DNA from: Candidatus Thiodiazotropha sp. CDECU1
Lineage (GTDB): Bacteria > Pseudomonadota > Gammaproteobacteria > Chromatiales > Chromatiaceae
NCBI RefSeq assembly: GCF_963455295.1
Contig: NZ_OY734020.1
Location: 2,356,001-2,420,000, forward strand
Reading direction: 5' to 3'
Length of the DNA stretch: 64,000 bases
The notes beneath the pieces are model-generated. The model saw only the letters and a list, made by a program, of their open reading frames with translations. It was not told the origin of the DNA and did not search any database. Below, piece by piece: positions 1-64,000 of this stretch; the first letter of the stretch is position 1; each line of letters begins with the position of its first letter. The position numbers and the translations under genes were made by a program.

Positions 1-1616
1 TGCTGTAGTTGATGCTGATACTCATCCCGCTGTTTCAGCAGTGTCTCCGCCATTCTGTTGTATTCCGAAAAGAGCAATCCCAATTCATCGTTCCGCTCTT
101 TGCGGATCCTATAACCCAGGTTGCCATGATGCACATGGGCGATGGCACGCCTCAGAATCCTGATCGGTACGGTAATACCCGTCGCCAGTAAATAGGCGAC
201 AATGACAACCGTCAGCACCACCGCGACCAGCAGTCCCAGCATGGTGTAAAAAGTGAGATCGGCGGCTGCGATCAGAGGTGTCTGAGACAGGCCAAGCTGA
301 ACCTTGCCGATTTGTTTGTTTTGAAACACCAGCGGCGCTTGAAAATCGAACACCATCTCATTGTCCAGTTCTCTCTCGGAAATAATGATGCCATCATCTT
401 CACGCAGTTTTTGCATGGCTTCAGGCGCTTGTAGTTTCTTACCCACCTCTTGAATGGAAGTGCTGGCGCGCAGGATCTTCTTATGATCGAGGATTCTGAG
501 ATAGCTGATCTGTTGCCGCTGTTTGATTTCATGAACGAATGTTTCCAGCGCGACCCAGTCCTGGATGAGTACGGATTCGGCACTCTCCACTGCAATGAAT
601 TCCGCTAGTGACCCCCCTGAATCGAGGGCTAATTCAATCATTGCATCCACCTGTTTTTGATACACCAGGTAAGATCCCAGAATCATGGCAATTGAGACTA
701 CCGCCGCCATGACCGCGGTCCACTTGATCCGCAGCGGCAGAATATTTGACTCGTTGACGTGCTGCTGCTTTTCATCAATCTCATGCACCACGGTACGTAG
801 TTCCGCGGCGAGTTCCTTACCCGACTGAAAACGCTGTTCAGGTTTCTTGTTAAGCAGTTTCTCGACAATCTTCTTCAGGCTTTGCGGAATCTCTCCTGTC
901 TTGTCATCGATTGGCGGAGGTTCCTCTTGCACAATCTTCATCAGCAGGGAGGTCAGGGTCTCGGAAACGAAAGGTTTCTCCCCGGTAATGAGCTGATAGA
1001 GAATGACGCCGAGGGAAAACAGATCTGATCGTCCATCGACAGGAAATCCCTCGACCTGCTCGGGTGACATGTATTGTGGTGTTCCCAGGACCGCCCCCAT
1101 CCTGGTACGGTGCTCCTTGTTGGGCGAATCCACATGCGCGATGCCAAAGTCGGTAATACGGATCGTGTGGCCATCGTCAGGGGAGATGATATTACCCGGT
1201 TTAACATCCCGGTGTACGATGCCGCGATTATGGGAATAATCCAGTGCCTCCGCCAATTGGATGCCATACACCACCGCTTCTCTGACTGAAATCGGGGCAT
1301 TGGAGTCCATCATCTCTTCCAGTGTCCGCCCCTCGAGGAACTCCATCGCGATATAGGGCCCCTGCTCAACCTCACCAACATCGAAAATGGTGACAATATT
1401 GGGATGAGTGAGCTTTCCTGCGGCCTTGGCTTCTTGTAAAAACCGGTAACGATACTCAGGGTCCGCCGCTACCTCCCCGCGCAGGAGCTTGATTGCCAGG
1501 GTACGATTGATTTCCGGGTCGAATGCCTTGTAGACAATCGACATTGCCCCCTCACCGATCTCTTCGATCAGGTTGAATCTTCCAATCGTGTCAGGCATAG
1601 GCTTTTGATTGTCCAA
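1..1616 (-). CDS. Membrane Ser/Thr protein kinase with extracytoplasmic sensor and HAMP domain (C-terminus beyond window)
   Basis: Eukaryotic-type kinase domain at about residues 12-275: Gly-rich loop GEGAMS (21-26), ATP Lys43, catalytic HRDVKPGN (135-142), DFG (156-158) and the TPQYMSPE activation segment. All key residues are present, so it should be active. A membrane helix (about 300-319), an extracytoplasmic region of about 130 residues, a second helix (about 457-480) and a HAMP-like segment (481-535) follow, then the window edge cuts the gene. I chose the TTG at 1616-1614 because GGAGGAG lies 8 nt upstream; an ATG at 1598 is the alternative but lacks a good ribosome site. A HAMP domain after a Ser/Thr kinase suggests a fused two-part sensor; whatever follows HAMP is outside the window. 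Confidence 0.9.
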   Translation of the reverse strand, partial: MDNQKPMPDTIGRFNLIEEIGEGAMSIVYKAFDPEINRTLAIKLLRGEVAADPEYRYRFLQEAKAAGKLTHPNIVTIFDVGEVEQGPYIAMEFLEGRTLEEMMDSNAPISVREAVVYGIQLAEALDYSHNRGIVHRDVKPGNIISPDDGHTIRITDFGIAHVDSPNKEHRTRMGAVLGTPQYMSPEQVEGFPVDGRSDLFSLGVILYQLITGEKPFVSETLTSLLMKIVQEEPPPIDDKTGEIPQSLKKIVEKLLNKKPEQRFQSGKELAAELRTVVHEIDEKQQHVNESNILPLRIKWTAVMAAVVSIAMILGSYLVYQKQVDAMIELALDSGGSLAEFIAVESAESVLIQDWVALETFVHEIKQRQQISYLRILDHKKILRASTSIQEVGKKLQAPEAMQKLREDDGIIISERELDNEMVFDFQAPLVFQNKQIGKVQLGLSQTPLIAAADLTFYTMLGLLVAVVLTVVIVAYLLATGITVPIRILRRAIAHVHHGNLGYRIRKERNDELGLLFSEYNRMAETLLKQRDEYQHQLQ

Positions 1617-1839
1617 ATCCCTTCTCCTCCGTTACCGCTTCATCTGGGATAAGCAGCCCCACTCCAGGCATGCATATTCTTATGTCTCGTCTATGCTTAC
1701 CCTGATAAAGTGTAGCAAATGGTGGTCAATTAAATAAAATCGATATTGACGCCTACTCCATTCTTGGATTAACGTTCCTGAAACGCTGATCTGGTCAGGG
1801 GAATGAATTGGACTCAATAAAATAACAGCAGGCTAGCAG

Positions 1840-2631
1840 ATGAACGAAATCTTCGATATCCCAAGAATCCTTGAATTACGCAAGCTGACGAGGTCAATAT
1901 CGGATAAGATCGAAACCGATCTGAAAGGCTATCTATCCACGCTTGCGCCCCTGTTTTCTCCCGCGCCTATCCTGGGTGAGTACATGCGGGGCGGTTCCAA
2001 AGCACCTTTAAAGGGCGCCGAAAAGGCCTTTCGCGAATTGAAAAGCCAATATCAAGCCATCGCCGGACAAAAGCCATATTCATTACCGATCGAGCTCTCA
2101 TCGCCGCTTGATGTGTTTGCAGCCACGCCCACACTGACTGCGGTCGAGTACCCCTATACGCCTAATCAGGAGGGCAAATCCGCCTCACTCACCGTGACCT
2201 CTCCCTTGAAATGGGTCCTCTCTTATCCGGAACAGGAACCTAAGAGGTTACTGGAGATGTTGCAGGGGAATCGAAATCAGTTGAAGGGTGAGCTATCCCA
2301 TGCCCTGCTGCAGTGCCTGACGCTGAACCTGGTATTGGAGAAACGCCCAGGGCTCGTAAGTGTGTTTCAAGGCCTTCGTTTCAACCTCGAAACCACCCAT
2401 CATGAAGAGCTGGGGGAACTGCCGGTGATCATCATCTCCTGCCCCCTGAGAACCCTTCTACCTCCCGACGACATCATCATTCAAAATACAGAGATATCCG
2501 GAATCCCATCTTTTGAAGAGATTATCAACATTGATGATATCCGGAAGCTGTCGGATCCCCTGCAACAAAACATCCTCTTAATCACACAAGAGGTTACACC
2601 CGCTGTTTACAAAGAAATCCTATCCCATTGA
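1840..2631 (+). CDS. Hypothetical protein, 263 aa
   Basis: I do not recognise this protein. It is soluble in appearance, with no signal peptide, membrane helix or cysteine cluster. Composition and codon use match the neighbours, and an AGCAGG-like ribosome site precedes the ATG. The N-terminus is helical and charged. The middle carries motifs such as SLPIELSSPLDVFAATPT, and the C-terminus is rich in Ile/Asp. It is transcribed away from the Ser/Thr kinase, with a 223-bp divergent spacer, and lies upstream of tpx. Its place beside a kinase might mean a signalling role, but nothing in the sequence shows this. Confidence 0.75.
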   Translation: MNEIFDIPRILELRKLTRSISDKIETDLKGYLSTLAPLFSPAPILGEYMRGGSKAPLKGAEKAFRELKSQYQAIAGQKPYSLPIELSSPLDVFAATPTLTAVEYPYTPNQEGKSASLTVTSPLKWVLSYPEQEPKRLLEMLQGNRNQLKGELSHALLQCLTLNLVLEKRPGLVSVFQGLRFNLETTHHEELGELPVIIISCPLRTLLPPDDIIIQNTEISGIPSFEEIINIDDIRKLSDPLQQNILLITQEVTPAVYKEILSH

Positions 2632-2787
2632 ATGACCAGGTGTGGATTTGAGCTGAAGGCTGCCCCGAAGAGAGGCCTTCGGCAAGTAACTGTATCAATT
2701 TAGGGTTTTCCCCTTCCTCATATAACAATACAATCCAAGTGTTAAGATTCTCATAGTTTCATATCGACAAAAATATAGGATAGAAAA

Positions 2788-3288
2788 ATGGCGACAATCA
2801 CCTTAGAAGGTAACCAGATCAATACCAACGGCGATCTCCCGGCGGTAGGCTCAGAGGCACCAGATTTCTCTTTGGCGGGCGCCGATCTTGCGGATGTCTC
2901 TCTCGGCAACTATGCCGGCAAGCGGAAACTGCTGAACATCGTTCCCAGTCTCGATACTGGCGTCTGTGCCGCATCGACGGTTAAATTCAATCAGGCGATG
3001 GGCGATAAGAGCAACTCGGTGGCACTGGTCATCTCCGCCGACCTCCCCTTTGCTCAAGGCCGTTTCTGCAGCGCGGAGGGCATCGACAACGTCATCTCGC
3101 TGTCGATGATGCGCAATCGTAACTTTGCCAAGGATTACGGGGTGCTGATAACAGATGGACCGCTGGCCGGTATCTGTGCCCGCGCCGTGGTGGTGCTGGA
3201 TGAAGAAAACAAAGTGCTCTATACCCAGCTGGTACCTGAGATCGTACAGGAACCTGACTACGATCCGGCGTTGGCCCATCTCAACTAA
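2788..3288 (+). CDS. tpx: Thiol peroxidase (atypical 2-Cys peroxiredoxin)
   Basis: Reduces hydrogen peroxide and alkyl hydroperoxides with thioredoxin as electron donor, in the cytoplasm or periplasm depending on species; no signal peptide is seen here. The 166-residue length is normal. The peroxidatic cysteine is Cys60 in PSLDTGVC, and the resolving cysteine is Cys94 in GRFCSAEG, matching the Cys61/Cys95 pair of E. coli Tpx. A GGATAG ribosome site lies just upstream. A strong bidirectional terminator follows at 3322-3353, so it is probably a single-gene unit. Confidence 0.97.
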
Positions 3289-3321
3289 CTCCGCTCGTCC
3301 AGAGCGAGTTACATCAAGACG

Positions 3322-3353
3322 TAAAAACGGGCGCCAGGCGCCCGTTTTTTTTT
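3322..3353. terminator. Bidirectional rho-independent terminator between tpx and the lysine-rich protein gene
   Basis: A perfect 9-bp inverted repeat (3327-3335 and 3337-3345, ACGGGCGCC and its complement) has a run of nine T on its 3' side and a run of A on its 5' side. It can therefore terminate tpx on the plus strand and, read the other way, the convergent gene ending at 3355. Confidence 0.92.
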
Positions 3354-3354
3354 A

Positions 3355-4356
3355 CTACCGTTGGTTGTAGGGTGTATAGCCCTGCCGTGCTGGTGGATAG
3401 CCGCCATAAGGCGTATATCCGCGCCTGCTCCATGCGGGTGGCGGTGCCATCGCTTCCTGTAACTCCCGTTCTGCCTGTATCCGGTTCCGCATGGCCTCCA
3501 TCTCTGCCCTGGTGGCATCGCGAAGTTCATCGAACTCCTTGAGTATTTTGCTCACTGACTCAGCGTGCAGATCACGTATCGACTGCAATGTCTCCTGCTC
3601 AGGTGCGGTGGATGCCGCTGGGGTTTCGGATGCTGTCGCTTCGTCTCCTGCAGCAGCAACCGGCGCTTGTGTGGCATCAGTCCCAGCGCTTGTCTGGCTT
3701 GCAGCGGCAGTCTGCTCCTCAACCTCGGCCGTGCCTGATTCAGCCATGGCCTGCTGTTGAGATTCGCTGACACTGTATCCGGATTCAAGACCACCGCCGG
3801 AAGCTGCGGTGGCGCTCTCCTCAACAGCAGCCTCGTCTGCAGCAGATGAGTCTGCTGTGGTTGATGTCTCCACTGCCTCTTGTTCTTCGGTTGTGGCCGT
3901 TGTTTCGGATGGCGGATTATTGGCCAACGATCTGATGTACATAAAACCCAATATTATGATGACGAGCCAGAAGACGACTTTTAGCCAAAAGCCACTTGCG
4001 CTCTTTGAATCGGTTGTCATCGATGAATCCTCCGGTTTGGTATCTTTTTTCAGCTCAGAAACAATAGTGACATTCGATGGAGCTGGCTTGCTGCCAGCGG
4101 ATGCACTCGGTTTGGGTGCTGTTGCGCTGGCGGCTGCAACGGCTGTTGGTGTTGCTGATTTAGCACTCTGTTTGGGCGCTGTTTTTTTAGCTTCCACCTT
4201 CTTTTTAGCTACAGTTTTTTTCTTTGTCGTCGCTTTTTTCTTGGCGACCTTCTTCTTAGCACTCTTCTTTTTGGCAACCTTCTTTTTGACTGTCACTGTC
4301 TCAGGTACCGGATCCTTCTCTGCTTTTTCTTCAGTTTTGCTAGTCTCGTCAGCCAT
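3355..4356 (-). CDS. Membrane-anchored protein with histone-H1-like lysine-rich N-terminus
   Basis: No family recognised. The 333 residues fall into clear zones: an acidic start, a lysine repeat at about 23-58 built from KKKVAKKKSAKKK-type units like those of histone H1 or AlgP tails, an Ala/Ser/Pro linker, and one membrane helix at about 124-141 (VVFWLVIIILGFMYI). A long Ala/Glu/Thr/Ser-rich low-complexity segment follows, then a charged coiled coil (LRDATRAEMEAMRNRIQAE), and a C-terminal tail with GYTPYGG and GYTPYNQR. With Lys-rich residues before the helix, the N-terminus should be cytoplasmic and the rest periplasmic. The lysine zone could touch DNA or RNA. An AGAGGA ribosome site precedes the ATG. 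Confidence 0.8.
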   Translation of the reverse strand: MADETSKTEEKAEKDPVPETVTVKKKVAKKKSAKKKVAKKKATTKKKTVAKKKVEAKKTAPKQSAKSATPTAVAAASATAPKPSASAGSKPAPSNVTIVSELKKDTKPEDSSMTTDSKSASGFWLKVVFWLVIIILGFMYIRSLANNPPSETTATTEEQEAVETSTTADSSAADEAAVEESATAASGGGLESGYSVSESQQQAMAESGTAEVEEQTAAASQTSAGTDATQAPVAAAGDEATASETPAASTAPEQETLQSIRDLHAESVSKILKEFDELRDATRAEMEAMRNRIQAERELQEAMAPPPAWSRRGYTPYGGYPPARQGYTPYNQR

Positions 4357-4419
4357 GTTAATTCCTCTGCGGCACGCAAATTATATCCACCACATTCTAA
4401 CCTAATCCAGGATGGTGTC

Positions 4420-4621
4420 TCAAAATAGATTTATCAACTTATTGGCATCGGGAGCCGATTGCAGATTACCCCTCTCCCCGGCGTCCTTGATGCGATCTCC
4501 AAGCCAGGATTCCGTCTACCGCTCGTTGACTCGGTTGAGGATTGCCGGCACGTTACCGCGCTGTTTCATTTTTGGCCAGGACCAACAACGTAAACATGGC
4601 ATCTCGGTGGTCTTCAGTGAC
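4420..4621 (-). pseudogene. Possible decayed C-terminal gene fragment
   Basis: The 412-bp gap between the lysine-rich protein gene (start 4356) and the MTI phosphorylase gene (end 4769) has no intact gene. On the minus strand one frame reads VTEDHRDAMFTLLVLAKNE and stops. A neighbouring frame then continues GNVPAILNRVNER, one in-frame TAG, and WLGDRIKDAGERGNL to a stop at 4420. The amino acid choice looks coding, which suggests a remnant with one frameshift and one nonsense codon. I do not know the parent family. The rest of the gap (4640-4768) is AT-rich and probably holds terminator or promoter sequence. Confidence 0.35.
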
Positions 4622-4768
4622 CCCTTAACCCGTGCCTAGTCATCCCCGTTTGGCGACCGGCCCATTACATAGAATCAAGATAAGATAATACACTTTACGT
4701 ATTGTTTTTGTTTGATTTATATATTATATCTAACCGCACTCTATATAATAACGCCATTCAATCAATGA

Positions 4769-5515
4769 TTACCGGGCACGTAATCCGAGCAACTCCACGA
4801 GCAGAGATTTTACCCGTTCCATTCCCTGAATCAGGTTCTTTTCAATATCGCTCATACTGATGGATTGATCCATTTTGCCCGCCGCCCAGTTCGAAATAAC
4901 GGCGCATGACGCATAACAAAGATTGAACTCCCTGGCCAAGGCGGCTTCCGGCATCCCGGTCATACCAACCATATCGCATCCATCCCTTTCCATGCGGATG
5001 ATTTCCGCAGCCGTCTCCAGTCTTGGTCCCTGGGTTGCCCCATAGGTCCCGCCTGCCACTGGATTCATCCCACTGAGTCGTCCCGCCTCTATCAAATCCT
5101 GACGCAGTTCCTCGCAATAGGGCCGTGTAAAATCGATATGGGTCACATGGCTCAGGTCACTATCGAATATCGTGTGCTCACGGCCAAATGTATAATCGAT
5201 TATCTGATCGGGTATGACGATACGACCCGGGGCCATTTCCGATCCAATCCCTCCTACGGCGGCAACACCAAGAATCGTCTCAATGCCCACATGCCGCAAT
5301 GCCCACAGGTTTGCCCTGTAGTTCACCAGGTGAGGAGGGATCATGTGGGAGGCGCCATGACGGGGTAGAAACACAACCTCGTGTCCGGAAATGCTGCCAT
5401 GGGTCAACGCCGCGGACGGTTCTCCGAATGGCGTATGGCAGACTTCACGATGGGTGATCTCAAGGTCCGGTATCTCATCCAGCCCGGTTCCACCAATGAT
5501 GGCCAGCTTTGTCAT
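4769..5515 (-). CDS. mtnP: S-methyl-5'-thioinosine phosphorylase (MTAP/PNP family)
   Basis: Phosphorolysis of a methylthio-nucleoside, releasing the base and methylthioribose-1-phosphate. The family shows in GGTGLDEIPDLE at the N-terminus (phosphate-binding region), PRHGASHMIPPHLVNYRANL, and MVGMTGMPEAALARE near the C-terminus. Adenine-specific MTA phosphorylases carry a DYDCW-type Asp pair after this; here the sequence is ISNWAAG, as in the Pseudomonas enzyme that prefers methylthioinosine. That fits the nearby hpt (6558-7109), which would salvage the hypoxanthine released. The 248-residue length is normal. It starts 3 bp after the stop of a peroxiredoxin remnant, an unusual junction. Confidence 0.9.
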   Translation of the reverse strand: MTKLAIIGGTGLDEIPDLEITHREVCHTPFGEPSAALTHGSISGHEVVFLPRHGASHMIPPHLVNYRANLWALRHVGIETILGVAAVGGIGSEMAPGRIVIPDQIIDYTFGREHTIFDSDLSHVTHIDFTRPYCEELRQDLIEAGRLSGMNPVAGGTYGATQGPRLETAAEIIRMERDGCDMVGMTGMPEAALAREFNLCYASCAVISNWAAGKMDQSISMSDIEKNLIQGMERVKSLLVELLGLRAR

Positions 5516-5518
5516 TAT

Positions 5519-5716
5519 CTACAAACCTTCAGCATGTCCCGCTAAATAGTCAGCAACGCCTTCAGGGGTCCCCTGCATGCCTGCATCCCCCTCTTTCCAA
5601 CCGGCGGGACAGACCTCACCATGGATCTCGTTGAATTGCAGTGCGTCAGTCATGCGCAACATCTCGTCGATATTCCGCCCACTAGTTACCTCCACATGGG
5701 TTGTTGGAACAAACAT
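5519..5716 (-). pseudogene. C-terminal remnant of a 2-Cys (AhpC/Prx) peroxiredoxin
   Basis: The 65 codons encode [18 protein letters not shown] followed by HGEVCPAGW and [10 protein letters not shown]. This is the C-terminal part of a typical 2-Cys peroxiredoxin, including the resolving-cysteine VCP motif. A full protein is about 200 residues, so the thioredoxin-fold core with the peroxidatic cysteine is absent; the frame opens only about nine codons upstream of the ATG. It could be translated as a short peptide but cannot be a working peroxidase alone. It abuts mtnP with only 3 bp between them. Confidence 0.75.
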
Positions 5717-5830
5717 GAATCGCTGGTGATTCGAGGAGGTATATTAGTGCTTCTGCGCAACAGATGCTACGCAAAATACAGCAAGGAATACTAACAGTAG
5801 GAGTGGCTAACATGATTTGGAGTTTGAAAC

Positions 5831-5857
5831 AAAAAAAAAGGGGTGATATTTCACCCC
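5831..5857 (-). terminator. Rho-independent terminator of the hemerythrin gene
   Basis: A 7-bp stem (GGGGTGA/TCACCCC, 5840-5846 and 5851-5857) with a 4-nt loop is followed, in minus-strand reading, by a run of nine T (A at 5831-5839). It lies 33 bp past the stop of the hemerythrin gene. Confidence 0.88.
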
Positions 5858-5889
5858 CTCTACAATCTCCTCCTAGTATCCTGAATTAA

Positions 5890-6330
5890 TTATACTGCCT
5901 GGGCAAAGACCCCTGACTTTTCTAGTGTTGGTATCAGGATCGTCTCTTCGCGCTGTATACGGTCTTCGATCATGTCAAAGATCTCAAATGTATCGGCAAT
6001 GAACTCATCAGTAAAATTGAAGTCGCAGTTCTTCAGCCAGCGGCCGTGGTACTGCTCAAACTGCTTTCTCATCGGTTTCTGGCCATTCAGAAATCCCCAG
6101 GCCATCGATTTCAATTTTGGATCATTGTGGGTCAATAAATCGGGGTAGATGCCTCGATCCTGTTCAGACATATGCAGCTTCATCTTTTCCGCAAGATCAC
6201 AGATCATCTTGTGGGTTGTCATCGCGTTTGGACGTATGCTCAACTGCTCCTTGGTCATCATGGCCCTGAGATCACTGATGATATCTTGAATATCAGTATG
6301 ACTGCCCTTCAGGTTTTCAATTGTTGTCAC
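5890..6330 (-). CDS. Hemerythrin-like (HHE) di-iron protein
   Basis: A single-domain four-helix protein of 146 residues that should bind a di-iron centre and oxygen, NO or act in redox sensing. Ligand candidates: His11 (GSHTDI), His in TTHKMIC, the H-x3-E pair in LHMSEQDRGIYPDL, His in EQYHGRW, and acidic residues in MIEDRIQREE. The spacing follows the hemerythrin cation-binding pattern. There is no membrane or signalling domain. It stands alone, with a terminator behind it and a 227-bp AT-rich spacer before it, so it is probably transcribed singly. The exact role is not visible. Confidence 0.88.
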   Translation of the reverse strand: MTTIENLKGSHTDIQDIISDLRAMMTKEQLSIRPNAMTTHKMICDLAEKMKLHMSEQDRGIYPDLLTHNDPKLKSMAWGFLNGQKPMRKQFEQYHGRWLKNCDFNFTDEFIADTFEIFDMIEDRIQREETILIPTLEKSGVFAQAV

Positions 6331-6557
6331 TTTCCATTCTCCTTTGTATCGGTAGCCCCCTGTACTTTGAATTGCAGGTACAAGTAACCCCGAAAATCTG
6401 ATTACGCTACCCGATCTTTTGTCAGGTTAAGCGACCAACTAACAAGCTTTCACCATTTATTCAAAATGGCAATAGATGCCTAATTTTACAAGATTTTTCT
6501 GAGGTATTAACACCCGGAAATACCCTCAATTTTTAGCATAACACATTAGGGTAAACA

Positions 6558-7109
6558 CTAACCACTAGCTACAGCATAGATCCCTGGCAGATTTCTGTGG
6601 TATCCCATGTAGTCCATACCGAAGCCGAAAACATATCGATCTTCCACTGTCATACCGACGAAATCAGCCATGAAGCCAACCCCGCGATTATGTAATTTTT
6701 CAACTAAAACAACACTATACACCTGTTTTGCCCGAGCCTTATGACAGGCCTCCACAATGGCAGAGAGGGTAACGCCCTCATCCAGGATATCATCCACCAC
6801 GAGGATAGTTTCTCCTTCCAAGGTGGTGCTCGGCCGTCCGATCCACTCCAATTCAGCACCGCTGGTGTTGCCCCGGTACCGGGTGGCGTGAATGTAATCG
6901 TGGCGTAAAGGAAAATTGAGACGCGTCAACAGATGCCCGGTAGGTATCAGCGCACCATTCAACACACACAGCACCAGTGGATCCTCGCCCGACAGTTTCC
7001 CTGTTATCTCCATCGCCAGGCGATCGAGTGTATGCTCGATCTCTGCGGGTGTGTAGATCTTATCGGCAGTAGCCAGTACGTCGGCCGCCTGCTGTGCAGT
7101 GATAGTCAT
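6558..7109 (-). CDS. hpt: Hypoxanthine-guanine phosphoribosyltransferase
   Basis: Converts hypoxanthine (and guanine) with PRPP to IMP (GMP) in purine salvage. The PRPP-binding motif ETILVVDDILDEGVTLS is intact, and the flexible loop (YIHATRYRGN) and the C-terminal VGFMADFVGM region match the family. Its 183 residues are the usual length. It lies between mtnP-hemerythrin and nagZ; with an MTI phosphorylase 1 kb away, it would recycle the hypoxanthine released from methylthioinosine. nagZ, on the same strand, ends upstream at 7164, leaving a 54-bp gap, so the two are probably co-transcribed. Confidence 0.95.
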   Translation of the reverse strand: MTITAQQAADVLATADKIYTPAEIEHTLDRLAMEITGKLSGEDPLVLCVLNGALIPTGHLLTRLNFPLRHDYIHATRYRGNTSGAELEWIGRPSTTLEGETILVVDDILDEGVTLSAIVEACHKARAKQVYSVVLVEKLHNRGVGFMADFVGMTVEDRYVFGFGMDYMGYHRNLPGIYAVASG

Positions 7110-7163
7110 TGTGGATTCACTTCCAATTAGCTAATCGGTTCAACCGTCAATAGCGATGTATGT

Positions 7164-8213
7164 CTATTCCAGTCCCAGATCCAGATTAATCTCTTCAGGT
7201 GCCATTGACAATCGATTAACGGCACGCCTCCATTGGGGATCCAGATGGAGTTGCTGCATGGTCTGACTTTTTCGACCATGCATTCTCACCAACCGTACAT
7301 GGGCGGCCGGGTCATCATATTCCTTCAGGCGATCCAATATCTCAATCGCCGCCGGTCGATTGTTGCATACCAGGACCATGTCGCAACCCGCCGACAAGGC
7401 GGCCGTAGCGCGATCCCCATAACCACCCGCCTCCTGGGCTGCGGCCATATTGAGATCATCGCTGAAGATCACACCCTGAAACCCCAACTGCCTACGCAAC
7501 ACCCTCTGTAGCCAGAATGATGAAAATCCCGCCAGCTGTTGGTCGATATGCGCGTAGATGACATGCGCCGGCATGATCGCCTCCATACCGGCATGAATCA
7601 TGTTTTCAAACGGACGAAGATCCTCCATCTCAAGATCTTCGAAGCGGCGTTGATCCACTGGCAGGGCCAGGTGGGAATCGGCTGTCACGCCACCATGACC
7701 GGGGAAATGTTTACCCACGACCGCCATACCCGCATGATGGACACCCTGCATCCACGCCTTTGCCAAGCGGGCGACGATATCGGGTTTTGAAGAGAATGCC
7801 CTATCACCGATTACATCACTGATGCCAAAACCTATATCGAGCACCGGGGCGAAACTGAAATCCACGCCACAGGCACGTAACTCGGCGGCCATCACCCAGC
7901 CGCCCAGTTGTGCCGACTCCAGGCCCTGTTGAGTGTTGTTCTGATACTGCTCACCATACCAGGCAGCCGGTGGAAGCGACGTAAACCCCTCTCTGAAACG
8001 CTGTACACGTCCGCCTTCCTGATCCACAGCAATCAGGAGGTGGGGATTTCTTAAGCTGTGAATCTGATCGCAGAGTGCCTGTAGCTGACCCAGGGAGTCG
8101 TAGTTGCGGGAGAAGAGAATCACGCCTCCTACCGCAGGATGGGCCAATAGCCGCTCCTCATCCGACGCAACGGATGTCCCCTCCAGGTCCAGCATCACCG
8201 GCCCCAGACTCAT
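7164..8213 (-). CDS. nagZ: Beta-N-acetylhexosaminidase, murein recycling
   Basis: Cytoplasmic glycoside hydrolase family 3 enzyme that removes GlcNAc from anhydromuropeptides imported during cell-wall recycling. Seen: VDQEGGRVQRF (about 63-73), the KHFPGHGG motif (168-175) with the catalytic DSH histidine (181), and the nucleophile Asp in IFSDDLNMAAA. The 349-residue length is normal and there is no signal peptide. The position beside an MTI phosphorylase and hpt resembles Pseudomonas. A peptide-transporter/L,D-transpeptidase operon lies just beyond the FliL-like gene, so several wall-related genes cluster here. Confidence 0.96.
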   Translation of the reverse strand: MSLGPVMLDLEGTSVASDEERLLAHPAVGGVILFSRNYDSLGQLQALCDQIHSLRNPHLLIAVDQEGGRVQRFREGFTSLPPAAWYGEQYQNNTQQGLESAQLGGWVMAAELRACGVDFSFAPVLDIGFGISDVIGDRAFSSKPDIVARLAKAWMQGVHHAGMAVVGKHFPGHGGVTADSHLALPVDQRRFEDLEMEDLRPFENMIHAGMEAIMPAHVIYAHIDQQLAGFSSFWLQRVLRRQLGFQGVIFSDDLNMAAAQEAGGYGDRATAALSAGCDMVLVCNNRPAAIEILDRLKEYDDPAAHVRLVRMHGRKSQTMQQLHLDPQWRRAVNRLSMAPEEINLDLGLE

Positions 8214-8339
8214 CTACACACTCCTGCAACCTGGATCGATTGCAGATCACTAACCAGTGATGAAATATTTCTGTGGAATAGGCAGTAAATCGGCATCTCC
8301 AAAGTCAGATTATGTCGTGACAATGTCTGTCATTTCTCC

Positions 8340-8366
8340 TAAACCAGGACCCTCAGGACTCAATAA
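8340..8366 (+). promoter_or_regulatory. Possible FliA (sigma-28) promoter for the FliL-like gene
   Basis: TAAA at 8340-8343, a 15-nt spacer, and CTCAATAA at 8359-8366 resemble the sigma-28 pattern (TAAA, N15, GCCGATAA) with 5 of 8 matches in the second half. The position, 64 bp before the FliL-like start, is sensible, but the match is weak. Confidence 0.25.
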
Positions 8367-8429
8367 TTCTGGCAGTATGCCGCAAACATAGGTGCAGAGG
8401 AAACCAGTCTATTGTGTGTAGGTAAAAAC

Positions 8430-8846
8430 ATGCGTTCATTCAAGATACTACTTGCATTGATGATGCTCGTTACTCCACCGCTGTTCGCAGAGGATGAGGA
8501 AGCGGAAGCGGAAGAGACCGAAGAGGCGACACCGGTCATCAGCTACTATCAGGTGAAACCCTCCCTGACCGCAAACCTGGCGAGTGGGGGAAAGTATATT
8601 CGCTGCGATGTCCAGTTGATGACCAACGATGAGCTCTTTCTCGAGGAACTCAATCTACATGGTCCGGCTATCCGCCATAGCTTGCTGCTGCTACTGTCTG
8701 AACAGGATGGAAAGAGTATCAAAACCCCAAGTGGTAAGGAGGCGCTGCGTAAAAAGGCCCTTTCGGCCATCGGTAAACTGATGCAGGAGCTGAGTGGGAA
8801 GAATGAACTGAAGGCCCTGTTCTTCACGACTTTTTTGGTTCAGTAA
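8430..8846 (+). CDS. FliL-like flagellar basal-body-associated protein
   Basis: About 138 residues. The N-terminus is a hydrophobic signal or anchor segment (KILLALMMLVTPPLFAE), followed by an acidic linker and a FliL-type domain (ISYYQVKPSLTANL, then DVQLMTNDELFLEEL). FliL stabilises stator-rotor contacts in flagellar motors. I start it at the ATG at 8430 because an AGG lies 7 nt upstream and the signal sequence begins there; a TTG at 8412 would add six residues. It is far from the main flagellar cluster (46.7-58.6 kb). Its end overlaps the end of the convergent permease gene by 7 bp. Confidence 0.75.
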   Translation: MRSFKILLALMMLVTPPLFAEDEEAEAEETEEATPVISYYQVKPSLTANLASGGKYIRCDVQLMTNDELFLEELNLHGPAIRHSLLLLLSEQDGKSIKTPSGKEALRKKALSAIGKLMQELSGKNELKALFFTTFLVQ

Positions 8847-9637
8847 CCGAGACGAATATCCAGATAGTCCCGCAGACGATCCCCCAACAGATTGAGTGAC
8901 AACACCACCAGCATAATCGCCACCCCGGGCGCAAGCACCATATGCGGCGCCATCAACATGTAGCTGGCGCCGTCGCGAATCATGCTTCCCCAGGAGGCGT
9001 AGGGCGGCTGAACCCCCAAGCCAAGAAAGGATAGCCCCGCCTCGGCGATGACCATCCCGGCCATGCCGAATGTGGCTTCCACAATCAAGGGAGCAAGCAA
9101 CAAGGGAAGCAGGTGTCTGGTGAGGATTGTCCATTGGGAACTGCCAAGGGCGATTGCCGCCGTAACATGATCCCGATTCCTCAACGACAACACCTGACCG
9201 CGACTGAGACGCGCATACCCTACCCAGCCCACCGCCGAAAGGGCAATGATCAGGTTGTCTATGCCCGGCCCCATGACACCGGCCAGGGCAATCGCCAACA
9301 AGATACCGGGAAAGGCGAGAAAGACATCGATCACTCTCACCAACAGGAGATCGAGCCAGCCGCCATGATAGCCGGCCAACAGGCCGATCGCGGTGCCGAC
9401 AATGGCGGAGAGGCCCACCACGCCAACTGCCACAAGAAAGGATGTCTGGGCACCTGCCACCAGGCGCATGAGGATGGGTCGCCCCAGGTCATCGTATCCC
9501 AGCAGGCCGGATGGCGCGGGAGGTTGCAGAATCTTTTCCAGATCGATCAGGTTGGCAGACTCATTGAACCATGGTCCGATAAACGCGGCCACGCCCCAGA
9601 GTGAGATCAGCAGATAGGGTAACCAGCGTCGAATCAT
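8840..9637 (-). CDS. Peptide ABC transporter permease, DppC/OppC type
   Basis: Inner-membrane permease subunit with about six helices and the inner-membrane coupling motif EATFGMAGMVIAEAGLSFLG followed by GLGVQPPYASWG, typical of DppC. The start is the ATG at 9637, which overlaps the stop of the preceding permease as ATGA (9634-9637); a longer frame upstream is only overlap with that gene. Last gene of an operon with a binding lipoprotein, an L,D-transpeptidase and a DppB-type permease. No ATPase gene follows. Confidence 0.93.
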   Translation of the reverse strand: MIRRWLPYLLISLWGVAAFIGPWFNESANLIDLEKILQPPAPSGLLGYDDLGRPILMRLVAGAQTSFLVAVGVVGLSAIVGTAIGLLAGYHGGWLDLLLVRVIDVFLAFPGILLAIALAGVMGPGIDNLIIALSAVGWVGYARLSRGQVLSLRNRDHVTAAIALGSSQWTILTRHLLPLLLAPLIVEATFGMAGMVIAEAGLSFLGLGVQPPYASWGSMIRDGASYMLMAPHMVLAPGVAIMLVVLSLNLLGDRLRDYLDIRLGY

Positions 9638-10563
9638 CTGCCGCCGCCAGCGCGGATACGCGGATCCACCAGGCCATACAGGATATCGGTCAATGTGTTG
9701 ACCAGCACATAGGCCAGGCTGATGAACAAGACACACCCCTGTACCACCGGGTAGTCCCGCTTCTGAATGGATTCGATCATCAGGGAACCGATACCCGGCC
9801 AGTCGAACACCACCTCGGTAACCACAGCCCCTCCCAACAAAGCCCCAAGTTGCAGGCCCAGCAGGGTAATCACCGGCAACCAGGCGTTCCCCATGGCATG
9901 GCGCCAGATGACCCTGGTCTCATCCAATCCCTTGGCCCTTGCGGTACGAATGAAATCCTCCCCCAACACCTCCAACAGGCTGCTGCGCACCATTCGCGCC
10001 AGAATCGCGGCAAAGGCCGTACCCAGGGTCAGGGCAGGCAGAATCAGGCTGCTTAGACCTTCTCTACCGCTTACCGGCGTCCAACCCAACCATAAAGAGA
10101 AGCAGAGAATAAGCATCGGACCAAGCCAGAAATTGGGGATCGAAAGACCCAGCATGGAGAAACCCATGGCCCCCCAATCCCCCATACCTCCCCGATTCAC
10201 GGCAGCCAGAATACCCAGAGGTAGCGCAATCACCAGGGTGACGACGAGCGCCGCAAAGGCCAGTTCCAGGGTCGCCGGGATGCGGCTGGCCAGCAGCGCT
10301 GACACGGGTTGCCTGGCATGCAGTGAATTTCCCAGATCCAATACCGCGACCCCTTGCAGGTAGTCACTCAACTGAACCGCCAGCGGCCGATCCAGTCCCA
10401 GGCTAGTGCGCAGCGCCTCACGATCCGCCGCTATCGCCGACTCGCCCAGCATCACATCCACGGGATCGCCCGGGACCAGGTGAATGAGCATGAAAACCAG
10501 ACACACAACGCCGAGCATGACGAGGAGCGCGCTCAGAAGGCGCGAGAAGATGAACCCGGCCAC
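9634..10563 (-). CDS. Peptide ABC transporter permease, DppB/OppB type
   Basis: Membrane permease of 309 residues. The N-terminal helix is followed by the family's HLVPGDPVDVMLGE signature and LRTSLGLDRPLAVQLSDYL. The C-terminal half has the coupling segment GALLGGAVVTEVVFDWPGIG. It begins with GTG at 10563, sharing one base with the TAG stop of the L,D-transpeptidase, which implies translational coupling. It should form a heterodimer with the next gene product and take up oligopeptides delivered by the lipoprotein encoded at 11023-12552. Confidence 0.94.
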   Translation of the reverse strand: MAGFIFSRLLSALLVMLGVVCLVFMLIHLVPGDPVDVMLGESAIAADREALRTSLGLDRPLAVQLSDYLQGVAVLDLGNSLHARQPVSALLASRIPATLELAFAALVVTLVIALPLGILAAVNRGGMGDWGAMGFSMLGLSIPNFWLGPMLILCFSLWLGWTPVSGREGLSSLILPALTLGTAFAAILARMVRSSLLEVLGEDFIRTARAKGLDETRVIWRHAMGNAWLPVITLLGLQLGALLGGAVVTEVVFDWPGIGSLMIESIQKRDYPVVQGCVLFISLAYVLVNTLTDILYGLVDPRIRAGGGR

Positions 10564-11048
10564 TATTCGACGATCTCCACCAGGGTGCCATTCTCAACCC
10601 GATCGAACAGATCGATCAGGTCCTGGTTGCGCATCCTGATACAACCGTGAGAAGCGACTATGCCCATCGGTTGATCTTCCGGGGTACCGTGGATGTAGAT
10701 GAATCTGCGCAAGCTATCCACATCCCCTCCCCGGTTTTTTCCCGTTTCAATCCCGGTCAGCCATAGAATGCGGGTCAGGATCCAGTCGCGCTCCGGCTCG
10801 CTGGCCGCCAGCGCATCGCTGAAACACTCCCCGGTGGGGCGTCTTGCAACAAACACCGTATTCTCCTGACAGCCCTCTCCGATCTTTAAGCGGATGCGGT
10901 GTTTCCCCCGCGGCGTACAACCACTGCCGCAGATCTCGCCTGGGCCGTTCAGCGCCGTGGAGACAGGATATGATTTAACCACCCGCTCAGCCTCGCAACA
11001 GACCAAACGTTGCCGGGAGAGATCAATACGCAGCTGCAATCTGGGCAT
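10563..11048 (-). CDS. L,D-transpeptidase (YkuD family)
   Basis: A 161-residue YkuD domain with the catalytic pattern IHGTP...SHGCIRM, where the cysteine forms the acyl-enzyme. The family makes or edits L,D (3-3) crosslinks in peptidoglycan or attaches proteins to it. There is no visible signal peptide, so either export is by another route or it acts on cytoplasmic peptides. Additional cysteines at GEICGSGC and EGCQEN are present. It overlaps the binding-protein gene by 26 bp and the permease gene by 1 bp, so it is an integral operon member. Substrate cannot be told from sequence. Confidence 0.9.
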   Translation of the reverse strand: MPRLQLRIDLSRQRLVCCEAERVVKSYPVSTALNGPGEICGSGCTPRGKHRIRLKIGEGCQENTVFVARRPTGECFSDALAASEPERDWILTRILWLTGIETGKNRGGDVDSLRRFIYIHGTPEDQPMGIVASHGCIRMRNQDLIDLFDRVENGTLVEIVE

Positions 11049-12552
11049 CTCTTGCTTCCTGTGACTGCCTGAGCCTTACCAATCCAAGTCCGTCATAGTT
11101 GCCATCCGCCATTAATCGATAGCCGCTGATCCTCGGATTCGACGCCGACACCTGCGCCTCATACCAGAGTGGGACATAGGGCAGATCCTGATGAATTTGT
11201 TGCTGTATCCGATGGTAGAGATTCGCCTGCCTCTCCAGGGTACCAGCCGATTCAACCTGCTGCAGCAACCGGTCGACTGCCAGGCTGGAATAGCGCCCAC
11301 GATTGGCACCCGCGGGGGGCAGTGAGTCACTGGCAAAGATATATCTGAAGATATCCGGGGTGCGGATGCCGACCCAACTCAGGCTGTAGAGCTGGAAGTT
11401 TCCTCCTTTGATATCACCAAAAAACGTGCCCCAGTCATAGCTTCGCAACTCAACCTCGATGCCAACCGCCTTGAGTTGACTCTGAATCACTGTGGCAAGC
11501 CGTATTCGATAGGGATCACTGGAGGTCTTGTAGACCAGGCGCAACGGATTTTCAGCGCCATATCCTGCCTCGGTCAGTAACGAGACTGCCTTCCCGGGAT
11601 CATGGCCATGCGCCATCAATGAGGCCGCACCTGCCCAATGCTCAGGCGGCAAGAGTGCTTCAGCCTGGCGCGCCGCGCCATGCATGACATGTTCGATGAT
11701 TGCCTGCCGGTCGATGGCATAGGCAATGGCCTGGCGCACCCTGGAGTCTCCGATATGGGGATCCCTGAGATTGAAGCCGATATAGGTGAAGTTACTTCCA
11801 TGGCGACGTGCTATTTGGATCGCCGGTTGGGATTCCAGGTATCCGATCAGTTCCGGCGAGATATCGTTCTGCAGCATATCTATCTCACCCCTGAGTAGCT
11901 TCAAAACCCTTACTGTCGGGTTTTTCACCTCCAGGAACTCAAACATCTGCTTGTCGTCTCTTCGCTGTAACACGAGTTTTCCCGCCACTGGCCAGGCATG
12001 CAAGGAGAAAGGACCGCTGCCTACCGGTTGTTGAGTGAAGTCATGATTGCCGGCGATCAGATCCGCGGGAAGAATTTCCAGGGTCAGATAGGCGGGAAAC
12101 AGGGGGTCTGCCCGCGATAGTTTGAAATCGACGCTCGATTCATCAACCTTGGATAGGCTCTCGATCAGCGTGAGTGCCGAACGTTTCGGTGATGTATTGT
12201 TTTCATCCAGGACAGACTGGTAGGTCGCGATTACGTCATCAGCAGTCAAGGCTGGCCCATGGGAGAAACGACCGGCCTTGGGATTCAGACGAAAGCGATA
12301 GTGATGTGAAGACAAGCGTTGCCAATCGGCGATATCCGGAACTGGCATACTCTGCTCATCGAAACCCACCAGGCGTTGATAGAGGAGCCTGTTAATCCGT
12401 TCTGACGTGGCATCGGTGGCATAGCGGGGATCCAGGGTAATGGGCGCCGATGCCAGACCCATGCGTATCGAATCATCCACCTCTGATGTGGAGCAGGCAT
12501 GGAGAAAGAGTGGCATCAACAGCAGGGTTGTAAGCTGACGCCATGCCAACAT
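11023..12552 (-). CDS. Peptide-binding lipoprotein of an ABC transporter (SBP family 5)
   Basis: DppA/OppA-like solute-binding protein. From the ATG at 12552 the signal peptide ends in the lipobox LHAC with Cys20, so it is a lipoprotein. Family features: LDPRYATDATSERINRLLYQ near the N-terminus, RFSHGPALTADDVIATYQ, and FNLRDPHIGDSRVRQAIAYA in the middle. A TTG at 12573 would add seven residues but lacks advantages. About 509 residues, normal length. It should feed peptides to the two permeases downstream. Confidence 0.92.
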   Translation of the reverse strand: MLAWRQLTTLLLMPLFLHACSTSEVDDSIRMGLASAPITLDPRYATDATSERINRLLYQRLVGFDEQSMPVPDIADWQRLSSHHYRFRLNPKAGRFSHGPALTADDVIATYQSVLDENNTSPKRSALTLIESLSKVDESSVDFKLSRADPLFPAYLTLEILPADLIAGNHDFTQQPVGSGPFSLHAWPVAGKLVLQRRDDKQMFEFLEVKNPTVRVLKLLRGEIDMLQNDISPELIGYLESQPAIQIARRHGSNFTYIGFNLRDPHIGDSRVRQAIAYAIDRQAIIEHVMHGAARQAEALLPPEHWAGAASLMAHGHDPGKAVSLLTEAGYGAENPLRLVYKTSSDPYRIRLATVIQSQLKAVGIEVELRSYDWGTFFGDIKGGNFQLYSLSWVGIRTPDIFRYIFASDSLPPAGANRGRYSSLAVDRLLQQVESAGTLERQANLYHRIQQQIHQDLPYVPLWYEAQVSASNPRISGYRLMADGNYDGLGLVRLRQSQEARDAQIAAAY

Positions 12553-12560
12553 CTGATCCG

Positions 12561-13028
12561 CTACCAATCGCAATAGGGATGAGTGACCAGGCTTGCATTG
12601 TAGTAGCGGCTATCCGAGGAGACCTCCTCACCCGCCCATTCCGGCATCTGAAACGCCTCCTCCTCAGAGCCCAGTTCCACCTCGGCGACAATCAAGCCAC
12701 GATTGGCCCCATCAAAGACATCCAGATCCCATACATGCTCACCGCACCTGACCTGATAACGTACCTTTTCGATCAATGCGCCGGCAACCAGGCCATTCAG
12801 GATCTCCTGTGCATCCTGCAGCGGTATGGGGTATTCAAACTCACTTCTGCTGATACCCTCGCTTCTCCCTTTGATGGTCAATCGAGCCTTATTATCCGCC
12901 ACCCTGACGCGTACGCTGGCGTTGGGAACATTGGCCAGGTAACCCTGCTTCATGACCGACTCCCTGACAACACTATCACGCCATTTATCATTGATTACCA
13001 GATACTTACGCTCAATTTCTAAAGCCAT
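12561..13028 (-). CDS. CYTH domain protein (triphosphate tunnel family)
   Basis: The 155-residue single CYTH domain begins with the EIERKYLV (ExExK) signature that lines the triphosphate tunnel. Further tunnel residues appear in SVRVRVADNKARLTIKG, SRSEFEYPIP, and the acidic VAEVELGSEEE strand. Members hydrolyse inorganic triphosphate or nucleoside triphosphates, or bind them; no second domain is present to refine this. It lies between rlmD (34 bp upstream) and the binding-protein gene (8 bp downstream), so it probably shares their transcript. Confidence 0.92.
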   Translation of the reverse strand: MALEIERKYLVINDKWRDSVVRESVMKQGYLANVPNASVRVRVADNKARLTIKGRSEGISRSEFEYPIPLQDAQEILNGLVAGALIEKVRYQVRCGEHVWDLDVFDGANRGLIVAEVELGSEEEAFQMPEWAGEEVSSDSRYYNASLVTHPYCDW

Positions 13029-13061
13029 ATATCATTCACCTTGAAATCATCGACAGCGGGA

Positions 13062-14396
13062 TCAGCCCTTCTCAAAGAGTGCGATAGACTCCACATGGGC
13101 GGTGTGCGGGAACATATCCATCACACCAGCACTCATCAGACGATAACCGAGATCATGTACCAGTATACCGGCATCCCGCGCCAGGGTTCCCGGATAACAG
13201 GAGACATAGACGATACGTTCAGCACCCAGCTTGGGCAGGTGCTCGAGTATCTCCACCGCACCACTCCGGGGTGGGTCAAGCAACACCTTATTGAACTGCT
13301 GCATGAGCCAGGGTTCATTATCCAATTCCCCGTAAAGATTAGCAGTAAAGAAGGTAACATTGTCGATGCCGTTGCGTAATGCATTCTCTCTGGCCCGGGT
13401 GACCAGCCCGCTATCACCCTCGACACCTGTGACATGCCCGGCAGAACGCGCCAACGGCAGGGTGAAGTTGCCAAGCCCGCAAAACAGATCCAACACCCGG
13501 TCTTCGGCCTGCAACCCGAGCAATGCGATCGCCCGCTTTATCATCTGGCGATTGATATCCGTATTCACCTGGGTAAAGTCATTCGGCAGAAAATCTAGTT
13601 GCAGATCAAAATCGGACAGGCCATAGCTGAGGGTTGTGGGTTCAAAATCCAATGGACGGATGGTCTCCGGTCCGCCTTCCTGGAGATAGACGGCTATCCG
13701 ATGCTGCGGACCGAATATGGCAAGTTTCATAAGATCATCGTCAGAGGGCGCCGAGAGCATGCGAAAGATCAGAATGCACTCCTCATCACCCATGGCCATT
13801 TCGATCTGGGGGATTTGATCACGTATCGACAACTGATCGATCAGTGCACTCAGCTGGGGCAACAGCTCGCCGACCCGGGGATGCAGGATATGGCACTCAT
13901 CGATATCGGCAACGAAGGAGGAGCCCCGTTCGCGAAATCCCACCAGGGTGCCACCCTTCTTCGGCACATAACGCACTCCCAAGCGGGCCTTGCGGCGATA
14001 GCCCCAGACCGACTCCCCAAGCAGCGGGGCGAGTATCTCATCAGGCGCCACCTTACCGATATGCTTCAAGGCATCCAGCATGGCCTGTTGCTTGCTCGCT
14101 ACCTGGGCCTCCGGTTTTTGATGCTGCAGGCTGCAACCCCCACAAATACCGAATTGACTGCAACGGGGTTCGACTCGCTGTGATGAGGGCTGCATGACTT
14201 CCACCACCCTGCCCTCATCGTATTTGCGCTGCCGGCGGGTATAGAGGAAACGCACCCGTTCCCCAGGCAGCGAACCATACACAAAGGTCGCCTTTCCCTC
14301 TATGTGGGTCACACCTTTTCCATCTTGGGTCAAGGATTCGATCTCTGCTTCAACCGGCTCCGTTGGGAGTGGCTTACGTCTGCGTCTACGCCCCAT
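13062..14396 (-). CDS. rlmD: 23S rRNA (uracil-1939-C5)-methyltransferase
   Basis: S-adenosylmethionine-dependent enzyme that makes m5U1939 in 23S rRNA. It has an N-terminal basic stretch and TRAM domain, the iron-sulfur cluster cysteines in CSQFGICGGCSLQ, the SAM motif VLDLFCGLGNFTLPLA, the DPPRSGA motif and the catalytic cysteine in YVSCYPGTLARD. The start is the ATG at 14396, 1 bp beyond the cysM stop codon; a longer frame into cysM is overlap. About 444 residues. Co-transcribed with cysM, an arrangement common in gammaproteobacteria. Confidence 0.96.
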   Translation of the reverse strand: MGRRRRRKPLPTEPVEAEIESLTQDGKGVTHIEGKATFVYGSLPGERVRFLYTRRQRKYDEGRVVEVMQPSSQRVEPRCSQFGICGGCSLQHQKPEAQVASKQQAMLDALKHIGKVAPDEILAPLLGESVWGYRRKARLGVRYVPKKGGTLVGFRERGSSFVADIDECHILHPRVGELLPQLSALIDQLSIRDQIPQIEMAMGDEECILIFRMLSAPSDDDLMKLAIFGPQHRIAVYLQEGGPETIRPLDFEPTTLSYGLSDFDLQLDFLPNDFTQVNTDINRQMIKRAIALLGLQAEDRVLDLFCGLGNFTLPLARSAGHVTGVEGDSGLVTRARENALRNGIDNVTFFTANLYGELDNEPWLMQQFNKVLLDPPRSGAVEILEHLPKLGAERIVYVSCYPGTLARDAGILVHDLGYRLMSAGVMDMFPHTAHVESIALFEKG

Positions 14397-14397
14397 T

Positions 14398-15291
14398 TCA
14401 GCTGCTGGGGAAAACGTCGGTGGAGAGGTAGCGGTCTCCCCTGTCGCAGATGATAGAAACAATTACCGCATTCTCCACCATGGTGGATAGTTTCAGTGCC
14501 GCGGCAACGGCTCCACCGGACGAGATGCCGGCGAAAATCCCCTCCTTGGCCGCCAACTGGCGTGTGATCTCTTCCGCATCCGTCTGAGATACATCGATAA
14601 TGCGATCAACCTTGGAGGCATCGAAGATCTTTGGCAGATAGGCCTCAGGCCAACGGCGAATTCCAGGTATATTTGAACCCTCCATGGGCTGAACGCCAAC
14701 GATTTCGATCGCTTCATTCTGCTGTTTGAGATAGGTTGAGGTACCCATTATCGTGCCTGTGGTGCCCATGGCACTGACGAAGTGAGTCACTTCACCATTG
14801 GTATCCCGCCAGATCTCGGGGCCGGTGCCCTCTATATGGGCCTGGGGATTATCCTGGTTGGAAAACTGATCCAGAATCAACCCCCTGCCGGCCGCCTCCA
14901 GCGCCCTTGCCTTGTCGATGGCAGCCTCCATACTGCCCTCCTTAGGGGTCAGCTCCAACTCAGCGCCGAATGCCCGCATCACTGCGCGCCGCTCCAGACT
15001 CATATGCTCCGGCATCACCAGGATCAACCGATAACCCTTGATTGCAGCCGCCATTGCCAGGGCAATCCCCGTGTTACCGCTGGTGGCTTCGATCAGGGTA
15101 TCACCGGGCTTGATATCTCCGCGTGCCTCAGCATGACTGATCATGCTGACTGCAGGCCTATCCTTGACCGAACCGGCGGGATTATTCCCCTCCAGCTTTA
15201 CCAGCAGGGTATTACTGCTTTCACCAGGCAGGCGCTGTAGTCTGACCAGGGGTGTATTACCGACAAATTCTTCAATGGTTTTGTATCTCAT
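14398..15291 (-). CDS. cysM: Cysteine synthase B
   Basis: PLP enzyme making cysteine (or S-sulfocysteine from thiosulfate) from O-acetylserine. The PLP lysine is Lys43 in NNPAGSVKDRPA. The substrate loop EATSGNTGIALA and the GTTGTIMG phosphate-binding loop are intact. About 297 residues from the ATG at 15291, the CysM length. The frame is open further upstream, but a second ATG at 15318 and beyond would give an atypical N-terminus. It is the first gene of a cysM-rlmD-CYTH-transporter run. Confidence 0.96.
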   Translation of the reverse strand: MRYKTIEEFVGNTPLVRLQRLPGESSNTLLVKLEGNNPAGSVKDRPAVSMISHAEARGDIKPGDTLIEATSGNTGIALAMAAAIKGYRLILVMPEHMSLERRAVMRAFGAELELTPKEGSMEAAIDKARALEAAGRGLILDQFSNQDNPQAHIEGTGPEIWRDTNGEVTHFVSAMGTTGTIMGTSTYLKQQNEAIEIVGVQPMEGSNIPGIRRWPEAYLPKIFDASKVDRIIDVSQTDAEEITRQLAAKEGIFAGISSGGAVAAALKLSTMVENAVIVSIICDRGDRYLSTDVFPSS

Positions 15292-15432
15292 AACCGGGAT
15301 TTTACCCTGATTCAACATCTGAACGCAGTACTGATTTCCCTCTTCATGGGATTGATGATCTATTATTATGGGGAATCCAGGATAGTAAGGGATCAGGGAC
15401 AAACTAAAAAAACACCCACAGGAGGCAGAGAT

Positions 15433-15861
15433 ATGCAAACAGTGAATCAACTCTTACAACGAAAGGGGCATGGCGTAGAAACTATCGAACCCAATGCGTC
15501 AGTATTCGATGCCTTGAAATTGATGGCTGACAAAGGTATCGGTTCGCTGGTCGTTATAGAAAACGAAAAGGTCGCAGGGCTCTTTTCCGAGCGTGATTAT
15601 GCCCGCAATATCATTCTCAAGGGCCGCACATCGAAAGAGACCCAGGTAAAGGAGATCATGACCAGCCAGGTTGTAGTGATCAACCCTAGACAGACCCCTG
15701 AAGAGTGCATGGCAATCATGACAGAAAAACGTATCCGTCACCTGCCGGTCATGCAGGATGACGAGCTTATCGGTATTATATCAATCGGCGATCTGGTGAA
15801 AGCGATTATCGAAGAACAGCAATTCGTCATCGAACAATTGGTTAGTTACATCAATGGATAA
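15433..15861 (+). CDS. CBS domain-pair protein
   Basis: 142 residues made of two CBS motifs: one around SVFDALKLMADKGIGSLVV and one around TPEECMAIMTEKRIRHLPVM, with IGIISIGDLVKAIIEEQ closing. Such small proteins bind adenine nucleotides and regulate partners. The start is the ATG at 15433 because GGAGG (15421-15425) lies 7 nt upstream; the frame is open further back to 15346 but without support. It is divergent from cysM with a 141-bp gap, so the two may share a promoter region. Confidence 0.93.
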   Translation: MQTVNQLLQRKGHGVETIEPNASVFDALKLMADKGIGSLVVIENEKVAGLFSERDYARNIILKGRTSKETQVKEIMTSQVVVINPRQTPEECMAIMTEKRIRHLPVMQDDELIGIISIGDLVKAIIEEQQFVIEQLVSYING

Positions 15862-15932
15862 CCAATCAACATAGTTTTTATAATCCCATCCTCCCTCAGG
15901 GAGTCGCAATACCCATCGCCGTAGAGAGACTC

Positions 15933-16772
15933 ATGCTCAAGACAGTGCAATACAGCATCAACATTGAGCAGCTTCTCACTGTTCCCGCAAAAAAAGTAAC
16001 GGCACAAGCGGTGAATCCAGTTGGATACGAGATTTATGAGTATGACGGCTTACGCTGGATCCGCTTTGCTGACGGTTCGATTCAATCAGTAATGCTGCTG
16101 GATGAGCCTGCTTACCCGCTACTAAGCTACATTCAAGGGCTGATTTGTTCACTCCTGTTTTCCCAGCGACCAAATAAACTCCTCAACCTGGGTTTGGGTT
16201 CAGGATCGATTGAAAGATTTATTTTGTCGCAATTTGCCGAGATGGAGTTGGTTTCAGTCGAGATAGACGCCAAATTGATTGAGCTCACCAAACAACATTT
16301 CCACATACCCTCAAGCCACAGGGTCATGCAGATGCCGGCGCAGCACTATCTCGAGGTCAATCAGCAAAATTTTGACATATTGATATCCGACGTCTATCCC
16401 GGTCAGGAAAGTGCCAGCTCTTATCTCTCCGCAGATTTTATAATGCATGCAGCTCGTGGGTTAAATAAACAGGGTGTGTTTGCTGTCAATCTGCTGCCAA
16501 GATCAAAATCAGAAGTGGTTGAGGTGCTAGTCAGGATGCGTAAGACTTTTCCATGGATCTTGATATATGACGTGCCAGATATGAGTAACATGATCCTGTT
16601 TTGCAGCCTATCGCGCCCCCCGACCCTGGCCACTTTGAAACAACGCGCCACGCATTTGCGCAACTCGACAGGCCTAGTGGGCCAAGCGGGAAGTTCTGTA
16701 ACTCTCAGCCAGTCCACAAGCCAAGGTGACAAGGCGTGCGAGCGCAGGACTGGCCGTAGCCAATTCAAGTGA
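15933..16772 (+). CDS. Spermidine-synthase-like methyltransferase-fold protein with altered C-terminus
   Basis: Rossmann-fold protein like polyamine aminopropyltransferases: LLNLGLGSGSIERFIL (nucleotide-binding loop), VSVEIDAKLIEL, and FDILISDVYPGQESAS with the catalytic-type Asp. No N-terminal membrane helices. The substrate is uncertain; many members of this subgroup are uncharacterised. From about 16674 onward the reading frame runs into a 263-bp inverted-repeat element, so the last 33 residues (GQAGSSVTLSQSTSQ and beyond) are element-derived. Joining the two sides of the insertion at one TA restores an in-frame tail TGLDLAPICTELIEIPVKDQ ending at 16993-16995. Confidence 0.82.
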   Translation: MLKTVQYSINIEQLLTVPAKKVTAQAVNPVGYEIYEYDGLRWIRFADGSIQSVMLLDEPAYPLLSYIQGLICSLLFSQRPNKLLNLGLGSGSIERFILSQFAEMELVSVEIDAKLIELTKQHFHIPSSHRVMQMPAQHYLEVNQQNFDILISDVYPGQESASSYLSADFIMHAARGLNKQGVFAVNLLPRSKSEVVEVLVRMRKTFPWILIYDVPDMSNMILFCSLSRPPTLATLKQRATHLRNSTGLVGQAGSSVTLSQSTSQGDKACERRTGRSQFK

Positions 16773-16939
16773 GCACAACACGGTCAGCTTGGCTTGTGGG
16801 CTGGCCCATGGGGAGCCCCGCAAAGGGATCAATTCAGCGTTGCGCTTCTTGGAAAGGGCCTGCCATTCCCCGCGAAGCGCGCCTTGCCTTGATCCCTTTG
16901 CGGGGCTCTGAGAATTACAGAACTTCCCGCTTGGCCCAC
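16677..16939. mobile_element. Miniature inverted-repeat element (nested hairpins), TA flanked
   Basis: Terminal inverted repeats of 32 bp (16677-16708 and 16908-16939, 31 of 32 match) begin GTGGGCCAAGCGGG and are bordered by TA on each side (16675-16676 and 16940-16941), with the pre-insertion site reading CTAG. Inside are two further inverted repeats: 16709-16725 with 16788-16804 (16 of 17), and 16813-16832 with 16889-16908 (20 of 20). A small GCGCTTC/GAAGCGC pair (16842-16848, 16874-16880) is nested within. No transposase is encoded. TA duplication at CTAG suggests mobilisation by an IS630/Tc1-mariner-type transposase (inference). Confidence 0.85.
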
Positions 16940-17139
16940 TAGACCTGGCGCCTATCTGCACAGAGCTGATAGAGATACCGGTAAAAGATCAATAAACCAT
17001 CAAATGACAATCCAGGCCATCTCCTGTTGCGCGCATGCCGTATGTAAAAAACAATCACATTGGCGTAAATTATGCGGTAATTCGCGTTCATTTGCGGTTA
17101 AATCATTTTCTTCGCTTTTGATATGAGTAAACACAAGAA

Positions 17140-18123
17140 ATGAAACTGATAGAGGTTATCGCGAAAGCCAGCAGCCAACCGACGATTTCCATTATTGCGG
17201 AGAAGTACAAGGCAAGGGATTTCAGGCTTGGGCAGGAGGGAGAGGATGGCAGGCAACCGATACGTATGCTGGTCACTGATGAGAACGTGCAACCCGTTCT
17301 CGACGCACTGCAGAACATTCTTGGCGCTCAATCAACCGCCCGCATCATCGTATTTCCCGTTGATGCCACCCTGCCCAGGGCAAGGACCGACCAGGAGAGA
17401 GAGGAAGACTCCGCCACTTCGACGCGGGAAGCCATGTATGCTGCAGTTGATAAAAATGCCCGCCTTGACACTAACTTTGTCATTCTCGTCATCCTATCCA
17501 CCATAGTCGCGGCAATCGGCCTGGTGAAAGACAATGTTGCGGTGATCATCGGCGCAATGGTCATTGCCCCCCTATTGGGTCCCAATCTTGCTTTTGGTTT
17601 GGGCACTGCATTGGGGGATGTTCACCTGATGAAGAACTCCCTCAAATCCTTACTCACAGGTACCGTTATCGCTATCGGTTTTTCCTTTGTCATTGGGGTA
17701 CTTTGGCCCTTTGGCCTGGGCAGCCCTGAACTACTCGCACGTACAGAGGTCGGCATGGACTCACTCGCCCTTGCCCTTGCCTCGGGAGCAGCCGCGGCAC
17801 TCTCACTCACCACCGGGCTTCCGAGTGTATTGGTCGGTGTCATGGTGGCGGTCGCCCTGCTACCGCCAGCCGCTGCGGTTGGCCTGACCCTGGGTCACTG
17901 GCGAGCGGACTTGGCGATGGGAGCGGCGCTCTTACTCGTGGCCAATATCGTGTGCGTCAATCTGGCTGCCAAACTGGTATTTTTGGTCAAGGGAATCCAG
18001 CCCCGCACCTGGGCCGAAAAGACCAAGGCCAAGCGGGCCATGAGAATCTACATTGCAGTTTGGATTGCTACCTTGGTTCTGGTAGTCCTGGCAATTGTGA
18101 TGCGCACACAACTCACTAACTGA
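17140..18123 (+). CDS. DUF389 (TIGR00341 family) membrane protein
   Basis: 327 residues. An N-terminal soluble domain (about 1-105) resembles the ACT-like part of this family, and is followed by a membrane domain of about seven helices beginning at NFVILVILSTIVAAIG. The family signature DNVAVIIGAMVIAPLLGP and the later TGLPSVLVGVMVAVALLPP are present. The function of the family is not established. The gene lies 145 bp after the stop of the reconstructed upstream gene and is convergent with pdxJ. Confidence 0.92.
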   Translation: MKLIEVIAKASSQPTISIIAEKYKARDFRLGQEGEDGRQPIRMLVTDENVQPVLDALQNILGAQSTARIIVFPVDATLPRARTDQEREEDSATSTREAMYAAVDKNARLDTNFVILVILSTIVAAIGLVKDNVAVIIGAMVIAPLLGPNLAFGLGTALGDVHLMKNSLKSLLTGTVIAIGFSFVIGVLWPFGLGSPELLARTEVGMDSLALALASGAAAALSLTTGLPSVLVGVMVAVALLPPAAAVGLTLGHWRADLAMGAALLLVANIVCVNLAAKLVFLVKGIQPRTWAEKTKAKRAMRIYIAVWIATLVLVVLAIVMRTQLTN

Positions 18124-18136
18124 TCAAATGACAAAT

Positions 18137-18895
18137 CTAGTCATCAGTCATAGTACGGCATAGCGCCTTCATCTCTTTTACCGCACGATCCAGACCAAAG
18201 AAAAGTGCACGACAAATGATGGCATGTCCAATATTCAGCTCTGTTATGCCAGCGATGTCCACCACGGCTTTGACATTGTGATAATCAAGCCCATGACCGG
18301 CATTAACCTGTAATCCAAGGCTGTTTCCATATTCTACAGCTTTGATAATCCGTTCCAGTTCGGCGCGTCTGGCTCGGTCCGATACCGCATCGGCATAGTG
18401 GCCAGTATGTATTTCAACCACAGGCGCACCGGTCTCCCTGGCGGCCTCTAACTGCTTGTGATCAGCATCGATAAAGAGTGATACCCGGATGCCGGCATCA
18501 TCGAGTTCACCGCAATAGTCGGTCATATAGTCAAGATTGCCGGCCACATCCAAACCACCCTCTGTGGTCAACTCTTCACGCTTTTCCGGCACCAAACAGC
18601 AATCATGAGGGCTGAATCGAGTCGCGATGGCGGCCATCTCCGATGTTGCAGCCATCTCAAGATTCATCCGAGTTTGTAGCATATCGTTTAAAATCTCCAC
18701 ATCCCTATCCTGGATATGTCTGCGATCCTCCCGTAAATGCAGGGTGATGGCATCTGCACCTGCCTGCTCAGCAACCAGTGCCGCTTGGACAGGTTCCGGA
18801 TAGCGGGTCCCGCGGGCCTGGCGCAAGGTCGCAACATGATCGATATTGACACCCAGTAAAATCTCGTCTTTGTTCATCTCAGTTAGAACCTTCAT
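18137..18895 (-). CDS. pdxJ: Pyridoxine 5'-phosphate synthase
   Basis: TIM-barrel enzyme condensing 1-deoxyxylulose 5-phosphate with 3-amino-2-oxopropyl phosphate to PNP. Signature [18 protein letters not shown] near the start, [14 protein letters not shown] in the middle, and [11 protein letters not shown] for phosphate binding near the end. Either ATG at 18895 or at 18877 is possible; the second sits 11 nt after an AAGG. It is the last gene of the lepA-to-pdxJ block, 25 bp after recO. Confidence 0.96.
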
Positions 18896-18920
18896 CTAGA
18901 GGTCTTAAGGTAATCCAGGG

Positions 18921-19622
18921 CTATTTCAAGGATTGAAATAGTTCTCTGCTTTTAAGGGGCCTGTCCCCCAGATAATAGCTGATGACCCGTCGCATCAACT
19001 GTTTTGCTTCTGCCTTCCCCTGCTCATCCAGCCGCTCACCACGATGCAGACAAATCAGTGTCCGCCCATGAATTCCAGCATCTGATTCAGCGCCACCTTG
19101 GGCCAACACAGGGCCATGTTCTATATGATAATCATAGGTCTGCTCCGACTCTATCGGTTGATCCGTATCTGCGGTGCGATCCAACAACATGCCATAGCCC
19201 AATTCCTTTATGAGACAGACCTCGAAATCACGTAAACATTGATCGGGTGACTCCCCGGAGGCAAGTCTGTCTAGTGTATATTGATAATTGACATACAGGG
19301 TTGGATTGGGGTCCCCTCGCTGCAATAGTCGGGTTAATAGCTCATTCAGGTAGATACCGCAATAGATCCTCTCTCCCTGCAATCGATAAGGGCGACCATC
19401 CGGCTCTACCTGGGTAAGGCTCTTGACCTCACCCCTACCACTCAATGAAACCCGCAACGGGGAGAATGGTTGCAATAACATCGCACGTGTGGAACGACCG
19501 GATTTGGCACCGCGGGCTATCGCCGGCAACCTCCCCTGATCGGCGAGATAGAGCTCTAATAACAGGCTGGTATTACGATAGTCTCTCCGATGTATGACAA
19601 ATGCCGGTCTCAATTCATTCAT
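18921..19622 (-). CDS. recO: DNA repair protein RecO
   Basis: RecO helps load RecA at SSB-coated gaps in the RecFOR pathway. The N-terminal OB fold is recognisable (PAFVIHRRDYRNTSLLLEL, then ARGAKSGRST), and the helical C-terminal domain follows. I start at the ATG at 19622, which has AGTAGGG 6 nt upstream and begins 8 bp after the era stop; an in-frame GTG at 19643 would overlap era. About 233 residues. Confidence 0.94.
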   Translation of the reverse strand: MNELRPAFVIHRRDYRNTSLLLELYLADQGRLPAIARGAKSGRSTRAMLLQPFSPLRVSLSGRGEVKSLTQVEPDGRPYRLQGERIYCGIYLNELLTRLLQRGDPNPTLYVNYQYTLDRLASGESPDQCLRDFEVCLIKELGYGMLLDRTADTDQPIESEQTYDYHIEHGPVLAQGGAESDAGIHGRTLICLHRGERLDEQGKAEAKQLMRRVISYYLGDRPLKSRELFQSLK

Positions 19623-19629
19623 CAAGACC

Positions 19630-20532
19630 CTACTGAGTTTCACCGTAACCTAAACGAACTAATGCTGCCTCATCGCTGGACCAACTCTTTTTCACCTTCA
19701 CCCAGAGTTCCAAGTGAACCTTGCATGCGAAGAACTGCTGCATCGCCTTTCTCGCCTGGACAGCCACTTCCTTGAGGGCCTGCCCATCTTTACCGATGAG
19801 GATTCCCTTCTGCCCGGACTTTTCAACCCAGATCACCGCATTGATTCGATACAGCCCTGACAGCTCCTCAAAACGTTCGATTTCAACTGACACCACGTAG
19901 GGCAGTTCCTTGGCATATCTCCTGGTAATCTGTTCCCGTATCATCTCAGCCGCGAAGAATTTTTCGGGTCTGTCGGTCAACTGGTCTTCTGGATAGAAGT
20001 TATCAGCTTCCGGCAGTGCCCGCAGCACCAATTCTTGCAGTGTATCCAGATTTCTGCCATTTTTAGCCGACACCGGAACAATGTCAACAAAGGAATGTCG
20101 CTCAGCCATGTCAGAGAGATAGGGCAATAAGCGTTCTTTCTGTTTGATACGATCGACCTTGTTGACAGCGATTATGGTTGGGGTTTCGATCTGTTTTATC
20201 AAGGCCAACACCTTTTCATCCTCACTGGTCCAACTCAACGCCTCGACCACGAAAATCAGTAGATCCACATCCACCAGCGCAGTTTTGGCGGTGCGGTTGA
20301 GATAGCGGTTCATGGCATTGTCACTGCGCGCATGGATGCCTGGTGTATCCACATAGATCACCTGCCCTGCAGGGAGGGTGTTGATGCCCAGGATCGTATG
20401 TCGAGTGGTTTGCGCCTTGTGCGAAGTAATGGCCAGTCTGATGCCCAGGAGGCGATTCAGAAGCGTCGACTTGCCAACATTGGGCCTACCGACGATTGCA
20501 GCATATCCACAATGGTTTTTAGATTTACTCAT
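19630..20532 (-). CDS. era: GTPase Era
   Basis: Essential ribosome-assembly GTPase that binds 16S rRNA near its 3' end. G1 GRPNVGKST (15-23), effector region SHKAQTTRHTILG, G3 DTPGIH, and G4 NKVD are all intact, and a C-terminal KH domain is present (GILIGKDGQALKEV). The 300-residue length is normal. It overlaps the rnc stop by 8 bp, the usual rnc-era coupling. Confidence 0.98.
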   Translation of the reverse strand: MSKSKNHCGYAAIVGRPNVGKSTLLNRLLGIRLAITSHKAQTTRHTILGINTLPAGQVIYVDTPGIHARSDNAMNRYLNRTAKTALVDVDLLIFVVEALSWTSEDEKVLALIKQIETPTIIAVNKVDRIKQKERLLPYLSDMAERHSFVDIVPVSAKNGRNLDTLQELVLRALPEADNFYPEDQLTDRPEKFFAAEMIREQITRRYAKELPYVVSVEIERFEELSGLYRINAVIWVEKSGQKGILIGKDGQALKEVAVQARKAMQQFFACKVHLELWVKVKKSWSSDEAALVRLGYGETQ

Positions 20533-21202
20533 CTTTCAAATGCGCCAGCATTCTCGACGCGGCATCCTGCTCGGCTTTTCTCCTACTGGAACCTTGCCCG
20601 GTAGTTTTCTTTCCCAAGCCGGTCACGACACAGTCGACGGTAAAGAGTTGGTTATGGGGGTCACCATTGATATTCACTATCTCATATCCAGGCAAATCAA
20701 CCTTTTTCCCCTGTAGATACTCCTGCAACTCAGTCTTGGGGTCCTTGCGATGATGCTCCAGGTTCATCTTCCCAAAACGTGGCTGGAAAATTGTCTCTAT
20801 CACCTCGCGACAGGCCTCGTAACCCCCATCGAGGTAGATCGAGGCGAAGATCGCCTCTACACCGTCTGCCAGAATCGAGTCTCTGCTTTGTCCGCCGCTA
20901 CGCAGTTCACCCTGCCCCAAATGCAGGTAGTCGCCAAGCTTGAAGTCACGCGCCACCTCGGCCAGGGTGTCGCGTTTGACCAGGCTTGAACGCAATCTGC
21001 TCAACTGGCCTTCGGTTGCATCGCGAAAATGGTTGTACAGTTCGTCGGCAATAATAAAGCCCAGAATCGCATCGCCGAGATATTCCAAACGCTCGTTGTT
21101 TTTTCCGCCGGCACTGCGGTGAGTCAGTGCCTGTTCTAGCAATTGTGGATCTTTGAAACGGTAACCCAGTTCTCGACACAGCTTATTGACATCAGCTTTC
21201 AA
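20525..21202 (-). CDS. rnc: Ribonuclease III
   Basis: Double-strand-specific endoribonuclease processing rRNA and mRNA. The catalytic signature ERLEYLGDAILGF carries the acidic metal ligands, with a second acidic set in ILADGVEAIFASIYLDGG. The C-terminal double-stranded RNA-binding domain includes GQGSSRRKAEQDAA. 225 residues, normal. Its start overlaps the stop of the DUF4845 gene by 4 bp. Confidence 0.98.
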   Translation of the reverse strand: MKADVNKLCRELGYRFKDPQLLEQALTHRSAGGKNNERLEYLGDAILGFIIADELYNHFRDATEGQLSRLRSSLVKRDTLAEVARDFKLGDYLHLGQGELRSGGQSRDSILADGVEAIFASIYLDGGYEACREVIETIFQPRFGKMNLEHHRKDPKTELQEYLQGKKVDLPGYEIVNINGDPHNQLFTVDCVVTGLGKKTTGQGSSRRKAEQDAASRMLAHLKDE

Positions 21203-21573
21203 TTGGCGCTTAGCTCAACAGATTCTGCAAAGGTCATTACCACAGCGAGGTTAAACGCAATGTGGCGACGCTCCTCGTAAGCGACGTTAATTTTAGTTGT
21301 CTTACCAGCGCGTTCTATCTTTATGTGATCCCGGTTGACATGACGGATATTGTTTATATAGAGCCTTTTGGTAATCATATCGCGAATGTCCCGTTTCGAT
21401 TTACGCGCGGCTAAAGGCTCGTTTTTCACCGTTTGGAGGGTTGATTTAATCGCATAGTGATCGATGTAGACAGGTGCGATCTTGATCCCGACATAGACTA
21501 AAAAACCCGCTACGATCAGGATCACCAGTATGCTGATAGCAGTGAGTCCTTTTTGTTTCTGTAGTGATTGCAT
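21199..21573 (-). CDS. DUF4845 membrane protein
   Basis: A 124-residue protein with one N-terminal membrane helix (ISILVILIVAGFLVYVGI), starting like a pseudopilin-type or prepilin-like sequence but without a clear cleavage site, followed by a small periplasmic domain (YAIKSTLQTVKNEP, RDIRDMITKRLYIN). This family sits between lepB and rnc in many beta- and gammaproteobacteria. Its function is unknown. Confidence 0.88.
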   Translation of the reverse strand: MQSLQKQKGLTAISILVILIVAGFLVYVGIKIAPVYIDHYAIKSTLQTVKNEPLAARKSKRDIRDMITKRLYINNIRHVNRDHIKIERAGKTTKINVAYEERRHIAFNLAVVMTFAESVELSAN

Positions 21574-21653
21574 TCGAGGTACCTCGATAATTCATGAATA
21601 ATTCGCACAAATAGCTGATATCACACTATTCAGCAAGTTGATTTAAAAAATGA

Positions 21654-22499
21654 CTATTCAATACCTTTTCCAATACGTTCCCATGCAATTGGTGGGAATG
21701 CATCAATTTCCGAGTCCCAGTTCATCCAAATACCGAAGGCCTTACCCACAAGATTCTCATCAGGTACCAGCCCCCAACAGCGACTGTCGTTACTGTTGTC
21801 CCGATTATCTCCCATTACGAAATAGTGACCTTCAGGAATCGTTATCGGGCCCTGGCTCAAGACCCGGCACCCCATGGGCAGGTCTGGCGCGAGTGGATTG
21901 ATCAGCACCGAGTGATCAGTCCCATCAAGATCTTCCACGGCCATGATAGCGCCGGTCATGCGTACGCCGCTACCAACACCCGTATAACGACCAACAGGTG
22001 TTTGAGACATGGTCTTGCCATTCACATACAGGACCTTGTTTCGGTAATGGATGGTATCTCCAGGCACAGCGATCACACGCTTGATATAGTCCACCCAAGG
22101 CTGCTTCGGGTAGCGGAAGACAACCGGATCACCCCGTTGCGGATCGCCAAGTTCTATAATTTTCTTGTTCAGCACGGGCAAGCGGATACCATAGCTGAAT
22201 TTATTCACCAGAATAAAATCACCGACCAGCAGTGTCGGCATCATTGACCCCGAAGGAATACGAAACGGTTCCACCAGAAATGAGCGGAGTATCAATACGG
22301 CGAATATCACAGGAAAGAAAGAACGAGAGTACTCAACTATCAGAGGCTCTTTTCTGACAGTTGGCACTTCATCTGTGTCCACACCTTGATCAGTCGCCAA
22401 GCGACGGCGCTTCGGTGCCAAAAAGATGCTGTCCAATAACCAAATGCCACCTGTCAGGGCACTGGCGACAACAAGAAATGTAGGAAAATCAAAATTCAT
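21654..22499 (-). CDS. lepB: Signal peptidase I
   Basis: Inner-membrane Ser/Lys protease that removes signal peptides. Two N-terminal membrane segments, then nucleophile Ser85 in RIPSGSMMPTLLVGD and general base Lys140 in DYIKRVIAVPGD. The box E motif GDNRDNSNDSR is intact. 281 residues, the normal gammaproteobacterial size. It follows lepA by 26 bp, and the two form the usual pair. Confidence 0.97.
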   Translation of the reverse strand: MNFDFPTFLVVASALTGGIWLLDSIFLAPKRRRLATDQGVDTDEVPTVRKEPLIVEYSRSFFPVIFAVLILRSFLVEPFRIPSGSMMPTLLVGDFILVNKFSYGIRLPVLNKKIIELGDPQRGDPVVFRYPKQPWVDYIKRVIAVPGDTIHYRNKVLYVNGKTMSQTPVGRYTGVGSGVRMTGAIMAVEDLDGTDHSVLINPLAPDLPMGCRVLSQGPITIPEGHYFVMGDNRDNSNDSRCWGLVPDENLVGKAFGIWMNWDSEIDAFPPIAWERIGKGIE

Positions 22500-22525
22500 T
22501 TTTTGTTGAATCCTCTCCTGAAGAG

Positions 22526-24331
22526 CTAATTATCCTTACCTACCTGCAGCACAGCAAGAAAGGCATCTTGTGGTATTTCGACCTTGCCAACCTGTTTCAT
22601 GCGCTTTTTCCCCGCTTTCTGTTTCTCAAGCAGTTTGCGCTTACGTGTAATATCGCCCCCATAACATTTGGCTGTTACATTCTTGCGTAGCGCCTTGACC
22701 GTGGTACGTGCGATGATCTTATTGCCGATTGCCGCCTGGATAGCAACTTCAAACATCTGTCGCGGAATAATCTCTTTCATTTTCGATGTCAGCTCACGGC
22801 CGCGTCCCTGAGCCTGATCTTTATGTACGATCAAAGAGAGGGCATCCACCCGTTCGCCATTAATCAGCACATCCAGCTTCACCAGTGGGGCCGCCTGAAA
22901 ATGGGTGAATTCATATTCAAACGATGCATACCCCCGGCTGACCGACTTGAGTCGGTCGAAGAAATCCAGCACCACCTCATTCATCGGCAATTCGTAACTC
23001 AACTGAACCTGACCTGCAAGATACTGCATATTCTTCTGCGCACCACGCTTTTCAATACAAAGTGTGATCACATTGCCCAAATAGTCCTGGGGCACCAAAA
23101 TCGTTGCAATGATCACGGGTTCGCGAACCTCTGCAATCATGCTCGGATCGGGTAAAGCGGCAGGATTCTCGATATGAATCAGTTCATCATTGTTTTTCAA
23201 CACCTCGTACACCACTGAAGGTGCGGTGGTGATCAGATCGAGATCATATTCCCGTTCCAGACGCTCCTGGACTATCTCCATATGCAGCATGCCGAGGAAT
23301 CCACAGCGGAAGCCAAATCCCAAGGCCTGTGAGGTCTCCGGCTCATAGTGCAACGCAGCATCATTGAGGCGCAGCTTCTGCAGGGCATCCCGCAAGGACT
23401 CATAATCATCTGAGCTGACAGGATAGAGACCGGAGAAAACCCGAGGGTGCATCTCCTCGAAGCCAGGCAATGGAGCCGCTGCCTGGCGATTTTCGAGGGT
23501 GATGGTATCACCGACGGGGGCACCATCGACCTCCTTGATGCCCGCAATGACAAATCCTACCTCGCCGCTTCCAAGTTGTGCCTTGGCGAGTTGCTTTGGT
23601 GTGAACACACCCACCTTTTCCACCTGGAAAACCCGCCCTGTGGACATGATGCGCATCTTGTCCTTCGGCCTGATCACGCCATTCATGACACGAATAAGCG
23701 AGATCACACCCACATAGGAGTCGAACCAGGAATCGATGATCAGGGCCTGCAAAGGTGCCTCTGCATCACCGGAGGGGGGTGGGATGGTCGCTACCAGCTG
23801 CTCTAGCAGTTGATCGATGCCAAGGCCGGTTTTGGCGCTGACCCGAATCGCATTTTCTGCATCCAGCCCGATAATCTCCTCGATCTCGTTGATAACCCGC
23901 TCGGGTTCCGCAGAAGGCAGATCGATCTTGTTCAGCACGGGCAGCACTTCCAATCCCTGCTCGATGGCGGTATAGCAGTTGGCAACACTTTGCGCTTCCA
24001 CGCCCTGAGCGACGTCAACCACCAGTAACGCCCCCTCGCAGGCAGAGAGGGAACGGGATACTTCATAGGAGAAATCCACGTGGCCAGGGGTATCGATAAA
24101 ATTCAGCTGATAGGTCTCACCATTTTCAGCCCGATAATCGAGGGTTACGCTCTGGGCCTTTATGGTGATGCCCCGTTCACGCTCCAGGTCCATGGAGTCA
24201 CACACCTGATCCGCCATTTCCCGATCAGCCAATCCCCCGCACGTCTGGATAAATCGATCCGCAATGGTCGATTTTCCATGATCGATGTGGGCAATGATCG
24301 AGAAATTACGAATGTGTTGCAAATCAGCCAT
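22526..24331 (-). CDS. lepA: Translation elongation factor 4
   Basis: Ribosome-bound GTPase that back-translocates or remodels stalled ribosomes. G1 AHIDHGKST is right at the N-terminus, followed by the RERGITI switch I region, G3 DTPGHVDF and G4 NKIDLPSA. The LepA-specific C-terminal domain ends in [20 protein letters not shown]. 601 residues. A hairpin terminator at 24353-24383 separates it from the glutaredoxin gene, so lepA-lepB probably has its own promoter. Confidence 0.98.
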
Positions 24332-24352
24332 AGCGCCCTGAATATCTTATCG

Positions 24353-24383
24353 AAAAATAGAAACGCCCCTTCTCGGGGCGTTT
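24353..24383 (-). terminator. Hairpin terminator downstream of the mucD-glutaredoxin genes
   Basis: Inverted repeat AAACGCCCC (24361-24369) and GGGGCGTTT (24375-24383), 9 bp with a 5-nt loop, followed in minus-strand reading by CTATTTTT. It lies 41 bp past the glutaredoxin stop and 22 bp before the lepA start. Confidence 0.75.
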
Positions 24384-24423
24384 CAATCGTTGCTTGATGC
24401 CGCAAACGGGCAATGATAGCAAA

Positions 24424-24666
24424 TCAAGCGCCCTGCAAATAGCTTAGAAGTGTCGCCTGATCGAGAAAATACTCACTCAGACACCTTCCCTGGTGATCTT
24501 CCAGCAAGGGTATCCGGGTGTGATACTTCTCCCGTATGGCGGGATAGCGGTCGATGTCGACCTCGATAAGCTCAAACCTCCACTCCGTTTGCAACCGCTC
24601 TAGTTCCTGCAGCATGTCATCGCAGAGATGGCAGCCCTCTCTGTAGTAGAAGCGAAGTGAGCTCAC
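24424..24666 (-). CDS. Glutaredoxin-like protein (DUF836 family)
   Basis: 80-residue thioredoxin-fold protein with a CxxC motif, REGCHLCDDM, at about residues 12-16, and cis-proline region RIPLLEDHQG. Such proteins are predicted thiol-disulfide oxidoreductases. Its ATG overlaps the mucD stop (24663-24666), so it is translationally coupled to the periplasmic protease gene. No signal peptide is present, so it acts in the cytoplasm. Confidence 0.88.
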   Translation of the reverse strand: MSSLRFYYREGCHLCDDMLQELERLQTEWRFELIEVDIDRYPAIREKYHTRIPLLEDHQGRCLSEYFLDQATLLSYLQGA

Positions 24667-26099
24667 TCTTCAGGAACGCGCAACGCCAGAAAGATCGGCC
24701 CGGTGTTGCGATGCACCAGTAAAGGTACTGTTTTATCCGCAGGTAACTCCTTGACCAGTCTATTAAAATGTTCTACACCCTCAATCTCTTGCTTGTTAAT
24801 CATCATGATGATGTCACCCTGCTGAATACCGGCTTCCCGGGCAGCCTGTCCGGTGACCGATTCGACCACCACACCCCGCTGATTGGATAGACGCAGCTGC
24901 TTTCGCAGTTGAGGACTGACCGATGAGACCATCAGTCCGAGGCGGTTTTCCGAGACCTTCGGCGCCTGGTTGCTGGCCAACTCCATCTCCTCTTCCGCCG
25001 GCAGTTCTCCAATATTGACCTTGATCTCCTTGGTTTTACCGTTGCGCAGAATCTTCAACGATGCCGGCTTATCCACATTACTACTGCCTACCAACGGCGG
25101 CAGCTCCGAAGAAGTGGCAATCCGGGTTCCGTTGAACTCCAGAATCACGTCGCCTACCTGTAATCCCGCCCGTTCGGAAGGACTGTCAGGCAATACCCGT
25201 GCAATCAATGCGCCTCGAGGGTGCTGCATACCAAATCCATCGGCTAGATCGTTGGTCACATCCTGGATCAATACCCCAAGCCAACCACGGGTGACACGCC
25301 CCCGGGTCTTGAGTTGTTCGGCAACATCGATTGCCATTTCAATGGGGATGGCGAATGAGAGTCCCATAAAGCCGCCCGAACGGCTGTATATTTGCGAGTT
25401 GATACCAACCACCTTGCCATCGAGATTGAACAGAGGCCCCCCGGAATTACCTGGATTGATAGCCACATCGGTCTGGATGAAAGGCACATAGTTCTCACTT
25501 GGAAGATTGCGTCCCTTGGCGCTCACTATCCCTGCGGTGACCGAATGATCGAAACCAAAGGGCGATCCGATGGCCAATACCCATTCACCCACCCTAAGCT
25601 GTTTGGAATCCCCTATTTCCACCACCGGAAGATTCTCAGCATCGATCTTTATCAGGGCAATATCGCTACGCTCGTCTTTGCCGATCACCTCGGCGACAAA
25701 CTCTCTGCGGTCATTCATGCGCACCAGGATCTGGTCCGCCGCATCCACAACATGGTTGTTGGTAAGAATATAGCCATCATCAGAAATGATGAATCCGGAG
25801 CCCAACGAGCGCTTTTCCGGCCCCTCATCAGGCATTTGAAAACCATGGTTTCCAAAAAACTTCTTCATCAGTTCTCCCAACGGACTGCCCTCGGGAAGAT
25901 CTTCCAGTTCGGGAATATTGAAACGTTGCAGATTACGGCTCATGGCCTTCTGCTTGGTACTGATATTCACCACAGAGGGTGCGTTCTCTTCTGCCAAATC
26001 TGCAAAGTTCGGCAGCTCTCTGGCCTGAACAGGCAGAGTAAGGATGAGTCCCAGCATCACTACCGTAAAGATGCGTACGGGGATATTAATTAGTCTCAT
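24663..26099 (-). CDS. mucD: Periplasmic Do-type serine protease (MucD/DegQ)
   Basis: Envelope quality-control protease and chaperone. It has an N-terminal signal peptide ending VQARE and a trypsin-like domain with His116 (TNNHVVDAAD), Asp146 (ERSDIALIK) and Ser219 (NPGNSGGPLF), followed by two PDZ domains (PSERAGLQVGDVILEFNG; REAGIQQGDIIMMINKQ). 478 residues. As the last envelope gene after rpoE-rseABC it matches Pseudomonas mucD, where loss of the protease activates the RpoE/AlgU response. Confidence 0.96.
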   Translation of the reverse strand: MRLINIPVRIFTVVMLGLILTLPVQARELPNFADLAEENAPSVVNISTKQKAMSRNLQRFNIPELEDLPEGSPLGELMKKFFGNHGFQMPDEGPEKRSLGSGFIISDDGYILTNNHVVDAADQILVRMNDRREFVAEVIGKDERSDIALIKIDAENLPVVEIGDSKQLRVGEWVLAIGSPFGFDHSVTAGIVSAKGRNLPSENYVPFIQTDVAINPGNSGGPLFNLDGKVVGINSQIYSRSGGFMGLSFAIPIEMAIDVAEQLKTRGRVTRGWLGVLIQDVTNDLADGFGMQHPRGALIARVLPDSPSERAGLQVGDVILEFNGTRIATSSELPPLVGSSNVDKPASLKILRNGKTKEIKVNIGELPAEEEMELASNQAPKVSENRLGLMVSSVSPQLRKQLRLSNQRGVVVESVTGQAAREAGIQQGDIIMMINKQEIEGVEHFNRLVKELPADKTVPLLVHRNTGPIFLALRVPEE

Positions 26100-26178
26100 G
26101 CTACAGCTCCTGGAAGAAACTCAATGAAAGTGCACCGATATCAGTTACGAAAAACTTCGGTTGTTTGCAGATGGGCGA

Positions 26179-26664
26179 TTAACCGACATACTCCCGGGAA
26201 AAATCCACACTGGCAGTGTCAGCCGAACGCAATATGACTGCTTGATAACCTGGTTGATCCTGATTCTGTCCGGCAAACAACCTAAGCAGAAAAAATCCGC
26301 TAATCAGGCCCAATAGACCACCGACGACTTGCGGGAGTTCCCCTGTCAGCCACATAAAATGTGTTGCCACTGCCTGCATCAGTATCGCCATAACGATCAT
26401 ACATACGAGCGGTAACAGATAGACTAGAAATGAGATTTTCAGAAATACGTTCTCCTCCACCCCGATAATGACACGCGCACCGGGTTTGGCATGAATGGGG
26501 TTGGAGACTCGCAATCGATTGTGTCGGCGTTTGAACAGGCCGCTGAGAACGGAGGTGCTACAGCTGCTGGCACTGGCGCAGGCACCGCAGGCTGCACGTT
26601 GTTGTGTCTCTACTACTGCATAGCCATCATCAACACTGATGACAGTGGCAGGTTCTTCAATCAT
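26179..26664 (-). CDS. rseC: RseC/MucC family membrane protein
   Basis: Inner-membrane protein that modulates the sigma-E response or helps reduce SoxR. An N-terminal cysteine-rich cytoplasmic part (RAACGACASASSCSTS) is followed by two membrane helices (FLVYLLPLVCMIVMAILM and VVGGLLGLISGFFLL). The start is the ATG at 26664, which gives the family N-terminus MIEEPATVIS and overlaps the rseB stop by 8 bp; a start at 26694 would only add overlap. About 161 residues. Confidence 0.93.
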   Translation of the reverse strand: MIEEPATVISVDDGYAVVETQQRAACGACASASSCSTSVLSGLFKRRHNRLRVSNPIHAKPGARVIIGVEENVFLKISFLVYLLPLVCMIVMAILMQAVATHFMWLTGELPQVVGGLLGLISGFFLLRLFAGQNQDQPGYQAVILRSADTASVDFSREYVG

Positions 26665-27658
26665 CGGCCTGCTTGAGCTGCATACCTTGTACAATGCCTA
26701 GAATAGTCACTGCAGGCACCTCCCCCACGGCCGTCACCTGGTAGCCATCAACCTGGCCACCCCAGGCGTTGATGGCGCCAAGGCGTGATACCCCGCTGAA
26801 TGCCTCTTCCCTGGTTTCCGGTTCCACAAACACCGAGAGTGAACTCAGGCCGTCGCTGAACACATACTGGTCGATGGGATCGCTACCCTGAATATCTGTC
26901 AGTTGATGCTGCAGGCTGAGTCTGAAACCGCTGGGTAAGCCGATGAATTTCCACTTGCTGGGGTTCAACAGGGGGATTTTATTTGTCTCATCGGGGTGGC
27001 TTTTCAATCGGTAGGTAAACAGCGACTCCCGGTTATGGAGTTCACTGATTTCCGCAACACCTATCTGCAGTTCGGTGAACATTGTCTGTTCGACCAACTC
27101 CCCTTGTTCGTTCAGCAGATCGGATTTCAGTGGCAGACCACTATCGGTATCGAGAGCGAAACGGTAGCCATAACGAAGACGGTCATTGGGTACGATCAAC
27201 ACCACCTGGGCCTCCCGGTTGGCTATCCTGGTCTTGCCCATATTCTGAAAACTGTAGTGTTTATCGAGCTGGTCGAGGTCCTGCGGCAGGATATTCAGGA
27301 ATTTGCTGCTCGGGGTTCGCCTATCGACTGAAATCTCATTGGAATCTGGTAATACGCAGGTCACTGACTCCTCATCACGAATCACCTCGCGAGGCGTACC
27401 ATTCAGGGACATCAGGCTCTCTCTCACACGATCGCCCTGCACCGCATGCGCGATTTTCATACTCTCGAGCTGGTTGTCGTGCAGATAGACGAAGGTGCCC
27501 TGATAGTTGAGTTTCTGAACCGCGTCCATCATGCGTTCGAGCCACTCCTTCGGCGAAGGGTCATCAGCGGCAGCTACGGCGTGGGAAATTGCCAGAAAGA
27601 GGCAGAAGACCATACAGGTCTGACCAAGGCGAAGATTAATCACAGCCACAGAACTCAT
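26657..27658 (-). CDS. rseB: Sigma-E regulatory protein RseB/MucB
   Basis: Periplasmic protein that binds the outer part of RseA and shields it from proteolysis until lipid or outer-membrane protein signals arrive. A signal peptide (FCLFLAISHAVAAA) is followed by the lipoprotein-like fold KEWLERMMDAVQKLNYQGTF. Family motif GDRVRESLMSLNG follows. 333 residues, a little over the usual size. Lies 25 bp after rseA and overlaps rseC. Confidence 0.94.
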   Translation of the reverse strand: MSSVAVINLRLGQTCMVFCLFLAISHAVAAADDPSPKEWLERMMDAVQKLNYQGTFVYLHDNQLESMKIAHAVQGDRVRESLMSLNGTPREVIRDEESVTCVLPDSNEISVDRRTPSSKFLNILPQDLDQLDKHYSFQNMGKTRIANREAQVVLIVPNDRLRYGYRFALDTDSGLPLKSDLLNEQGELVEQTMFTELQIGVAEISELHNRESLFTYRLKSHPDETNKIPLLNPSKWKFIGLPSGFRLSLQHQLTDIQGSDPIDQYVFSDGLSSLSVFVEPETREEAFSGVSRLGAINAWGGQVDGYQVTAVGEVPAVTILGIVQGMQLKQADD

Positions 27659-27683
27659 TCCGTATGCTCTCTACAGATGCCAT

Positions 27684-28274
27684 CTACTGCTTGTTCTCAT
27701 CGTAGCTGACAAAGGTTGCATAGGGCATGATGCCCTTGATATTGCTGGATGGTGAAAGGTCCTGGTGATTCAGCAGGTAGTCATTCAGCCGTGACTCGAC
27801 CTTGGGCTTTTTCAGCAACTCCCAACGAGTACCATCTTCGGCTACAGCGATGATATTACTCTTTGGCATTTGCTTGCCGACCGGCAGTTGATTGCTGGAT
27901 ACAAGCTGATCTGGTGCTTCGGAACTCCCCGGATTGATCAACTGTGGCGCCATGACAACCGCCACTGCCGTCAATGATGCGGCCACCGCCAGCCCCGTCA
28001 AAGCCCGTTTCTTGCTCGGGGTCTGACGCTTGATGGCAGCAGGCGCCAGCACTACCGGCTCACTTTCAAGCTTCTCACTGATGTAGCGGGCTAAATCGGG
28101 ATTGTGCAGCTGGCCAAGTTCGTTACGCATCGCATCCCCTATCAGATGGTAGCGTGACCAGATATCCAGACTCTCCTGATTATGCTTCAGCTTGTTGATT
28201 TCACCGGAAATTTCGGGTTGTGAAATTTCGTCGTCTACCAGTGCGGATAATCTTTCGAACTCTTGCTCAGTCAT
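27684..28274 (-). CDS. rseA: Anti-sigma factor RseA/MucA
   Basis: Inner-membrane inhibitor of RpoE. An N-terminal sigma-binding domain (RLSALVDDEISQPEI) is followed by one membrane helix (ALTGLAVAASLTAVAVVM, about residues 91-108) and a periplasmic tail where RseB binds and DegS-type cleavage starts. The tail is less conserved, as usual. 196 residues. It follows rpoE by 16 bp. Confidence 0.94.
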   Translation of the reverse strand: MTEQEFERLSALVDDEISQPEISGEINKLKHNQESLDIWSRYHLIGDAMRNELGQLHNPDLARYISEKLESEPVVLAPAAIKRQTPSKKRALTGLAVAASLTAVAVVMAPQLINPGSSEAPDQLVSSNQLPVGKQMPKSNIIAVAEDGTRWELLKKPKVESRLNDYLLNHQDLSPSSNIKGIMPYATFVSYDENKQ

Positions 28275-28290
28275 TTCAATATGCCTGACA

Positions 28291-28869
28291 TTAGGGTTTT
28301 AACAATGGTCTCAGTTTTTTGTCGATCGCCTCACGCGCCCTGAATATGCGCGATCTCACCGTCCCCACCGGGCAGGACATGGCATTGGCGATCTCCTCGT
28401 AGCTCATACCTTCGAGCTCACGCAATACTATAGCTGTACGGAGATCCTCGGGCAGATCATCGATTGCCTTCTGCACCGTCATGCTGATCTCTTCTGTCAA
28501 CACATGATTCTCCGGTGTACCTGTCTCCTTTAGACGCGTTCCGACGTCCATTTGTTCAGCCACTTCGGCCTCTACGTCATCAGAAGGTGGGCGGCGTCCC
28601 TGGGCCACGAGGTAATTCTTAGCCGTATTGATAGCGATCCGGTAGAGCCAGGTGTAAAAAGCACTATCACCACGGAACTTAGGAATGGCCCGGTAAGCCT
28701 TGATGAAGGCTTCCTGGGTCACATCCAGTACCTCGTGAGGATCCCGGATATAGCGGGAGATCAGATTGGTGATCTTCTGCTGATATTTGAGCACCAGCAG
28801 GTCAAACGCTCTTTTATCACCCTGTTGAACTCGCGTAACGAGCTCCTGATCGATTAACCGCTCGCCCAT
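28291..28869 (-). CDS. rpoE: Extracytoplasmic-function sigma factor RpoE/AlgU
   Basis: Sigma factor for envelope stress. Region 2 (DKRAFDLLVLKYQQKI then DVTQEAFIKAYRAIPKFRGD) and region 4 (LPEDLRTAIVLRELEGMSYE) are intact. The start is the ATG at 28869, giving MGERLIDQELV and about 192 residues; an AGGAGG lies 11 nt upstream. An open frame continues to 28917 but has no homologous look. First gene of the rpoE-rseA-rseB-rseC-mucD operon. Confidence 0.97.
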   Translation of the reverse strand: MGERLIDQELVTRVQQGDKRAFDLLVLKYQQKITNLISRYIRDPHEVLDVTQEAFIKAYRAIPKFRGDSAFYTWLYRIAINTAKNYLVAQGRRPPSDDVEAEVAEQMDVGTRLKETGTPENHVLTEEISMTVQKAIDDLPEDLRTAIVLRELEGMSYEEIANAMSCPVGTVRSRIFRAREAIDKKLRPLLKP

Positions 28870-28915
28870 CCGGGCCGATACCTCCTCGTGACGGGCACAT
28901 CCTGTGCACAGTCCC

Positions 28916-28942
28916 ATTGACAGTCTTAATGTTGATTAGTTC
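28916..28942 (-). promoter_or_regulatory. Candidate autoregulated RpoE promoter
   Basis: In minus-strand reading GAACTA (28942-28937), a 15-nt spacer, and GTCAAT (28921-28916) resemble the sigma-E pattern GAACTT, N15-16, TCTGA/GTCTAA. It would start transcripts about 40 nt before the rpoE ATG. The -10 match is partial. Confidence 0.3.
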
Positions 28943-29049
28943 TCGCAATCCCCGGCTTGAATTGATCTAGTTCAATGAAAAGTCAAATTGAGCTAGGATG
29001 CTTTACATATGGATGGGCATTATCACCGTAACGACTCTACCCCGCAAAT

Positions 29050-30669
29050 ATGACAACTGATCACCAGCACGACGTCCTCATCATCGGCAGCGGCGCAGCC
29101 GGCTTGAGCTTGGCCCTGCACTTGGGCGGACACCTGAAAATAGCCCTGATCTCCAAGCGCGAGCTTGAGGAGACCAATACCTACTATGCACAAGGCGGGA
29201 TTTCCGTGGTGTTGGACGAAGCGGACAGTATTGCATCACATGTGAAAGACACCCTTAACGCAGGTGTCGGACTGTGCAATGAAAAAATAGTTCAGTTGGT
29301 GGTGGAACATGGACCGATGAATATCGATTGGCTGCTCAAGGGGGGTGTCAATTTCACCCGGGATGACACATCAACGTCCAGCAGCGGCTACCACCTGACC
29401 CGGGAGGGGGGGCACTCCCATCGGCGGGTGATCCATGCTGCCGATGCCACCGGCAAAGAGGTGGAAACCACCCTCCAGGAACAGGTATTGGCTCAGCCCA
29501 ACATCGATGTCTTTGAACACCACATCGCGATTGACCTGATCACCAGTGAACGGAGTGAGGAAAAGCGGCAAAAACATTGTTACGGCGCCTATATACTGGA
29601 TCATGAAAACAACCAGGTTGAGACATTTCGCGCTCGCTTCGTCGTCCTGGCCACCGGCGGCGCGAGCAAGGTCTATCAATACACCAGCAATCCGGATGTG
29701 GCCACGGGTGACGGCATTGCCATGGCCTGGCGGGCCGGGTGTCGGGTCGCCAACATGGAGTTCATCCAGTTCCACCCCACCTGCCTCTACCACCCTGATG
29801 CCAAGAGCTTTCTGATTTCAGAGGCGGTCCGTGGCGAAGGTGGTCAGTTGAAACTCCCGGACGGCAGCCGCTTTATGCATCGTTTTGACGAGCGAGGCGA
29901 GTTGGCACCCCGGGATATCGTCGCCCGCGCCATCGACCACGAAATGAAGCGGATCGGTGCTGATTGTCTCTATCTGGATATCAGCCACAAATCCGCCGAC
30001 TTCATTCAGGAACACTTCCCCACCATCTATCATCGCTGTCGCGATTTCGGCATCGATATCACCCAACAACCGATACCGGTCGTTCCCGCCGCCCACTACA
30101 CCTGCGGTGGCATCATGGCAGACGAGCATGCCCGAACCGATGTTGCCGGACTCTACGTCATCGGTGAAAGCGCCTATACCGGCCTGCATGGTGCGAATCG
30201 TATGGCCAGCAACTCCCTGTTGGAGTGCCTGGTGTTCGCCAACCTCGCCGCCCAGGATATCCACGCCCTGGATGCGGAGACCCCTGAACCCCCTGTTCTA
30301 TCACCCTGGGATGAAAGCCGGGTAACCGAACCGGATGAAGAGGTCGTGGTCTCTCATAACTGGGATGAACTGCGCCATTTCATGTGGGACTATGTGGGCA
30401 TAGTGCGCAGCAATAAGCGCTTGATGAGGGCATGTCGGCGAACCGACCTGTTACGTCGGGAGATCGTCGAGTACTACAGTAACTTCCGGGTCAGTATCGA
30501 CCTGCTGGAACTGCGCAATCTGGTCGATGTGGCGGATATGATCATTCGTTCGGCCCAATCCCGCCGGGAGAGCCGCGGCCTCCACTACACCATCGACTTT
30601 CCCTACCTGGACGATCGGGTTCAGAAGAAACCCACGATACTGATACCCGATAACTACTCCCCCTTTTGA
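29050..30669 (+). CDS. nadB: L-aspartate oxidase
   Basis: FAD enzyme oxidising aspartate to iminoaspartate, the first step of NAD synthesis. FAD-binding [15 protein letters not shown] at the N-terminus, the [15 protein letters not shown] substrate region, the [10 protein letters not shown] motif, and the [18 protein letters not shown]-terminal FAD segment are all intact. 539 residues, normal. Divergent from rpoE, as in Pseudomonas and E. coli. Confidence 0.98.
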
Positions 30670-30703
30670 TTGGCCCTTCGGCGCACACCAAGCCACTGGA
30701 TCG

Positions 30704-31393
30704 CTAGTGTGGCCCGGTTTTACCGATAACCTCAATATCCATCGCAATGAGCTCTTCAATTTCGTGGAATCGGTAGGGATCATGATCATTGATCTCCGCT
30801 ATCCGGGGTAATCGAGGATGCGTAATCATTTTTCTGCGCCAGAAACCGGGCAGTTGCATCGACTGATTCAGGGCCTGTACCCGGGTATCCCCTTGATAGC
30901 GCTTGGCCAGTAGTTGCTGGCAGACTGAGAAGTGTTGCAGTGGGACGTCCCGCACCAACCAATAGTAGTGGTAGCGGCCAGGTGATGTTGCAACATGGAT
31001 GTGGGGTTTAAGAGGGAATCTTCCAGGATCACCGCCCCTGTCGGCATCCACAAACAGGGCCCTGACCTGACAAATAGCTGCAACATCCCTGGCCACGCCA
31101 TTGGTCCGGTTGATGGTGACAGTGACAACCGCCCCTCGCTGGTTAAGCATCACAAGCTGATCCCAGCAGGCGTCCAGGGCGCCATGGAGCGCTTTTTCCA
31201 AGGGGTCCTGTGAACCCGAACGGGTATATTCGGTGTCAGAAAAGGTGCGAAATGAGAATTCGCCGGCCTGGGGGTCCAGGTGCCCGAGAAAACGCGCCAC
31301 CTGCTCTCTATCCGGCTCTAATCCTTGCCCATGGGATTCGATCCAGTGAGCGATGTGGCTGATACAGGGATCGCGAATGTAGCGGCGCTTCAC
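30704..31393 (-). CDS. RepB-like DNA primase domain protein
   Basis: 229 residues resembling the RepB-family archaeo-eukaryotic primase fold. The metal-binding acidic pair sits in RALFVDADRGGD (Asp116, Asp118), the SPGRYHYYW motif at 137-145 carries the catalytic-type His, and a basic LPGFWRRK motif (181-188) follows. No helicase or zinc domain is attached. In plasmids such domains prime replication; here the gene is chromosomal, with no phage or plasmid genes nearby. Its start overlaps the stop of the Memo-like gene by 4 bp (ATGA), so it belongs to the AmmeMemoRadiSam transcript. Confidence 0.72.
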   Translation of the reverse strand: MKRRYIRDPCISHIAHWIESHGQGLEPDREQVARFLGHLDPQAGEFSFRTFSDTEYTRSGSQDPLEKALHGALDACWDQLVMLNQRGAVVTVTINRTNGVARDVAAICQVRALFVDADRGGDPGRFPLKPHIHVATSPGRYHYYWLVRDVPLQHFSVCQQLLAKRYQGDTRVQALNQSMQLPGFWRRKMITHPRLPRIAEINDHDPYRFHEIEELIAMDIEVIGKTGPH

Positions 31394-32184
31394 GCCGCCT
31401 CTGATCCGGAAAAGGTATAGGCGCCATAACCAACCACCTGGTCCTTGCTACCCGCTGTGTCACCCGAGTTCCTCAAGTCCACCAACTCCCCATGCAGACC
31501 CACGCGTTTGGCCTCCAGCAACAGGCCTTGAACCGGGATCCTGCCGCAGGCATCCTCATAGTCCAGTCGTTCAGGATGGAGGGAAGTGATCGCATCGCTG
31601 GTCGCCTGGTCCATGCGTTGCGCCGTCAGATAATCGTGATAGTGGCTGAGATCGGAGCTGATCACGATCAGGGTCTCTTCCCCCCCCCAAACCCTTGCCA
31701 GCACCTCCGCCACCTGATCACCCGTGGCATCACCCACTACCAGTGGAAGCAGATCGAATTCACGCAACATAACCTGCAGGAATGGCAGCTGCACTTCCAA
31801 CGAATGTTCCTGGGCATGGGCCGCCTCAAGCTGAACTACCTGGGGTAATTCCTGCAAGGCATGAAGGGTCTGCCGATCCACTGGAATATCCCCCAGGGGG
31901 GTACGAAAATAGTCCGCTTCGCTGGTCGCCAATCCGTTGAAGGGTACGCGATGGGACGGCCCTAAAAGCACAACACGGCTGATGCGGTCAGCTGCCCTGG
32001 CCAGACTGGCATAGGCACTGGCGGCAATTGGCCCCGAATAGATATAGCCTGCGTGGGGGGCAATCAACGCTTTAGGCGGCTCCCCATGTGGTGTCGCCGA
32101 GTCGAGGTAACCTGTCACCATCTGTTGCAGAATATCCCTATCGGCAGGATAGAAAAGATCGGATACTGCGGGCTTTCTGATCAT
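31390..32184 (-). CDS. amrB: AmmeMemoRadiSam system protein B (Memo family)
   Basis: Memo-family protein related to non-haem iron dioxygenases. Metal-site candidates are in LIAPHAGYIYSGPIAA (His near residue 47), the QEHSLEVQLPFL region, and SSDLSHYHDY. The start is the ATG at 32184 giving MIRKPAVSDLFYP; an upstream start at 32199 is less typical. Together with AmrS (32233-33306) and AmrA (44877-45464) it completes a three-protein set of unknown biochemical role. It overlaps the downstream primase-like gene. Confidence 0.93.
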   Translation of the reverse strand: MIRKPAVSDLFYPADRDILQQMVTGYLDSATPHGEPPKALIAPHAGYIYSGPIAASAYASLARAADRISRVVLLGPSHRVPFNGLATSEADYFRTPLGDIPVDRQTLHALQELPQVVQLEAAHAQEHSLEVQLPFLQVMLREFDLLPLVVGDATGDQVAEVLARVWGGEETLIVISSDLSHYHDYLTAQRMDQATSDAITSLHPERLDYEDACGRIPVQGLLLEAKRVGLHGELVDLRNSGDTAGSKDQVVGYGAYTFSGSEAA

Positions 32185-32232
32185 TGTCATAACAACCACC
32201 TCGATGCTATATAAGTTTTGAGTGTTTACTTT

Positions 32233-33306
32233 TCAATCACTCATCCTGACCGTCTGCCGTCGACTCCCCCACACCCCCGGGAGAGGGTCGAATAGGCCCG
32301 CCAATCTGGTGCCACATTGATCACAACATCCTTGCTCATCCAGGTGCCATTCCCCCAGTTCATACCAATCCCTCTGAATCAGGAGCTTGCCGCAATGGTG
32401 ACACCAGGTACTCGACTCCCGGCTGTCATGCACGTTACCCACGTAGGCATAGTGGACGCCGGTTTCGACAGCGATCCTGCGCGCCCGACTAAGAGTGGCA
32501 TGGGGGGTGGGTGGATAGTCCCGCATCTTCCAGTCGGGATGGAAGGCGGTGAAATGGAGCGGCACGTCGGGTCCCAGATTATCCACCACCCATTGACTCA
32601 GGTCGTTGATCTCCTGATCTGAATCGTTCTCTCCCGGTATCAGGAGTGTGGTTATCTCCAGCCAAATCCCGCTCTCGTGCTTCAGATATTTCAAGGTATC
32701 CAGAACCGGTTCCAGGTGGGCGCCTGTCAGCTTGTGATAGAAACTCTCGTTGAAAGACTTCAAATCGACGTTGGCGGCGTGCATATGCCGATAGAACTCT
32801 TGTCGCGGCTCGGCACATACATACCCCGCCGTAACGGCCACTGACTTGATGGAGTATTCGGCACAGGCCTTTGCCACATCGATGGCATATTCGTGAAAGA
32901 TCACCGGGTCGTTATAGGTATAGGCGACGCTCCGGCATCCCAACCGATGGGCTGTCTGCGCGATCGCTTCCGGGGAGGCTTCATCGGCCAGGGTATGCGT
33001 CTCCCGGGACTTGCTGATATCCCAGTTCTGGCAAAACTTGCAGGCCAGGTTGCAACCGGCAGTGCCAAAGGAAAATACCGGTGTACCGGGCAGAAAGTGA
33101 TTGAGGGGTTTTTTTTCGATGGGATCGATGCAGAACCCACTCGACCGGCCATAGGTATTCAAGACTATGGCACCCTGATGGTTTTCCCTGACATAGCAAA
33201 AACCCTGTTTGCCCTCTTTGAGTCGGCAATAGCGCGGACAGAGATCGCATTGAATCCGCTCGTTATCGATCTGATGCCAATATTTGGTTGGGAAATGGGT
33301 CTGCAT
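32233..33306 (-). CDS. amrS: AmmeMemoRadiSam system radical SAM enzyme
   Basis: 357-residue radical SAM protein with the cluster motif CNLACKFC (Cys85, Cys89, Cys92), an N-terminal cysteine set (CDLCPRYC, about 20-27), and a C-terminal double CxxC zinc-ribbon (WCHHCGKLL and CDQCGTRL). Resembles pyruvate-formate-lyase activating enzymes, but the AmmeMemoRadiSam assignment follows from the adjacent Memo gene. Substrate unknown. It is 48 bp upstream of amrB on the same strand. Confidence 0.95.
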   Translation of the reverse strand: MQTHFPTKYWHQIDNERIQCDLCPRYCRLKEGKQGFCYVRENHQGAIVLNTYGRSSGFCIDPIEKKPLNHFLPGTPVFSFGTAGCNLACKFCQNWDISKSRETHTLADEASPEAIAQTAHRLGCRSVAYTYNDPVIFHEYAIDVAKACAEYSIKSVAVTAGYVCAEPRQEFYRHMHAANVDLKSFNESFYHKLTGAHLEPVLDTLKYLKHESGIWLEITTLLIPGENDSDQEINDLSQWVVDNLGPDVPLHFTAFHPDWKMRDYPPTPHATLSRARRIAVETGVHYAYVGNVHDSRESSTWCHHCGKLLIQRDWYELGEWHLDEQGCCDQCGTRLAGLFDPLPGVWGSRRQTVRMSD

Positions 33307-33343
33307 GACGACCTCGAAAAATAGAGTTCTCCTATAAGTAAAT

Positions 33344-35692
33344 TTAGTCTGACATCAGGCTTCTTGCAGCGCCGATTGCGGCCTGTCCAAGCGCCAAACC
33401 ACCATCATTGGCTGGCACCCGCCGCTGTGACAAAAGCCTGAAACCAGCATCTTGGAGGCGATTTGAGACGAGCTCGAACAAGGTCTTGTTTTGAAAAACG
33501 CCCCCTGTGAGCGCGATCGAATCAAGCTGATGCAGACGCGCAATCTTCTCTGCCGCTCCACACAGGCTCTGTGCCAGACCAAGGTGAAAACGCCACGCGA
33601 TCTCACCCTTGCCTCGACCGGCGCGCAGATCTTCAAGCATGCCCGGCCAGAGTGTTGCGCTATCAAGCCGGTAATTCCCATGTTCCACATGGGCCTGCAT
33701 TTCATAGGGGGTTAGACCGTCTCTGCAATGGAACGATGCCGCCGCTTCGAGCTCGATCGCTGCCTGGCCTTCATAACTGATCGATTCCCGGCAGATCCCC
33801 AACAGCGCAGCCACAGCATCGAACAGGCGTCCGCAGGAACTGCTCAGTGGTGAGTTGACGCCCGCTTCGATCATCCTGCTGAGCACCTCTACCGATTGTT
33901 GGTTGAGCCAATCGATCGGCTCCAAATCGCCCCACTGGGACAGGACCTGTTGCCACCCGAATTGTCGACTCAACTGACTGAAGGTATTTCTCCAGGGTTG
34001 CAGAATCGCCTGAGTGCCGCCAGGCAGCGGCATTGGAGTAAGCATGCCTACCCGTTGATAGCCAAGGTAATCGGCGATCATGAACTCCCCTCCCCAGACG
34101 GTGCCGTCATCGCCATAGCCAGATCCATCCAGGGCAATTCCGAGCACCTTGCCCCCCTGCAGCGGCCAGCCGTTTTCTGCCAGGACACTGGCGACATGGG
34201 CATGGTGGTGCTGTACCAGGATCAATGGCAGCCCCAACTCATCAGCCAGACCCCTGGCGTGTTGGGTGGAACGGTAGTTGGGATGCAGATCGGCGACCAA
34301 CTGCCGGGGTTGATGCTCAAACAGCCTCCCATAGAGATCGATATTTCTGAGATAGTCCTGATAGGAGATCAGGTTTTCCAGATCCCCGATATGCTGGGAG
34401 AGAACCGCCTCGCCCTGCCGGGTCAGACAGAAGGTGTTTTTCAGCTCACCGCCCATGGCCAACTGCCGTGGGGCCTGATCGAACCCCTTGGGCAGTCGTA
34501 TGGGTTCGGGTGCAAAGCCCCGTGCCCGCCGCAGCATCCTTGCGGTCCCATCCATGATACGCACCACTGAGTCGTCGACCCGATTGGTGATCTCCCTGTC
34601 ATGTAACAGAAACAGATCGGCGAGTGGCTGGAGCCGCTCGGCTGCTTCCTGATTGTCGATACATTGAGGCTCCTCTACCCGGTTACCGCTCGTCATCACC
34701 AGGGGTGTCTCCAATCCGGCCAGCAACAGATGGTGCAGCGGTGAATAGGGCAACATGAATCCGAGTGTGGTCTGCTGCGGTGCAAGGTTATCCGCGAGAG
34801 CCACATCAGGAATTCGGCTAAGGAGGACTATAGGTGCCGCCGAATGCCGGAGCAGCCGCTCCTCCTCCTCGCTGACCCGACAATAGTCGCGGACAATACG
34901 ACACTCCCGGGCCATCAAGGCAAAGGGCTTGTGATAGCGCCCCTTGCGCTCGCGCAGGCGGGCAACCACCTGGTCATTGGTGGCATCGCAGGCCAGATGA
35001 AAGCCACCTACACCCTTGATTGCCAGAATCTCACCTGCAGCCAGGCGCCGTTGCGCCTCCTGTATCGTATCCTCTCCCGGCGCGCTTGCCTCCACCGGTC
35101 TGCCGGCCGGATCACTCAGCCAGATCCTGGGGCCACATACCGGACAGGCATTGGGTTGGGCATGAAAGCGCCGATCCCCCGGATTGCGGTACTCCGCCTC
35201 GCAGGCTTCACACATGGGAAAATGGCGCATGCTGGTATTGATCCGGTCGTAGGGTATGCCCTCGACGATGGTCAGACGCGGTCCACAATGGGTACAGTTG
35301 GTGAAGGGATATCGATAGCGCCGGTTTTGCGCATCCGCTATATCCTGCAGACAGGCATCGCAGGTTGCTGCATCGGGCACGATCCCGGTCTGCACCTCTC
35401 CCGAGCGACTCTCGGTAATGATGAACTCTTCCTGTTGCGGCAGCTGATCCGTTGCATGACGGGTCAGGGAATCGATCTTCGCCAGGGGGGGAGGCTGAGA
35501 CAACAGTTGTTGGCAAAAGCGATCGATCTGCGACTGTTCACCGCAAATATGCATCTCCACACCCTGGCTGTCATTCCATACCGCACCGCGAAGCCCATTC
35601 TCCCGCGCCAGACGCCAGACCGTGGGGCGAAAACCCACACCCTGCACCAGGCCCTGCACCCGGATCTGTTCGGCCACCACGCCACCAGACAT
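33344..35692 (-). CDS. hypF: Carbamoyltransferase HypF
   Basis: Makes the carbamoyl group that becomes cyanide ligands of [NiFe]-hydrogenase. Order of domains: acylphosphatase (RVQGLVQGVGFRPTVWRLA), two zinc fingers (CDACLQDI...CTHCGP and CEACEAEY...CPVCGP), a YrdC-like part, and the Kae1-like part (VQHHHAHVASVLAENG, LDGSGYGDDGTVWGGEF, TGGVFQNKTL). 782 residues, full length. No other hyp or hydrogenase gene is in this window. Confidence 0.97.
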   Translation of the reverse strand: MSGGVVAEQIRVQGLVQGVGFRPTVWRLARENGLRGAVWNDSQGVEMHICGEQSQIDRFCQQLLSQPPPLAKIDSLTRHATDQLPQQEEFIITESRSGEVQTGIVPDAATCDACLQDIADAQNRRYRYPFTNCTHCGPRLTIVEGIPYDRINTSMRHFPMCEACEAEYRNPGDRRFHAQPNACPVCGPRIWLSDPAGRPVEASAPGEDTIQEAQRRLAAGEILAIKGVGGFHLACDATNDQVVARLRERKGRYHKPFALMARECRIVRDYCRVSEEEERLLRHSAAPIVLLSRIPDVALADNLAPQQTTLGFMLPYSPLHHLLLAGLETPLVMTSGNRVEEPQCIDNQEAAERLQPLADLFLLHDREITNRVDDSVVRIMDGTARMLRRARGFAPEPIRLPKGFDQAPRQLAMGGELKNTFCLTRQGEAVLSQHIGDLENLISYQDYLRNIDLYGRLFEHQPRQLVADLHPNYRSTQHARGLADELGLPLILVQHHHAHVASVLAENGWPLQGGKVLGIALDGSGYGDDGTVWGGEFMIADYLGYQRVGMLTPMPLPGGTQAILQPWRNTFSQLSRQFGWQQVLSQWGDLEPIDWLNQQSVEVLSRMIEAGVNSPLSSSCGRLFDAVAALLGICRESISYEGQAAIELEAAASFHCRDGLTPYEMQAHVEHGNYRLDSATLWPGMLEDLRAGRGKGEIAWRFHLGLAQSLCGAAEKIARLHQLDSIALTGGVFQNKTLFELVSNRLQDAGFRLLSQRRVPANDGGLALGQAAIGAARSLMSD

Positions 35693-35856
35693 AATAATTA
35701 CACCCTTACACTGTTACTATTGGGAGCTATGTGCGCCGTTATCGGATAACAGCCAAGCCGGATACGAGTTTAACGACCATAGATGGGTTAACCCGCTGAA
35801 ACAATCGAGACCATCCGTTCTCTCTACTTCGAAAGTGGAGGAATGTAAAGCCCACA

Positions 35857-35875
35857 TATAATGTAAAACATTATA
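35857..35875. promoter_or_regulatory. 19-bp palindrome upstream of tmcA, possible operator
   Basis: TATAATGT, AAA, ACATTATA forms a perfect 8+3+8 palindrome, 59 bp before the tmcA start within the 241-bp spacer between hypF and tmcA. AT-rich and short-looped, it could bind a dimeric regulator; no family is recognised. Confidence 0.35.
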
Positions 35876-35933
35876 AAGATATTGTAAGTTTTTTATTATT
35901 AACACTAATTCATCATTTACCAACCTCCTGAGC

Positions 35934-38138
35934 ATGCTCCACGCCGAAGCCAGACAGCGACGGCACAGATTCCTGCTGGTTATGGCTGGGGATGCCGCCT
36001 GGTGTATCACCCAGGCGAGGGTTGCAGAGCATCAGCTGAACAGCTCCGACTCCCTTTGGATCGGTGAGGCGGCCCCAGAGACCATAACGACCCTGAGCAA
36101 CGAGCAGGCGCTCAGCAAATTGGGTCAGGAGTGCGGACTGCTTATCTACAACGCCCATAGTGGATTCGATCCGGACGCCTTCGGTGCATTGAGCGGAACC
36201 CTGCGTGGTGGCGGTCTGCTGTTGTTACTGACCCCACCTTTGGCCCAGTGGTACACCCAACCTGATCCACAAGCCGAACGGATCCTGGTTGCCGGCTACG
36301 ACACCGCTGATCTGCAGGGCCGATTCCTGCAAAGGATCGCACAGATATTGGAGCATGATCCTGACACGGTGGTTGTTACTCCGGACACCGAATCCTCAGC
36401 GCCAGTGCATATTCATACTCCCCCCCTGCAACATCACCCGTACACCCATCCTGAATGCCGCACCCGGGACCAACTCAAGGCGGTGGAAGGCATCATCCAT
36501 GTGGTTAAGGGACATCGAAAAAGACCCTTGGTGCTCACCTCAGACCGGGGTCGTGGCAAGTCATCGGCCCTGGGGATCGCCGCTGCCCGGCTGATGGGAG
36601 AGGGGTACGAAAACATCCTGGTGACGGCCCCGAGGCAAGGAGCGGTTGCCGCCCTCTTCGAACAGGTGATTAACTTGCTGCCAGGGGCCAAAAGCACTGC
36701 CACGTCTGTGCAGAGTGGCGAGGCCTGCATAGCTTACCACGCAGCGGATCATCTCCTATCCAATCCCCAGTCCGCGGATCTGCTGCTCGTGGATGAGGCA
36801 GCCGCTATCCCGACCAACCTCCTCAAAGGGCTGCTCGTCCACTACCCCCGCATCGTCTTCGCCACTACGGTGCATGGTTATGAAGGCACCGGCCTTGGAT
36901 TTAACATCCGCTTCAAAGGCCACCTCGATCGCACTACACCCCAGTGGCGGGAGATCACCCTCTCCGAACCGATACGCTGGTCCCGGGATGATCCCCTCGA
37001 GAGGCTGGTGTTCAGACTCCTGGCCCTGGATGCCTCGCCAGCAGCAGATACCGAGATTGCAGGCGCTGACCCCCAGCAAGTGTCGGTTGAGTTTCCCGAC
37101 CAACAGCAGTTTCTGGAGAGTGAGAGGGATCTCAAACAACTGTTCGGACTGCTGGTCATTGCCCACTATCGCACCACCCCCCTGGACCTCCGGCATCTCC
37201 TGGATGGCCCGAACTTGTCTATCGTCCTGGTACGTCATTGCGGCCTCATTGTCGGCGTGGCATTGCTGGCCGCCGAGGGCGGCTTCTCCAAGGAGATGGC
37301 GGAACAGATCTGGTTGGGCCGGCGCAGACCCCGGGGGCACCTGCTGGCCCAATCCCTCAGCGCGCATCTGGGACTGCCAGCCGCAGCCCGCCTGAAAGGC
37401 ATGCGGGTCATACGCATAGCGATCCATCCGGCCATACAGCACAGAGGCCTTGGTAAACTGCTGGTGGAATCGGTCCGACAGAAGGCGGAAAAATCGGGTT
37501 TTGACTACCTGGGAACCAGCTTCGGCGCCACACCGGAATTGATCAGGTTCTGGCGCCGATGCGGTCTGCAAACGGTACGCATCGGTTTACGCGCCGGCAC
37601 CAGCAGCAGTCATCAATCTGTGATGTTTCTGCTGCCAATTAGTACATACGGCACGCAGATGGTTATTGAGGCCAGACAACGCTTTGCCAGACAGCTGCCC
37701 GCCCTGCTGGGTGATGGTTTGAACCGGCTATCCAGCAGCTTGGCCGCCCCGCTACTGGAGGATATGGAACACCCCACTCCCGCAACCCTTGAGCACCAGG
37801 ATTGGCTCGACCTGATCGCCTTCGCCTTTGCCCAGCGGGGATATGAGCTCAGTCTGCACGGGATCGAAACCATCGCCCTTGCCGCTCTTGCCGAGGGGAT
37901 AGTCACGGGCGCGGATGCCAAGCTGCTGATCAAACGTGTGCTGCAAAAACAACCCTGGGGAGTATGTGCATCGGCATGCGAACTGGCTGGCCGCGGGGCA
38001 GTGGTAACCCATATGCGCCACCTGATCGCGAGATTGGTCCGCCACTACGCGGATGGGGAGATTCTCGCGCTTGCTGACAACATCCAGGCAGGCAATAGTG
38101 AAGTGATCCCCGACTTGAAGCGTCCCGGAAAGCCCTAG
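35934..38138 (+). CDS. tmcA: tRNA(Met) cytidine acetyltransferase TmcA
   Basis: Makes N4-acetylcytidine at the wobble base of elongator tRNA-Met using acetyl-CoA and ATP. Architecture: an N-terminal DUF1726-like part, an RNA-helicase-like domain with Walker A SDRGRGKSSALG (about 200) and Walker B LLLVDEAAAIPTNLL, then a GNAT domain (IAIHPAIQHRGLGKLLVE) and a C-terminal tail. 734 residues, normal for gammaproteobacteria. Divergent from hypF; it ends 6 bp from the convergent radical SAM gene. Confidence 0.96.
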   Translation: MLHAEARQRRHRFLLVMAGDAAWCITQARVAEHQLNSSDSLWIGEAAPETITTLSNEQALSKLGQECGLLIYNAHSGFDPDAFGALSGTLRGGGLLLLLTPPLAQWYTQPDPQAERILVAGYDTADLQGRFLQRIAQILEHDPDTVVVTPDTESSAPVHIHTPPLQHHPYTHPECRTRDQLKAVEGIIHVVKGHRKRPLVLTSDRGRGKSSALGIAAARLMGEGYENILVTAPRQGAVAALFEQVINLLPGAKSTATSVQSGEACIAYHAADHLLSNPQSADLLLVDEAAAIPTNLLKGLLVHYPRIVFATTVHGYEGTGLGFNIRFKGHLDRTTPQWREITLSEPIRWSRDDPLERLVFRLLALDASPAADTEIAGADPQQVSVEFPDQQQFLESERDLKQLFGLLVIAHYRTTPLDLRHLLDGPNLSIVLVRHCGLIVGVALLAAEGGFSKEMAEQIWLGRRRPRGHLLAQSLSAHLGLPAAARLKGMRVIRIAIHPAIQHRGLGKLLVESVRQKAEKSGFDYLGTSFGATPELIRFWRRCGLQTVRIGLRAGTSSSHQSVMFLLPISTYGTQMVIEARQRFARQLPALLGDGLNRLSSSLAAPLLEDMEHPTPATLEHQDWLDLIAFAFAQRGYELSLHGIETIALAALAEGIVTGADAKLLIKRVLQKQPWGVCASACELAGRGAVVTHMRHLIARLVRHYADGEILALADNIQAGNSEVIPDLKRPGKP

Positions 38139-38144
38139 CCTGAC

Positions 38145-39821
38145 TCACTCTTCAAGGGATATAATCTCGACCGGTTTGCCCTTTTTATGTTGCATCGGCC
38201 ACACCCCATAGCGCCCGGCTCTTTCGACCCTATTGCTAAATCGTCGTATCAGCTCAACACCCTCTTCTGTCAGACTTATGATCGGCAGTCTCCTGGGTTT
38301 CCCATCAACAATAAATCTAGCGGTTTCACTTAGATGTGCTGCGATCCAGGCCGGTGTCTTGCCAGTCACCAGGCTGAAGTGGCTGTAGTCCCACAACAAC
38401 CCCTCCGCCAATACCGGATGCCGTTCCAGGTAGGGTTGGATGAATCCGGTCATATGCTCAAACAGGGTATCCGGTTGCAGGTTGTCCCGGGCCAGGCCCG
38501 CTCCACTCACCCGCATCAATTGGTCGAAACATCGACTCACCGAGCCCTCGAAACAACCCTCTACCACCCCCGCCAGGGAGGTGCGCAGATGACCGCTATT
38601 CCACAAGCGTTCCAATAACTCGGCATAACGCTTGAATCGGGCTATCCCGGCGAATGAGAGTTGCGGGTGGGAGAGTACCTCATAGGGTGGATCCGGATCC
38701 CATCGATAACCAAGCGTGTCGGCCTGATCCCGCAGCGGCGTACCGGGCAGCAGTTTCAATGTTCCCAGCTGCAGATGGTCCGGATAGAGAGAAAAAGTGC
38801 TATCAAGTGATGCGGCACACTGCTCAGCCGTCTCCCCAGGCAGACCCACGATCAAATCGAGATGGACCGGATGGCGCCTCATCGCCACCAGTTTTCGGAT
38901 ATTATCCAGTGATTTGGCAATATCCATCTGGCGCTGAATCCCATCCAACACCGCCTCGTCAAGGGTCTGCAGACCGATCTCGAATTGAAATTTACCGGGT
39001 TCCGCCTGGGCAAAGATTGCCATCGCCTGGGGGGAGATGCGATCCGGATTCAGCTCAAGATGAAAGCGCAATCCCGATCCCGTATCGGCAAACCTTTGCA
39101 ACAGTTGGCTGCTCCTCTCCTGACCGAGATGAAAACTGCGATCAAGGAGCTTGATGGTCTTGTCTTCAAGCCGCTCCAGTTGTTTCAGATCGGCCTCTAT
39201 ACGTTGCATGGAAAAGGGCCGCAAACGATCTGTGGCACTGGTGCAAAAGGTACACTTGTAGGGGCAGCCCCTGGAGGTTTCCCAATACACAAGTGGTCGA
39301 CTTGTATCCACCATGCCTTGGGCAATCGGCGCCGGCAGTTCATCCACGGGAACCAGTTTCACAGGGTTGCTGAAAATCCCATCCTTGTCTCTATAGATCA
39401 GTCCGGAGATGTTGCACAACTCCCCGTCTCCATAGAGCACACATTTAACCAGATCATTGAATGCCACCTCCCCCTCGCCTTGAATGATAAAATCAACGCT
39501 TGAGATCTGGGCCAGCAAGGCCTCACCCCTTGGACCGGCCTCCGGACCGCCATACACAACCACCACATCAGGGAGGAGCTGCTTGAGCAGTTTTGACAGG
39601 TGAATGGCGGCAGCAATATTCCACAAATAGGTGGAAAAACCGACGATGCTAGGCTGTAGATCGACCAGTGCCTCCAGAAGCGGCTGGTGATTGCTGTTGA
39701 CCAACACCTCAAAAAGCCGCAACCTGTCGTAATAGGGCTCGGGCCTGGCATAGGCGGCGATTGACTGTAACGCCAGTGAGCTGTGGCTGTAGCCGGCATG
39801 CAGTGCAACCAAGGCAATCAT
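38145..39821 (-). CDS. B12-binding radical SAM protein (DUF4080-type)
   Basis: 558 residues: an N-terminal B12-binding domain (VVVYGGPEAGPRGEAL), then a radical SAM domain with RGCPYKCTFCTSA carrying CxxxCxxC, GLQTLDEAVLDGIQR and LIVGLPGETAEQ. The C-terminal part resembles DUF4080 proteins, found in many environmental bacteria. The B12 domain may not bind cobalamin, as in many relatives. Substrate unknown. Convergent with tmcA; a 301-bp spacer lies upstream. Confidence 0.9.
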   Translation of the reverse strand: MIALVALHAGYSHSSLALQSIAAYARPEPYYDRLRLFEVLVNSNHQPLLEALVDLQPSIVGFSTYLWNIAAAIHLSKLLKQLLPDVVVVYGGPEAGPRGEALLAQISSVDFIIQGEGEVAFNDLVKCVLYGDGELCNISGLIYRDKDGIFSNPVKLVPVDELPAPIAQGMVDTSRPLVYWETSRGCPYKCTFCTSATDRLRPFSMQRIEADLKQLERLEDKTIKLLDRSFHLGQERSSQLLQRFADTGSGLRFHLELNPDRISPQAMAIFAQAEPGKFQFEIGLQTLDEAVLDGIQRQMDIAKSLDNIRKLVAMRRHPVHLDLIVGLPGETAEQCAASLDSTFSLYPDHLQLGTLKLLPGTPLRDQADTLGYRWDPDPPYEVLSHPQLSFAGIARFKRYAELLERLWNSGHLRTSLAGVVEGCFEGSVSRCFDQLMRVSGAGLARDNLQPDTLFEHMTGFIQPYLERHPVLAEGLLWDYSHFSLVTGKTPAWIAAHLSETARFIVDGKPRRLPIISLTEEGVELIRRFSNRVERAGRYGVWPMQHKKGKPVEIISLEE

Positions 39822-40122
39822 TTCAGTTTTTTATTCCATCTTGGATTGATCTGACAGGAAGAACGGAATTCGCTGCATCAAACCCGCAACGCTCAATCTT
39901 ACAAACCAACTCTACCTGGTTGACATGTATTGGGCTTGATGGGCCTTTCCGGCGGTGTCTGACTGCAGCTGGCATAGCAACTGTTTTACAGTGTAATTAC
40001 AGGTTTTTCGGGAGTAAAAATCCCTCGATTTGTCTGACATGCCAAGTTATCATTTGTCACTTTTACAGGCTACTGACAATCAACCTCTTTAGCCAGATTT
40101 TTCTCAATAACAAGGAAAAAGT
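39822..40122. other. Intergenic region between radical SAM gene and polysaccharide genes
   Basis: No gene, repeat or clear terminator seen. It must hold the divergent promoters of the radical SAM gene and the nucleotide-sugar dehydrogenase. An isolated TTGACA at 39921-39926 has no good -10 partner. AAGGA precedes the plus-strand start by 6 nt. Confidence 0.5.
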
Positions 40123-41400
40123 ATGTTTGATCTCGGGAAAGTGCATATCGGTGTGCTCGGCCTTGGTTACGTGGGACTGCCGCTGGCAGTGGAATTCGGC
40201 AAAAAGTATCCGACCATAGGGCTGGATATCAACGAGGCCCGGGTCGCTGAGCTTAAATCGGGACAGGACAGCTCCCTTGAAGTGGAACCGGAAGAGCTGC
40301 AACAGGTACCCCACCTGAGCTACACCAGCAGTCTCGATGATATAAGAGTATGTAACATTTTTATCGTTACAGTTCCCACGCCGATCAACGAGCACAAGCA
40401 ACCCGATCTGTCACCTTTGATCAGCGCCAGCCATGCCCTTGGAAAGGTACTGAAAAAGGGCGATATTGCCATATTCGAATCCACCGTCTACCCAGGCGCG
40501 ACGGAAGAGGTTTGCGTACCGATCATGGAGGCCGATTCCGGATTGAGATTCAATCAGGATTTTTATGTCGGCTACAGTCCGGAACGTATCAACCCGGGGG
40601 ACAAGGAGCATCGACTGCCGACCATCAAGAAGGTCACCTCCGGATCCACCCCAGAGGTAACGGACTTCGTGGATGAACTCTACCGCTCGATCATCACGGC
40701 CGGCACCCATAAGGCGAGCAGCATCAAGATCGCGGAAGCCGCCAAGGTGATTGAAAACACGCAACGGGATGTGAATATCGCACTGATCAATGAACTGGCA
40801 TTGATCTTCAACCGCCTCGATATCGATACCCTGGAAGTACTTGAAGCTGCCGGCAGTAAATGGAATTTTCTACCCTTCAGGCCCGGCCTGGTGGGTGGCC
40901 ACTGTATAGGTGTCGATCCCTACTATCTCACCCACAAGGCCCAATCGATCGGCTATCAACCGGAAATCATACTCGCAGGGCGTCGACTCAATGATGGCAT
41001 GGGCGCCTATGTGGTGCACAGCGTGGTTAAAATGATGATGAAAAGGGGCATCGCATCCAACAACAGCAAGGTGCTGGTACTGGGTTTGACATTCAAAGAG
41101 AACTGTCCCGATCTGAGGAACACTCGGGTGGTGGACATTGTGGCCGAATTCGAGGATTACGGCGCCCAGGTGGATGTCTATGATCCCTGGGTTTCACAGC
41201 AGGAAGCTGAGCAAGAGTATGGGCTGCGCCCTGTCAGCGAGATCAATGAGGGTGAGTATGATGCGGTTATTCTTGCTGTCGCGCACCGTGAATTTCAACA
41301 CATGGGAGCGGAAAAGATCCGTGCCCTATGTAAAGAGAACGGGGTTCTCTTCGACGTCAAGAACATACTCCCATCCGATACGGTCGATGCAAGACTATGA
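40123..41400 (+). CDS. tviB: UDP-N-acetyl-galactosamine/glucosamine 6-dehydrogenase (TviB/WbpO type)
   Basis: NAD-dependent oxidation of a UDP-HexNAc to its uronic acid. The Rossmann motif [14 protein letters not shown] is at the N-terminus, the [19 protein letters not shown] substrate region lies in the middle, and the catalytic cysteine is in [15 protein letters not shown]. 425 residues, family length. It overlaps the next gene by 4 bp. Likely supplies aminouronic acid for a surface polysaccharide; no glycosyltransferase or transporter genes are adjacent. Confidence 0.93.
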
Positions 41401-42428
41401 CAGCCTATGACAGCCTGAAGGATAGATTGCAAACCGAGCAGTCGACCTGGCTCATAACCGGTGTCGCCGGCTTCATCGGTTCAAACCTACTCGAGACCCT
41501 GTTGTCGCTTGGACAGAAAGTCATAGGCCTGGATAACTTCGCAACCGGTCACGCCTATAACTTCGAAAAGGTCAGAAACAGCGTCACACCGGAACAGTGG
41601 AATCAATATACGTTTGTCGAAGGCGATATCCGCAGCATCGACAGCTGCCACCAGGCGTGCAAAGGTGTCGACTATGTACTGCATCAGGCGGCTCTGGGAT
41701 CGGTGCCTCGCTCCCTGGCCGATCCTATCACCACCAACGAAAGCAACATCAACGGCTACCTGAATATGCTGGTTGCAGCCCGCGATGCGCAAGTCAAACG
41801 TTTCGTTTATGCAGCATCGAGCTCTACCTATGGAGACCATCCAGGTCTACCCAAGGTTGAGGATCGAATCGGCAATCCGCTTTCACCCTACGCGGTAACC
41901 AAGTTGGTGAACGAGCATTATGCCCAGGTGTTTGCCCGCTGTTACGACTTCAAGACCATTGGCTTGAGATATTTCAACATCTTTGGCCGGCGTCAGGATC
42001 CCAATGGCGCGTATGCTGCCGTCATACCCAAGTGGGTGGCCGCCATGATTGCCAAGGATGAGCTCTTTATAAACGGCGATGGCGAGACCAGCCGAGACTT
42101 CTGTTACATCGACAATGCAATCCAGGCCAACCTACTCGCCGCCACCACGGATAATCCGGATGCAACCGATCAGGTTTACAATATTGCGGTGGGTGATCGC
42201 ACTACCCTGAATCAGCTGTTCACCAAGATCAGGGACATCCTGGCGGATGACTTCCCCTATCTAAGTGAAATCTCGCCCTCATACAGGGATTTTCGTCCAG
42301 GTGATGTGCGTCACTCTCTGGCTGATATCGACAAGGCCAGACGCCTGCTCGGTTATCAACCTTCCCATAACATCGATCAGGGCGTGACTGAGGCAATGAG
42401 CTGGTACGTGGATGACCTCACCGGCTGA
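41397..42428 (+). CDS. tviC: UDP-HexNAc(A) C4-epimerase (TviC/WbpP type)
   Basis: Short-chain dehydrogenase-type epimerase, with NAD-binding [15 protein letters not shown] and the YxxxK catalytic pair in [11 protein letters not shown]. The length, 343 residues, and the insertion [13 protein letters not shown] match the WbpP/TviC group that acts on UDP-GlcNAc or UDP-GlcNAcA. ATGA overlap with tviB indicates coupled translation; their substrates are consecutive in the Vi-type precursor pathway. Confidence 0.92.
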
Positions 42429-42540
42429 ACTGCCGATTGACGATTTAGCAAGCAATATTGATCAACGACAGGCGATCCTTGAACCGGGTTGCCCGATCTG
42501 TCGGAATCGATCATGAATTAGATAAATAGGAATTTTTATC

Positions 42541-43548
42541 ATGCGAGTACTCATCACCGGCGGAGCCGGTTTCATCGGCTCAGCTTTGGCGATACGTCTT
42601 TTGGATCGTGGCGATGAGGTCATCAGTATCGACTGCCTCAACGACTACTACGATGTGGCATTGAAAAAGGCCCGCCTTGCACGAACCCTGGATCACCCAA
42701 ATTTCACCGACCTACGCCTTGAGCTTGAGGATCGCAAGGGTATGGCCGAGGCCTTTTCCAAATACAAACCTGAGATGGTGGTAAACCTCGCCGCCCAGGC
42801 CGGGGTCCGTTATTCGATTGAGAATCCCCTCGCCTATGTGGACTCCAACCTGGTGGGATTTGGCCATATTCTGGAGGGATGCCGCAATCATGATGTGAAA
42901 CACCTGGTCTACGCTTCGAGCAGTTCGGTATATGGCGCCAACACCTCCATGCCCTTCTCTGTGCACGACAACGTGGATCATCCCGTCAGTCTCTATGCCG
43001 CCACAAAGAAAGCCAACGAGTTGATGGCGCACACCTACAGCCATCTGTATCGTATTCCCACCACCGGATTGCGCTTCTTTACCGTGTATGGCCCATGGAG
43101 CAGGCCTGATATGGCAATGCTCAAATTTGCCCACAAGATCATGCGCGGCGAACCCATCGACGTCTACAACTACGGCAAACATCGTCGTGACTTCACCTAT
43201 ATCGACGATATCGTGGAAGGCGTCATCCGGGTGCTGGATCGTATTCCCCAGCCCAATCCTGATTGGGATAGCGATCACCCCGATTCGGCCACCAGCACTG
43301 CACCCTATCGACTCTATAACATTGGCAACAACAAACCTGAAGAGTTGATGCGTTATATCGAGCTACTCGAAGCGAGTCTTGGCAGGAAGGCCGAGCTCAA
43401 CATGCTACCGCTGCAGGATGGGGATGTGGTTGCCACCTATGCGGATGTCTCTGATCTGATTGCAGACACGGGATACAAACCGGATACCAAACTTGAAGAT
43501 GGTGTGGCCAACTTCGCGCAATGGTTTATGGATTACTACGACTATTGA
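42541..43548 (+). CDS. NAD-dependent epimerase, probable UDP-glucuronate 4-epimerase
   Basis: 335 residues. GGAGFIGSALAIRLLDRGD binds NAD; catalytic YxxxK sits in VSLYAATKKANELMA, and the FFTVYGPWSRPDMA motif is typical of glucuronate epimerases such as LspL/Cap1J. It would make UDP-galacturonate. 112 bp after tviC on the same strand, so probably the same transcript. A strong hairpin lies 15 bp past its stop. Confidence 0.9.
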   Translation: MRVLITGGAGFIGSALAIRLLDRGDEVISIDCLNDYYDVALKKARLARTLDHPNFTDLRLELEDRKGMAEAFSKYKPEMVVNLAAQAGVRYSIENPLAYVDSNLVGFGHILEGCRNHDVKHLVYASSSSVYGANTSMPFSVHDNVDHPVSLYAATKKANELMAHTYSHLYRIPTTGLRFFTVYGPWSRPDMAMLKFAHKIMRGEPIDVYNYGKHRRDFTYIDDIVEGVIRVLDRIPQPNPDWDSDHPDSATSTAPYRLYNIGNNKPEELMRYIELLEASLGRKAELNMLPLQDGDVVATYADVSDLIADTGYKPDTKLEDGVANFAQWFMDYYDY

Positions 43549-43562
43549 GCAGGAAAAAAGCA

Positions 43563-43605
43563 GGCGGGGAGTGACCTTGGAGGCAGATGGGTCACAGTCC
43601 CCGCC
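43563..43605. repeat. Strong hairpin between epimerase and rdgC genes
   Basis: GGCGGGGA then GTGACC (43563-43576) pairs with GGTCAC and TCCCCGCC (43590-43605) across a 13-nt loop, with a 2-nt bulge. No T-tract follows on the plus strand, so it is not a standard terminator; it may still stop or stabilise the epimerase transcript. The rest of 43549-43778 shows nothing clear. Confidence 0.6.
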
Positions 43606-43778
43606 AGACTAGCGCTTAACACGGAAACGACCAACCGTGAGCGTAGGGAGAGCGTAAGGTTTCTTGGCAAGTCAAACATTGACTTAGGTCAATAAACCAT
43701 GATTAACACCAGGTTATTGGCTATGTAAATTGTAACAGGGGTGGAATTTAAATCCCCGGGATAGTTTGTCGATAGTTG

Positions 43779-44693
43779 CTAAGCCTCGGACTGAACCGTT
43801 CCGCCGAAGATTTCGAACAGGCGGGGTAAGAAGCGCCGAAACTCCAAACTCATCAGCGTGAATCTGCCATCGAATGCATCGGCCTCACTCTCAATCTGGT
43901 AATCTGCTGCCTGTTCCTGGATAAGATCAAGAAATTTCAAACGTTTGATAGACATATCCGCATCGATGACAAAGGACATATGCTGATCCCATTCAACAGC
44001 CAGTTTGACCACCTCCTTACCGGCCTCGATATGCGCCAATATTTCATCCGCGGTGAGATCCTGCCCCTTACATCGGAGTACACTCCCCTCTTCGCTGCGG
44101 TCCTGTAGTTCACAGCTGTCGAGCAGGGTGAAATCGCCGAATTGGTCAGGTCGCTTCAACCACTCCGTCATCACATAGGGCGGGGATGTGGCAACCTCCA
44201 GCGGCTTTACCGGCAGACTGCCCAGGCTTTCACGCAGCAGGGATATCAATGCTTCCGCCTTGTTGGCACTGGCTGCATCCACCAGGATCCAACCCTGCTG
44301 TTTGTCGATCATCGCAAATTGCCGTGTGTAGCGGCTGAACGCCTTGGGTAACAGTTGATGAAAAACCTCATCCCGTAGTTCACTCCGCTCCCTGCGCGCC
44401 ACCTTTCGACCCTCCTCCTGCTGGATCTGATCAAGCTTTTCCTCCACGATCTCGTTGACAACGGCTGCAGGCAGTAGTTTGTCCTCCTGACGGGCACAAA
44501 TCATTTGACAGCCACCGACCTCATGCACCAATACCTCCGATTGGCGGCCCAGGGGCGCGTCCCACCCCGTGCCAATCAGGTCATGGCTTCCGCAAGCTTG
44601 AAAACGCTTACCCTCCAGCTTCGCGGCAAGCGCTTCCTGGCTTAGATTGAAGGGTTGTTGCAGCAGATAGATACGGAGATTTTTAAACCACAT
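43779..44693 (-). CDS. rdgC: Recombination-associated protein RdgC
   Basis: Nucleoid-associated DNA-binding ring protein that tempers RecA loading. N-terminus MWFKNLRIYLLQQPF and DLIGTGWDAPLG match the family, as do the DLTADEILAHIEAGKEVVKL and LKFLDLIQEQA segments at the C-terminal half. The start is the ATG at 44693, giving about 304 residues; a start at 44705 would add four residues. Divergent from amrA. Confidence 0.95.
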   Translation of the reverse strand: MWFKNLRIYLLQQPFNLSQEALAAKLEGKRFQACGSHDLIGTGWDAPLGRQSEVLVHEVGGCQMICARQEDKLLPAAVVNEIVEEKLDQIQQEEGRKVARRERSELRDEVFHQLLPKAFSRYTRQFAMIDKQQGWILVDAASANKAEALISLLRESLGSLPVKPLEVATSPPYVMTEWLKRPDQFGDFTLLDSCELQDRSEEGSVLRCKGQDLTADEILAHIEAGKEVVKLAVEWDQHMSFVIDADMSIKRLKFLDLIQEQAADYQIESEADAFDGRFTLMSLEFRRFLPRLFEIFGGTVQSEA

Positions 44694-44853
44694 TAGAGTT
44701 ACCATTGTGTAAAACGAGGGGCGGATTATGGCGAACCGGGGACGACTAATCCAGCCTGCATGAGTGAAAAAGCGATTTGGGCACAGTTAGTAATGGCTAT
44801 CCCCAGTGGCTCTGCCAACAACCTGGTTTATAGGTTGCTATTTGCTCGATTTC

Positions 44854-44874
44854 GATTAGTGTTAACATGCCCTA
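44854..44874. repeat. Solo end of the element found at 46299-46563
   Basis: GATTAGTGTTAACATGCCCTA matches the right end of the second miniature element (GATTAGTGTTAACAGGCCCTA, 46545-46565) at 20 of 21 positions, including the terminal TA. It sits immediately before the amrA start codon (44877). No convincing partner end was found upstream. Confidence 0.65.
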
Positions 44875-44876
44875 GT

Positions 44877-45464
44877 ATGAACCTCACCCCCCATGCACAA
44901 TATTCAACAGCGGAAAGAGCCACCTTGCTGGAGATCGCTGCCGCTTCCATCAAGCATGGACTGGAACAGGGCACACCCCTGCGGGTAACCGCATCGGACT
45001 ATCCTGCAGATTTGCAGCAACATCGCGCCTGTTTCGTCACCCTGTCGCAGGGAGGCGCTCTGAGGGGATGCATCGGACACCTGGAAGCCCAAGCACCCAT
45101 TGTTGAGGATGTGGCGGAAAATGCCTATGCGGCCGCCTTCCGTGATCCAAGATTCCCCCCGTTAACCGAGCGTGAGGCAGACAACCTTGAAATACATATC
45201 TCGGTTTTAACCCCGGCTGAGGCCATCGCCTTTGAGTCGGAACAGGAATTGATAGGGAAAATCAGGCCAGCTGTAGATGGCCTTATCCTGGTTGAGGGTC
45301 AGCGTCGGGGCACCTTTCTTCCCTCGGTGTGGGAATCTCTTCCGGAGACCCGCAATTTTCTCAGCCATCTTAAACAGAAAGCGGGTCTACCCGCCAACTA
45401 CTGGTCAAGCACCCTTGAGGTCTATCGCTACGAGACAGAGTCGTTCAGCAATGGGTCATCCTGA
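44877..45464 (+). CDS. amrA: AmmeMemoRadiSam system protein A (AMMECR1 family)
   Basis: 195-residue AMMECR1-domain protein with the invariant LRGCIGHL motif (here GALRGCIGHLEAQ), FRDPRFPPLTERE, and FLPSVWESLPETRNFLSHLK. The function of the family is unknown; it co-occurs with Memo and a radical SAM protein, both found at 31-33 kb in this window. The start is the ATG at 44877; a longer frame from 44760 covers non-homologous sequence. No ribosome site is evident because an element-like end lies directly before it. Confidence 0.92.
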   Translation: MNLTPHAQYSTAERATLLEIAAASIKHGLEQGTPLRVTASDYPADLQQHRACFVTLSQGGALRGCIGHLEAQAPIVEDVAENAYAAAFRDPRFPPLTEREADNLEIHISVLTPAEAIAFESEQELIGKIRPAVDGLILVEGQRRGTFLPSVWESLPETRNFLSHLKQKAGLPANYWSSTLEVYRYETESFSNGSS

Positions 45465-45487
45465 GAGCAAATTCATAACCGGCTCAA

Positions 45488-46276
45488 CTAATCACTTCCA
45501 GGGTCGCATTTTCCAATAGAGTTCTCTCCGCAACTGCTGCCATCGAGCCACAATGCATTCCCGAGTCTTGCCTTGTTCAAGCTGGCATCATCGATCCGGC
45601 TATTGGAGAGATCAGCAAAGCGAAGATCCGCACTACTCAAATCCGCACCCCTAAGATCGGCAAATTGGAGATTCACCCCCACCATGGCAGCGCCCTGCAG
45701 TTGTGCATGGCGAAGATCCCCATGACTCAGGTTGGCGTAGCGAAGATCCGCATTGCTCAAATCCGTAGTGCTCAATTTTGCCCGGCGTAACACGGCACTG
45801 TTCAGATTGGCACCGGCAAGGCTGGCCGCCCCCACGTCGAGATCTTGAATGAGGCAGTTTCGCCAATTCACCCCGGGAGCGGGTGGCGCACTGCAGGTGG
45901 AGTCATCGATCGCTTCCGGCATGCCATACCTGAGCGAATAGAGGACAACCCCACCGATGATCAATAGGGCGATTGTCAATGCGAGCAGGGGAAATCGCCT
46001 CTCCTGTCGGTTATCTCTGGCATCAGCCCGTTCACGGGCAGCCACCTTGGCCTGGGCCTCGGAATCACCTTCCTCCGCCCTCAATTGGAGTGGCACCACA
46101 CTGGGTATTTGGCTGATTGCCTGCCATGACTGTTTATCGGGACTGATCTGATCCGACAACGCAAGCTCACCATCCAGTAAGAGGTGGCGGATTCTCGCAC
46201 TGGTGAGTGGCCCCATAACCATATCATCGTGTTTCACGAACCAACTCTGTGGCTTATTTTGGCCTGTATCTTCCAT
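45488..46276 (-). CDS. GYF_2-domain, membrane, pentapeptide-repeat protein
   Basis: About 262 residues in three parts: an N-terminal GYF_2 domain (SWFVKHDDMVMGPLTSARIR, W for the binding groove, then KQSWQAIS), a membrane helix (LLALTIALLIIGGVVLYSL), and pentapeptide repeats of the A(D/N)Lxx type (ANLNSAVLRRAKL, LSNADLRYANLSHGDL, LQFADLRGADLSSADLRFADL). A cysteine pair lies near the C-terminus. I start at the ATG at 46276, preceded by AAGGA; the frame extends to 46477, but that part lies in a mobile element. Function unknown; a membrane-tethered binding scaffold is plausible. Confidence 0.85.
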   Translation of the reverse strand: MEDTGQNKPQSWFVKHDDMVMGPLTSARIRHLLLDGELALSDQISPDKQSWQAISQIPSVVPLQLRAEEGDSEAQAKVAARERADARDNRQERRFPLLALTIALLIIGGVVLYSLRYGMPEAIDDSTCSAPPAPGVNWRNCLIQDLDVGAASLAGANLNSAVLRRAKLSTTDLSNADLRYANLSHGDLRHAQLQGAAMVGVNLQFADLRGADLSSADLRFADLSNSRIDDASLNKARLGNALWLDGSSCGENSIGKCDPGSD

Positions 46277-46298
46277 CACTTCCTTATCTATCAACCTA

Positions 46299-46563
46299 GG
46301 GTCTGTTAACACTAATCCAATATGCCCTGCTGGGACTGTTTTTGTGTCCAGCAAGGCAGAATGAGCGTGGTGTAGCCCGGCTACATGAGCGAATGATAAC
46401 GCCGCTGGGCGCAAAAACAGACCCAGCCCTTCGGGTTGCGCCTGAAAAAGCGCCACTCTGCGTTGCTCGTCGCTCATTTGGAATAACCAAACTACACTCC
46501 TCGCGCCTTGATTGGCGCTTTTTCAGGCACAACAGGTCATATTGGATTAGTGTTAACAGGCCC
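46299..46563. mobile_element. Second miniature inverted-repeat element, TA flanked
   Basis: Terminal inverted repeats of 26 bp (46299-46324 and 46538-46563, 25 of 26) start GGGTCTGTTAACACTAATCC and are flanked by TA (46297-46298; 46564-46565). Internal inverted repeats: GCTGGGAC/GTCCAGC (46329-46336, 46346-46352) and a perfect 16-bp pair GCCTGAAAAAGCGCCA (46440-46455) with its complement (46513-46528). No transposase. Size (265 bp) and architecture match the element at 16677-16939, but the ends differ in sequence, so it is a distinct family. Confidence 0.85.
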
Positions 46564-46690
46564 TAACACCTACCCTATCGGCCCGATGGGAAAGAAATGA
46601 ACATCATCCTGCATGCTCGCATATAATGTTAGCAAGCGCCTGTGGAAAAGCAGGGTATGATCAAGTATTTGTTTAGGATCTCCGCAAGCC

Positions 46691-47851
46691 ATGGAGATAT
46701 TCGGGACTAAAATCCTACTACCACTACCGACCATCGAGCCTGGCAAATCCCTGTTAGAGCAGCTCCAGCCCGGGCAGATAGTACGGGGTACTGCGCTCAG
46801 CGAAAACGTAAACGGCAGCATGCGGCTGCAGATCGGTGTCACACGGCTGATCGCTCAAACCACATTGAGTGTGCCTACCGGCCAGGCCTTGACCCTGCAG
46901 GTGGAGAAAACAGGCAATCTCCCCGAATTACGTGTACTTACCCACCCCAGCATGGAGCAGGTCAAATCAGCCGCGCTGAAACAGGTGCTGCCACGACAAC
47001 AGCCTCTACCCCAGCTGTTTCAGCATCTCACCCAGGTTGCAGGCGACTCAAACCGCGCTACTCCCCTACCACCAGCGGTAAAGCAGGCCGTGCAGAGTGT
47101 ATTGCAGCGAATCGTACCCATAGAAGATCCCGGATTTAAGACCCAGCTCTTGCAAGCATTGCAGCTGAGCGGCACTCATACTGAGGCCCGGCTGATCAAC
47201 AGACAAGTTAACAATAGTGATCTAAAACTCAACCTGCTACAGCTTATCGGACTTATTAAGCCCTTGATCAGCAATCCTTCAAACCCAATCAATCAACTGC
47301 TTTCATTACAACAGCAGGTGTTAAATCCGGCACAACCAGCCCCGGCCAATCCACCGGTCACCGCTCATGATGCCAGCCCGACCACCAAGCTGTTACTCGA
47401 CTTGTTCAAGCATTTGGATGGTGCGATAGCTCGCATCCAAACCAATCAGCTCAGTTCCTTGCCGAGCGAGGATTCCACAAGGCAGGTTTGGCAATTTGAA
47501 CTCCCCATACGTCATGAAAACAGTGTTGATCTGTTTCATTTCAGAATCAGCCGCGAGGATGTAAACAAGGGTGCCGAAGCAGCGCCCATGTGGAGCCTGA
47601 CCTTGCATATGAATCTACCGCCTCTGGGCCCAATGAGGGTGAGGTTGGCGCTCTTAGATGAAACGATTTCAACCATCATATGGTCAGAAAAAACACATAC
47701 GGCAGATTTGGTTAATCAACACCTTGACAAACTACGCGCCGGTCTCGAATCCACCGGCCTGGAGGTCAAGAAACTGGAGGCCTTTCAGGGGATCGCCGAG
47801 ATTGAGAATGAACTGCCCAGCGAACAATCACTGTTGAATGAGCAGGCATGA
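46691..47851 (+). CDS. fliK: Flagellar hook-length control protein FliK
   Basis: 386 residues: a variable, Gln/Leu/Pro-rich N-terminal two thirds, then the conserved C-terminal domain (MWSLTLHMNLPPLGPMRVRL, LRAGLESTGLEVKKLE) that FlhB recognises. FliK measures hook length and switches export specificity. Its end overlaps the next gene, an FlhB-like C-terminal protein, by 4 bp, a pairing that makes sense because the two domains interact. A possible -10 TATAAT lies at 46622-46627 with a weak TGAACA -35 at 46598-46603. Confidence 0.88.
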   Translation: MEIFGTKILLPLPTIEPGKSLLEQLQPGQIVRGTALSENVNGSMRLQIGVTRLIAQTTLSVPTGQALTLQVEKTGNLPELRVLTHPSMEQVKSAALKQVLPRQQPLPQLFQHLTQVAGDSNRATPLPPAVKQAVQSVLQRIVPIEDPGFKTQLLQALQLSGTHTEARLINRQVNNSDLKLNLLQLIGLIKPLISNPSNPINQLLSLQQQVLNPAQPAPANPPVTAHDASPTTKLLLDLFKHLDGAIARIQTNQLSSLPSEDSTRQVWQFELPIRHENSVDLFHFRISREDVNKGAEAAPMWSLTLHMNLPPLGPMRVRLALLDETISTIIWSEKTHTADLVNQHLDKLRAGLESTGLEVKKLEAFQGIAEIENELPSEQSLLNEQA

Positions 47852-48141
47852 CTGATTATCAATCCAAAGATCCCGATCTCGCCATCGCCTTGAAATACGA
47901 CGGGGAGAATGCGCCTCGCCTGACCGCAAAGGGTCGTGGGGATCTGGCGAATAGGATTCTTGCCTTGGCGGATGAGCATGCTGTACCGTTGCACGAGGAT
48001 GCAGAACTGGCCGCCCTGCTCTCGCAAATTCCCTTGGGCGATGAAATTCCAGAAGCGCTCTACCGGGCTGTGGCGGAGGTAATAGCCTTTGCCTACCTGC
48101 TCTCTGGTAAGATGCCACCAGGTTATGAGGATGTTTTATAA
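47848..48141 (+). CDS. FlhB-like (FlhX) export switch domain protein
   Basis: 97 residues similar to the cytoplasmic C-terminal domain of FlhB/YscU (LAIALKYDGENAPRLTAKGRG, then VPLHEDAELAALLSQIPLGDEIPEALYRAVAEVIAFAY). The autocleavage NPTH motif that precedes this region in FlhB is replaced by DPDL, so it cannot self-cleave and corresponds to the cleaved fragment alone. Such proteins can substitute for FlhB's C-terminal part. Translationally coupled to fliK (overlap 47848-47851). Confidence 0.88.
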   Translation: MTDYQSKDPDLAIALKYDGENAPRLTAKGRGDLANRILALADEHAVPLHEDAELAALLSQIPLGDEIPEALYRAVAEVIAFAYLLSGKMPPGYEDVL

Positions 48142-48216
48142 TCAACCAAACACTTGCAGTAGAGATTCACAATTGATGCGCAAGCCATGCTGCCCGAAAA
48201 CAGAGGAAGTCAAACA

Positions 48217-48492
48217 ATGAGAAGTGCGATATTAAAAATTGTAGTCCTGCTGGCACTGCTGTCATCCCTGCAACTCTATGCCGCAGATGGTAACACTGAA
48301 CAGCAAAAGCAGGCCGCCACGACCACAACTCATACCAAACAATACAGCAGCCAACCCGCCAATAGCGGACAACTCAGCCGCAAATGCGCCATCTACTCCG
48401 GTATCTGCCCCATGGGCCGTACGGCAAAAGTCGGGGATTACTGTATCTGCCATACACCATCCGGTCCGATTCATGGTGTAGTCATACCCTAG
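48217..48492 (+). CDS. Small secreted Cys-containing protein
   Basis: 91 residues from the ATG at 48217, which has AGGA 10 nt upstream. A signal peptide (LKIVVLLALLSSLQLYAA) is followed by a Gln/Thr-rich linker and a C-terminal motif with four cysteines: RKCAIYSGICPMG and GDYCICHTPSGP. Cysteines probably form disulfides in the periplasm. I do not recognise the family by function. A start at 48187 would add ten residues before the signal. 75 bp after the FlhB-like gene. Confidence 0.7.
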   Translation: MRSAILKIVVLLALLSSLQLYAADGNTEQQKQAATTTTHTKQYSSQPANSGQLSRKCAIYSGICPMGRTAKVGDYCICHTPSGPIHGVVIP

Positions 48493-48753
48493 ATATCGGG
48501 TTGCCGGTCCAGAATCGGTTGTCGACCAACCCGGCTGATTCCAGTCGGTAAATCCAGTTGTTGGTTACTACTAACATTACTCATAGCGCGCCTTTATCGA
48601 ATTCTAACAGAAACGATAGATATCTAAATCAGAAGCGTGGTTTTGACAGTAATTTAGTTACTGTTTGGGAGATTAAAATATTAACTTATGTTAACTGCAT
48701 CCAATCGCAGTGTTTTGGCGGCGACGGCGATTCATACCGGCTCAGGAACAGGT

Positions 48754-49182
48754 TTACTTCTCTCGTTGTGAATGTTCGTCACTCTCTTTCTGTTCACGTG
48801 TATCAGCAATCTTTTTTTCCTGTTCACGAAAGCGATCAACGGCCTTGTTTAGCGCTTGAGTACGACTGTGTTTTTTCTTCCAGACACTCTTTGAACTGCT
48901 GTGATTGACAATGCTTGCCGCCACCACCTCTTGTTGCTGATTTATCGCCTGGTCAAGTTTGGCGAGAAATGCACGGTACTCCTGTAACTGAGTGGCGCTC
49001 ATTCCCTCCCTTGCCATTTGTTTGAAGCGATCCAGATACTCCTGGTGGTATTGCTTTAGCTGCTCCAGCTTTGCTTCTTCCTGTTGCAGGCTTTTCTTGG
49101 CCTGTCCCATCACCCGCGCTGCCTTCTGCTCCTTTGTATGAGCAAATCGTTGAACCGGTTTGAGCCGTTTTGATGGGGACAT
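48754..49182 (-). CDS. fliJ: Flagellar export protein FliJ
   Basis: 142-residue coiled coil (QAKKSLQQEEAKLEQLKQYH, QALNKAVDRFREQEKK), charged throughout, as in FliJ, which helps ATPase FliI and escorts export chaperones. The position directly behind fliI, with a 16-bp gap, supports the call. Last gene of the fliE-fliJ operon; 48493-48753 downstream is AT-rich and without a recognised terminator. Confidence 0.85.
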   Translation of the reverse strand: MSPSKRLKPVQRFAHTKEQKAARVMGQAKKSLQQEEAKLEQLKQYHQEYLDRFKQMAREGMSATQLQEYRAFLAKLDQAINQQQEVVAASIVNHSSSKSVWKKKHSRTQALNKAVDRFREQEKKIADTREQKESDEHSQREK

Positions 49183-49198
49183 ATTCTATGACATCCAA

Positions 49199-50614
49199 TT
49201 ATTGTTCGATTGGTTGGGGTAGATTAAGCCCCTCAGGTATCTCTATATCATCCATATCTTCCGCAGGAAACAGGGCTTCTAGGTCCTCCATGCTCTGCTC
49301 GAGAGTTACCCTGGTATTCATATCCTGTCGTAGGAACTGGCTCAAGGCGGGCATTGCAGAGATAGCAATATCAATCTGCTCATCACTACCTGCTTCATAA
49401 GCGCCAACACTGATCAAATCACGATTTTGTTGATAGATAGAGTATAGATGTTTAAACGAACGAGCGGCATCTTGATGGCTGTAGCTGGTGACATCATTCA
49501 TTGCGCGACTGATTGAGGCCTCGATATCAATCGCCGGATAGTGACCGGCGTCGGCCAAGCGACGGGATAACACGAAATGTCCATCGAGTATTGCCCGGGC
49601 AGCATCGGCAATGGGATCGTTTTGATCATCGCCCTCGGTGAGTACGGTATAAAAGGCGGTAATCGATCCACCACCTTTGTCTCCGTTTCCGGCTCTTTCC
49701 ACCAACTGCGGCATCTTGGCGAAAACAGAGGGCGGGTAACCCTTGGTTGCCGGAGGTTCATGGATCGCCAGGGCAATCTCCCGTTGTGCCTGGGCAAACC
49801 GGGTCAATGAATCCATAAGCAGCAACACATGTTTCCCCTGCTCGCGGAAGCTTTCCGCGATACTGGTCGCCAGCATAGCCCCATGCATACGCCTGAGGGG
49901 TGGATTATCGGCGGGTACCGCCACCACCACTGCCCGTTTCAGCCCCTCCTTACCCAGGATATTCTCGACGAACTCCTTTACCTCCCGGCCACGTTCACCG
50001 ATCAGTGCCACTACAGTCACATCCGCATTGGTATAGCGGGTCATCATTCCGAGCAAGATACTCTTACCCACGCCGGAACCGGCAAACAGACCCAGGCGTT
50101 GACCGCGCCCGACGCTGAGCAGGGCATTGATCGCCCTCACCCCCACATCCAACGGCTCCCGAATAGGGGTTCTCGCCAAGGGATTGAATGAGGTGCCGGT
50201 GAGCGGGCGACGCTCATCGTTGTGGATGGTGCCGAGCCCATCCAGGGGCTTGCCGGCGCCATCAATCACGCGCCCGAGAAGTTGTTCGCCGACGACTGCC
50301 TCACAGACACGCCCTGTAGGGATAACTCTTGCCCCCTGCTCCAGACCCTGGATGTCTCCGGTGGGCATCAGATAGAGGTTCTCTTCGCCAAACCCGACAA
50401 CCTCCGCCTCGATGTGGGTGCCATTGCTGCTGACCACGTCACACTGGCCACCAATCGCGGCCCGACAACCGATCGCCTCCAGGGTCAGTCCGACCATGCG
50501 AGTCAGACGCCCCTCCACCACCAGCCCACGGTCATCACCCAGGCGATCCTGGTACTGACGCAGCTTCTCTGCCAGATTCGCCTGACGCTGGGGACCAATG
50601 GAATCTTTTGTCAT
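49199..50614 (-). CDS. fliI: Flagellum-specific ATPase FliI
   Basis: F1-like hexameric ATPase of the flagellar type III export apparatus. Walker [16 protein letters not shown]; Walker [18 protein letters not shown]; the family's [13 protein letters not shown] and [15 protein letters not shown] segments are present. 471 residues. Follows fliH by 6 bp. Confidence 0.97.
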
Positions 50615-50620
50615 AAAGGA

Positions 50621-51301
50621 TTACTCATTCTGATCATCTATCGAGCGTGCACCTGCCAACAACGGCGCAATCAGGGCAGTGAGCCGGGATTCCAGGGTGC
50701 CATCGATCTGTGAGGTGTCGGTCACCACCTTGCATCCGCCACGATTGATGACCGGATCCTCGATAAGGCTCCAACCCACTTCATTGTCCCCCAGGGCATA
50801 GACTTCCCGGATCAGCTCCGCATCCTCCGGATGGAGCAGCAGACGCACGTTATTGGAAGATACCGGCAACACGGAGAGCGCTTCACGCACCACGCCGACG
50901 ATCAGGTTCGGATCACTCTTCACCTCACGCCGTAATAGCTGTTTGACAATTGCGATAACCAGGCTCAGCAGCTCTTTCTCAACCCGGTCATCCAGATCCC
51001 TCAACGGCTGTTCAAAATAGGCGAGCAGCTTGTCGAGATGAGCGGTATAGTGTTGCAGATCACGCTGTGCCTGTGCCAATCCCTCCTTGTGACCGAACTC
51101 GAATCCCTCTTGTTTGCCCTTTTCAAAACCCTCCTCATAGGCCTGCTTTTGAATCTGTTCCAGGGCACCAGCGGTGGGAGGCGCGCCGGGTGGCAGCAGG
51201 GTACGTTGCCCACCCACCTTGCCATCACTCATGTCCGGTGGCAGCCACTGCATCACCTGCTCAAGGTCAGGGTCCTTATCCGATTTAGACGAACTCTTCA
51301 C
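50621..51301 (-). CDS. fliH: Flagellar assembly protein FliH
   Basis: 226-residue regulator of FliI, with an N-terminal AYEEGFEKGKQEGFEFGHKE glycine-repeat segment typical of FliH (GxxxG helix pairing), then the C-terminal V-ATPase E-subunit-like domain (ALSVLPVSSNNVRLLLHPED). It overlaps the 3' end of fliG by 17 bp. Confidence 0.94.
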   Translation of the reverse strand: MKSSSKSDKDPDLEQVMQWLPPDMSDGKVGGQRTLLPPGAPPTAGALEQIQKQAYEEGFEKGKQEGFEFGHKEGLAQAQRDLQHYTAHLDKLLAYFEQPLRDLDDRVEKELLSLVIAIVKQLLRREVKSDPNLIVGVVREALSVLPVSSNNVRLLLHPEDAELIREVYALGDNEVGWSLIEDPVINRGGCKVVTDTSQIDGTLESRLTALIAPLLAGARSIDDQNE

Positions 51302-52337
51302 CGCCGCCTCCGAGCATTATCTCGCCGGCATCCGCCAGACGGCGCGCAACCACCAGGATCTCTTTCTGGGCAGATTCCACATCACTCAGCTTGGCAGGCG
51401 CGGCAGCCTCAAGATCATCCTTCAACATTTCAGCCGCACGTTTCGACATATTCTTGAATATCTTCTCTTTCAGTGCTTCATCGGCACCACGCAGGGCCAA
51501 CAGCAACTGTTCCGTGCTGACTTCGCGCAGCAGACTCTGGATACCGCGATCATCCACATCGATGAGATTCTCGAAGACGAACATGTTGTCCTGAAGCTCT
51601 TGTCCCAGGTCGCTATCGACCTCGATAATCTCTTCCATCAACTTGCTCTCCACGGCACCATCGAGCATGTTGAGAATTTCCGCGGCCGTTTTAACCCCAC
51701 CTAAACTGGAGGATTTGACATTGGTGGCGCCGGAAAACTGTTTCTCAAGAATCTCATCCAGTTCCTGCAGTGCGGCAGGCTGAATACCATCCAGGGTTGC
51801 AATCCGCATGATCACATCGGTACGCACCCGGTCAGGAAACTGACTGACGACCTGGGCCGCCTGATCCGACTCCAGAAACGAGAGCACGATAGCGATGATT
51901 TGCGGATGCTCGAGACGAATAAGCTCTGCGATGCCCCTGGGATCCATCCACTTCAGCTGTTCAAGGCCTTTGCTGTTGCGACCAAGCAGTATCCTGTCTA
52001 TCACCCCGCCGGCCTTGTCTTCACCCAGGGCGCTGTTCAGCATGGTGCGGATATATTCATCTGAGCCAAGCCCAAGCGCCGTCTGCTTCTCCAGGGTCGA
52101 GACAAAGTGGCGCATCACGCCCTCCATCTGATCGGTGGAGACATCGGTCAGAGTCGCCATGGCGAGGCCCACATCCTGTACCTCTTTCGGGCCCATATGG
52201 CGCAACAGCTCCGCGGCATCCTTCTCCCCGAGCGCCAGTAATAGAATGGCTGCCCGTGAGACGCCACCAAGCTTAGCGACTTCGCTATTTTCTTCGGTTG
52301 CTACCGCTTCGGTTTCCACTGGGTTATTGTTTGCCAT
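51285..52337 (-). CDS. fliG: Flagellar motor switch protein FliG
   Basis: Rotor protein where torque is generated. FliG_N, middle (KWMDPRGIAELIRLEHPQII, with EHPQ) and C-terminal domains (NMFVFENLIDVDDRGIQSLL with the charged torque helix) are in place. I use the ATG at 52337, which overlaps the fliF stop by 14 bp; a TTG at 52346 is possible. 350 residues, normal. Confidence 0.97.
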   Translation of the reverse strand: MANNNPVETEAVATEENSEVAKLGGVSRAAILLLALGEKDAAELLRHMGPKEVQDVGLAMATLTDVSTDQMEGVMRHFVSTLEKQTALGLGSDEYIRTMLNSALGEDKAGGVIDRILLGRNSKGLEQLKWMDPRGIAELIRLEHPQIIAIVLSFLESDQAAQVVSQFPDRVRTDVIMRIATLDGIQPAALQELDEILEKQFSGATNVKSSSLGGVKTAAEILNMLDGAVESKLMEEIIEVDSDLGQELQDNMFVFENLIDVDDRGIQSLLREVSTEQLLLALRGADEALKEKIFKNMSKRAAEMLKDDLEAAAPAKLSDVESAQKEILVVARRLADAGEIMLGGGGEEFV

Positions 52338-54003
52338 CTTCTGCAATCCACTTCCGAACCACCTGTGCCACCCGCTTCGGATCTTCCTCGATCATATTGC
52401 GGGCCTGATCCAGGGTCTTCTCATAACTGCGCGGCCCCGGCAGATGGAGAGATGCATCATCTTCGGCCAGGGCGCCCATGACACCCCCACCGCCTCCCTG
52501 CATACCACCTTCAAGGCTGCCTGTAGCACCGCCTGCCGCGGCAGCGACCCCTTCAGGCATATGTCTGATAGACACCTGCTTGATGAGGCGGGTCATTACC
52601 GGTTTCAATACCCCAAAGATTAGTAGCAGCGCGAGCAGAACGCCACCAACCTGTCGTACCGTATCCCAAAACCACGCCTCCTCCCAGATGGGGACTTCCG
52701 GTAGCGGTTCCGGTGGTGCAGGCACATAAAAGGCTTCATCAATCACCTGCACACTGTCGCCCCGCTGCAGATCGTAGCCGATGGCCTCCTTGACCAGGTT
52801 GGATATCCGGGTAATCTCTTCGGCAGTCCGCTCAATCGTTTCGACAGCCCCATCCTCTGTGCTCGCATAGCGATGATTGACAACCACGGCCACGGACAGT
52901 CGGCGCAGACGGCTGGTAGGCAGTCGAGTATGACTGATGGTCTTATCCAATTCATAATTGCGGGTCGCCCGCTTGCTGGTGTTGACCGGTGTACCACCCC
53001 CATCAGCGCCGGCGCCGCCTGCCACTTGAGGCGCGGTTGCCGCGGCTGGTGGTTGATTGGATAAGGCCCCGGGTACGCCCTGAACCTCACCCAATACGGA
53101 TTGCTGCTCATTCACCTGCTCCGATCGCAGGGCTGTGGCATCGGGATTGAAATACTCCTGGGTCTTCTCCACATAGGTGAAATCCACATCCGCGTTAACC
53201 TCCGCGCGCAGATTCTCCCTTCCCAGCATAGGCGCAAGGATATCCTCGATGCGCTGCTTATAGTGACTCTCCAACTCCCGGGTGTATTCGAACTGACTTG
53301 TGCTCAACTCCATCTCGTGTGAGTCATTCTTGCTGCTCAGGAGTCGGCCCTTGTGATCGACCACCGTGACCTTGGAGACGTCCAGCTCCGGCACGCTGGA
53401 TGCCACCAGGTGGGTAACGGCTTCCACCTGGCCCTTCTCCAGGTTGCGTCCGGAATAGAGCTTTAACACCACCGATGCACTGGGGAATTTGCGTTTCCGC
53501 ACGAATACGGACTGTTTTGGATTCGCCAGATGAACCCTGGCGCTCTCAACACTGGTCAGGGTCATGATGGTGCGGGCCAGTTCACCCTCTATGGCACGTT
53601 GATAGCGTGCCGATTCCACCAGGCGACTGGTGGAAAACCCGGTATCTTCCTGCATCAACTCGAACCCGGCAGAGCCCGATTGCGGCAATCCCTGGCCGGC
53701 AAGTTTCATCCGTGCGTTCTGTAACTCACTGGAGGGTACCATGACGATACCGTTGGCCTGATCGATCTCGTATTTGATACCGGCCTGTTGTAACGCCTGG
53801 GCAATCTCGACGGCATCCTTATGGGCGAGATTGCCGTAGAGTGGGCTGTAACTGGGTTTCTGGGTCCACAACACCACTGCCACACCCAATGCAACACTTG
53901 CGGCAAACCCCACCATCACCGCGATCACACGTAAAGTGGGATTATCCTGGAGTCTCTGCCCTACCTGAATCTCAGTGCTCGTTTCGGATCCTGTTGTTGC
54001 CAT
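52324..54003 (-). CDS. fliF: Flagellar MS-ring protein FliF
   Basis: 559-residue basal-body ring protein with two membrane helices: one near the N-terminus (VIAVMVGFAASVALGVAVV) and one near residue 460 (VGGVLLALLLIFGVLKPVM). YscJ-like domain: SPLYGNLAHKDAVEIAQALQ. The C-terminal tail (KRVAQVVRKWIAEDG) binds FliG. A Gly-rich segment precedes it. Second gene of the fliE operon. Confidence 0.97.
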   Translation of the reverse strand: MATTGSETSTEIQVGQRLQDNPTLRVIAVMVGFAASVALGVAVVLWTQKPSYSPLYGNLAHKDAVEIAQALQQAGIKYEIDQANGIVMVPSSELQNARMKLAGQGLPQSGSAGFELMQEDTGFSTSRLVESARYQRAIEGELARTIMTLTSVESARVHLANPKQSVFVRKRKFPSASVVLKLYSGRNLEKGQVEAVTHLVASSVPELDVSKVTVVDHKGRLLSSKNDSHEMELSTSQFEYTRELESHYKQRIEDILAPMLGRENLRAEVNADVDFTYVEKTQEYFNPDATALRSEQVNEQQSVLGEVQGVPGALSNQPPAAATAPQVAGGAGADGGGTPVNTSKRATRNYELDKTISHTRLPTSRLRRLSVAVVVNHRYASTEDGAVETIERTAEEITRISNLVKEAIGYDLQRGDSVQVIDEAFYVPAPPEPLPEVPIWEEAWFWDTVRQVGGVLLALLLIFGVLKPVMTRLIKQVSIRHMPEGVAAAAGGATGSLEGGMQGGGGGVMGALAEDDASLHLPGPRSYEKTLDQARNMIEEDPKRVAQVVRKWIAEDGKQ

Positions 54004-54026
54004 TTTTTGCCTTCTTTATTAGATAC

Positions 54027-54347
54027 TTAGATTGGCATATTCATAACGTCTTTATATGCTTCGACGAGTTTATTACGTACCTGCACCATGGCCTCGAAGG
54101 AGAGACTCGACTTCTGCGCCGCAATCATCACCTGGGCCAGATCCATATCTCCCTCGCCACGCTCAAAGGCGCTGCGCAGCTCACTGGCCTCCTTTTGCGC
54201 GGAATTGACATGATCGATCGACTGCTTCAGGAGTTCACCGAAATCTGCCCCGGAGCTCTCCGATGCCTGGGTTGGTTGATTGGTGGCCTGGGCCGCCATC
54301 ACCCGCATCTGGGCCAGGACTTGATCAATGTTCATACTGTTACTCAT
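54027..54347 (-). CDS. fliE: Flagellar hook-basal body protein FliE
   Basis: 106-residue rod-MS ring adapter. C-terminal conserved helix DLAQVMIAAQKSSLSFEAMV and QVRNKLVEAYKDVMNMPI match the family. GGGAAGAG lies 4 nt upstream of the ATG. First gene of fliEFGHIJ; a sigma-54-type promoter lies 40 bp upstream. Confidence 0.95.
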   Translation of the reverse strand: MSNSMNIDQVLAQMRVMAAQATNQPTQASESSGADFGELLKQSIDHVNSAQKEASELRSAFERGEGDMDLAQVMIAAQKSSLSFEAMVQVRNKLVEAYKDVMNMPI

Positions 54348-54386
54348 CGTTCTCTTCCCGATTGTTCAACTACTCACCTTTACCAC

Positions 54387-54401
54387 GCAGATTTCATACC
54401 A
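54387..54401 (-). promoter_or_regulatory. Candidate sigma-54 promoter of fliEFGHIJ
   Basis: In minus-strand reading TGGTATGAAATCTGC fits TGGCAC-N5-TTGC with the invariant GG and GC 10 nt apart. It sits between the fleR stop and the fliE start. FleR is the expected activator. Confidence 0.65.
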
Positions 54402-54403
54402 TC

Positions 54404-55744
54404 TCAACCTGGAATGGCCACACCCGCCTCACGCATGCGGGCGATCTTGTAGCGCAATGTCCGTTCACTGATGCCAAGCCGGCTGGCGACGGCCTTGCGG
54501 CTGCTCTGACCCTCTTCCAGTGCATCCAGAATCATCTGCTCCTCCACCGAGCGAAGGTCTTCCGGCAGACGACCCGGATTGGAACGCTGTGGAGTCGGTG
54601 CAGGTTTCGATTCTGCACCCTCGCTCTCGAAACAGAGTTCATCCGCGCCAATCACACCATCGTTATTGAGAATAAGTGCCCGTTGAATCAGGTTGTCGAG
54701 TTCCCGCACATTCCCCGGCCAGGCATGGGCCAGCAGGCGCTGCTTGGCCTCATCGCTCAAGCTCGGGAGTGCCTGTCCGGTGCGGTGATTGTGTTGGATA
54801 AGATGACGGGCCAAGGGGAGAATATCCCGCTGGCGCTCGCGCAGTGGTGGCAGACTCAGGGGAAAAACATTCAAGCGATAGAAAAGGTCCTCTCTGAAGC
54901 GACCGGCAGAGACCTCTTCCCGCAGTTTACGATTAGTGGTTGCCAGAACCCTTACATCCAGCTCTATCAATTTTCTCCCACCCAGGCGTTCAAGCTCCTT
55001 CTCTTGCAACACCCGCAGCAGCTTTGCCTGCAGTGCCAGGCTCATCTCGGATATCTCATCCAGTAACAGGGTACCGCCCTGGGCCTGTTCGAATTTACCG
55101 GGAGTAGCCTGATAGGCACCGGTAAAGGCACCCTTCTCATAGCCAAAAAGCACTGCTTCGAGCATATTTTCCGGAATGGCGGCACAATTGATGGCGACGA
55201 ATGCCCCCTCAGCACGGCTCGAGTGCTGATGGATATAGCGGGCAAACACCTCTTTCCCGGTGCCACTCTCACCATGCAGCAATACCGTGGCATCACTCCT
55301 GGCGACGCGCAGGGCAAGATCGAGCACTTCACGGCTGCGTAAATCCTCCGCAATGGGCCCATCTATTACAGGCTCAACATCCGAGCGGATGTGACTCGCG
55401 ACCTTACTCACCAGCACCTCCGCCTCAAAGGGTTTTGCCAGGTAGTCGACGGCGCCGTCATGCATCGCCATAACCGCCTTTTCGATGCTGCCGTAAGCTG
55501 TCATCAACAGCACGGGTAATTCCGGGTAACGATCTCTGATCTGGCGTAACAGGCTGTGGCCGTCCATGGGTTGCATCTGCACATCGCTGATAACCATACC
55601 GACAGATCTTTGTTGCAGCAGTCCCAAAGCAGCACCGCCCTCCTCAGCGACACAAACCGGGTAACCGGCAAGTTCCAATGTGTCGCTCAGGGCTTCCCTG
55701 AGTGAAGGATCGTCTTCAACAATCAGCACCGTCGCCAAACTCAT
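54404..55744 (-). CDS. fleR: Sigma-54 response regulator FleR/FlrC
   Basis: 446 residues: receiver domain (phosphoacceptor Asp in GMVISDVQMQPMDG), AAA+ domain with Walker [16 protein letters not shown] and the sigma-54 contact loop [10 protein letters not shown], and a Fis-type HTH (SSRKAVASRLGISERTLRYK). Activates class III flagellar operons after phosphorylation by FleS. Overlaps the fleS stop by 4 bp. Confidence 0.95.
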   Translation of the reverse strand: MSLATVLIVEDDPSLREALSDTLELAGYPVCVAEEGGAALGLLQQRSVGMVISDVQMQPMDGHSLLRQIRDRYPELPVLLMTAYGSIEKAVMAMHDGAVDYLAKPFEAEVLVSKVASHIRSDVEPVIDGPIAEDLRSREVLDLALRVARSDATVLLHGESGTGKEVFARYIHQHSSRAEGAFVAINCAAIPENMLEAVLFGYEKGAFTGAYQATPGKFEQAQGGTLLLDEISEMSLALQAKLLRVLQEKELERLGGRKLIELDVRVLATTNRKLREEVSAGRFREDLFYRLNVFPLSLPPLRERQRDILPLARHLIQHNHRTGQALPSLSDEAKQRLLAHAWPGNVRELDNLIQRALILNNDGVIGADELCFESEGAESKPAPTPQRSNPGRLPEDLRSVEEQMILDALEEGQSSRKAVASRLGISERTLRYKIARMREAGVAIPG

Positions 55745-56973
55745 GACAGGCTCCTCATCGCATCAAAGTGTTCTGAAACTGACCTTCGCTCGCCGGTTGT
55801 CCGCGGCACTAAATCGAGCTTTCTTAAAGCCAATGGGAAGCGAAGATGAAACAGGGCACCGCCACTATCGGAGCGGCCGCTGGTGATTTCCCCACCATGG
55901 TTCAAGACTAAATTCTGAACCACGGCCAATCCCAAACCTGTGCCTGTATTGCGTGTAGTAAAAAACGGATCGAAGATACTCTGCTGTAGATCATCCGGGA
56001 TGCCACTGCCGTTATCGGCCACATCCAATTCGATTTCCGATCCGACACACAGAGAAAGACAAATCTGACTGGCTCCCTGCTGAACAGCATTTTCAAGTAA
56101 ATTGTTCAATAAACCCTCTAGTGCATCTGCACGACCGATCATAATGGCGCGTCCCTGACTCTGATCGTCTATCAACAGCTGCACATCCACATCACTAAGT
56201 TCCGGTTCCACAGATGCAGCGAAGGATTTCAATAACTTACCCAGGGAAAGACGGGTATCACCCGCATCCGCACCCCGTGCAAAGAGTAGGATGTCATGTA
56301 TTTGACGCTCCATATGCTGCAACCTGTCGCGGAGTTTCGCCGTAAACTGATGGCGCTTATGGGGGTTCAGATCGTCACTCGCCAGATGCGAGATATAGAG
56401 CAAGGCCGTACTCAAAGGGGTACGCATCTGGTGAGCCAATTGGGCCGACATCTCACCCATCGCGCTCAATCGCTCGCGTCTGTTCAGGCGCTCTTGGAGG
56501 CGCCGGGTTTCAGTCACATCGAGTAGCACCAGGATACGCCCCGGTGTCTGTTCCAACTGGCTGGATGAGAGGGTAAGCAGGCGACCACTGCGTAGTCTGA
56601 GCTCACTACCGGAGACATCTGCAGTCAATACGTTGGCCCGCATGACTTCTGGCCAGGTATCATATTCACGGAGCTTCCCGAGCAGCTTTATGGCAGCCGG
56701 ATTGAATTCGCGAACACGCTCCTCCCCATCCAGCACAATTACCGCCGCCGGCAAGGTTTTAAGCAGTTTCTCCAGACGATCCGCCAGCCGCTCCTTCTCA
56801 GCGAGCTGGACCATACGTTCACTGCGGGCGGCCGCAAGTTCCTGACTCAGCTCAAGCACTTGATCCTGCAGCTGTTGGTAGGAGCCGGTCAGCTCTTCAG
56901 AGAGCTGATTAAACAGCTTGAACGCAGATTCCAAGGCGTGCTGTCTGTCGGCGAGAGATGGTTTGGGTGACAC
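55741..56973 (-). CDS. fleS: Flagellar sensor histidine kinase FleS/FlrB
   Basis: 410 residues without membrane helices: an N-terminal coiled coil, a PAS domain (PAAVIVLDGEERVREFNPAA), phosphoacceptor His in SAQLAHQMRTPLSTALLY, and an ATPase domain with DNGSGIPDD and TGTGLGLAVVQNLV. Cytoplasmic, as in Pseudomonas FleS. Begins with GTG, with GAGG 9 nt upstream. A sigma-54-type promoter lies about 50 bp upstream. Confidence 0.94.
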   Translation of the reverse strand: MSPKPSLADRQHALESAFKLFNQLSEELTGSYQQLQDQVLELSQELAAARSERMVQLAEKERLADRLEKLLKTLPAAVIVLDGEERVREFNPAAIKLLGKLREYDTWPEVMRANVLTADVSGSELRLRSGRLLTLSSSQLEQTPGRILVLLDVTETRRLQERLNRRERLSAMGEMSAQLAHQMRTPLSTALLYISHLASDDLNPHKRHQFTAKLRDRLQHMERQIHDILLFARGADAGDTRLSLGKLLKSFAASVEPELSDVDVQLLIDDQSQGRAIMIGRADALEGLLNNLLENAVQQGASQICLSLCVGSEIELDVADNGSGIPDDLQQSIFDPFFTTRNTGTGLGLAVVQNLVLNHGGEITSGRSDSGGALFHLRFPLALRKLDLVPRTTGERRSVSEHFDAMRSLS

Positions 56974-57019
56974 GTCATTCGGCCTCTGTAGTCAATTGAG
57001 ATAGCTCACAAATGACAAA

Positions 57020-57034
57020 GCAACTAACGTGCCT
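57020..57034 (-). promoter_or_regulatory. Candidate sigma-54 promoter of fleSR
   Basis: In minus-strand reading AGGCACGTTAGTTGC matches the consensus TGGCACG-N4-TTGC at every position but the first. Lies between fleQ and fleS; FleQ would be the activator. Confidence 0.8.
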
Positions 57035-57087
57035 AAATAATTATTTCTTTTCTTTCAGATAGTTAGAAAGGGTGTTTAGAGTGTGTG

Positions 57088-58563
57088 TCAAATTCCCGGC
57101 GACTCTGTTTGACGCTGGAGGCCATATTTACGTAACTTCTCCACCAGGGTCGTACGCCGCATATGCAGCCGCTTGGCGGCATGGGCGACAATTCCATCCG
57201 ATTCATCCAGGGCCTGTTGAATCAGACTCTGTTCGAGTGAGTTCAGATGCGCCTTCAGATCCAGTCCATCATTGGGCAGACGCGGGGCATTCACCGTCGT
57301 GCCCGGCTCCTCTCCCTCGATAGTGACTTGGGGTAGCTGGGTCATCTCGTGCAGATCGCCCAGGGGACGGAACTTGTCGGGCAGATCACTCACATCAACG
57401 ACCCCATAGGGATGCAAAATGGCAAGACGTTCAATGAGATTGGCCAACTCCCTGACATTGCCAGGCCAACGATAGTGACTCAGTGCGGCGATCGCCGCGG
57501 GGGTCAACCTTACCGATCCCCGTTTCTCATTTTCGATGCGGTGAATAAGGTCGTTGACCAGAACCGGAATATCTTCAACACGATCCCTGAGGGGCGGCAT
57601 TTCTATGGGAAAAACATTCAATCGATAGAAGAGATCCTCACGGAAGTCGCCGTTTTTGATTGCCTCTTCAAGATTTCGATGGGTCGCCGCGATGATACGC
57701 ACATTGCAGGCCATGGTTTTGCTGCTGCCAACCCGCTCGAAGGTTCTCTCCTGCAGAACCCGGAGCAACTTAACCTGCATCGGCATACTCATGTCCCCGA
57801 TCTCATCCAGAAACAGGGTACCGTTCTCGGCCATCTCGAAGCGTCCCTGACGAGCGCTGATGGCACCGGTAAAGGCGCCTTTCTCATGACCAAACAATTC
57901 ACTTTCCAGGAGATCCGCCGGGATCGCGCCACAATTGACAGGGACAAAAGGCTTACCCCGCCTCACGGAGTGAAAATGGAGCTTGCGGGCCACCACCTCT
58001 TTACCCGTACCCGACTCACCCAGAATCAATACCGTTGCCTCGGAGTCGGCAACCTGCTCTATCATTTTATTGACCCGTCTGGTCGCCCTGCTGCTACCCG
58101 ATAAGCTGCGGAAGAGTTCAACCGGGCGAGTAGTCTGCACATCCGATGTTTTAAGTTCTTGATAGACCTGGGCCTTGTGTATCAAGGCCATCAGGTCATC
58201 ATAGACACTCGGGATCCTGATGCTACCGATCAGATTGTCACAGCCCTCGAGTTTTTCCGGTAGGCCACTAAGCTCATCGTAGAGTTGGAAAACCGGCATG
58301 CCGGGAAACTTTTCCTGCAGATTCCGCGTAATCTCCAACTGCTGGTCCAGTGCCATATCAACCCCAAGAAAAAGCGCCACACACACAGTACCCTCATCCT
58401 GTGAAGGCGGTTCAATTTCAGACAGTTCCGAAACAACGCGCAGATTACCTTCGACAAATCCTATGACATGCTCCAGGTAGTTCTGCCGTTCAGAATTCTG
58501 ATCGATTAAATAGACGCAAAGATTTGGAAACACTGGACCATCTGTAACTATCGTTTGACCCAT
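57088..58563 (-). CDS. fleQ: Flagellar master regulator FleQ/FlrA (sigma-54 activator)
   Basis: 491 residues: a degenerate receiver-like FleQ domain at the N-terminus without the phosphoacceptor Asp, an AAA+ domain ([51 protein letters not shown]), and a C-terminal HTH ([20 protein letters not shown]). In Pseudomonas FleQ also binds c-di-GMP and switches between motility and matrix genes. Top of the flagellar hierarchy. Confidence 0.95.
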
Positions 58564-58962
58564 AAATCAAATCCGTTTGACAGGGTGTGAAATCAACTTG
58601 GTTTGAGCGAAGTTAAGCAGTATTTATGCAAAATGTCAAAATTTCGTCGTACCAATGTTTTTTGTTAAATATTTTTACTAACGTATTGTAATTATTATAG
58701 GTTAGCTTGTGGTTTTTCATTTATCATAGAAAATTACTCTACCATTTTAGCTAGCCTCTTTTTTATGTCATTACCTATTTATGAGGCCCTCCAAATTGAT
58801 CTGTTCTCATTTCCGCTAGCCTGAGAGACAAAACTCACATTATCAGATTTATCTATATATGCCGGTAAAAATCCTATGGGCAGATGAGTAATCATGATAT
58901 GTTTTCCTAATAAATCTACGTATATACTTTACTTTATACAGGTTGAATCTAAATATAATTCC
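58564..58962. other. AT-rich intergenic region between fleQ and the FHA gene
   Basis: Divergent spacer of 399 bp, clearly more AT-rich than the surroundings. It should hold the promoters of fleQ (minus) and the FHA gene (plus). No gene, terminator or repeat is recognised; the frames open here are short and atypical. Confidence 0.5.
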
Positions 58963-59595
58963 ATGGCAAAACTCACCCTCTCCTTCAAAGGTCGTGTAAT
59001 CGATGTATTCCATATTGAGAGCGACAAGACTCAGATAGGGCGTAATGAGGATTGCACCATCCCAATCGATAGTCTTGCCATTGCACCTGTTCAGGCAGTT
59101 ATCACCCGTAGTGATGATCAGAGCTATCGACTCCAGGCACAGGACGAGGCCTTTCCCGTCCTGGTCAATCATGAGAAGTCTGAGACGACCACCCTAAACC
59201 ATGGCGACGTGATACAGGTCGGAAAGCATACACTATCCTTTGCAGAGGACGTAATGGACCTCAGCGCTGATCTGGGCCAGCCCAATAGTGAGCACCAGGA
59301 GCAGAAAGAACCGGCTGAAGAGGATGAGTCGACACCCAAGTCAGGTGTGTTGCAAATTATTAACGGTGATAATTTCGGACGCATCATCCCTTTGCATAGA
59401 AATATGACCCGGATAGGCCATGCGGGCGGTGATTGTGCCATGATCGCGCGAAGGGAGAATGGTTATTTCATCTCCTTTCTCGAAGGTCAGAATCCGCCAC
59501 GCATCAACCGCAAACCGATCGGCAATCAAGCTCAGTTGTTAGCAGATGGCGATGTTATCGATGTGGGTGGCACCCAAATGCAGTTCCACAACTAG
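58963..59595 (+). CDS. Protein with two FHA-like domains
   Basis: 210 residues with two FHA-type beta sandwiches joined by an acidic linker (QKEPAEEDESTP). The first has IGRNEDCTIPID, then VQAVITRSDD where SxxH would be expected; the second has RIGHAGGDCAMIARRENGYF. Both lack the classical Ser/His that bind phosphothreonine, so phosphopeptide binding is doubtful. The start is the ATG at 58963; a longer frame from 58894 is not supported. Between fleQ and a PilZ gene. Confidence 0.82.
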   Translation: MAKLTLSFKGRVIDVFHIESDKTQIGRNEDCTIPIDSLAIAPVQAVITRSDDQSYRLQAQDEAFPVLVNHEKSETTTLNHGDVIQVGKHTLSFAEDVMDLSADLGQPNSEHQEQKEPAEEDESTPKSGVLQIINGDNFGRIIPLHRNMTRIGHAGGDCAMIARRENGYFISFLEGQNPPRINRKPIGNQAQLLADGDVIDVGGTQMQFHN

Positions 59596-59613
59596 GGCTT
59601 GTTAACAGGCCCG
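59593..59613. repeat. Short palindrome resembling fused ends of the 46.3-kb element
   Basis: TAGGGCTTGTTAACAGGCCC combines a left-end-like TAGGGCTTGTTAACA (13 of 15 with TAGGGTCTGTTAACA at 46297) and a right-end-like TGTTAACAGGCCC. The FHA stop codon TAG forms its first bases. It could be a deletion scar of an element or simple coincidence. Confidence 0.35.
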
Positions 59614-59623
59614 GGTAGACGAT

Positions 59624-59992
59624 ATGTCTGAATCAGATTCTAACGAACGCCGGCGCTTCCACCGCATACTCTTCGATGCCCCGGCAACAATCATCAGGAA
59701 ACAGACCACCTATACCACTAACCTGATAGATATCTCACTCAAAGGCGCACTCTTCAAGACACCTGTCGACTGGGCGGGGGAAATGGGAGACGAGGTTACC
59801 ATCAAGGTCATGCTCAATGAATCCGATGCGGTTATATCCATGCATGCGGTCTGCGCCCATGAAGAGAATCAGCATGTCGGCATATTGTGTAAAGAGATCG
59901 ACATGCACAGCATCACACTATTGCGCCGCCTGATCGAATTGAATGTGGCGGACGAAGAGCTGCTACAACGGGATTTAGAAGCCCTGGGTTAG
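59624..59992 (+). CDS. PilZ domain protein
   Basis: 122-residue single PilZ domain that should bind c-di-GMP: RRRFHR (9-14) supplies the RxxxR motif, and LIDISLKGALFKT the DxSxxG motif. Both are intact. Its position beside the flagellar regulators suggests a motility or adhesion effector. Begins 28 bp after the FHA gene; no strong ribosome site, because the palindrome at 59593-59613 lies upstream. Confidence 0.9.
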   Translation: MSESDSNERRRFHRILFDAPATIIRKQTTYTTNLIDISLKGALFKTPVDWAGEMGDEVTIKVMLNESDAVISMHAVCAHEENQHVGILCKEIDMHSITLLRRLIELNVADEELLQRDLEALG

Positions 59993-60003
59993 CCGATCCT
60001 TCC

Positions 60004-60237
60004 CTACTCATCCCCTACATCCTTCTTATCACGCTTGCGTTGCAGAAACGCCGTCAATGCCAGGGCACCAAACAGGGCGTAGTAGATAGCGTCGCCACGT
60101 TCGGCGCCAAAAAAGATTGCCCCATAACCGCCAATGGCGGCACCTATCCCACCAAAGGCCAAACCCCGCATGACCCGGCATAATGTACAATTGCGATTAT
60201 CCACCAATGTCATCAGCTCTATAGCGCCTTGATACAA
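60004..60237 (-). CDS. Small membrane protein, 77 aa
   Basis: Short protein with a CTLC motif (NRNCTLCRVMRG) and two membrane helices (LAFGGIGAAIGGYGAIFF and IYYALFGALALTAFL), ending in a charged tail (RKRDKKDVGDE). Overlaps the DUF1841 gene by 19 bp if started at 60237; an ATG at 60213 would avoid the overlap. Family not recognised. Confidence 0.6.
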   Translation of the reverse strand: MYQGAIELMTLVDNRNCTLCRVMRGLAFGGIGAAIGGYGAIFFGAERGDAIYYALFGALALTAFLQRKRDKKDVGDE

Positions 60238-60641
60238 TCGAGATAGGCTTGTTCATCCGGCATCCGATTGGCGGACTGGGCCTCCCATAACATACGTCCC
60301 AGACACTCCATCAGCTGATGTTCCACAGTATGGGTCTCTCCGCTACGCCGACACAGGTCTCGATAAAGCTCGCTGATGCCAAGCGGTCGATCAGTTGAAA
60401 TCTGTTCCAACAGGCTGATGTGCATGGCCATATGCAGAAACGGATTACTTTCACCTCCCTCAGCATGAAACTCCTGTACTAGAAAGCGCTCTCGATCGTT
60501 CAACATTGCATGGTATTCAGGATGTTGCGTAATCACGCTGGAGATCATCTTCTCCAGCGGCTCCATCGCCTCACCTGCTTGGTGCTTACGCCACGCCTCA
60601 AAAAAGACCTGGCGCATTTGATTACGGTCACCACTGATCAT
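60219..60641 (-). CDS. DUF1841 family protein
   Basis: 140-residue cytoplasmic helical protein. Matches the DUF1841 pattern in ESNPFLHMAMHISLLEQIST and VEHQLMECLGRMLWEAQ with conserved histidines. Role unknown. It lies 11 bp downstream of the DUF302 gene, which in turn follows nth, suggesting a small operon. The ATG could also be eight codons in. Confidence 0.85.
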   Translation of the reverse strand: MISGDRNQMRQVFFEAWRKHQAGEAMEPLEKMISSVITQHPEYHAMLNDRERFLVQEFHAEGGESNPFLHMAMHISLLEQISTDRPLGISELYRDLCRRSGETHTVEHQLMECLGRMLWEAQSANRMPDEQAYLDCIKAL

Positions 60642-60652
60642 AGACTCAACTT

Positions 60653-61111
60653 CTACGGCTGCGTGGCATGCTTTGCAAATTTTTCCAGCGCTCCAGTGAC
60701 CTTGCCCTTGACCTTCGGCCTGTCATCGATTGCAAAGCGATTGAACACATAATCAGGGCTGTTGTAGCTCAACCAGACTTTGCCTTCCGCATCCTGCCAC
60801 ACCAATGCCTTCAAAGGCAGATCGATACCGACACGCTGATCACTCGTCATCAGAGCCGTACCGACTTTGGGGCTGCCGAAGATAATCAAATGGGTGGGGC
60901 GCAGAGATTTTCCCACCTTTGCCGCACCGGCCGCATGATCGATACGGTTGAACACCTTCAATCCAGCCTCTGTTGCTGCCGCGGCAAAACGATCAGCGGT
61001 CTTTTCCACATCGAACTGACTCCGAACATTGATCAATCCCGCATCCGCCATGGCTATGGAACTACTCGCCAACAACATTAACACTACCAAGATAGAGGTC
61101 GTTTTTTTCAT
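60653..61111 (-). CDS. Periplasmic DUF302 protein
   Basis: 152 residues from the ATG at 61111, which has AAGGAG 6 nt upstream. Signal peptide (ILVVLMLLASSSIAMADA) then a DUF302 domain (ADRFAAAATEAGLKVFNRID, THLIIFGSPKVGTALM, LPLKALVWQDAEGKVWLSY). Function unknown; DUF302 proteins often accompany sulfur or stress genes in proteobacteria. A frame start at 61153 is not needed. Confidence 0.9.
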   Translation of the reverse strand: MKKTTSILVVLMLLASSSIAMADAGLINVRSQFDVEKTADRFAAAATEAGLKVFNRIDHAAGAAKVGKSLRPTHLIIFGSPKVGTALMTSDQRVGIDLPLKALVWQDAEGKVWLSYNSPDYVFNRFAIDDRPKVKGKVTGALEKFAKHATQP

Positions 61112-61165
61112 CGTCATCTCCTTTGATAAGCCTGAAGCATGGATAAACAGCAACTCAGGCGGGTT

Positions 61166-61798
61166 TTACTCTGTCTTTTCTCGATATTCGCACAGATCTT
61201 CAATAACACAACTCCCGCATCGAGGCTTGCGTGCAATACACGTATAGCGTCCATGTAATATCAGCCAGTGATGCGCATCCTGCAGGAATGGTACGGGAAT
61301 ATAGCGTAACAGCTTTTGTTCCACTTGCAGCGGTGTCTTGCCCGGCGCCAGACGGGTTCGATTTGCAACCCGAAAAATGTGGGTATCCACCGCCATGGTA
61401 GGTTGACCGAATGCAGTATTCAATACAACATTGGCTGTCTTTCTACCCACACCAGGCAAGGCCTCCAGTGCTTCGCGTCTATCCGGCACATCGCCCCCAT
61501 ACTCCTGAATTAGAATACGACAGGTTTGCACAATATTCTTGGCTTTGCTGTTGAACAGGCCGATGGTTCTGATATAGCGCTTCAACCCCTCCTCGCCCAG
61601 CTCGAAAATCTTCTCTGGTGTGTTGGCCAAGGGAAAAAGCTGTTGCGTCGCTTTATTCACGCTTTTATCTGTTGCCTGTGCCGACAGGATAACCGCCACA
61701 AGCAGTTCGAATGGTGTTTTATAATTTAGTTCAGTGGTGGGATTGGGATTCTGCGTCTGCAGCCGCTCAAAGATGGCACGGCGTTTATCTCTATTCAT
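61166..61798 (-). CDS. nth: Endonuclease III
   Basis: DNA glycosylase/AP lyase removing oxidised pyrimidines. Helix-hairpin-helix [14 protein letters not shown] with the catalytic Lys, catalytic Asp in VDTHIFRV, and the 4Fe-4S cluster cysteines in [17 protein letters not shown] (6-2-5 spacing). 210 residues, normal. First of the run nth-DUF302-DUF1841. Confidence 0.98.
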
Positions 61799-61906
61799 AT
61801 GACTTTATCGCAAACATTTGAGCCTGATTGACACATTACCCACCACACCCCGACTATACCAAGCCGAAACTCGCTTGTTCCAGTCCGCTGATGTAGGCTC
61901 CTCACT

Positions 61907-62830
61907 ATGGCTAATTCTGAATTAAGCGCATTCAGCATCCGTCGACTCAATCCTTTCAATGGTGTTTTGCAGATATTCTCCGCTGCAAATGCCCGCGCAT
62001 TGAGCAGTAGTGGCGTGGTCTGGGAGATCCAGGTGTTGAGCGACACACCACAAGGCCTATGGGCCAATATGCCATTCAGTGGCAAGCAGTTCTACACCTT
62101 TGGACGTTGGACTCCAGGTTCAGGTCTTCAACAAGTGCCTGTAAATCCACTATTTAATGTCCGCGACATGATCACATCGGCAGAACAACTGATCGCTGCC
62201 CTGGCTCCTTTGATCGACGATCTTCCATTCCCTCCGGCAGACATCTATGAGCATTGGTTGCTGGACGAACAGAGTCTCAGACCAGTTGCGCTTTTAAACA
62301 CCTGTCGAAATGAGAATGAGATGCAGCGTCGCCACAACCCGAAATGGATTGCCACTGAACGGGGTGATTTCTCTTTCATCTCTCCCTGGCTATTGGAAAG
62401 GGATCAACCCAACAACGATGGGTATAATCCCCGGGTGCACGCCTCCATCCTGGAGGCAACGGTACGACACCGTGGCGGTCAACAGCATAGAAGTGCCTGG
62501 TTCAAACATCTCCCGGACGGTAGGTACCTTATCTGCAATGAGTATACTCCCTCACTGGCCAGAGGCGATTTTCCGGAGCTACCCATCACTGAGGATTGGG
62601 AGGATGAAGAGGATTCCGGCTTGGTGGCCGACTATATCGCCTGGAGAGCACCCCAGTTGTTACAATTGCAGGGACTCACTCCGGCAACGCGAGAACGTCT
62701 TGAACCCATTGCCGTGATGCAGGCTGAAATTGTCGAGCGTCTGTGGCGTCTCTATCCGGAAATACACAATAATGACCTGTTGAATAGTGCGCGGGTTGAA
62801 GCAAAAATCCGCTCTGCAAACCGGAAATGA
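61907..62830 (+). CDS. Hypothetical protein, 307 aa
   Basis: Not recognised. Cytoplasmic in appearance with no membrane segment. Features: an N-terminal SAFSIRRLNPFNGVLQIF, a tryptophan-rich middle (YTFGRWTPGSG, SFISPWLLERD, HRGGQQHRSAWFKHLPDGR), and a helical C-terminus (ERLEPIAVMQAEIVERLWRLY). Codon use is like the neighbours. It ends 4 bp before hemH, so it is probably co-transcribed with it. Divergent from nth. Confidence 0.8.
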   Translation: MANSELSAFSIRRLNPFNGVLQIFSAANARALSSSGVVWEIQVLSDTPQGLWANMPFSGKQFYTFGRWTPGSGLQQVPVNPLFNVRDMITSAEQLIAALAPLIDDLPFPPADIYEHWLLDEQSLRPVALLNTCRNENEMQRRHNPKWIATERGDFSFISPWLLERDQPNNDGYNPRVHASILEATVRHRGGQQHRSAWFKHLPDGRYLICNEYTPSLARGDFPELPITEDWEDEEDSGLVADYIAWRAPQLLQLQGLTPATRERLEPIAVMQAEIVERLWRLYPEIHNNDLLNSARVEAKIRSANRK

Positions 62831-62834
62831 GTCT

Positions 62835-63872
62835 ATGAAGTACATCAATCAATCCGATCAGCTGAACCAGCCTGATGGCGGCCTTGGGATAGTGATCATT
62901 AACCTTGGGACACCTGATGCCCCGACAGCGGCAGCTGTGCGTCGATATCTGGCGGAATTCCTCAGTGATCCGCGTGTGGTGGCGATCCCGAAACTGATCT
63001 GGAAGATTATCCTCCACGGCATCGTATTGCGGGTCAGGCCGAAACGTAAGGCTGAGGACTATAAACGTATCTGGACTGAGGATGGTTCACCGCTGTTGGC
63101 CATTTCCAAAAGGCAACAACTGGCCCTGCAAGAGATATTGCAATCACGTCTGCAGGGGAATATCCAGGTGGCATTGGCAATGCGCTACGGCACTCCATCC
63201 ATTGCCAGCGTACTCCAGGAGCTACGTCAGAAGAATGTGCAACGCCTGCTGGTGTTTCCTCTCTATCCGCAATATTCAGCCACCACCACTGCCTCCATTT
63301 TCGATGCGGTGACCGGGGAACTGCAACGCTGGCGCTGGATACCTGAACTCCGTTTCATACAACGCTACCATGACCAGCCGGACTACATCCGGGTCTTGAG
63401 TGAGAGCATACGCACCTACCGTCAACAGGCTGGGGAGGCACAAAAACTGCTGTTCTCTTTTCATGGCATACCCAAGCCCTACTACCAGGCCGGCGACCCC
63501 TATCCCGATGAGTGCCACGCCACGGCGAACCGGGTTGTGGAGAACCTGGGGCTGAACAGGGAGCAGTGGCATCTCAGCTTCCAATCCCGGTTTGGCGCCC
63601 AGGAGTGGGTCAAACCCTATACCATGGAGACCCTGAAACAATGGGGTGCCGAGGGTATAGAGAGCGTCCAGGTGATCTGCCCCGCTTTCTCCGCCGACTG
63701 TCTGGAGACCCTGGAAGAGATCGCCGAAGAGAATCGTGATGCCTTTCTCCAGGCCGGCGGCAAAAGCTATACCTATATACCGGCCCTGAATGACCACCCG
63801 GAACATATGCAGCTGCTTGCTGACCTGGTCTGTAATCATGTCTCGGGCTGGCCCGAAGCGGAACCGACTTAA
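62835..63872 (+). CDS. hemH: Ferrochelatase
   Basis: Inserts Fe2+ into protoporphyrin IX, the last step of protohaem synthesis. IIINLGTPDAPT near the start, active-site His in LLFSFHGIPKPYYQAGDPY, and acidic residues in CPAFSADCLETLEEI. 345 residues from the ATG at 62835; a start at 62787 would overlap the preceding gene. Followed 15 bp later by a DUF971 gene. Confidence 0.97.
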   Translation: MKYINQSDQLNQPDGGLGIVIINLGTPDAPTAAAVRRYLAEFLSDPRVVAIPKLIWKIILHGIVLRVRPKRKAEDYKRIWTEDGSPLLAISKRQQLALQEILQSRLQGNIQVALAMRYGTPSIASVLQELRQKNVQRLLVFPLYPQYSATTTASIFDAVTGELQRWRWIPELRFIQRYHDQPDYIRVLSESIRTYRQQAGEAQKLLFSFHGIPKPYYQAGDPYPDECHATANRVVENLGLNREQWHLSFQSRFGAQEWVKPYTMETLKQWGAEGIESVQVICPAFSADCLETLEEIAEENRDAFLQAGGKSYTYIPALNDHPEHMQLLADLVCNHVSGWPEAEPT

Positions 63873-63887
63873 TCAAGAGATACGCCG

Positions 63888-64000
63888 ATGGCAGATTACC
63901 CCCACCCGGTCGATATCAAGGTACACCAGAAGAGTCGCTTTCTGGACATCGCCTTTGATGACGGCAGCCATTTCTCGCTCCCCTGCGAATACCTGCGGGT
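63888..64000 (+). CDS. DUF971 protein, N-terminal part (runs off window)
   Basis: The first 37 residues, starting MADYPHPVDIKVHQKSR and FDDGSHFSLPCEYLRV, match the DUF971 domain (the N-terminal domain of gamma-butyrobetaine hydroxylases, in bacteria a small protein linked to iron-sulfur assembly). It starts 15 bp after hemH, so is probably co-transcribed. The rest is outside the window. Confidence 0.75.
   Translation, partial: MADYPHPVDIKVHQKSRFLDIAFDDGSHFSLPCEYLR

Follow-up and report, generated by a model that had tools for sequence, protein, structure and literature searches.

The 263 bp segment at positions 16677-16939 of the window (the whole stretch of 64,000 nucleotides from Candidatus Thiodiazotropha sp. 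CDECU1 that was analysed) is very probably an IS630-type MITE which was recently inserted at a TA dinucleotide into a methyltransferase-like gene, and which belongs to a broad family of elements with a fixed scaffold. A transposase acting in trans would have excised the element from another copy and inserted it into the TA of a CTAG target, the TA being duplicated in the process. As the target is the codon for Leu-248, 31 codons are now translated from the element, and the final 17 native codons are separated from the reading frame. The scaffold of the family consists of two head-to-head hairpins with one apical motif, enclosed by terminal inverted repeats that vary by subfamily. The features of the window that are relevant for this reading are the following.

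15933..16772, + strand: methyltransferase-like gene with a Spermine_synth / MTS domain at residues 75-207 (open reading frame, Pfam match); residues 249-279 are element-coded
16675..16676, no strand: target TA on the left side, within CTAG (sequence and empty site)
16677..16939, no strand: 263 bp element, very probably a non-autonomous MITE (letters, inverted repeats, copies, fold)
16677..16708, + strand: left terminal inverted repeat of 32 bp (31 of 32 complementary)
16707..16803, - strand: inner hairpin 1, conserved motif on the - strand (covariance model R1, E 5e-8)
16815..16909, + strand: inner hairpin 2, conserved motif on the + strand (covariance model R1, E 5e-24, this hairpin being a member of the R1 training alignment via L001)
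16908..16939, - strand: right terminal inverted repeat of 32 bp (31 of 32 complementary)
16940..16941, no strand: TA on the right side, target duplication (sequence and empty site)
16942..16995, + strand: native 3' part of the gene, now orphaned, with 17 codons plus the stop (empty allele, homologues)
46299..46563, no strand: second two-hairpin element, with TA on each side and with ends GGGTCTGTTAACACTAATCCAATATG that are complementary at 25 of 26 bp (one hairpin is matched by the model, E 3e-7)

A first-pass annotation, made from the letters alone, had described an element of 263 bp with 32 bp ends and two internal inverted repeats, sitting in a CTAG target with TA on each side. This description is borne out by the nearly complete complementarity of the arms, by the inner repeats, which could be located at 16708-16730/16783-16805 and 16813-16832/16889-16908, and by an empty site in a genome of the same species. 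When one strand of the element is folded, -178.9 kcal/mol are obtained, compared to a mean of -100.9 for shuffled sequences (z -14.9, with none of 200 shuffles reaching the same value), and the z values for the two strands are -14.9 and -16.0. The element apparently contains no transposase gene, the longest ORF that starts within it having less than 100 codons and spanning the hairpins; terminal inverted repeats and multiple copies are present. It had been suggested to search for other copies of the 32 bp ends, and these occur both in the genome itself (4.46 Mb, one contig), where the full element is found at three places with 99-100% identity, and in related genomes. Shorter or truncated pieces occur elsewhere in the same genome; the total of 22 genome matches includes self-complementary matches of the same copies. 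One remnant, L006 (G000:C1:1007865-1007910), has been reduced to 41 bp. One of its ends is intact, while the left one seems to derive from an internal GTGGG, which suggests a deletion at short repeats.

The last native codon of the interrupted gene is codon 248 (CTA, 16674-16676). Residues 249-279 are encoded by the element, so that 31 residues replace 17 native ones, and the stop codon at 16770-16772 lies inside the element; the reading frame is not kept open through the insert. The first-pass annotation was correct in assigning the end of the present protein to the element, while the number of element-coded residues is 31 rather than the 33 it had given. It had further predicted that removal of the element together with one TA rejoins the frame and restores a native tail, and the protein encoded at the empty site ends in exactly this tail, TGLDLAPICTELIEIPVKDQ. 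The empty allele was found at L023, in a gammaproteobacterium living in symbiosis with the clam Ctena orbiculata, where the same protein is encoded with 97% identity over residues 1-248. The contig belongs to G056, a MAG of the same species, and aligns with the window to the left and to the right of the insertion, but without the element itself. The MAG is a draft assembly in which this contig is unbroken through the insertion site. Its coding sequence runs in frame into the native tail, which matches the tails from other species. With the flanks joined, the filled and the empty allele differ at 20 of 798 bases, 12 of these differences being synonymous and 8 not (pN/pS 0.20).

Homologues from the genus point in the same direction. 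We aligned 18 homologous loci, from which one (L033) was unreadable and was left out. All of the 17 readable ones have a native-type tail at this place, 11 of them resembling L/I-(N/D)-L-x-x-I-C and 6 being more distant but recognisable, and none has the element-coded tail. Two observations had been named which would speak against the insertion, namely homologues sharing the element-coded tail and a lack of further copies of the ends; the former were not encountered among the 17 loci, and further copies do exist. Since the Pfam domains of the protein stop at residue 207, the lost tail lies outside of the recognised domain, although it is part of a conserved tail. The more general statement, according to which such elements donate protein ends, holds once, at this gene.

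DNA resembling the window element was detected in 20 of 56 related genomes, and its most widely shared part is the tip of the second hairpin, not the ends. Based on sequence similarity of this tip (the core) alone, 47 non-redundant hairpins were gathered. The flanks of the core are complementary, with a mean of 13.7 for a hairpin's own flanks versus 5.3 for exchanged flanks. A clear stem was recognised in 42 hairpins, where it begins at a constant offset from the core, the offset difference always being 3; the five hairpins without a clear stem were excluded, and several of these five hold an extra small palindrome. In the alignment of the 42 hairpins, 88.6% of the cells are paired and 397 cells have changed on both sides, compared to 127 in shuffled and 58-91 in slid alignments. 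The covariation score is 0.698, compared to 0.09-0.12 for slid alignments, for a structure that was drawn after the alignment had been viewed. The two inner hairpins have one conserved apical motif in common, while their stems covary freely. A small palindrome (CCCCAAGGGCACTTCCTTCGGGG or a variant of it, about 27 nt) has been inserted, without TA, into one or a few sites of some hairpins; it is carried by L112, L120, L022/L115 and L123 and also occurs inside L128-L131.

With the covariance model, members of the family can readily be located in any genome. At E values up to 1e-4, 78 of 274 genomes in the class have matches, or 75 of 271 when G000, G048 and G049, which gave training sequences, are set aside. 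With E values up to 1e-6, 44 of 299 genomes drawn from the phylum match, and 23 of these are in one family which is placed outside of the class. Since scoring covered at most 14-15 candidates in each genome, the copy numbers are minimum values. Among 128 neighbouring hairpin pairs (147 loci), 111 have the motif first in - and then in + orientation, and the recurrent layout is end, inverted hairpin, 11-12 nt, hairpin, end. After removal of repeats, 82 elements with terminal arms were obtained, while 9 pairs had none by the threshold used. TA is found on both sides of 72 of the 82 elements, in 38 cases in the form CTA...TAG, and the median distance from TA to TA is 263 bp. In 76 of the 82 elements, the hairpins are separated by 11 or 12 nt. 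The arms are diverse: 41 of 100 have less than 75% ungapped identity among themselves, a figure which is inflated by register slips. Among these 41, the mean pairwise ungapped identity rises from 28% in the outer 24 nt of the arm to 40% in the stem and 60% in the core halves, and thus conservation is stronger in the scaffold than in the ends. MITEs usually keep their ends and lose their insides. As judged from these alignments, conservation of the scaffold over the ends is the reverse of this usual picture.

Two variants of the layout may be mentioned. Locus L108 (G003) has, at about 247-343, a mini form with a single hairpin, the stem of which is the terminal repeat GTGGGCCAA itself, placed between CTA and TAG. 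In G157, ten copies (L190-L199) share at least 265 bp at 96-99.6% identity and have the ends CTAAGACAAACGATAACAAAGCC, and this near-identity indicates that the subfamily with CTAAGACAAACGATAACAAAGCC ends has been active recently.

As far as our searches reach, the scaffold is an undescribed structural variant of IS630-type MITEs. The whole element had no match in plasmids and phages (with the low-complexity filter on, which makes this a weak absence), and the same holds, in equally weak form, for the 51 nt core consensus in plasmids, phages and E. coli genomes (a short query, run with the filter on and without a positive control). An exact pattern had no match in the viral contigs of IMG/VR, again a weak absence given a short query without a positive control. 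Among the titles and abstracts found in the open literature, none describes this scaffold, so that its novelty in print is provisional.

Why the hairpins persist may be approached through the kinds of base pairs they contain. RNA under selection should tolerate G-U pairs on its own strand. In the non-redundant sets, G-U accounts for 2.1-2.7% of the paired cells in the long stem and for 0.7-1.9% in the short stem, and A-C mismatches on the motif strand are as common as G-U or commoner. Restricted to well-defined pairs, there are 27 G-U versus 47 A-C in A2 (p 0.027) and 22 G-U versus 18 A-C in A3 (p 0.64). As G-U is rare, it is favoured that pairing in the scaffold is kept at the DNA level, be it by DNA folding or by template switching. 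The excess of A-C in A2 would fit RNA-level pairing on the other strand and leaves room for it; A3 does not show this asymmetry. Tentatively, and as one possibility only, we propose that the superfamily is defined by a folded double-hairpin DNA chassis, to which various IS630 transposases would have supplied the ends or reshaped them, and that this chassis has persisted across the Gammaproteobacteria and in another class since it is read as folded DNA, be it by a protein or by the replication machinery. If the hairpins are read in this form, the family would offer a natural system for studying what sustains cruciform-forming DNA in bacterial chromosomes.

It is also conceivable, if rather doubtful, that the scaffold is not selected at all, with palindromes being rebuilt by template switching in replication and with the similarity of the cores resulting from recent horizontal spread. 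The pairs are almost exclusively of the Watson-Crick type, as template-switch repair would leave them, and fresh near-identical copies do exist in G157. However, the terminal arms, for which the same ancestor would be expected, have only 28% ungapped identity compared to 60% for the core, and all 42 clear-stem hairpins have the same pairing register with respect to the core, always with the offset difference of 3. We consider it unlikely that the conserved double hairpin acts as RNA (a terminator, an RNase III site or a small RNA), with selection on the transcript keeping the stems. The fold of the window element is very stable, the covariation is like that of structured RNAs, and processing is known for transcripts of other MITEs, according to passages in PMC10969869 and PMC2229807. 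This is opposed by the share of G-U, which amounts to about 2% of the paired cells and does not exceed A-C on the motif strand, and by the fact that the two hairpins of an element carry the motif on opposite strands. When 801 bases were searched against Rfam, nothing within the element matched up to E 10, and there was one chance match outside.

As to the enzyme that mobilizes these elements, a subfamily with the same scaffold (L117, L120, L133) ends in GTGTGGTGTAACGTATAAA. The genome which harbours MITE L133 (G007) also contains L087, an IS630-type transposon with PF13358, located in CTAG and ending in GTGTGGYGTAACGAATAAA, and the ends of L087 and L133 have 19-20 of 21 letters in common. A second pair of an IS630 (L182, G231) and a MITE (L176, G238) comes from different genera, with 24 of 28 matching end letters; a third one, L084 with L166, L177 and L222, was compared by eye and is weaker. 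By analogy to these sister families, we infer that an IS630 transposase is also the mover of the window subfamily. The first-pass annotation had suggested to search the genome for an IS630-like transposase with the same ends. A transposon of this kind was encountered for the sister family (L087/L133), but neither in the genome of the window nor with the exact ends of the window element: PF13358 (IS630 transposase) has no match in that genome (G000), it occurs in 3 of 22 genomes of the genus, none of them with the ends of the window element, and no autonomous IS630 with GTGGGCCA.GCGG ends is among the PF13358 loci tested. When 369 genomes of the class were searched for window-type end pairs, none of the matches listed was at transposon distance and all were at MITE distance. 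A comparable situation exists in G157, which has at least 15 near-identical MITE copies, yet none of its 7 PF13358 loci has the ends of those MITEs. That another TA-targeting enzyme moves the window subfamily is nevertheless improbable. While the lack of PF13358 in the window's genome and of an IS630 with matching ends would agree with such an enzyme, duplication of TA in CTAG is a habit of IS630, the preference of which for TA in CTAG is noted in passages of the ISY100 paper and in the title of one of its references, and the ends of the sister subfamily match an IS630. We also considered transposons that themselves carry the scaffold, as 3 hairpin matches were found in 16 loci of autonomous IS630 (L189, L180). 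These matches are no evidence for it, because those in L189, when read by eye, represent a separate MITE beside a transposase remnant, and L180 looks alike.

The comparison with the MAG also bears on the age of the insertions. Copies L002, L004 and L006 are at places common to the MAG, with flanks that are 97-98% identical, while the window copy is not. For L003, no common flank was found among the MAG loci compared, and for L007 only element-sized matches to the same loci. Given the empty site in the MAG, the window insertion is younger than the split of the two genomes, if the MAG contig is right; on this assumption the insertion is young. At the target, codon 248 is CTG in the empty allele while CTA is implied for the filled one, a synonymous change which creates the CTAG. 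That the element-coded tail is ancestral and that the sister lineage lost the element through precise excision is hardly credible: such loss is possible in principle for IS630/Tc1 elements and the alleles do differ by this one base at the target, but the native-type tail in 17 of 17 readable homologues of other species, and the in-frame continuation of the MAG coding sequence into a tail that matches them, already refute it unless several independent excisions are assumed. Replacement of the tail by a recent insertion is a clean and datable case, in which the filled and the empty allele are present in one species and the old tail is still legible.

Among the systems known from other bacteria, as far as passages of the cited papers describe them, RUP of Streptococcus pneumoniae (IS630-Spn1) resembles the window element in being short, in having no transposase gene and in having IS630-like terminal repeats with TA ends, but it has 107 bp (PMC2229807), compared to 263 bp and two motif hairpins that are common to subfamilies with unrelated ends. 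Like here, palindromes are read as part of a protein in the Rickettsia palindromic elements and in enterobacterial RU/ERIC (PMC2229807, PMC10969869), and RU-3 has been reported at the C-terminus of a putative LivJ (PMC2229807). The rickettsial elements keep the frame through the insert, whereas the window element ends the protein. The MITEs of Candidatus Thiomargarita nelsonii, also a gammaproteobacterial sulfur oxidiser, are found inside genes, form hairpins and are suspected to be of IS630 origin, but by description they differ in their sizes, TATA ends and direct repeats (PMC4853749). The QMITEs of Coxiella are again gammaproteobacterial and, like the window element, form protein fusions (PMC5896051); their direct repeats have 7-9 bp (figure legend in PMC10969869) compared to 2 bp (TA) here. 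Proteins that end in MITE sequence are already known from passages in PMC10969869 and PMC2229807, and the present case is a new instance.

When an element that has G as its first base lands in the CTAG of a stop codon, this G rebuilds TAG. Elements that end on the TAG stop of an upstream ORF are L004, L006, L007, L058, L059, L075, L078, L083, L152, L169, L173 and L176. ORFs of at least 100 codons end at 11 of 58 junctions (10 of 31 elements) compared to 7 of 102 other CTAG half-sites (Fisher p 0.035), in a post hoc test for which the 31 elements were hand-picked from the 82 for long flanks; at 5 of the 11 stop junctions the opposite strand is also open, which makes the ORF call weaker. That elements rebuild stop codons at CTAG is thus suggestive only. 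In the case of L078, both ends of the element are on TAG stops, which belong to two convergent ORFs.
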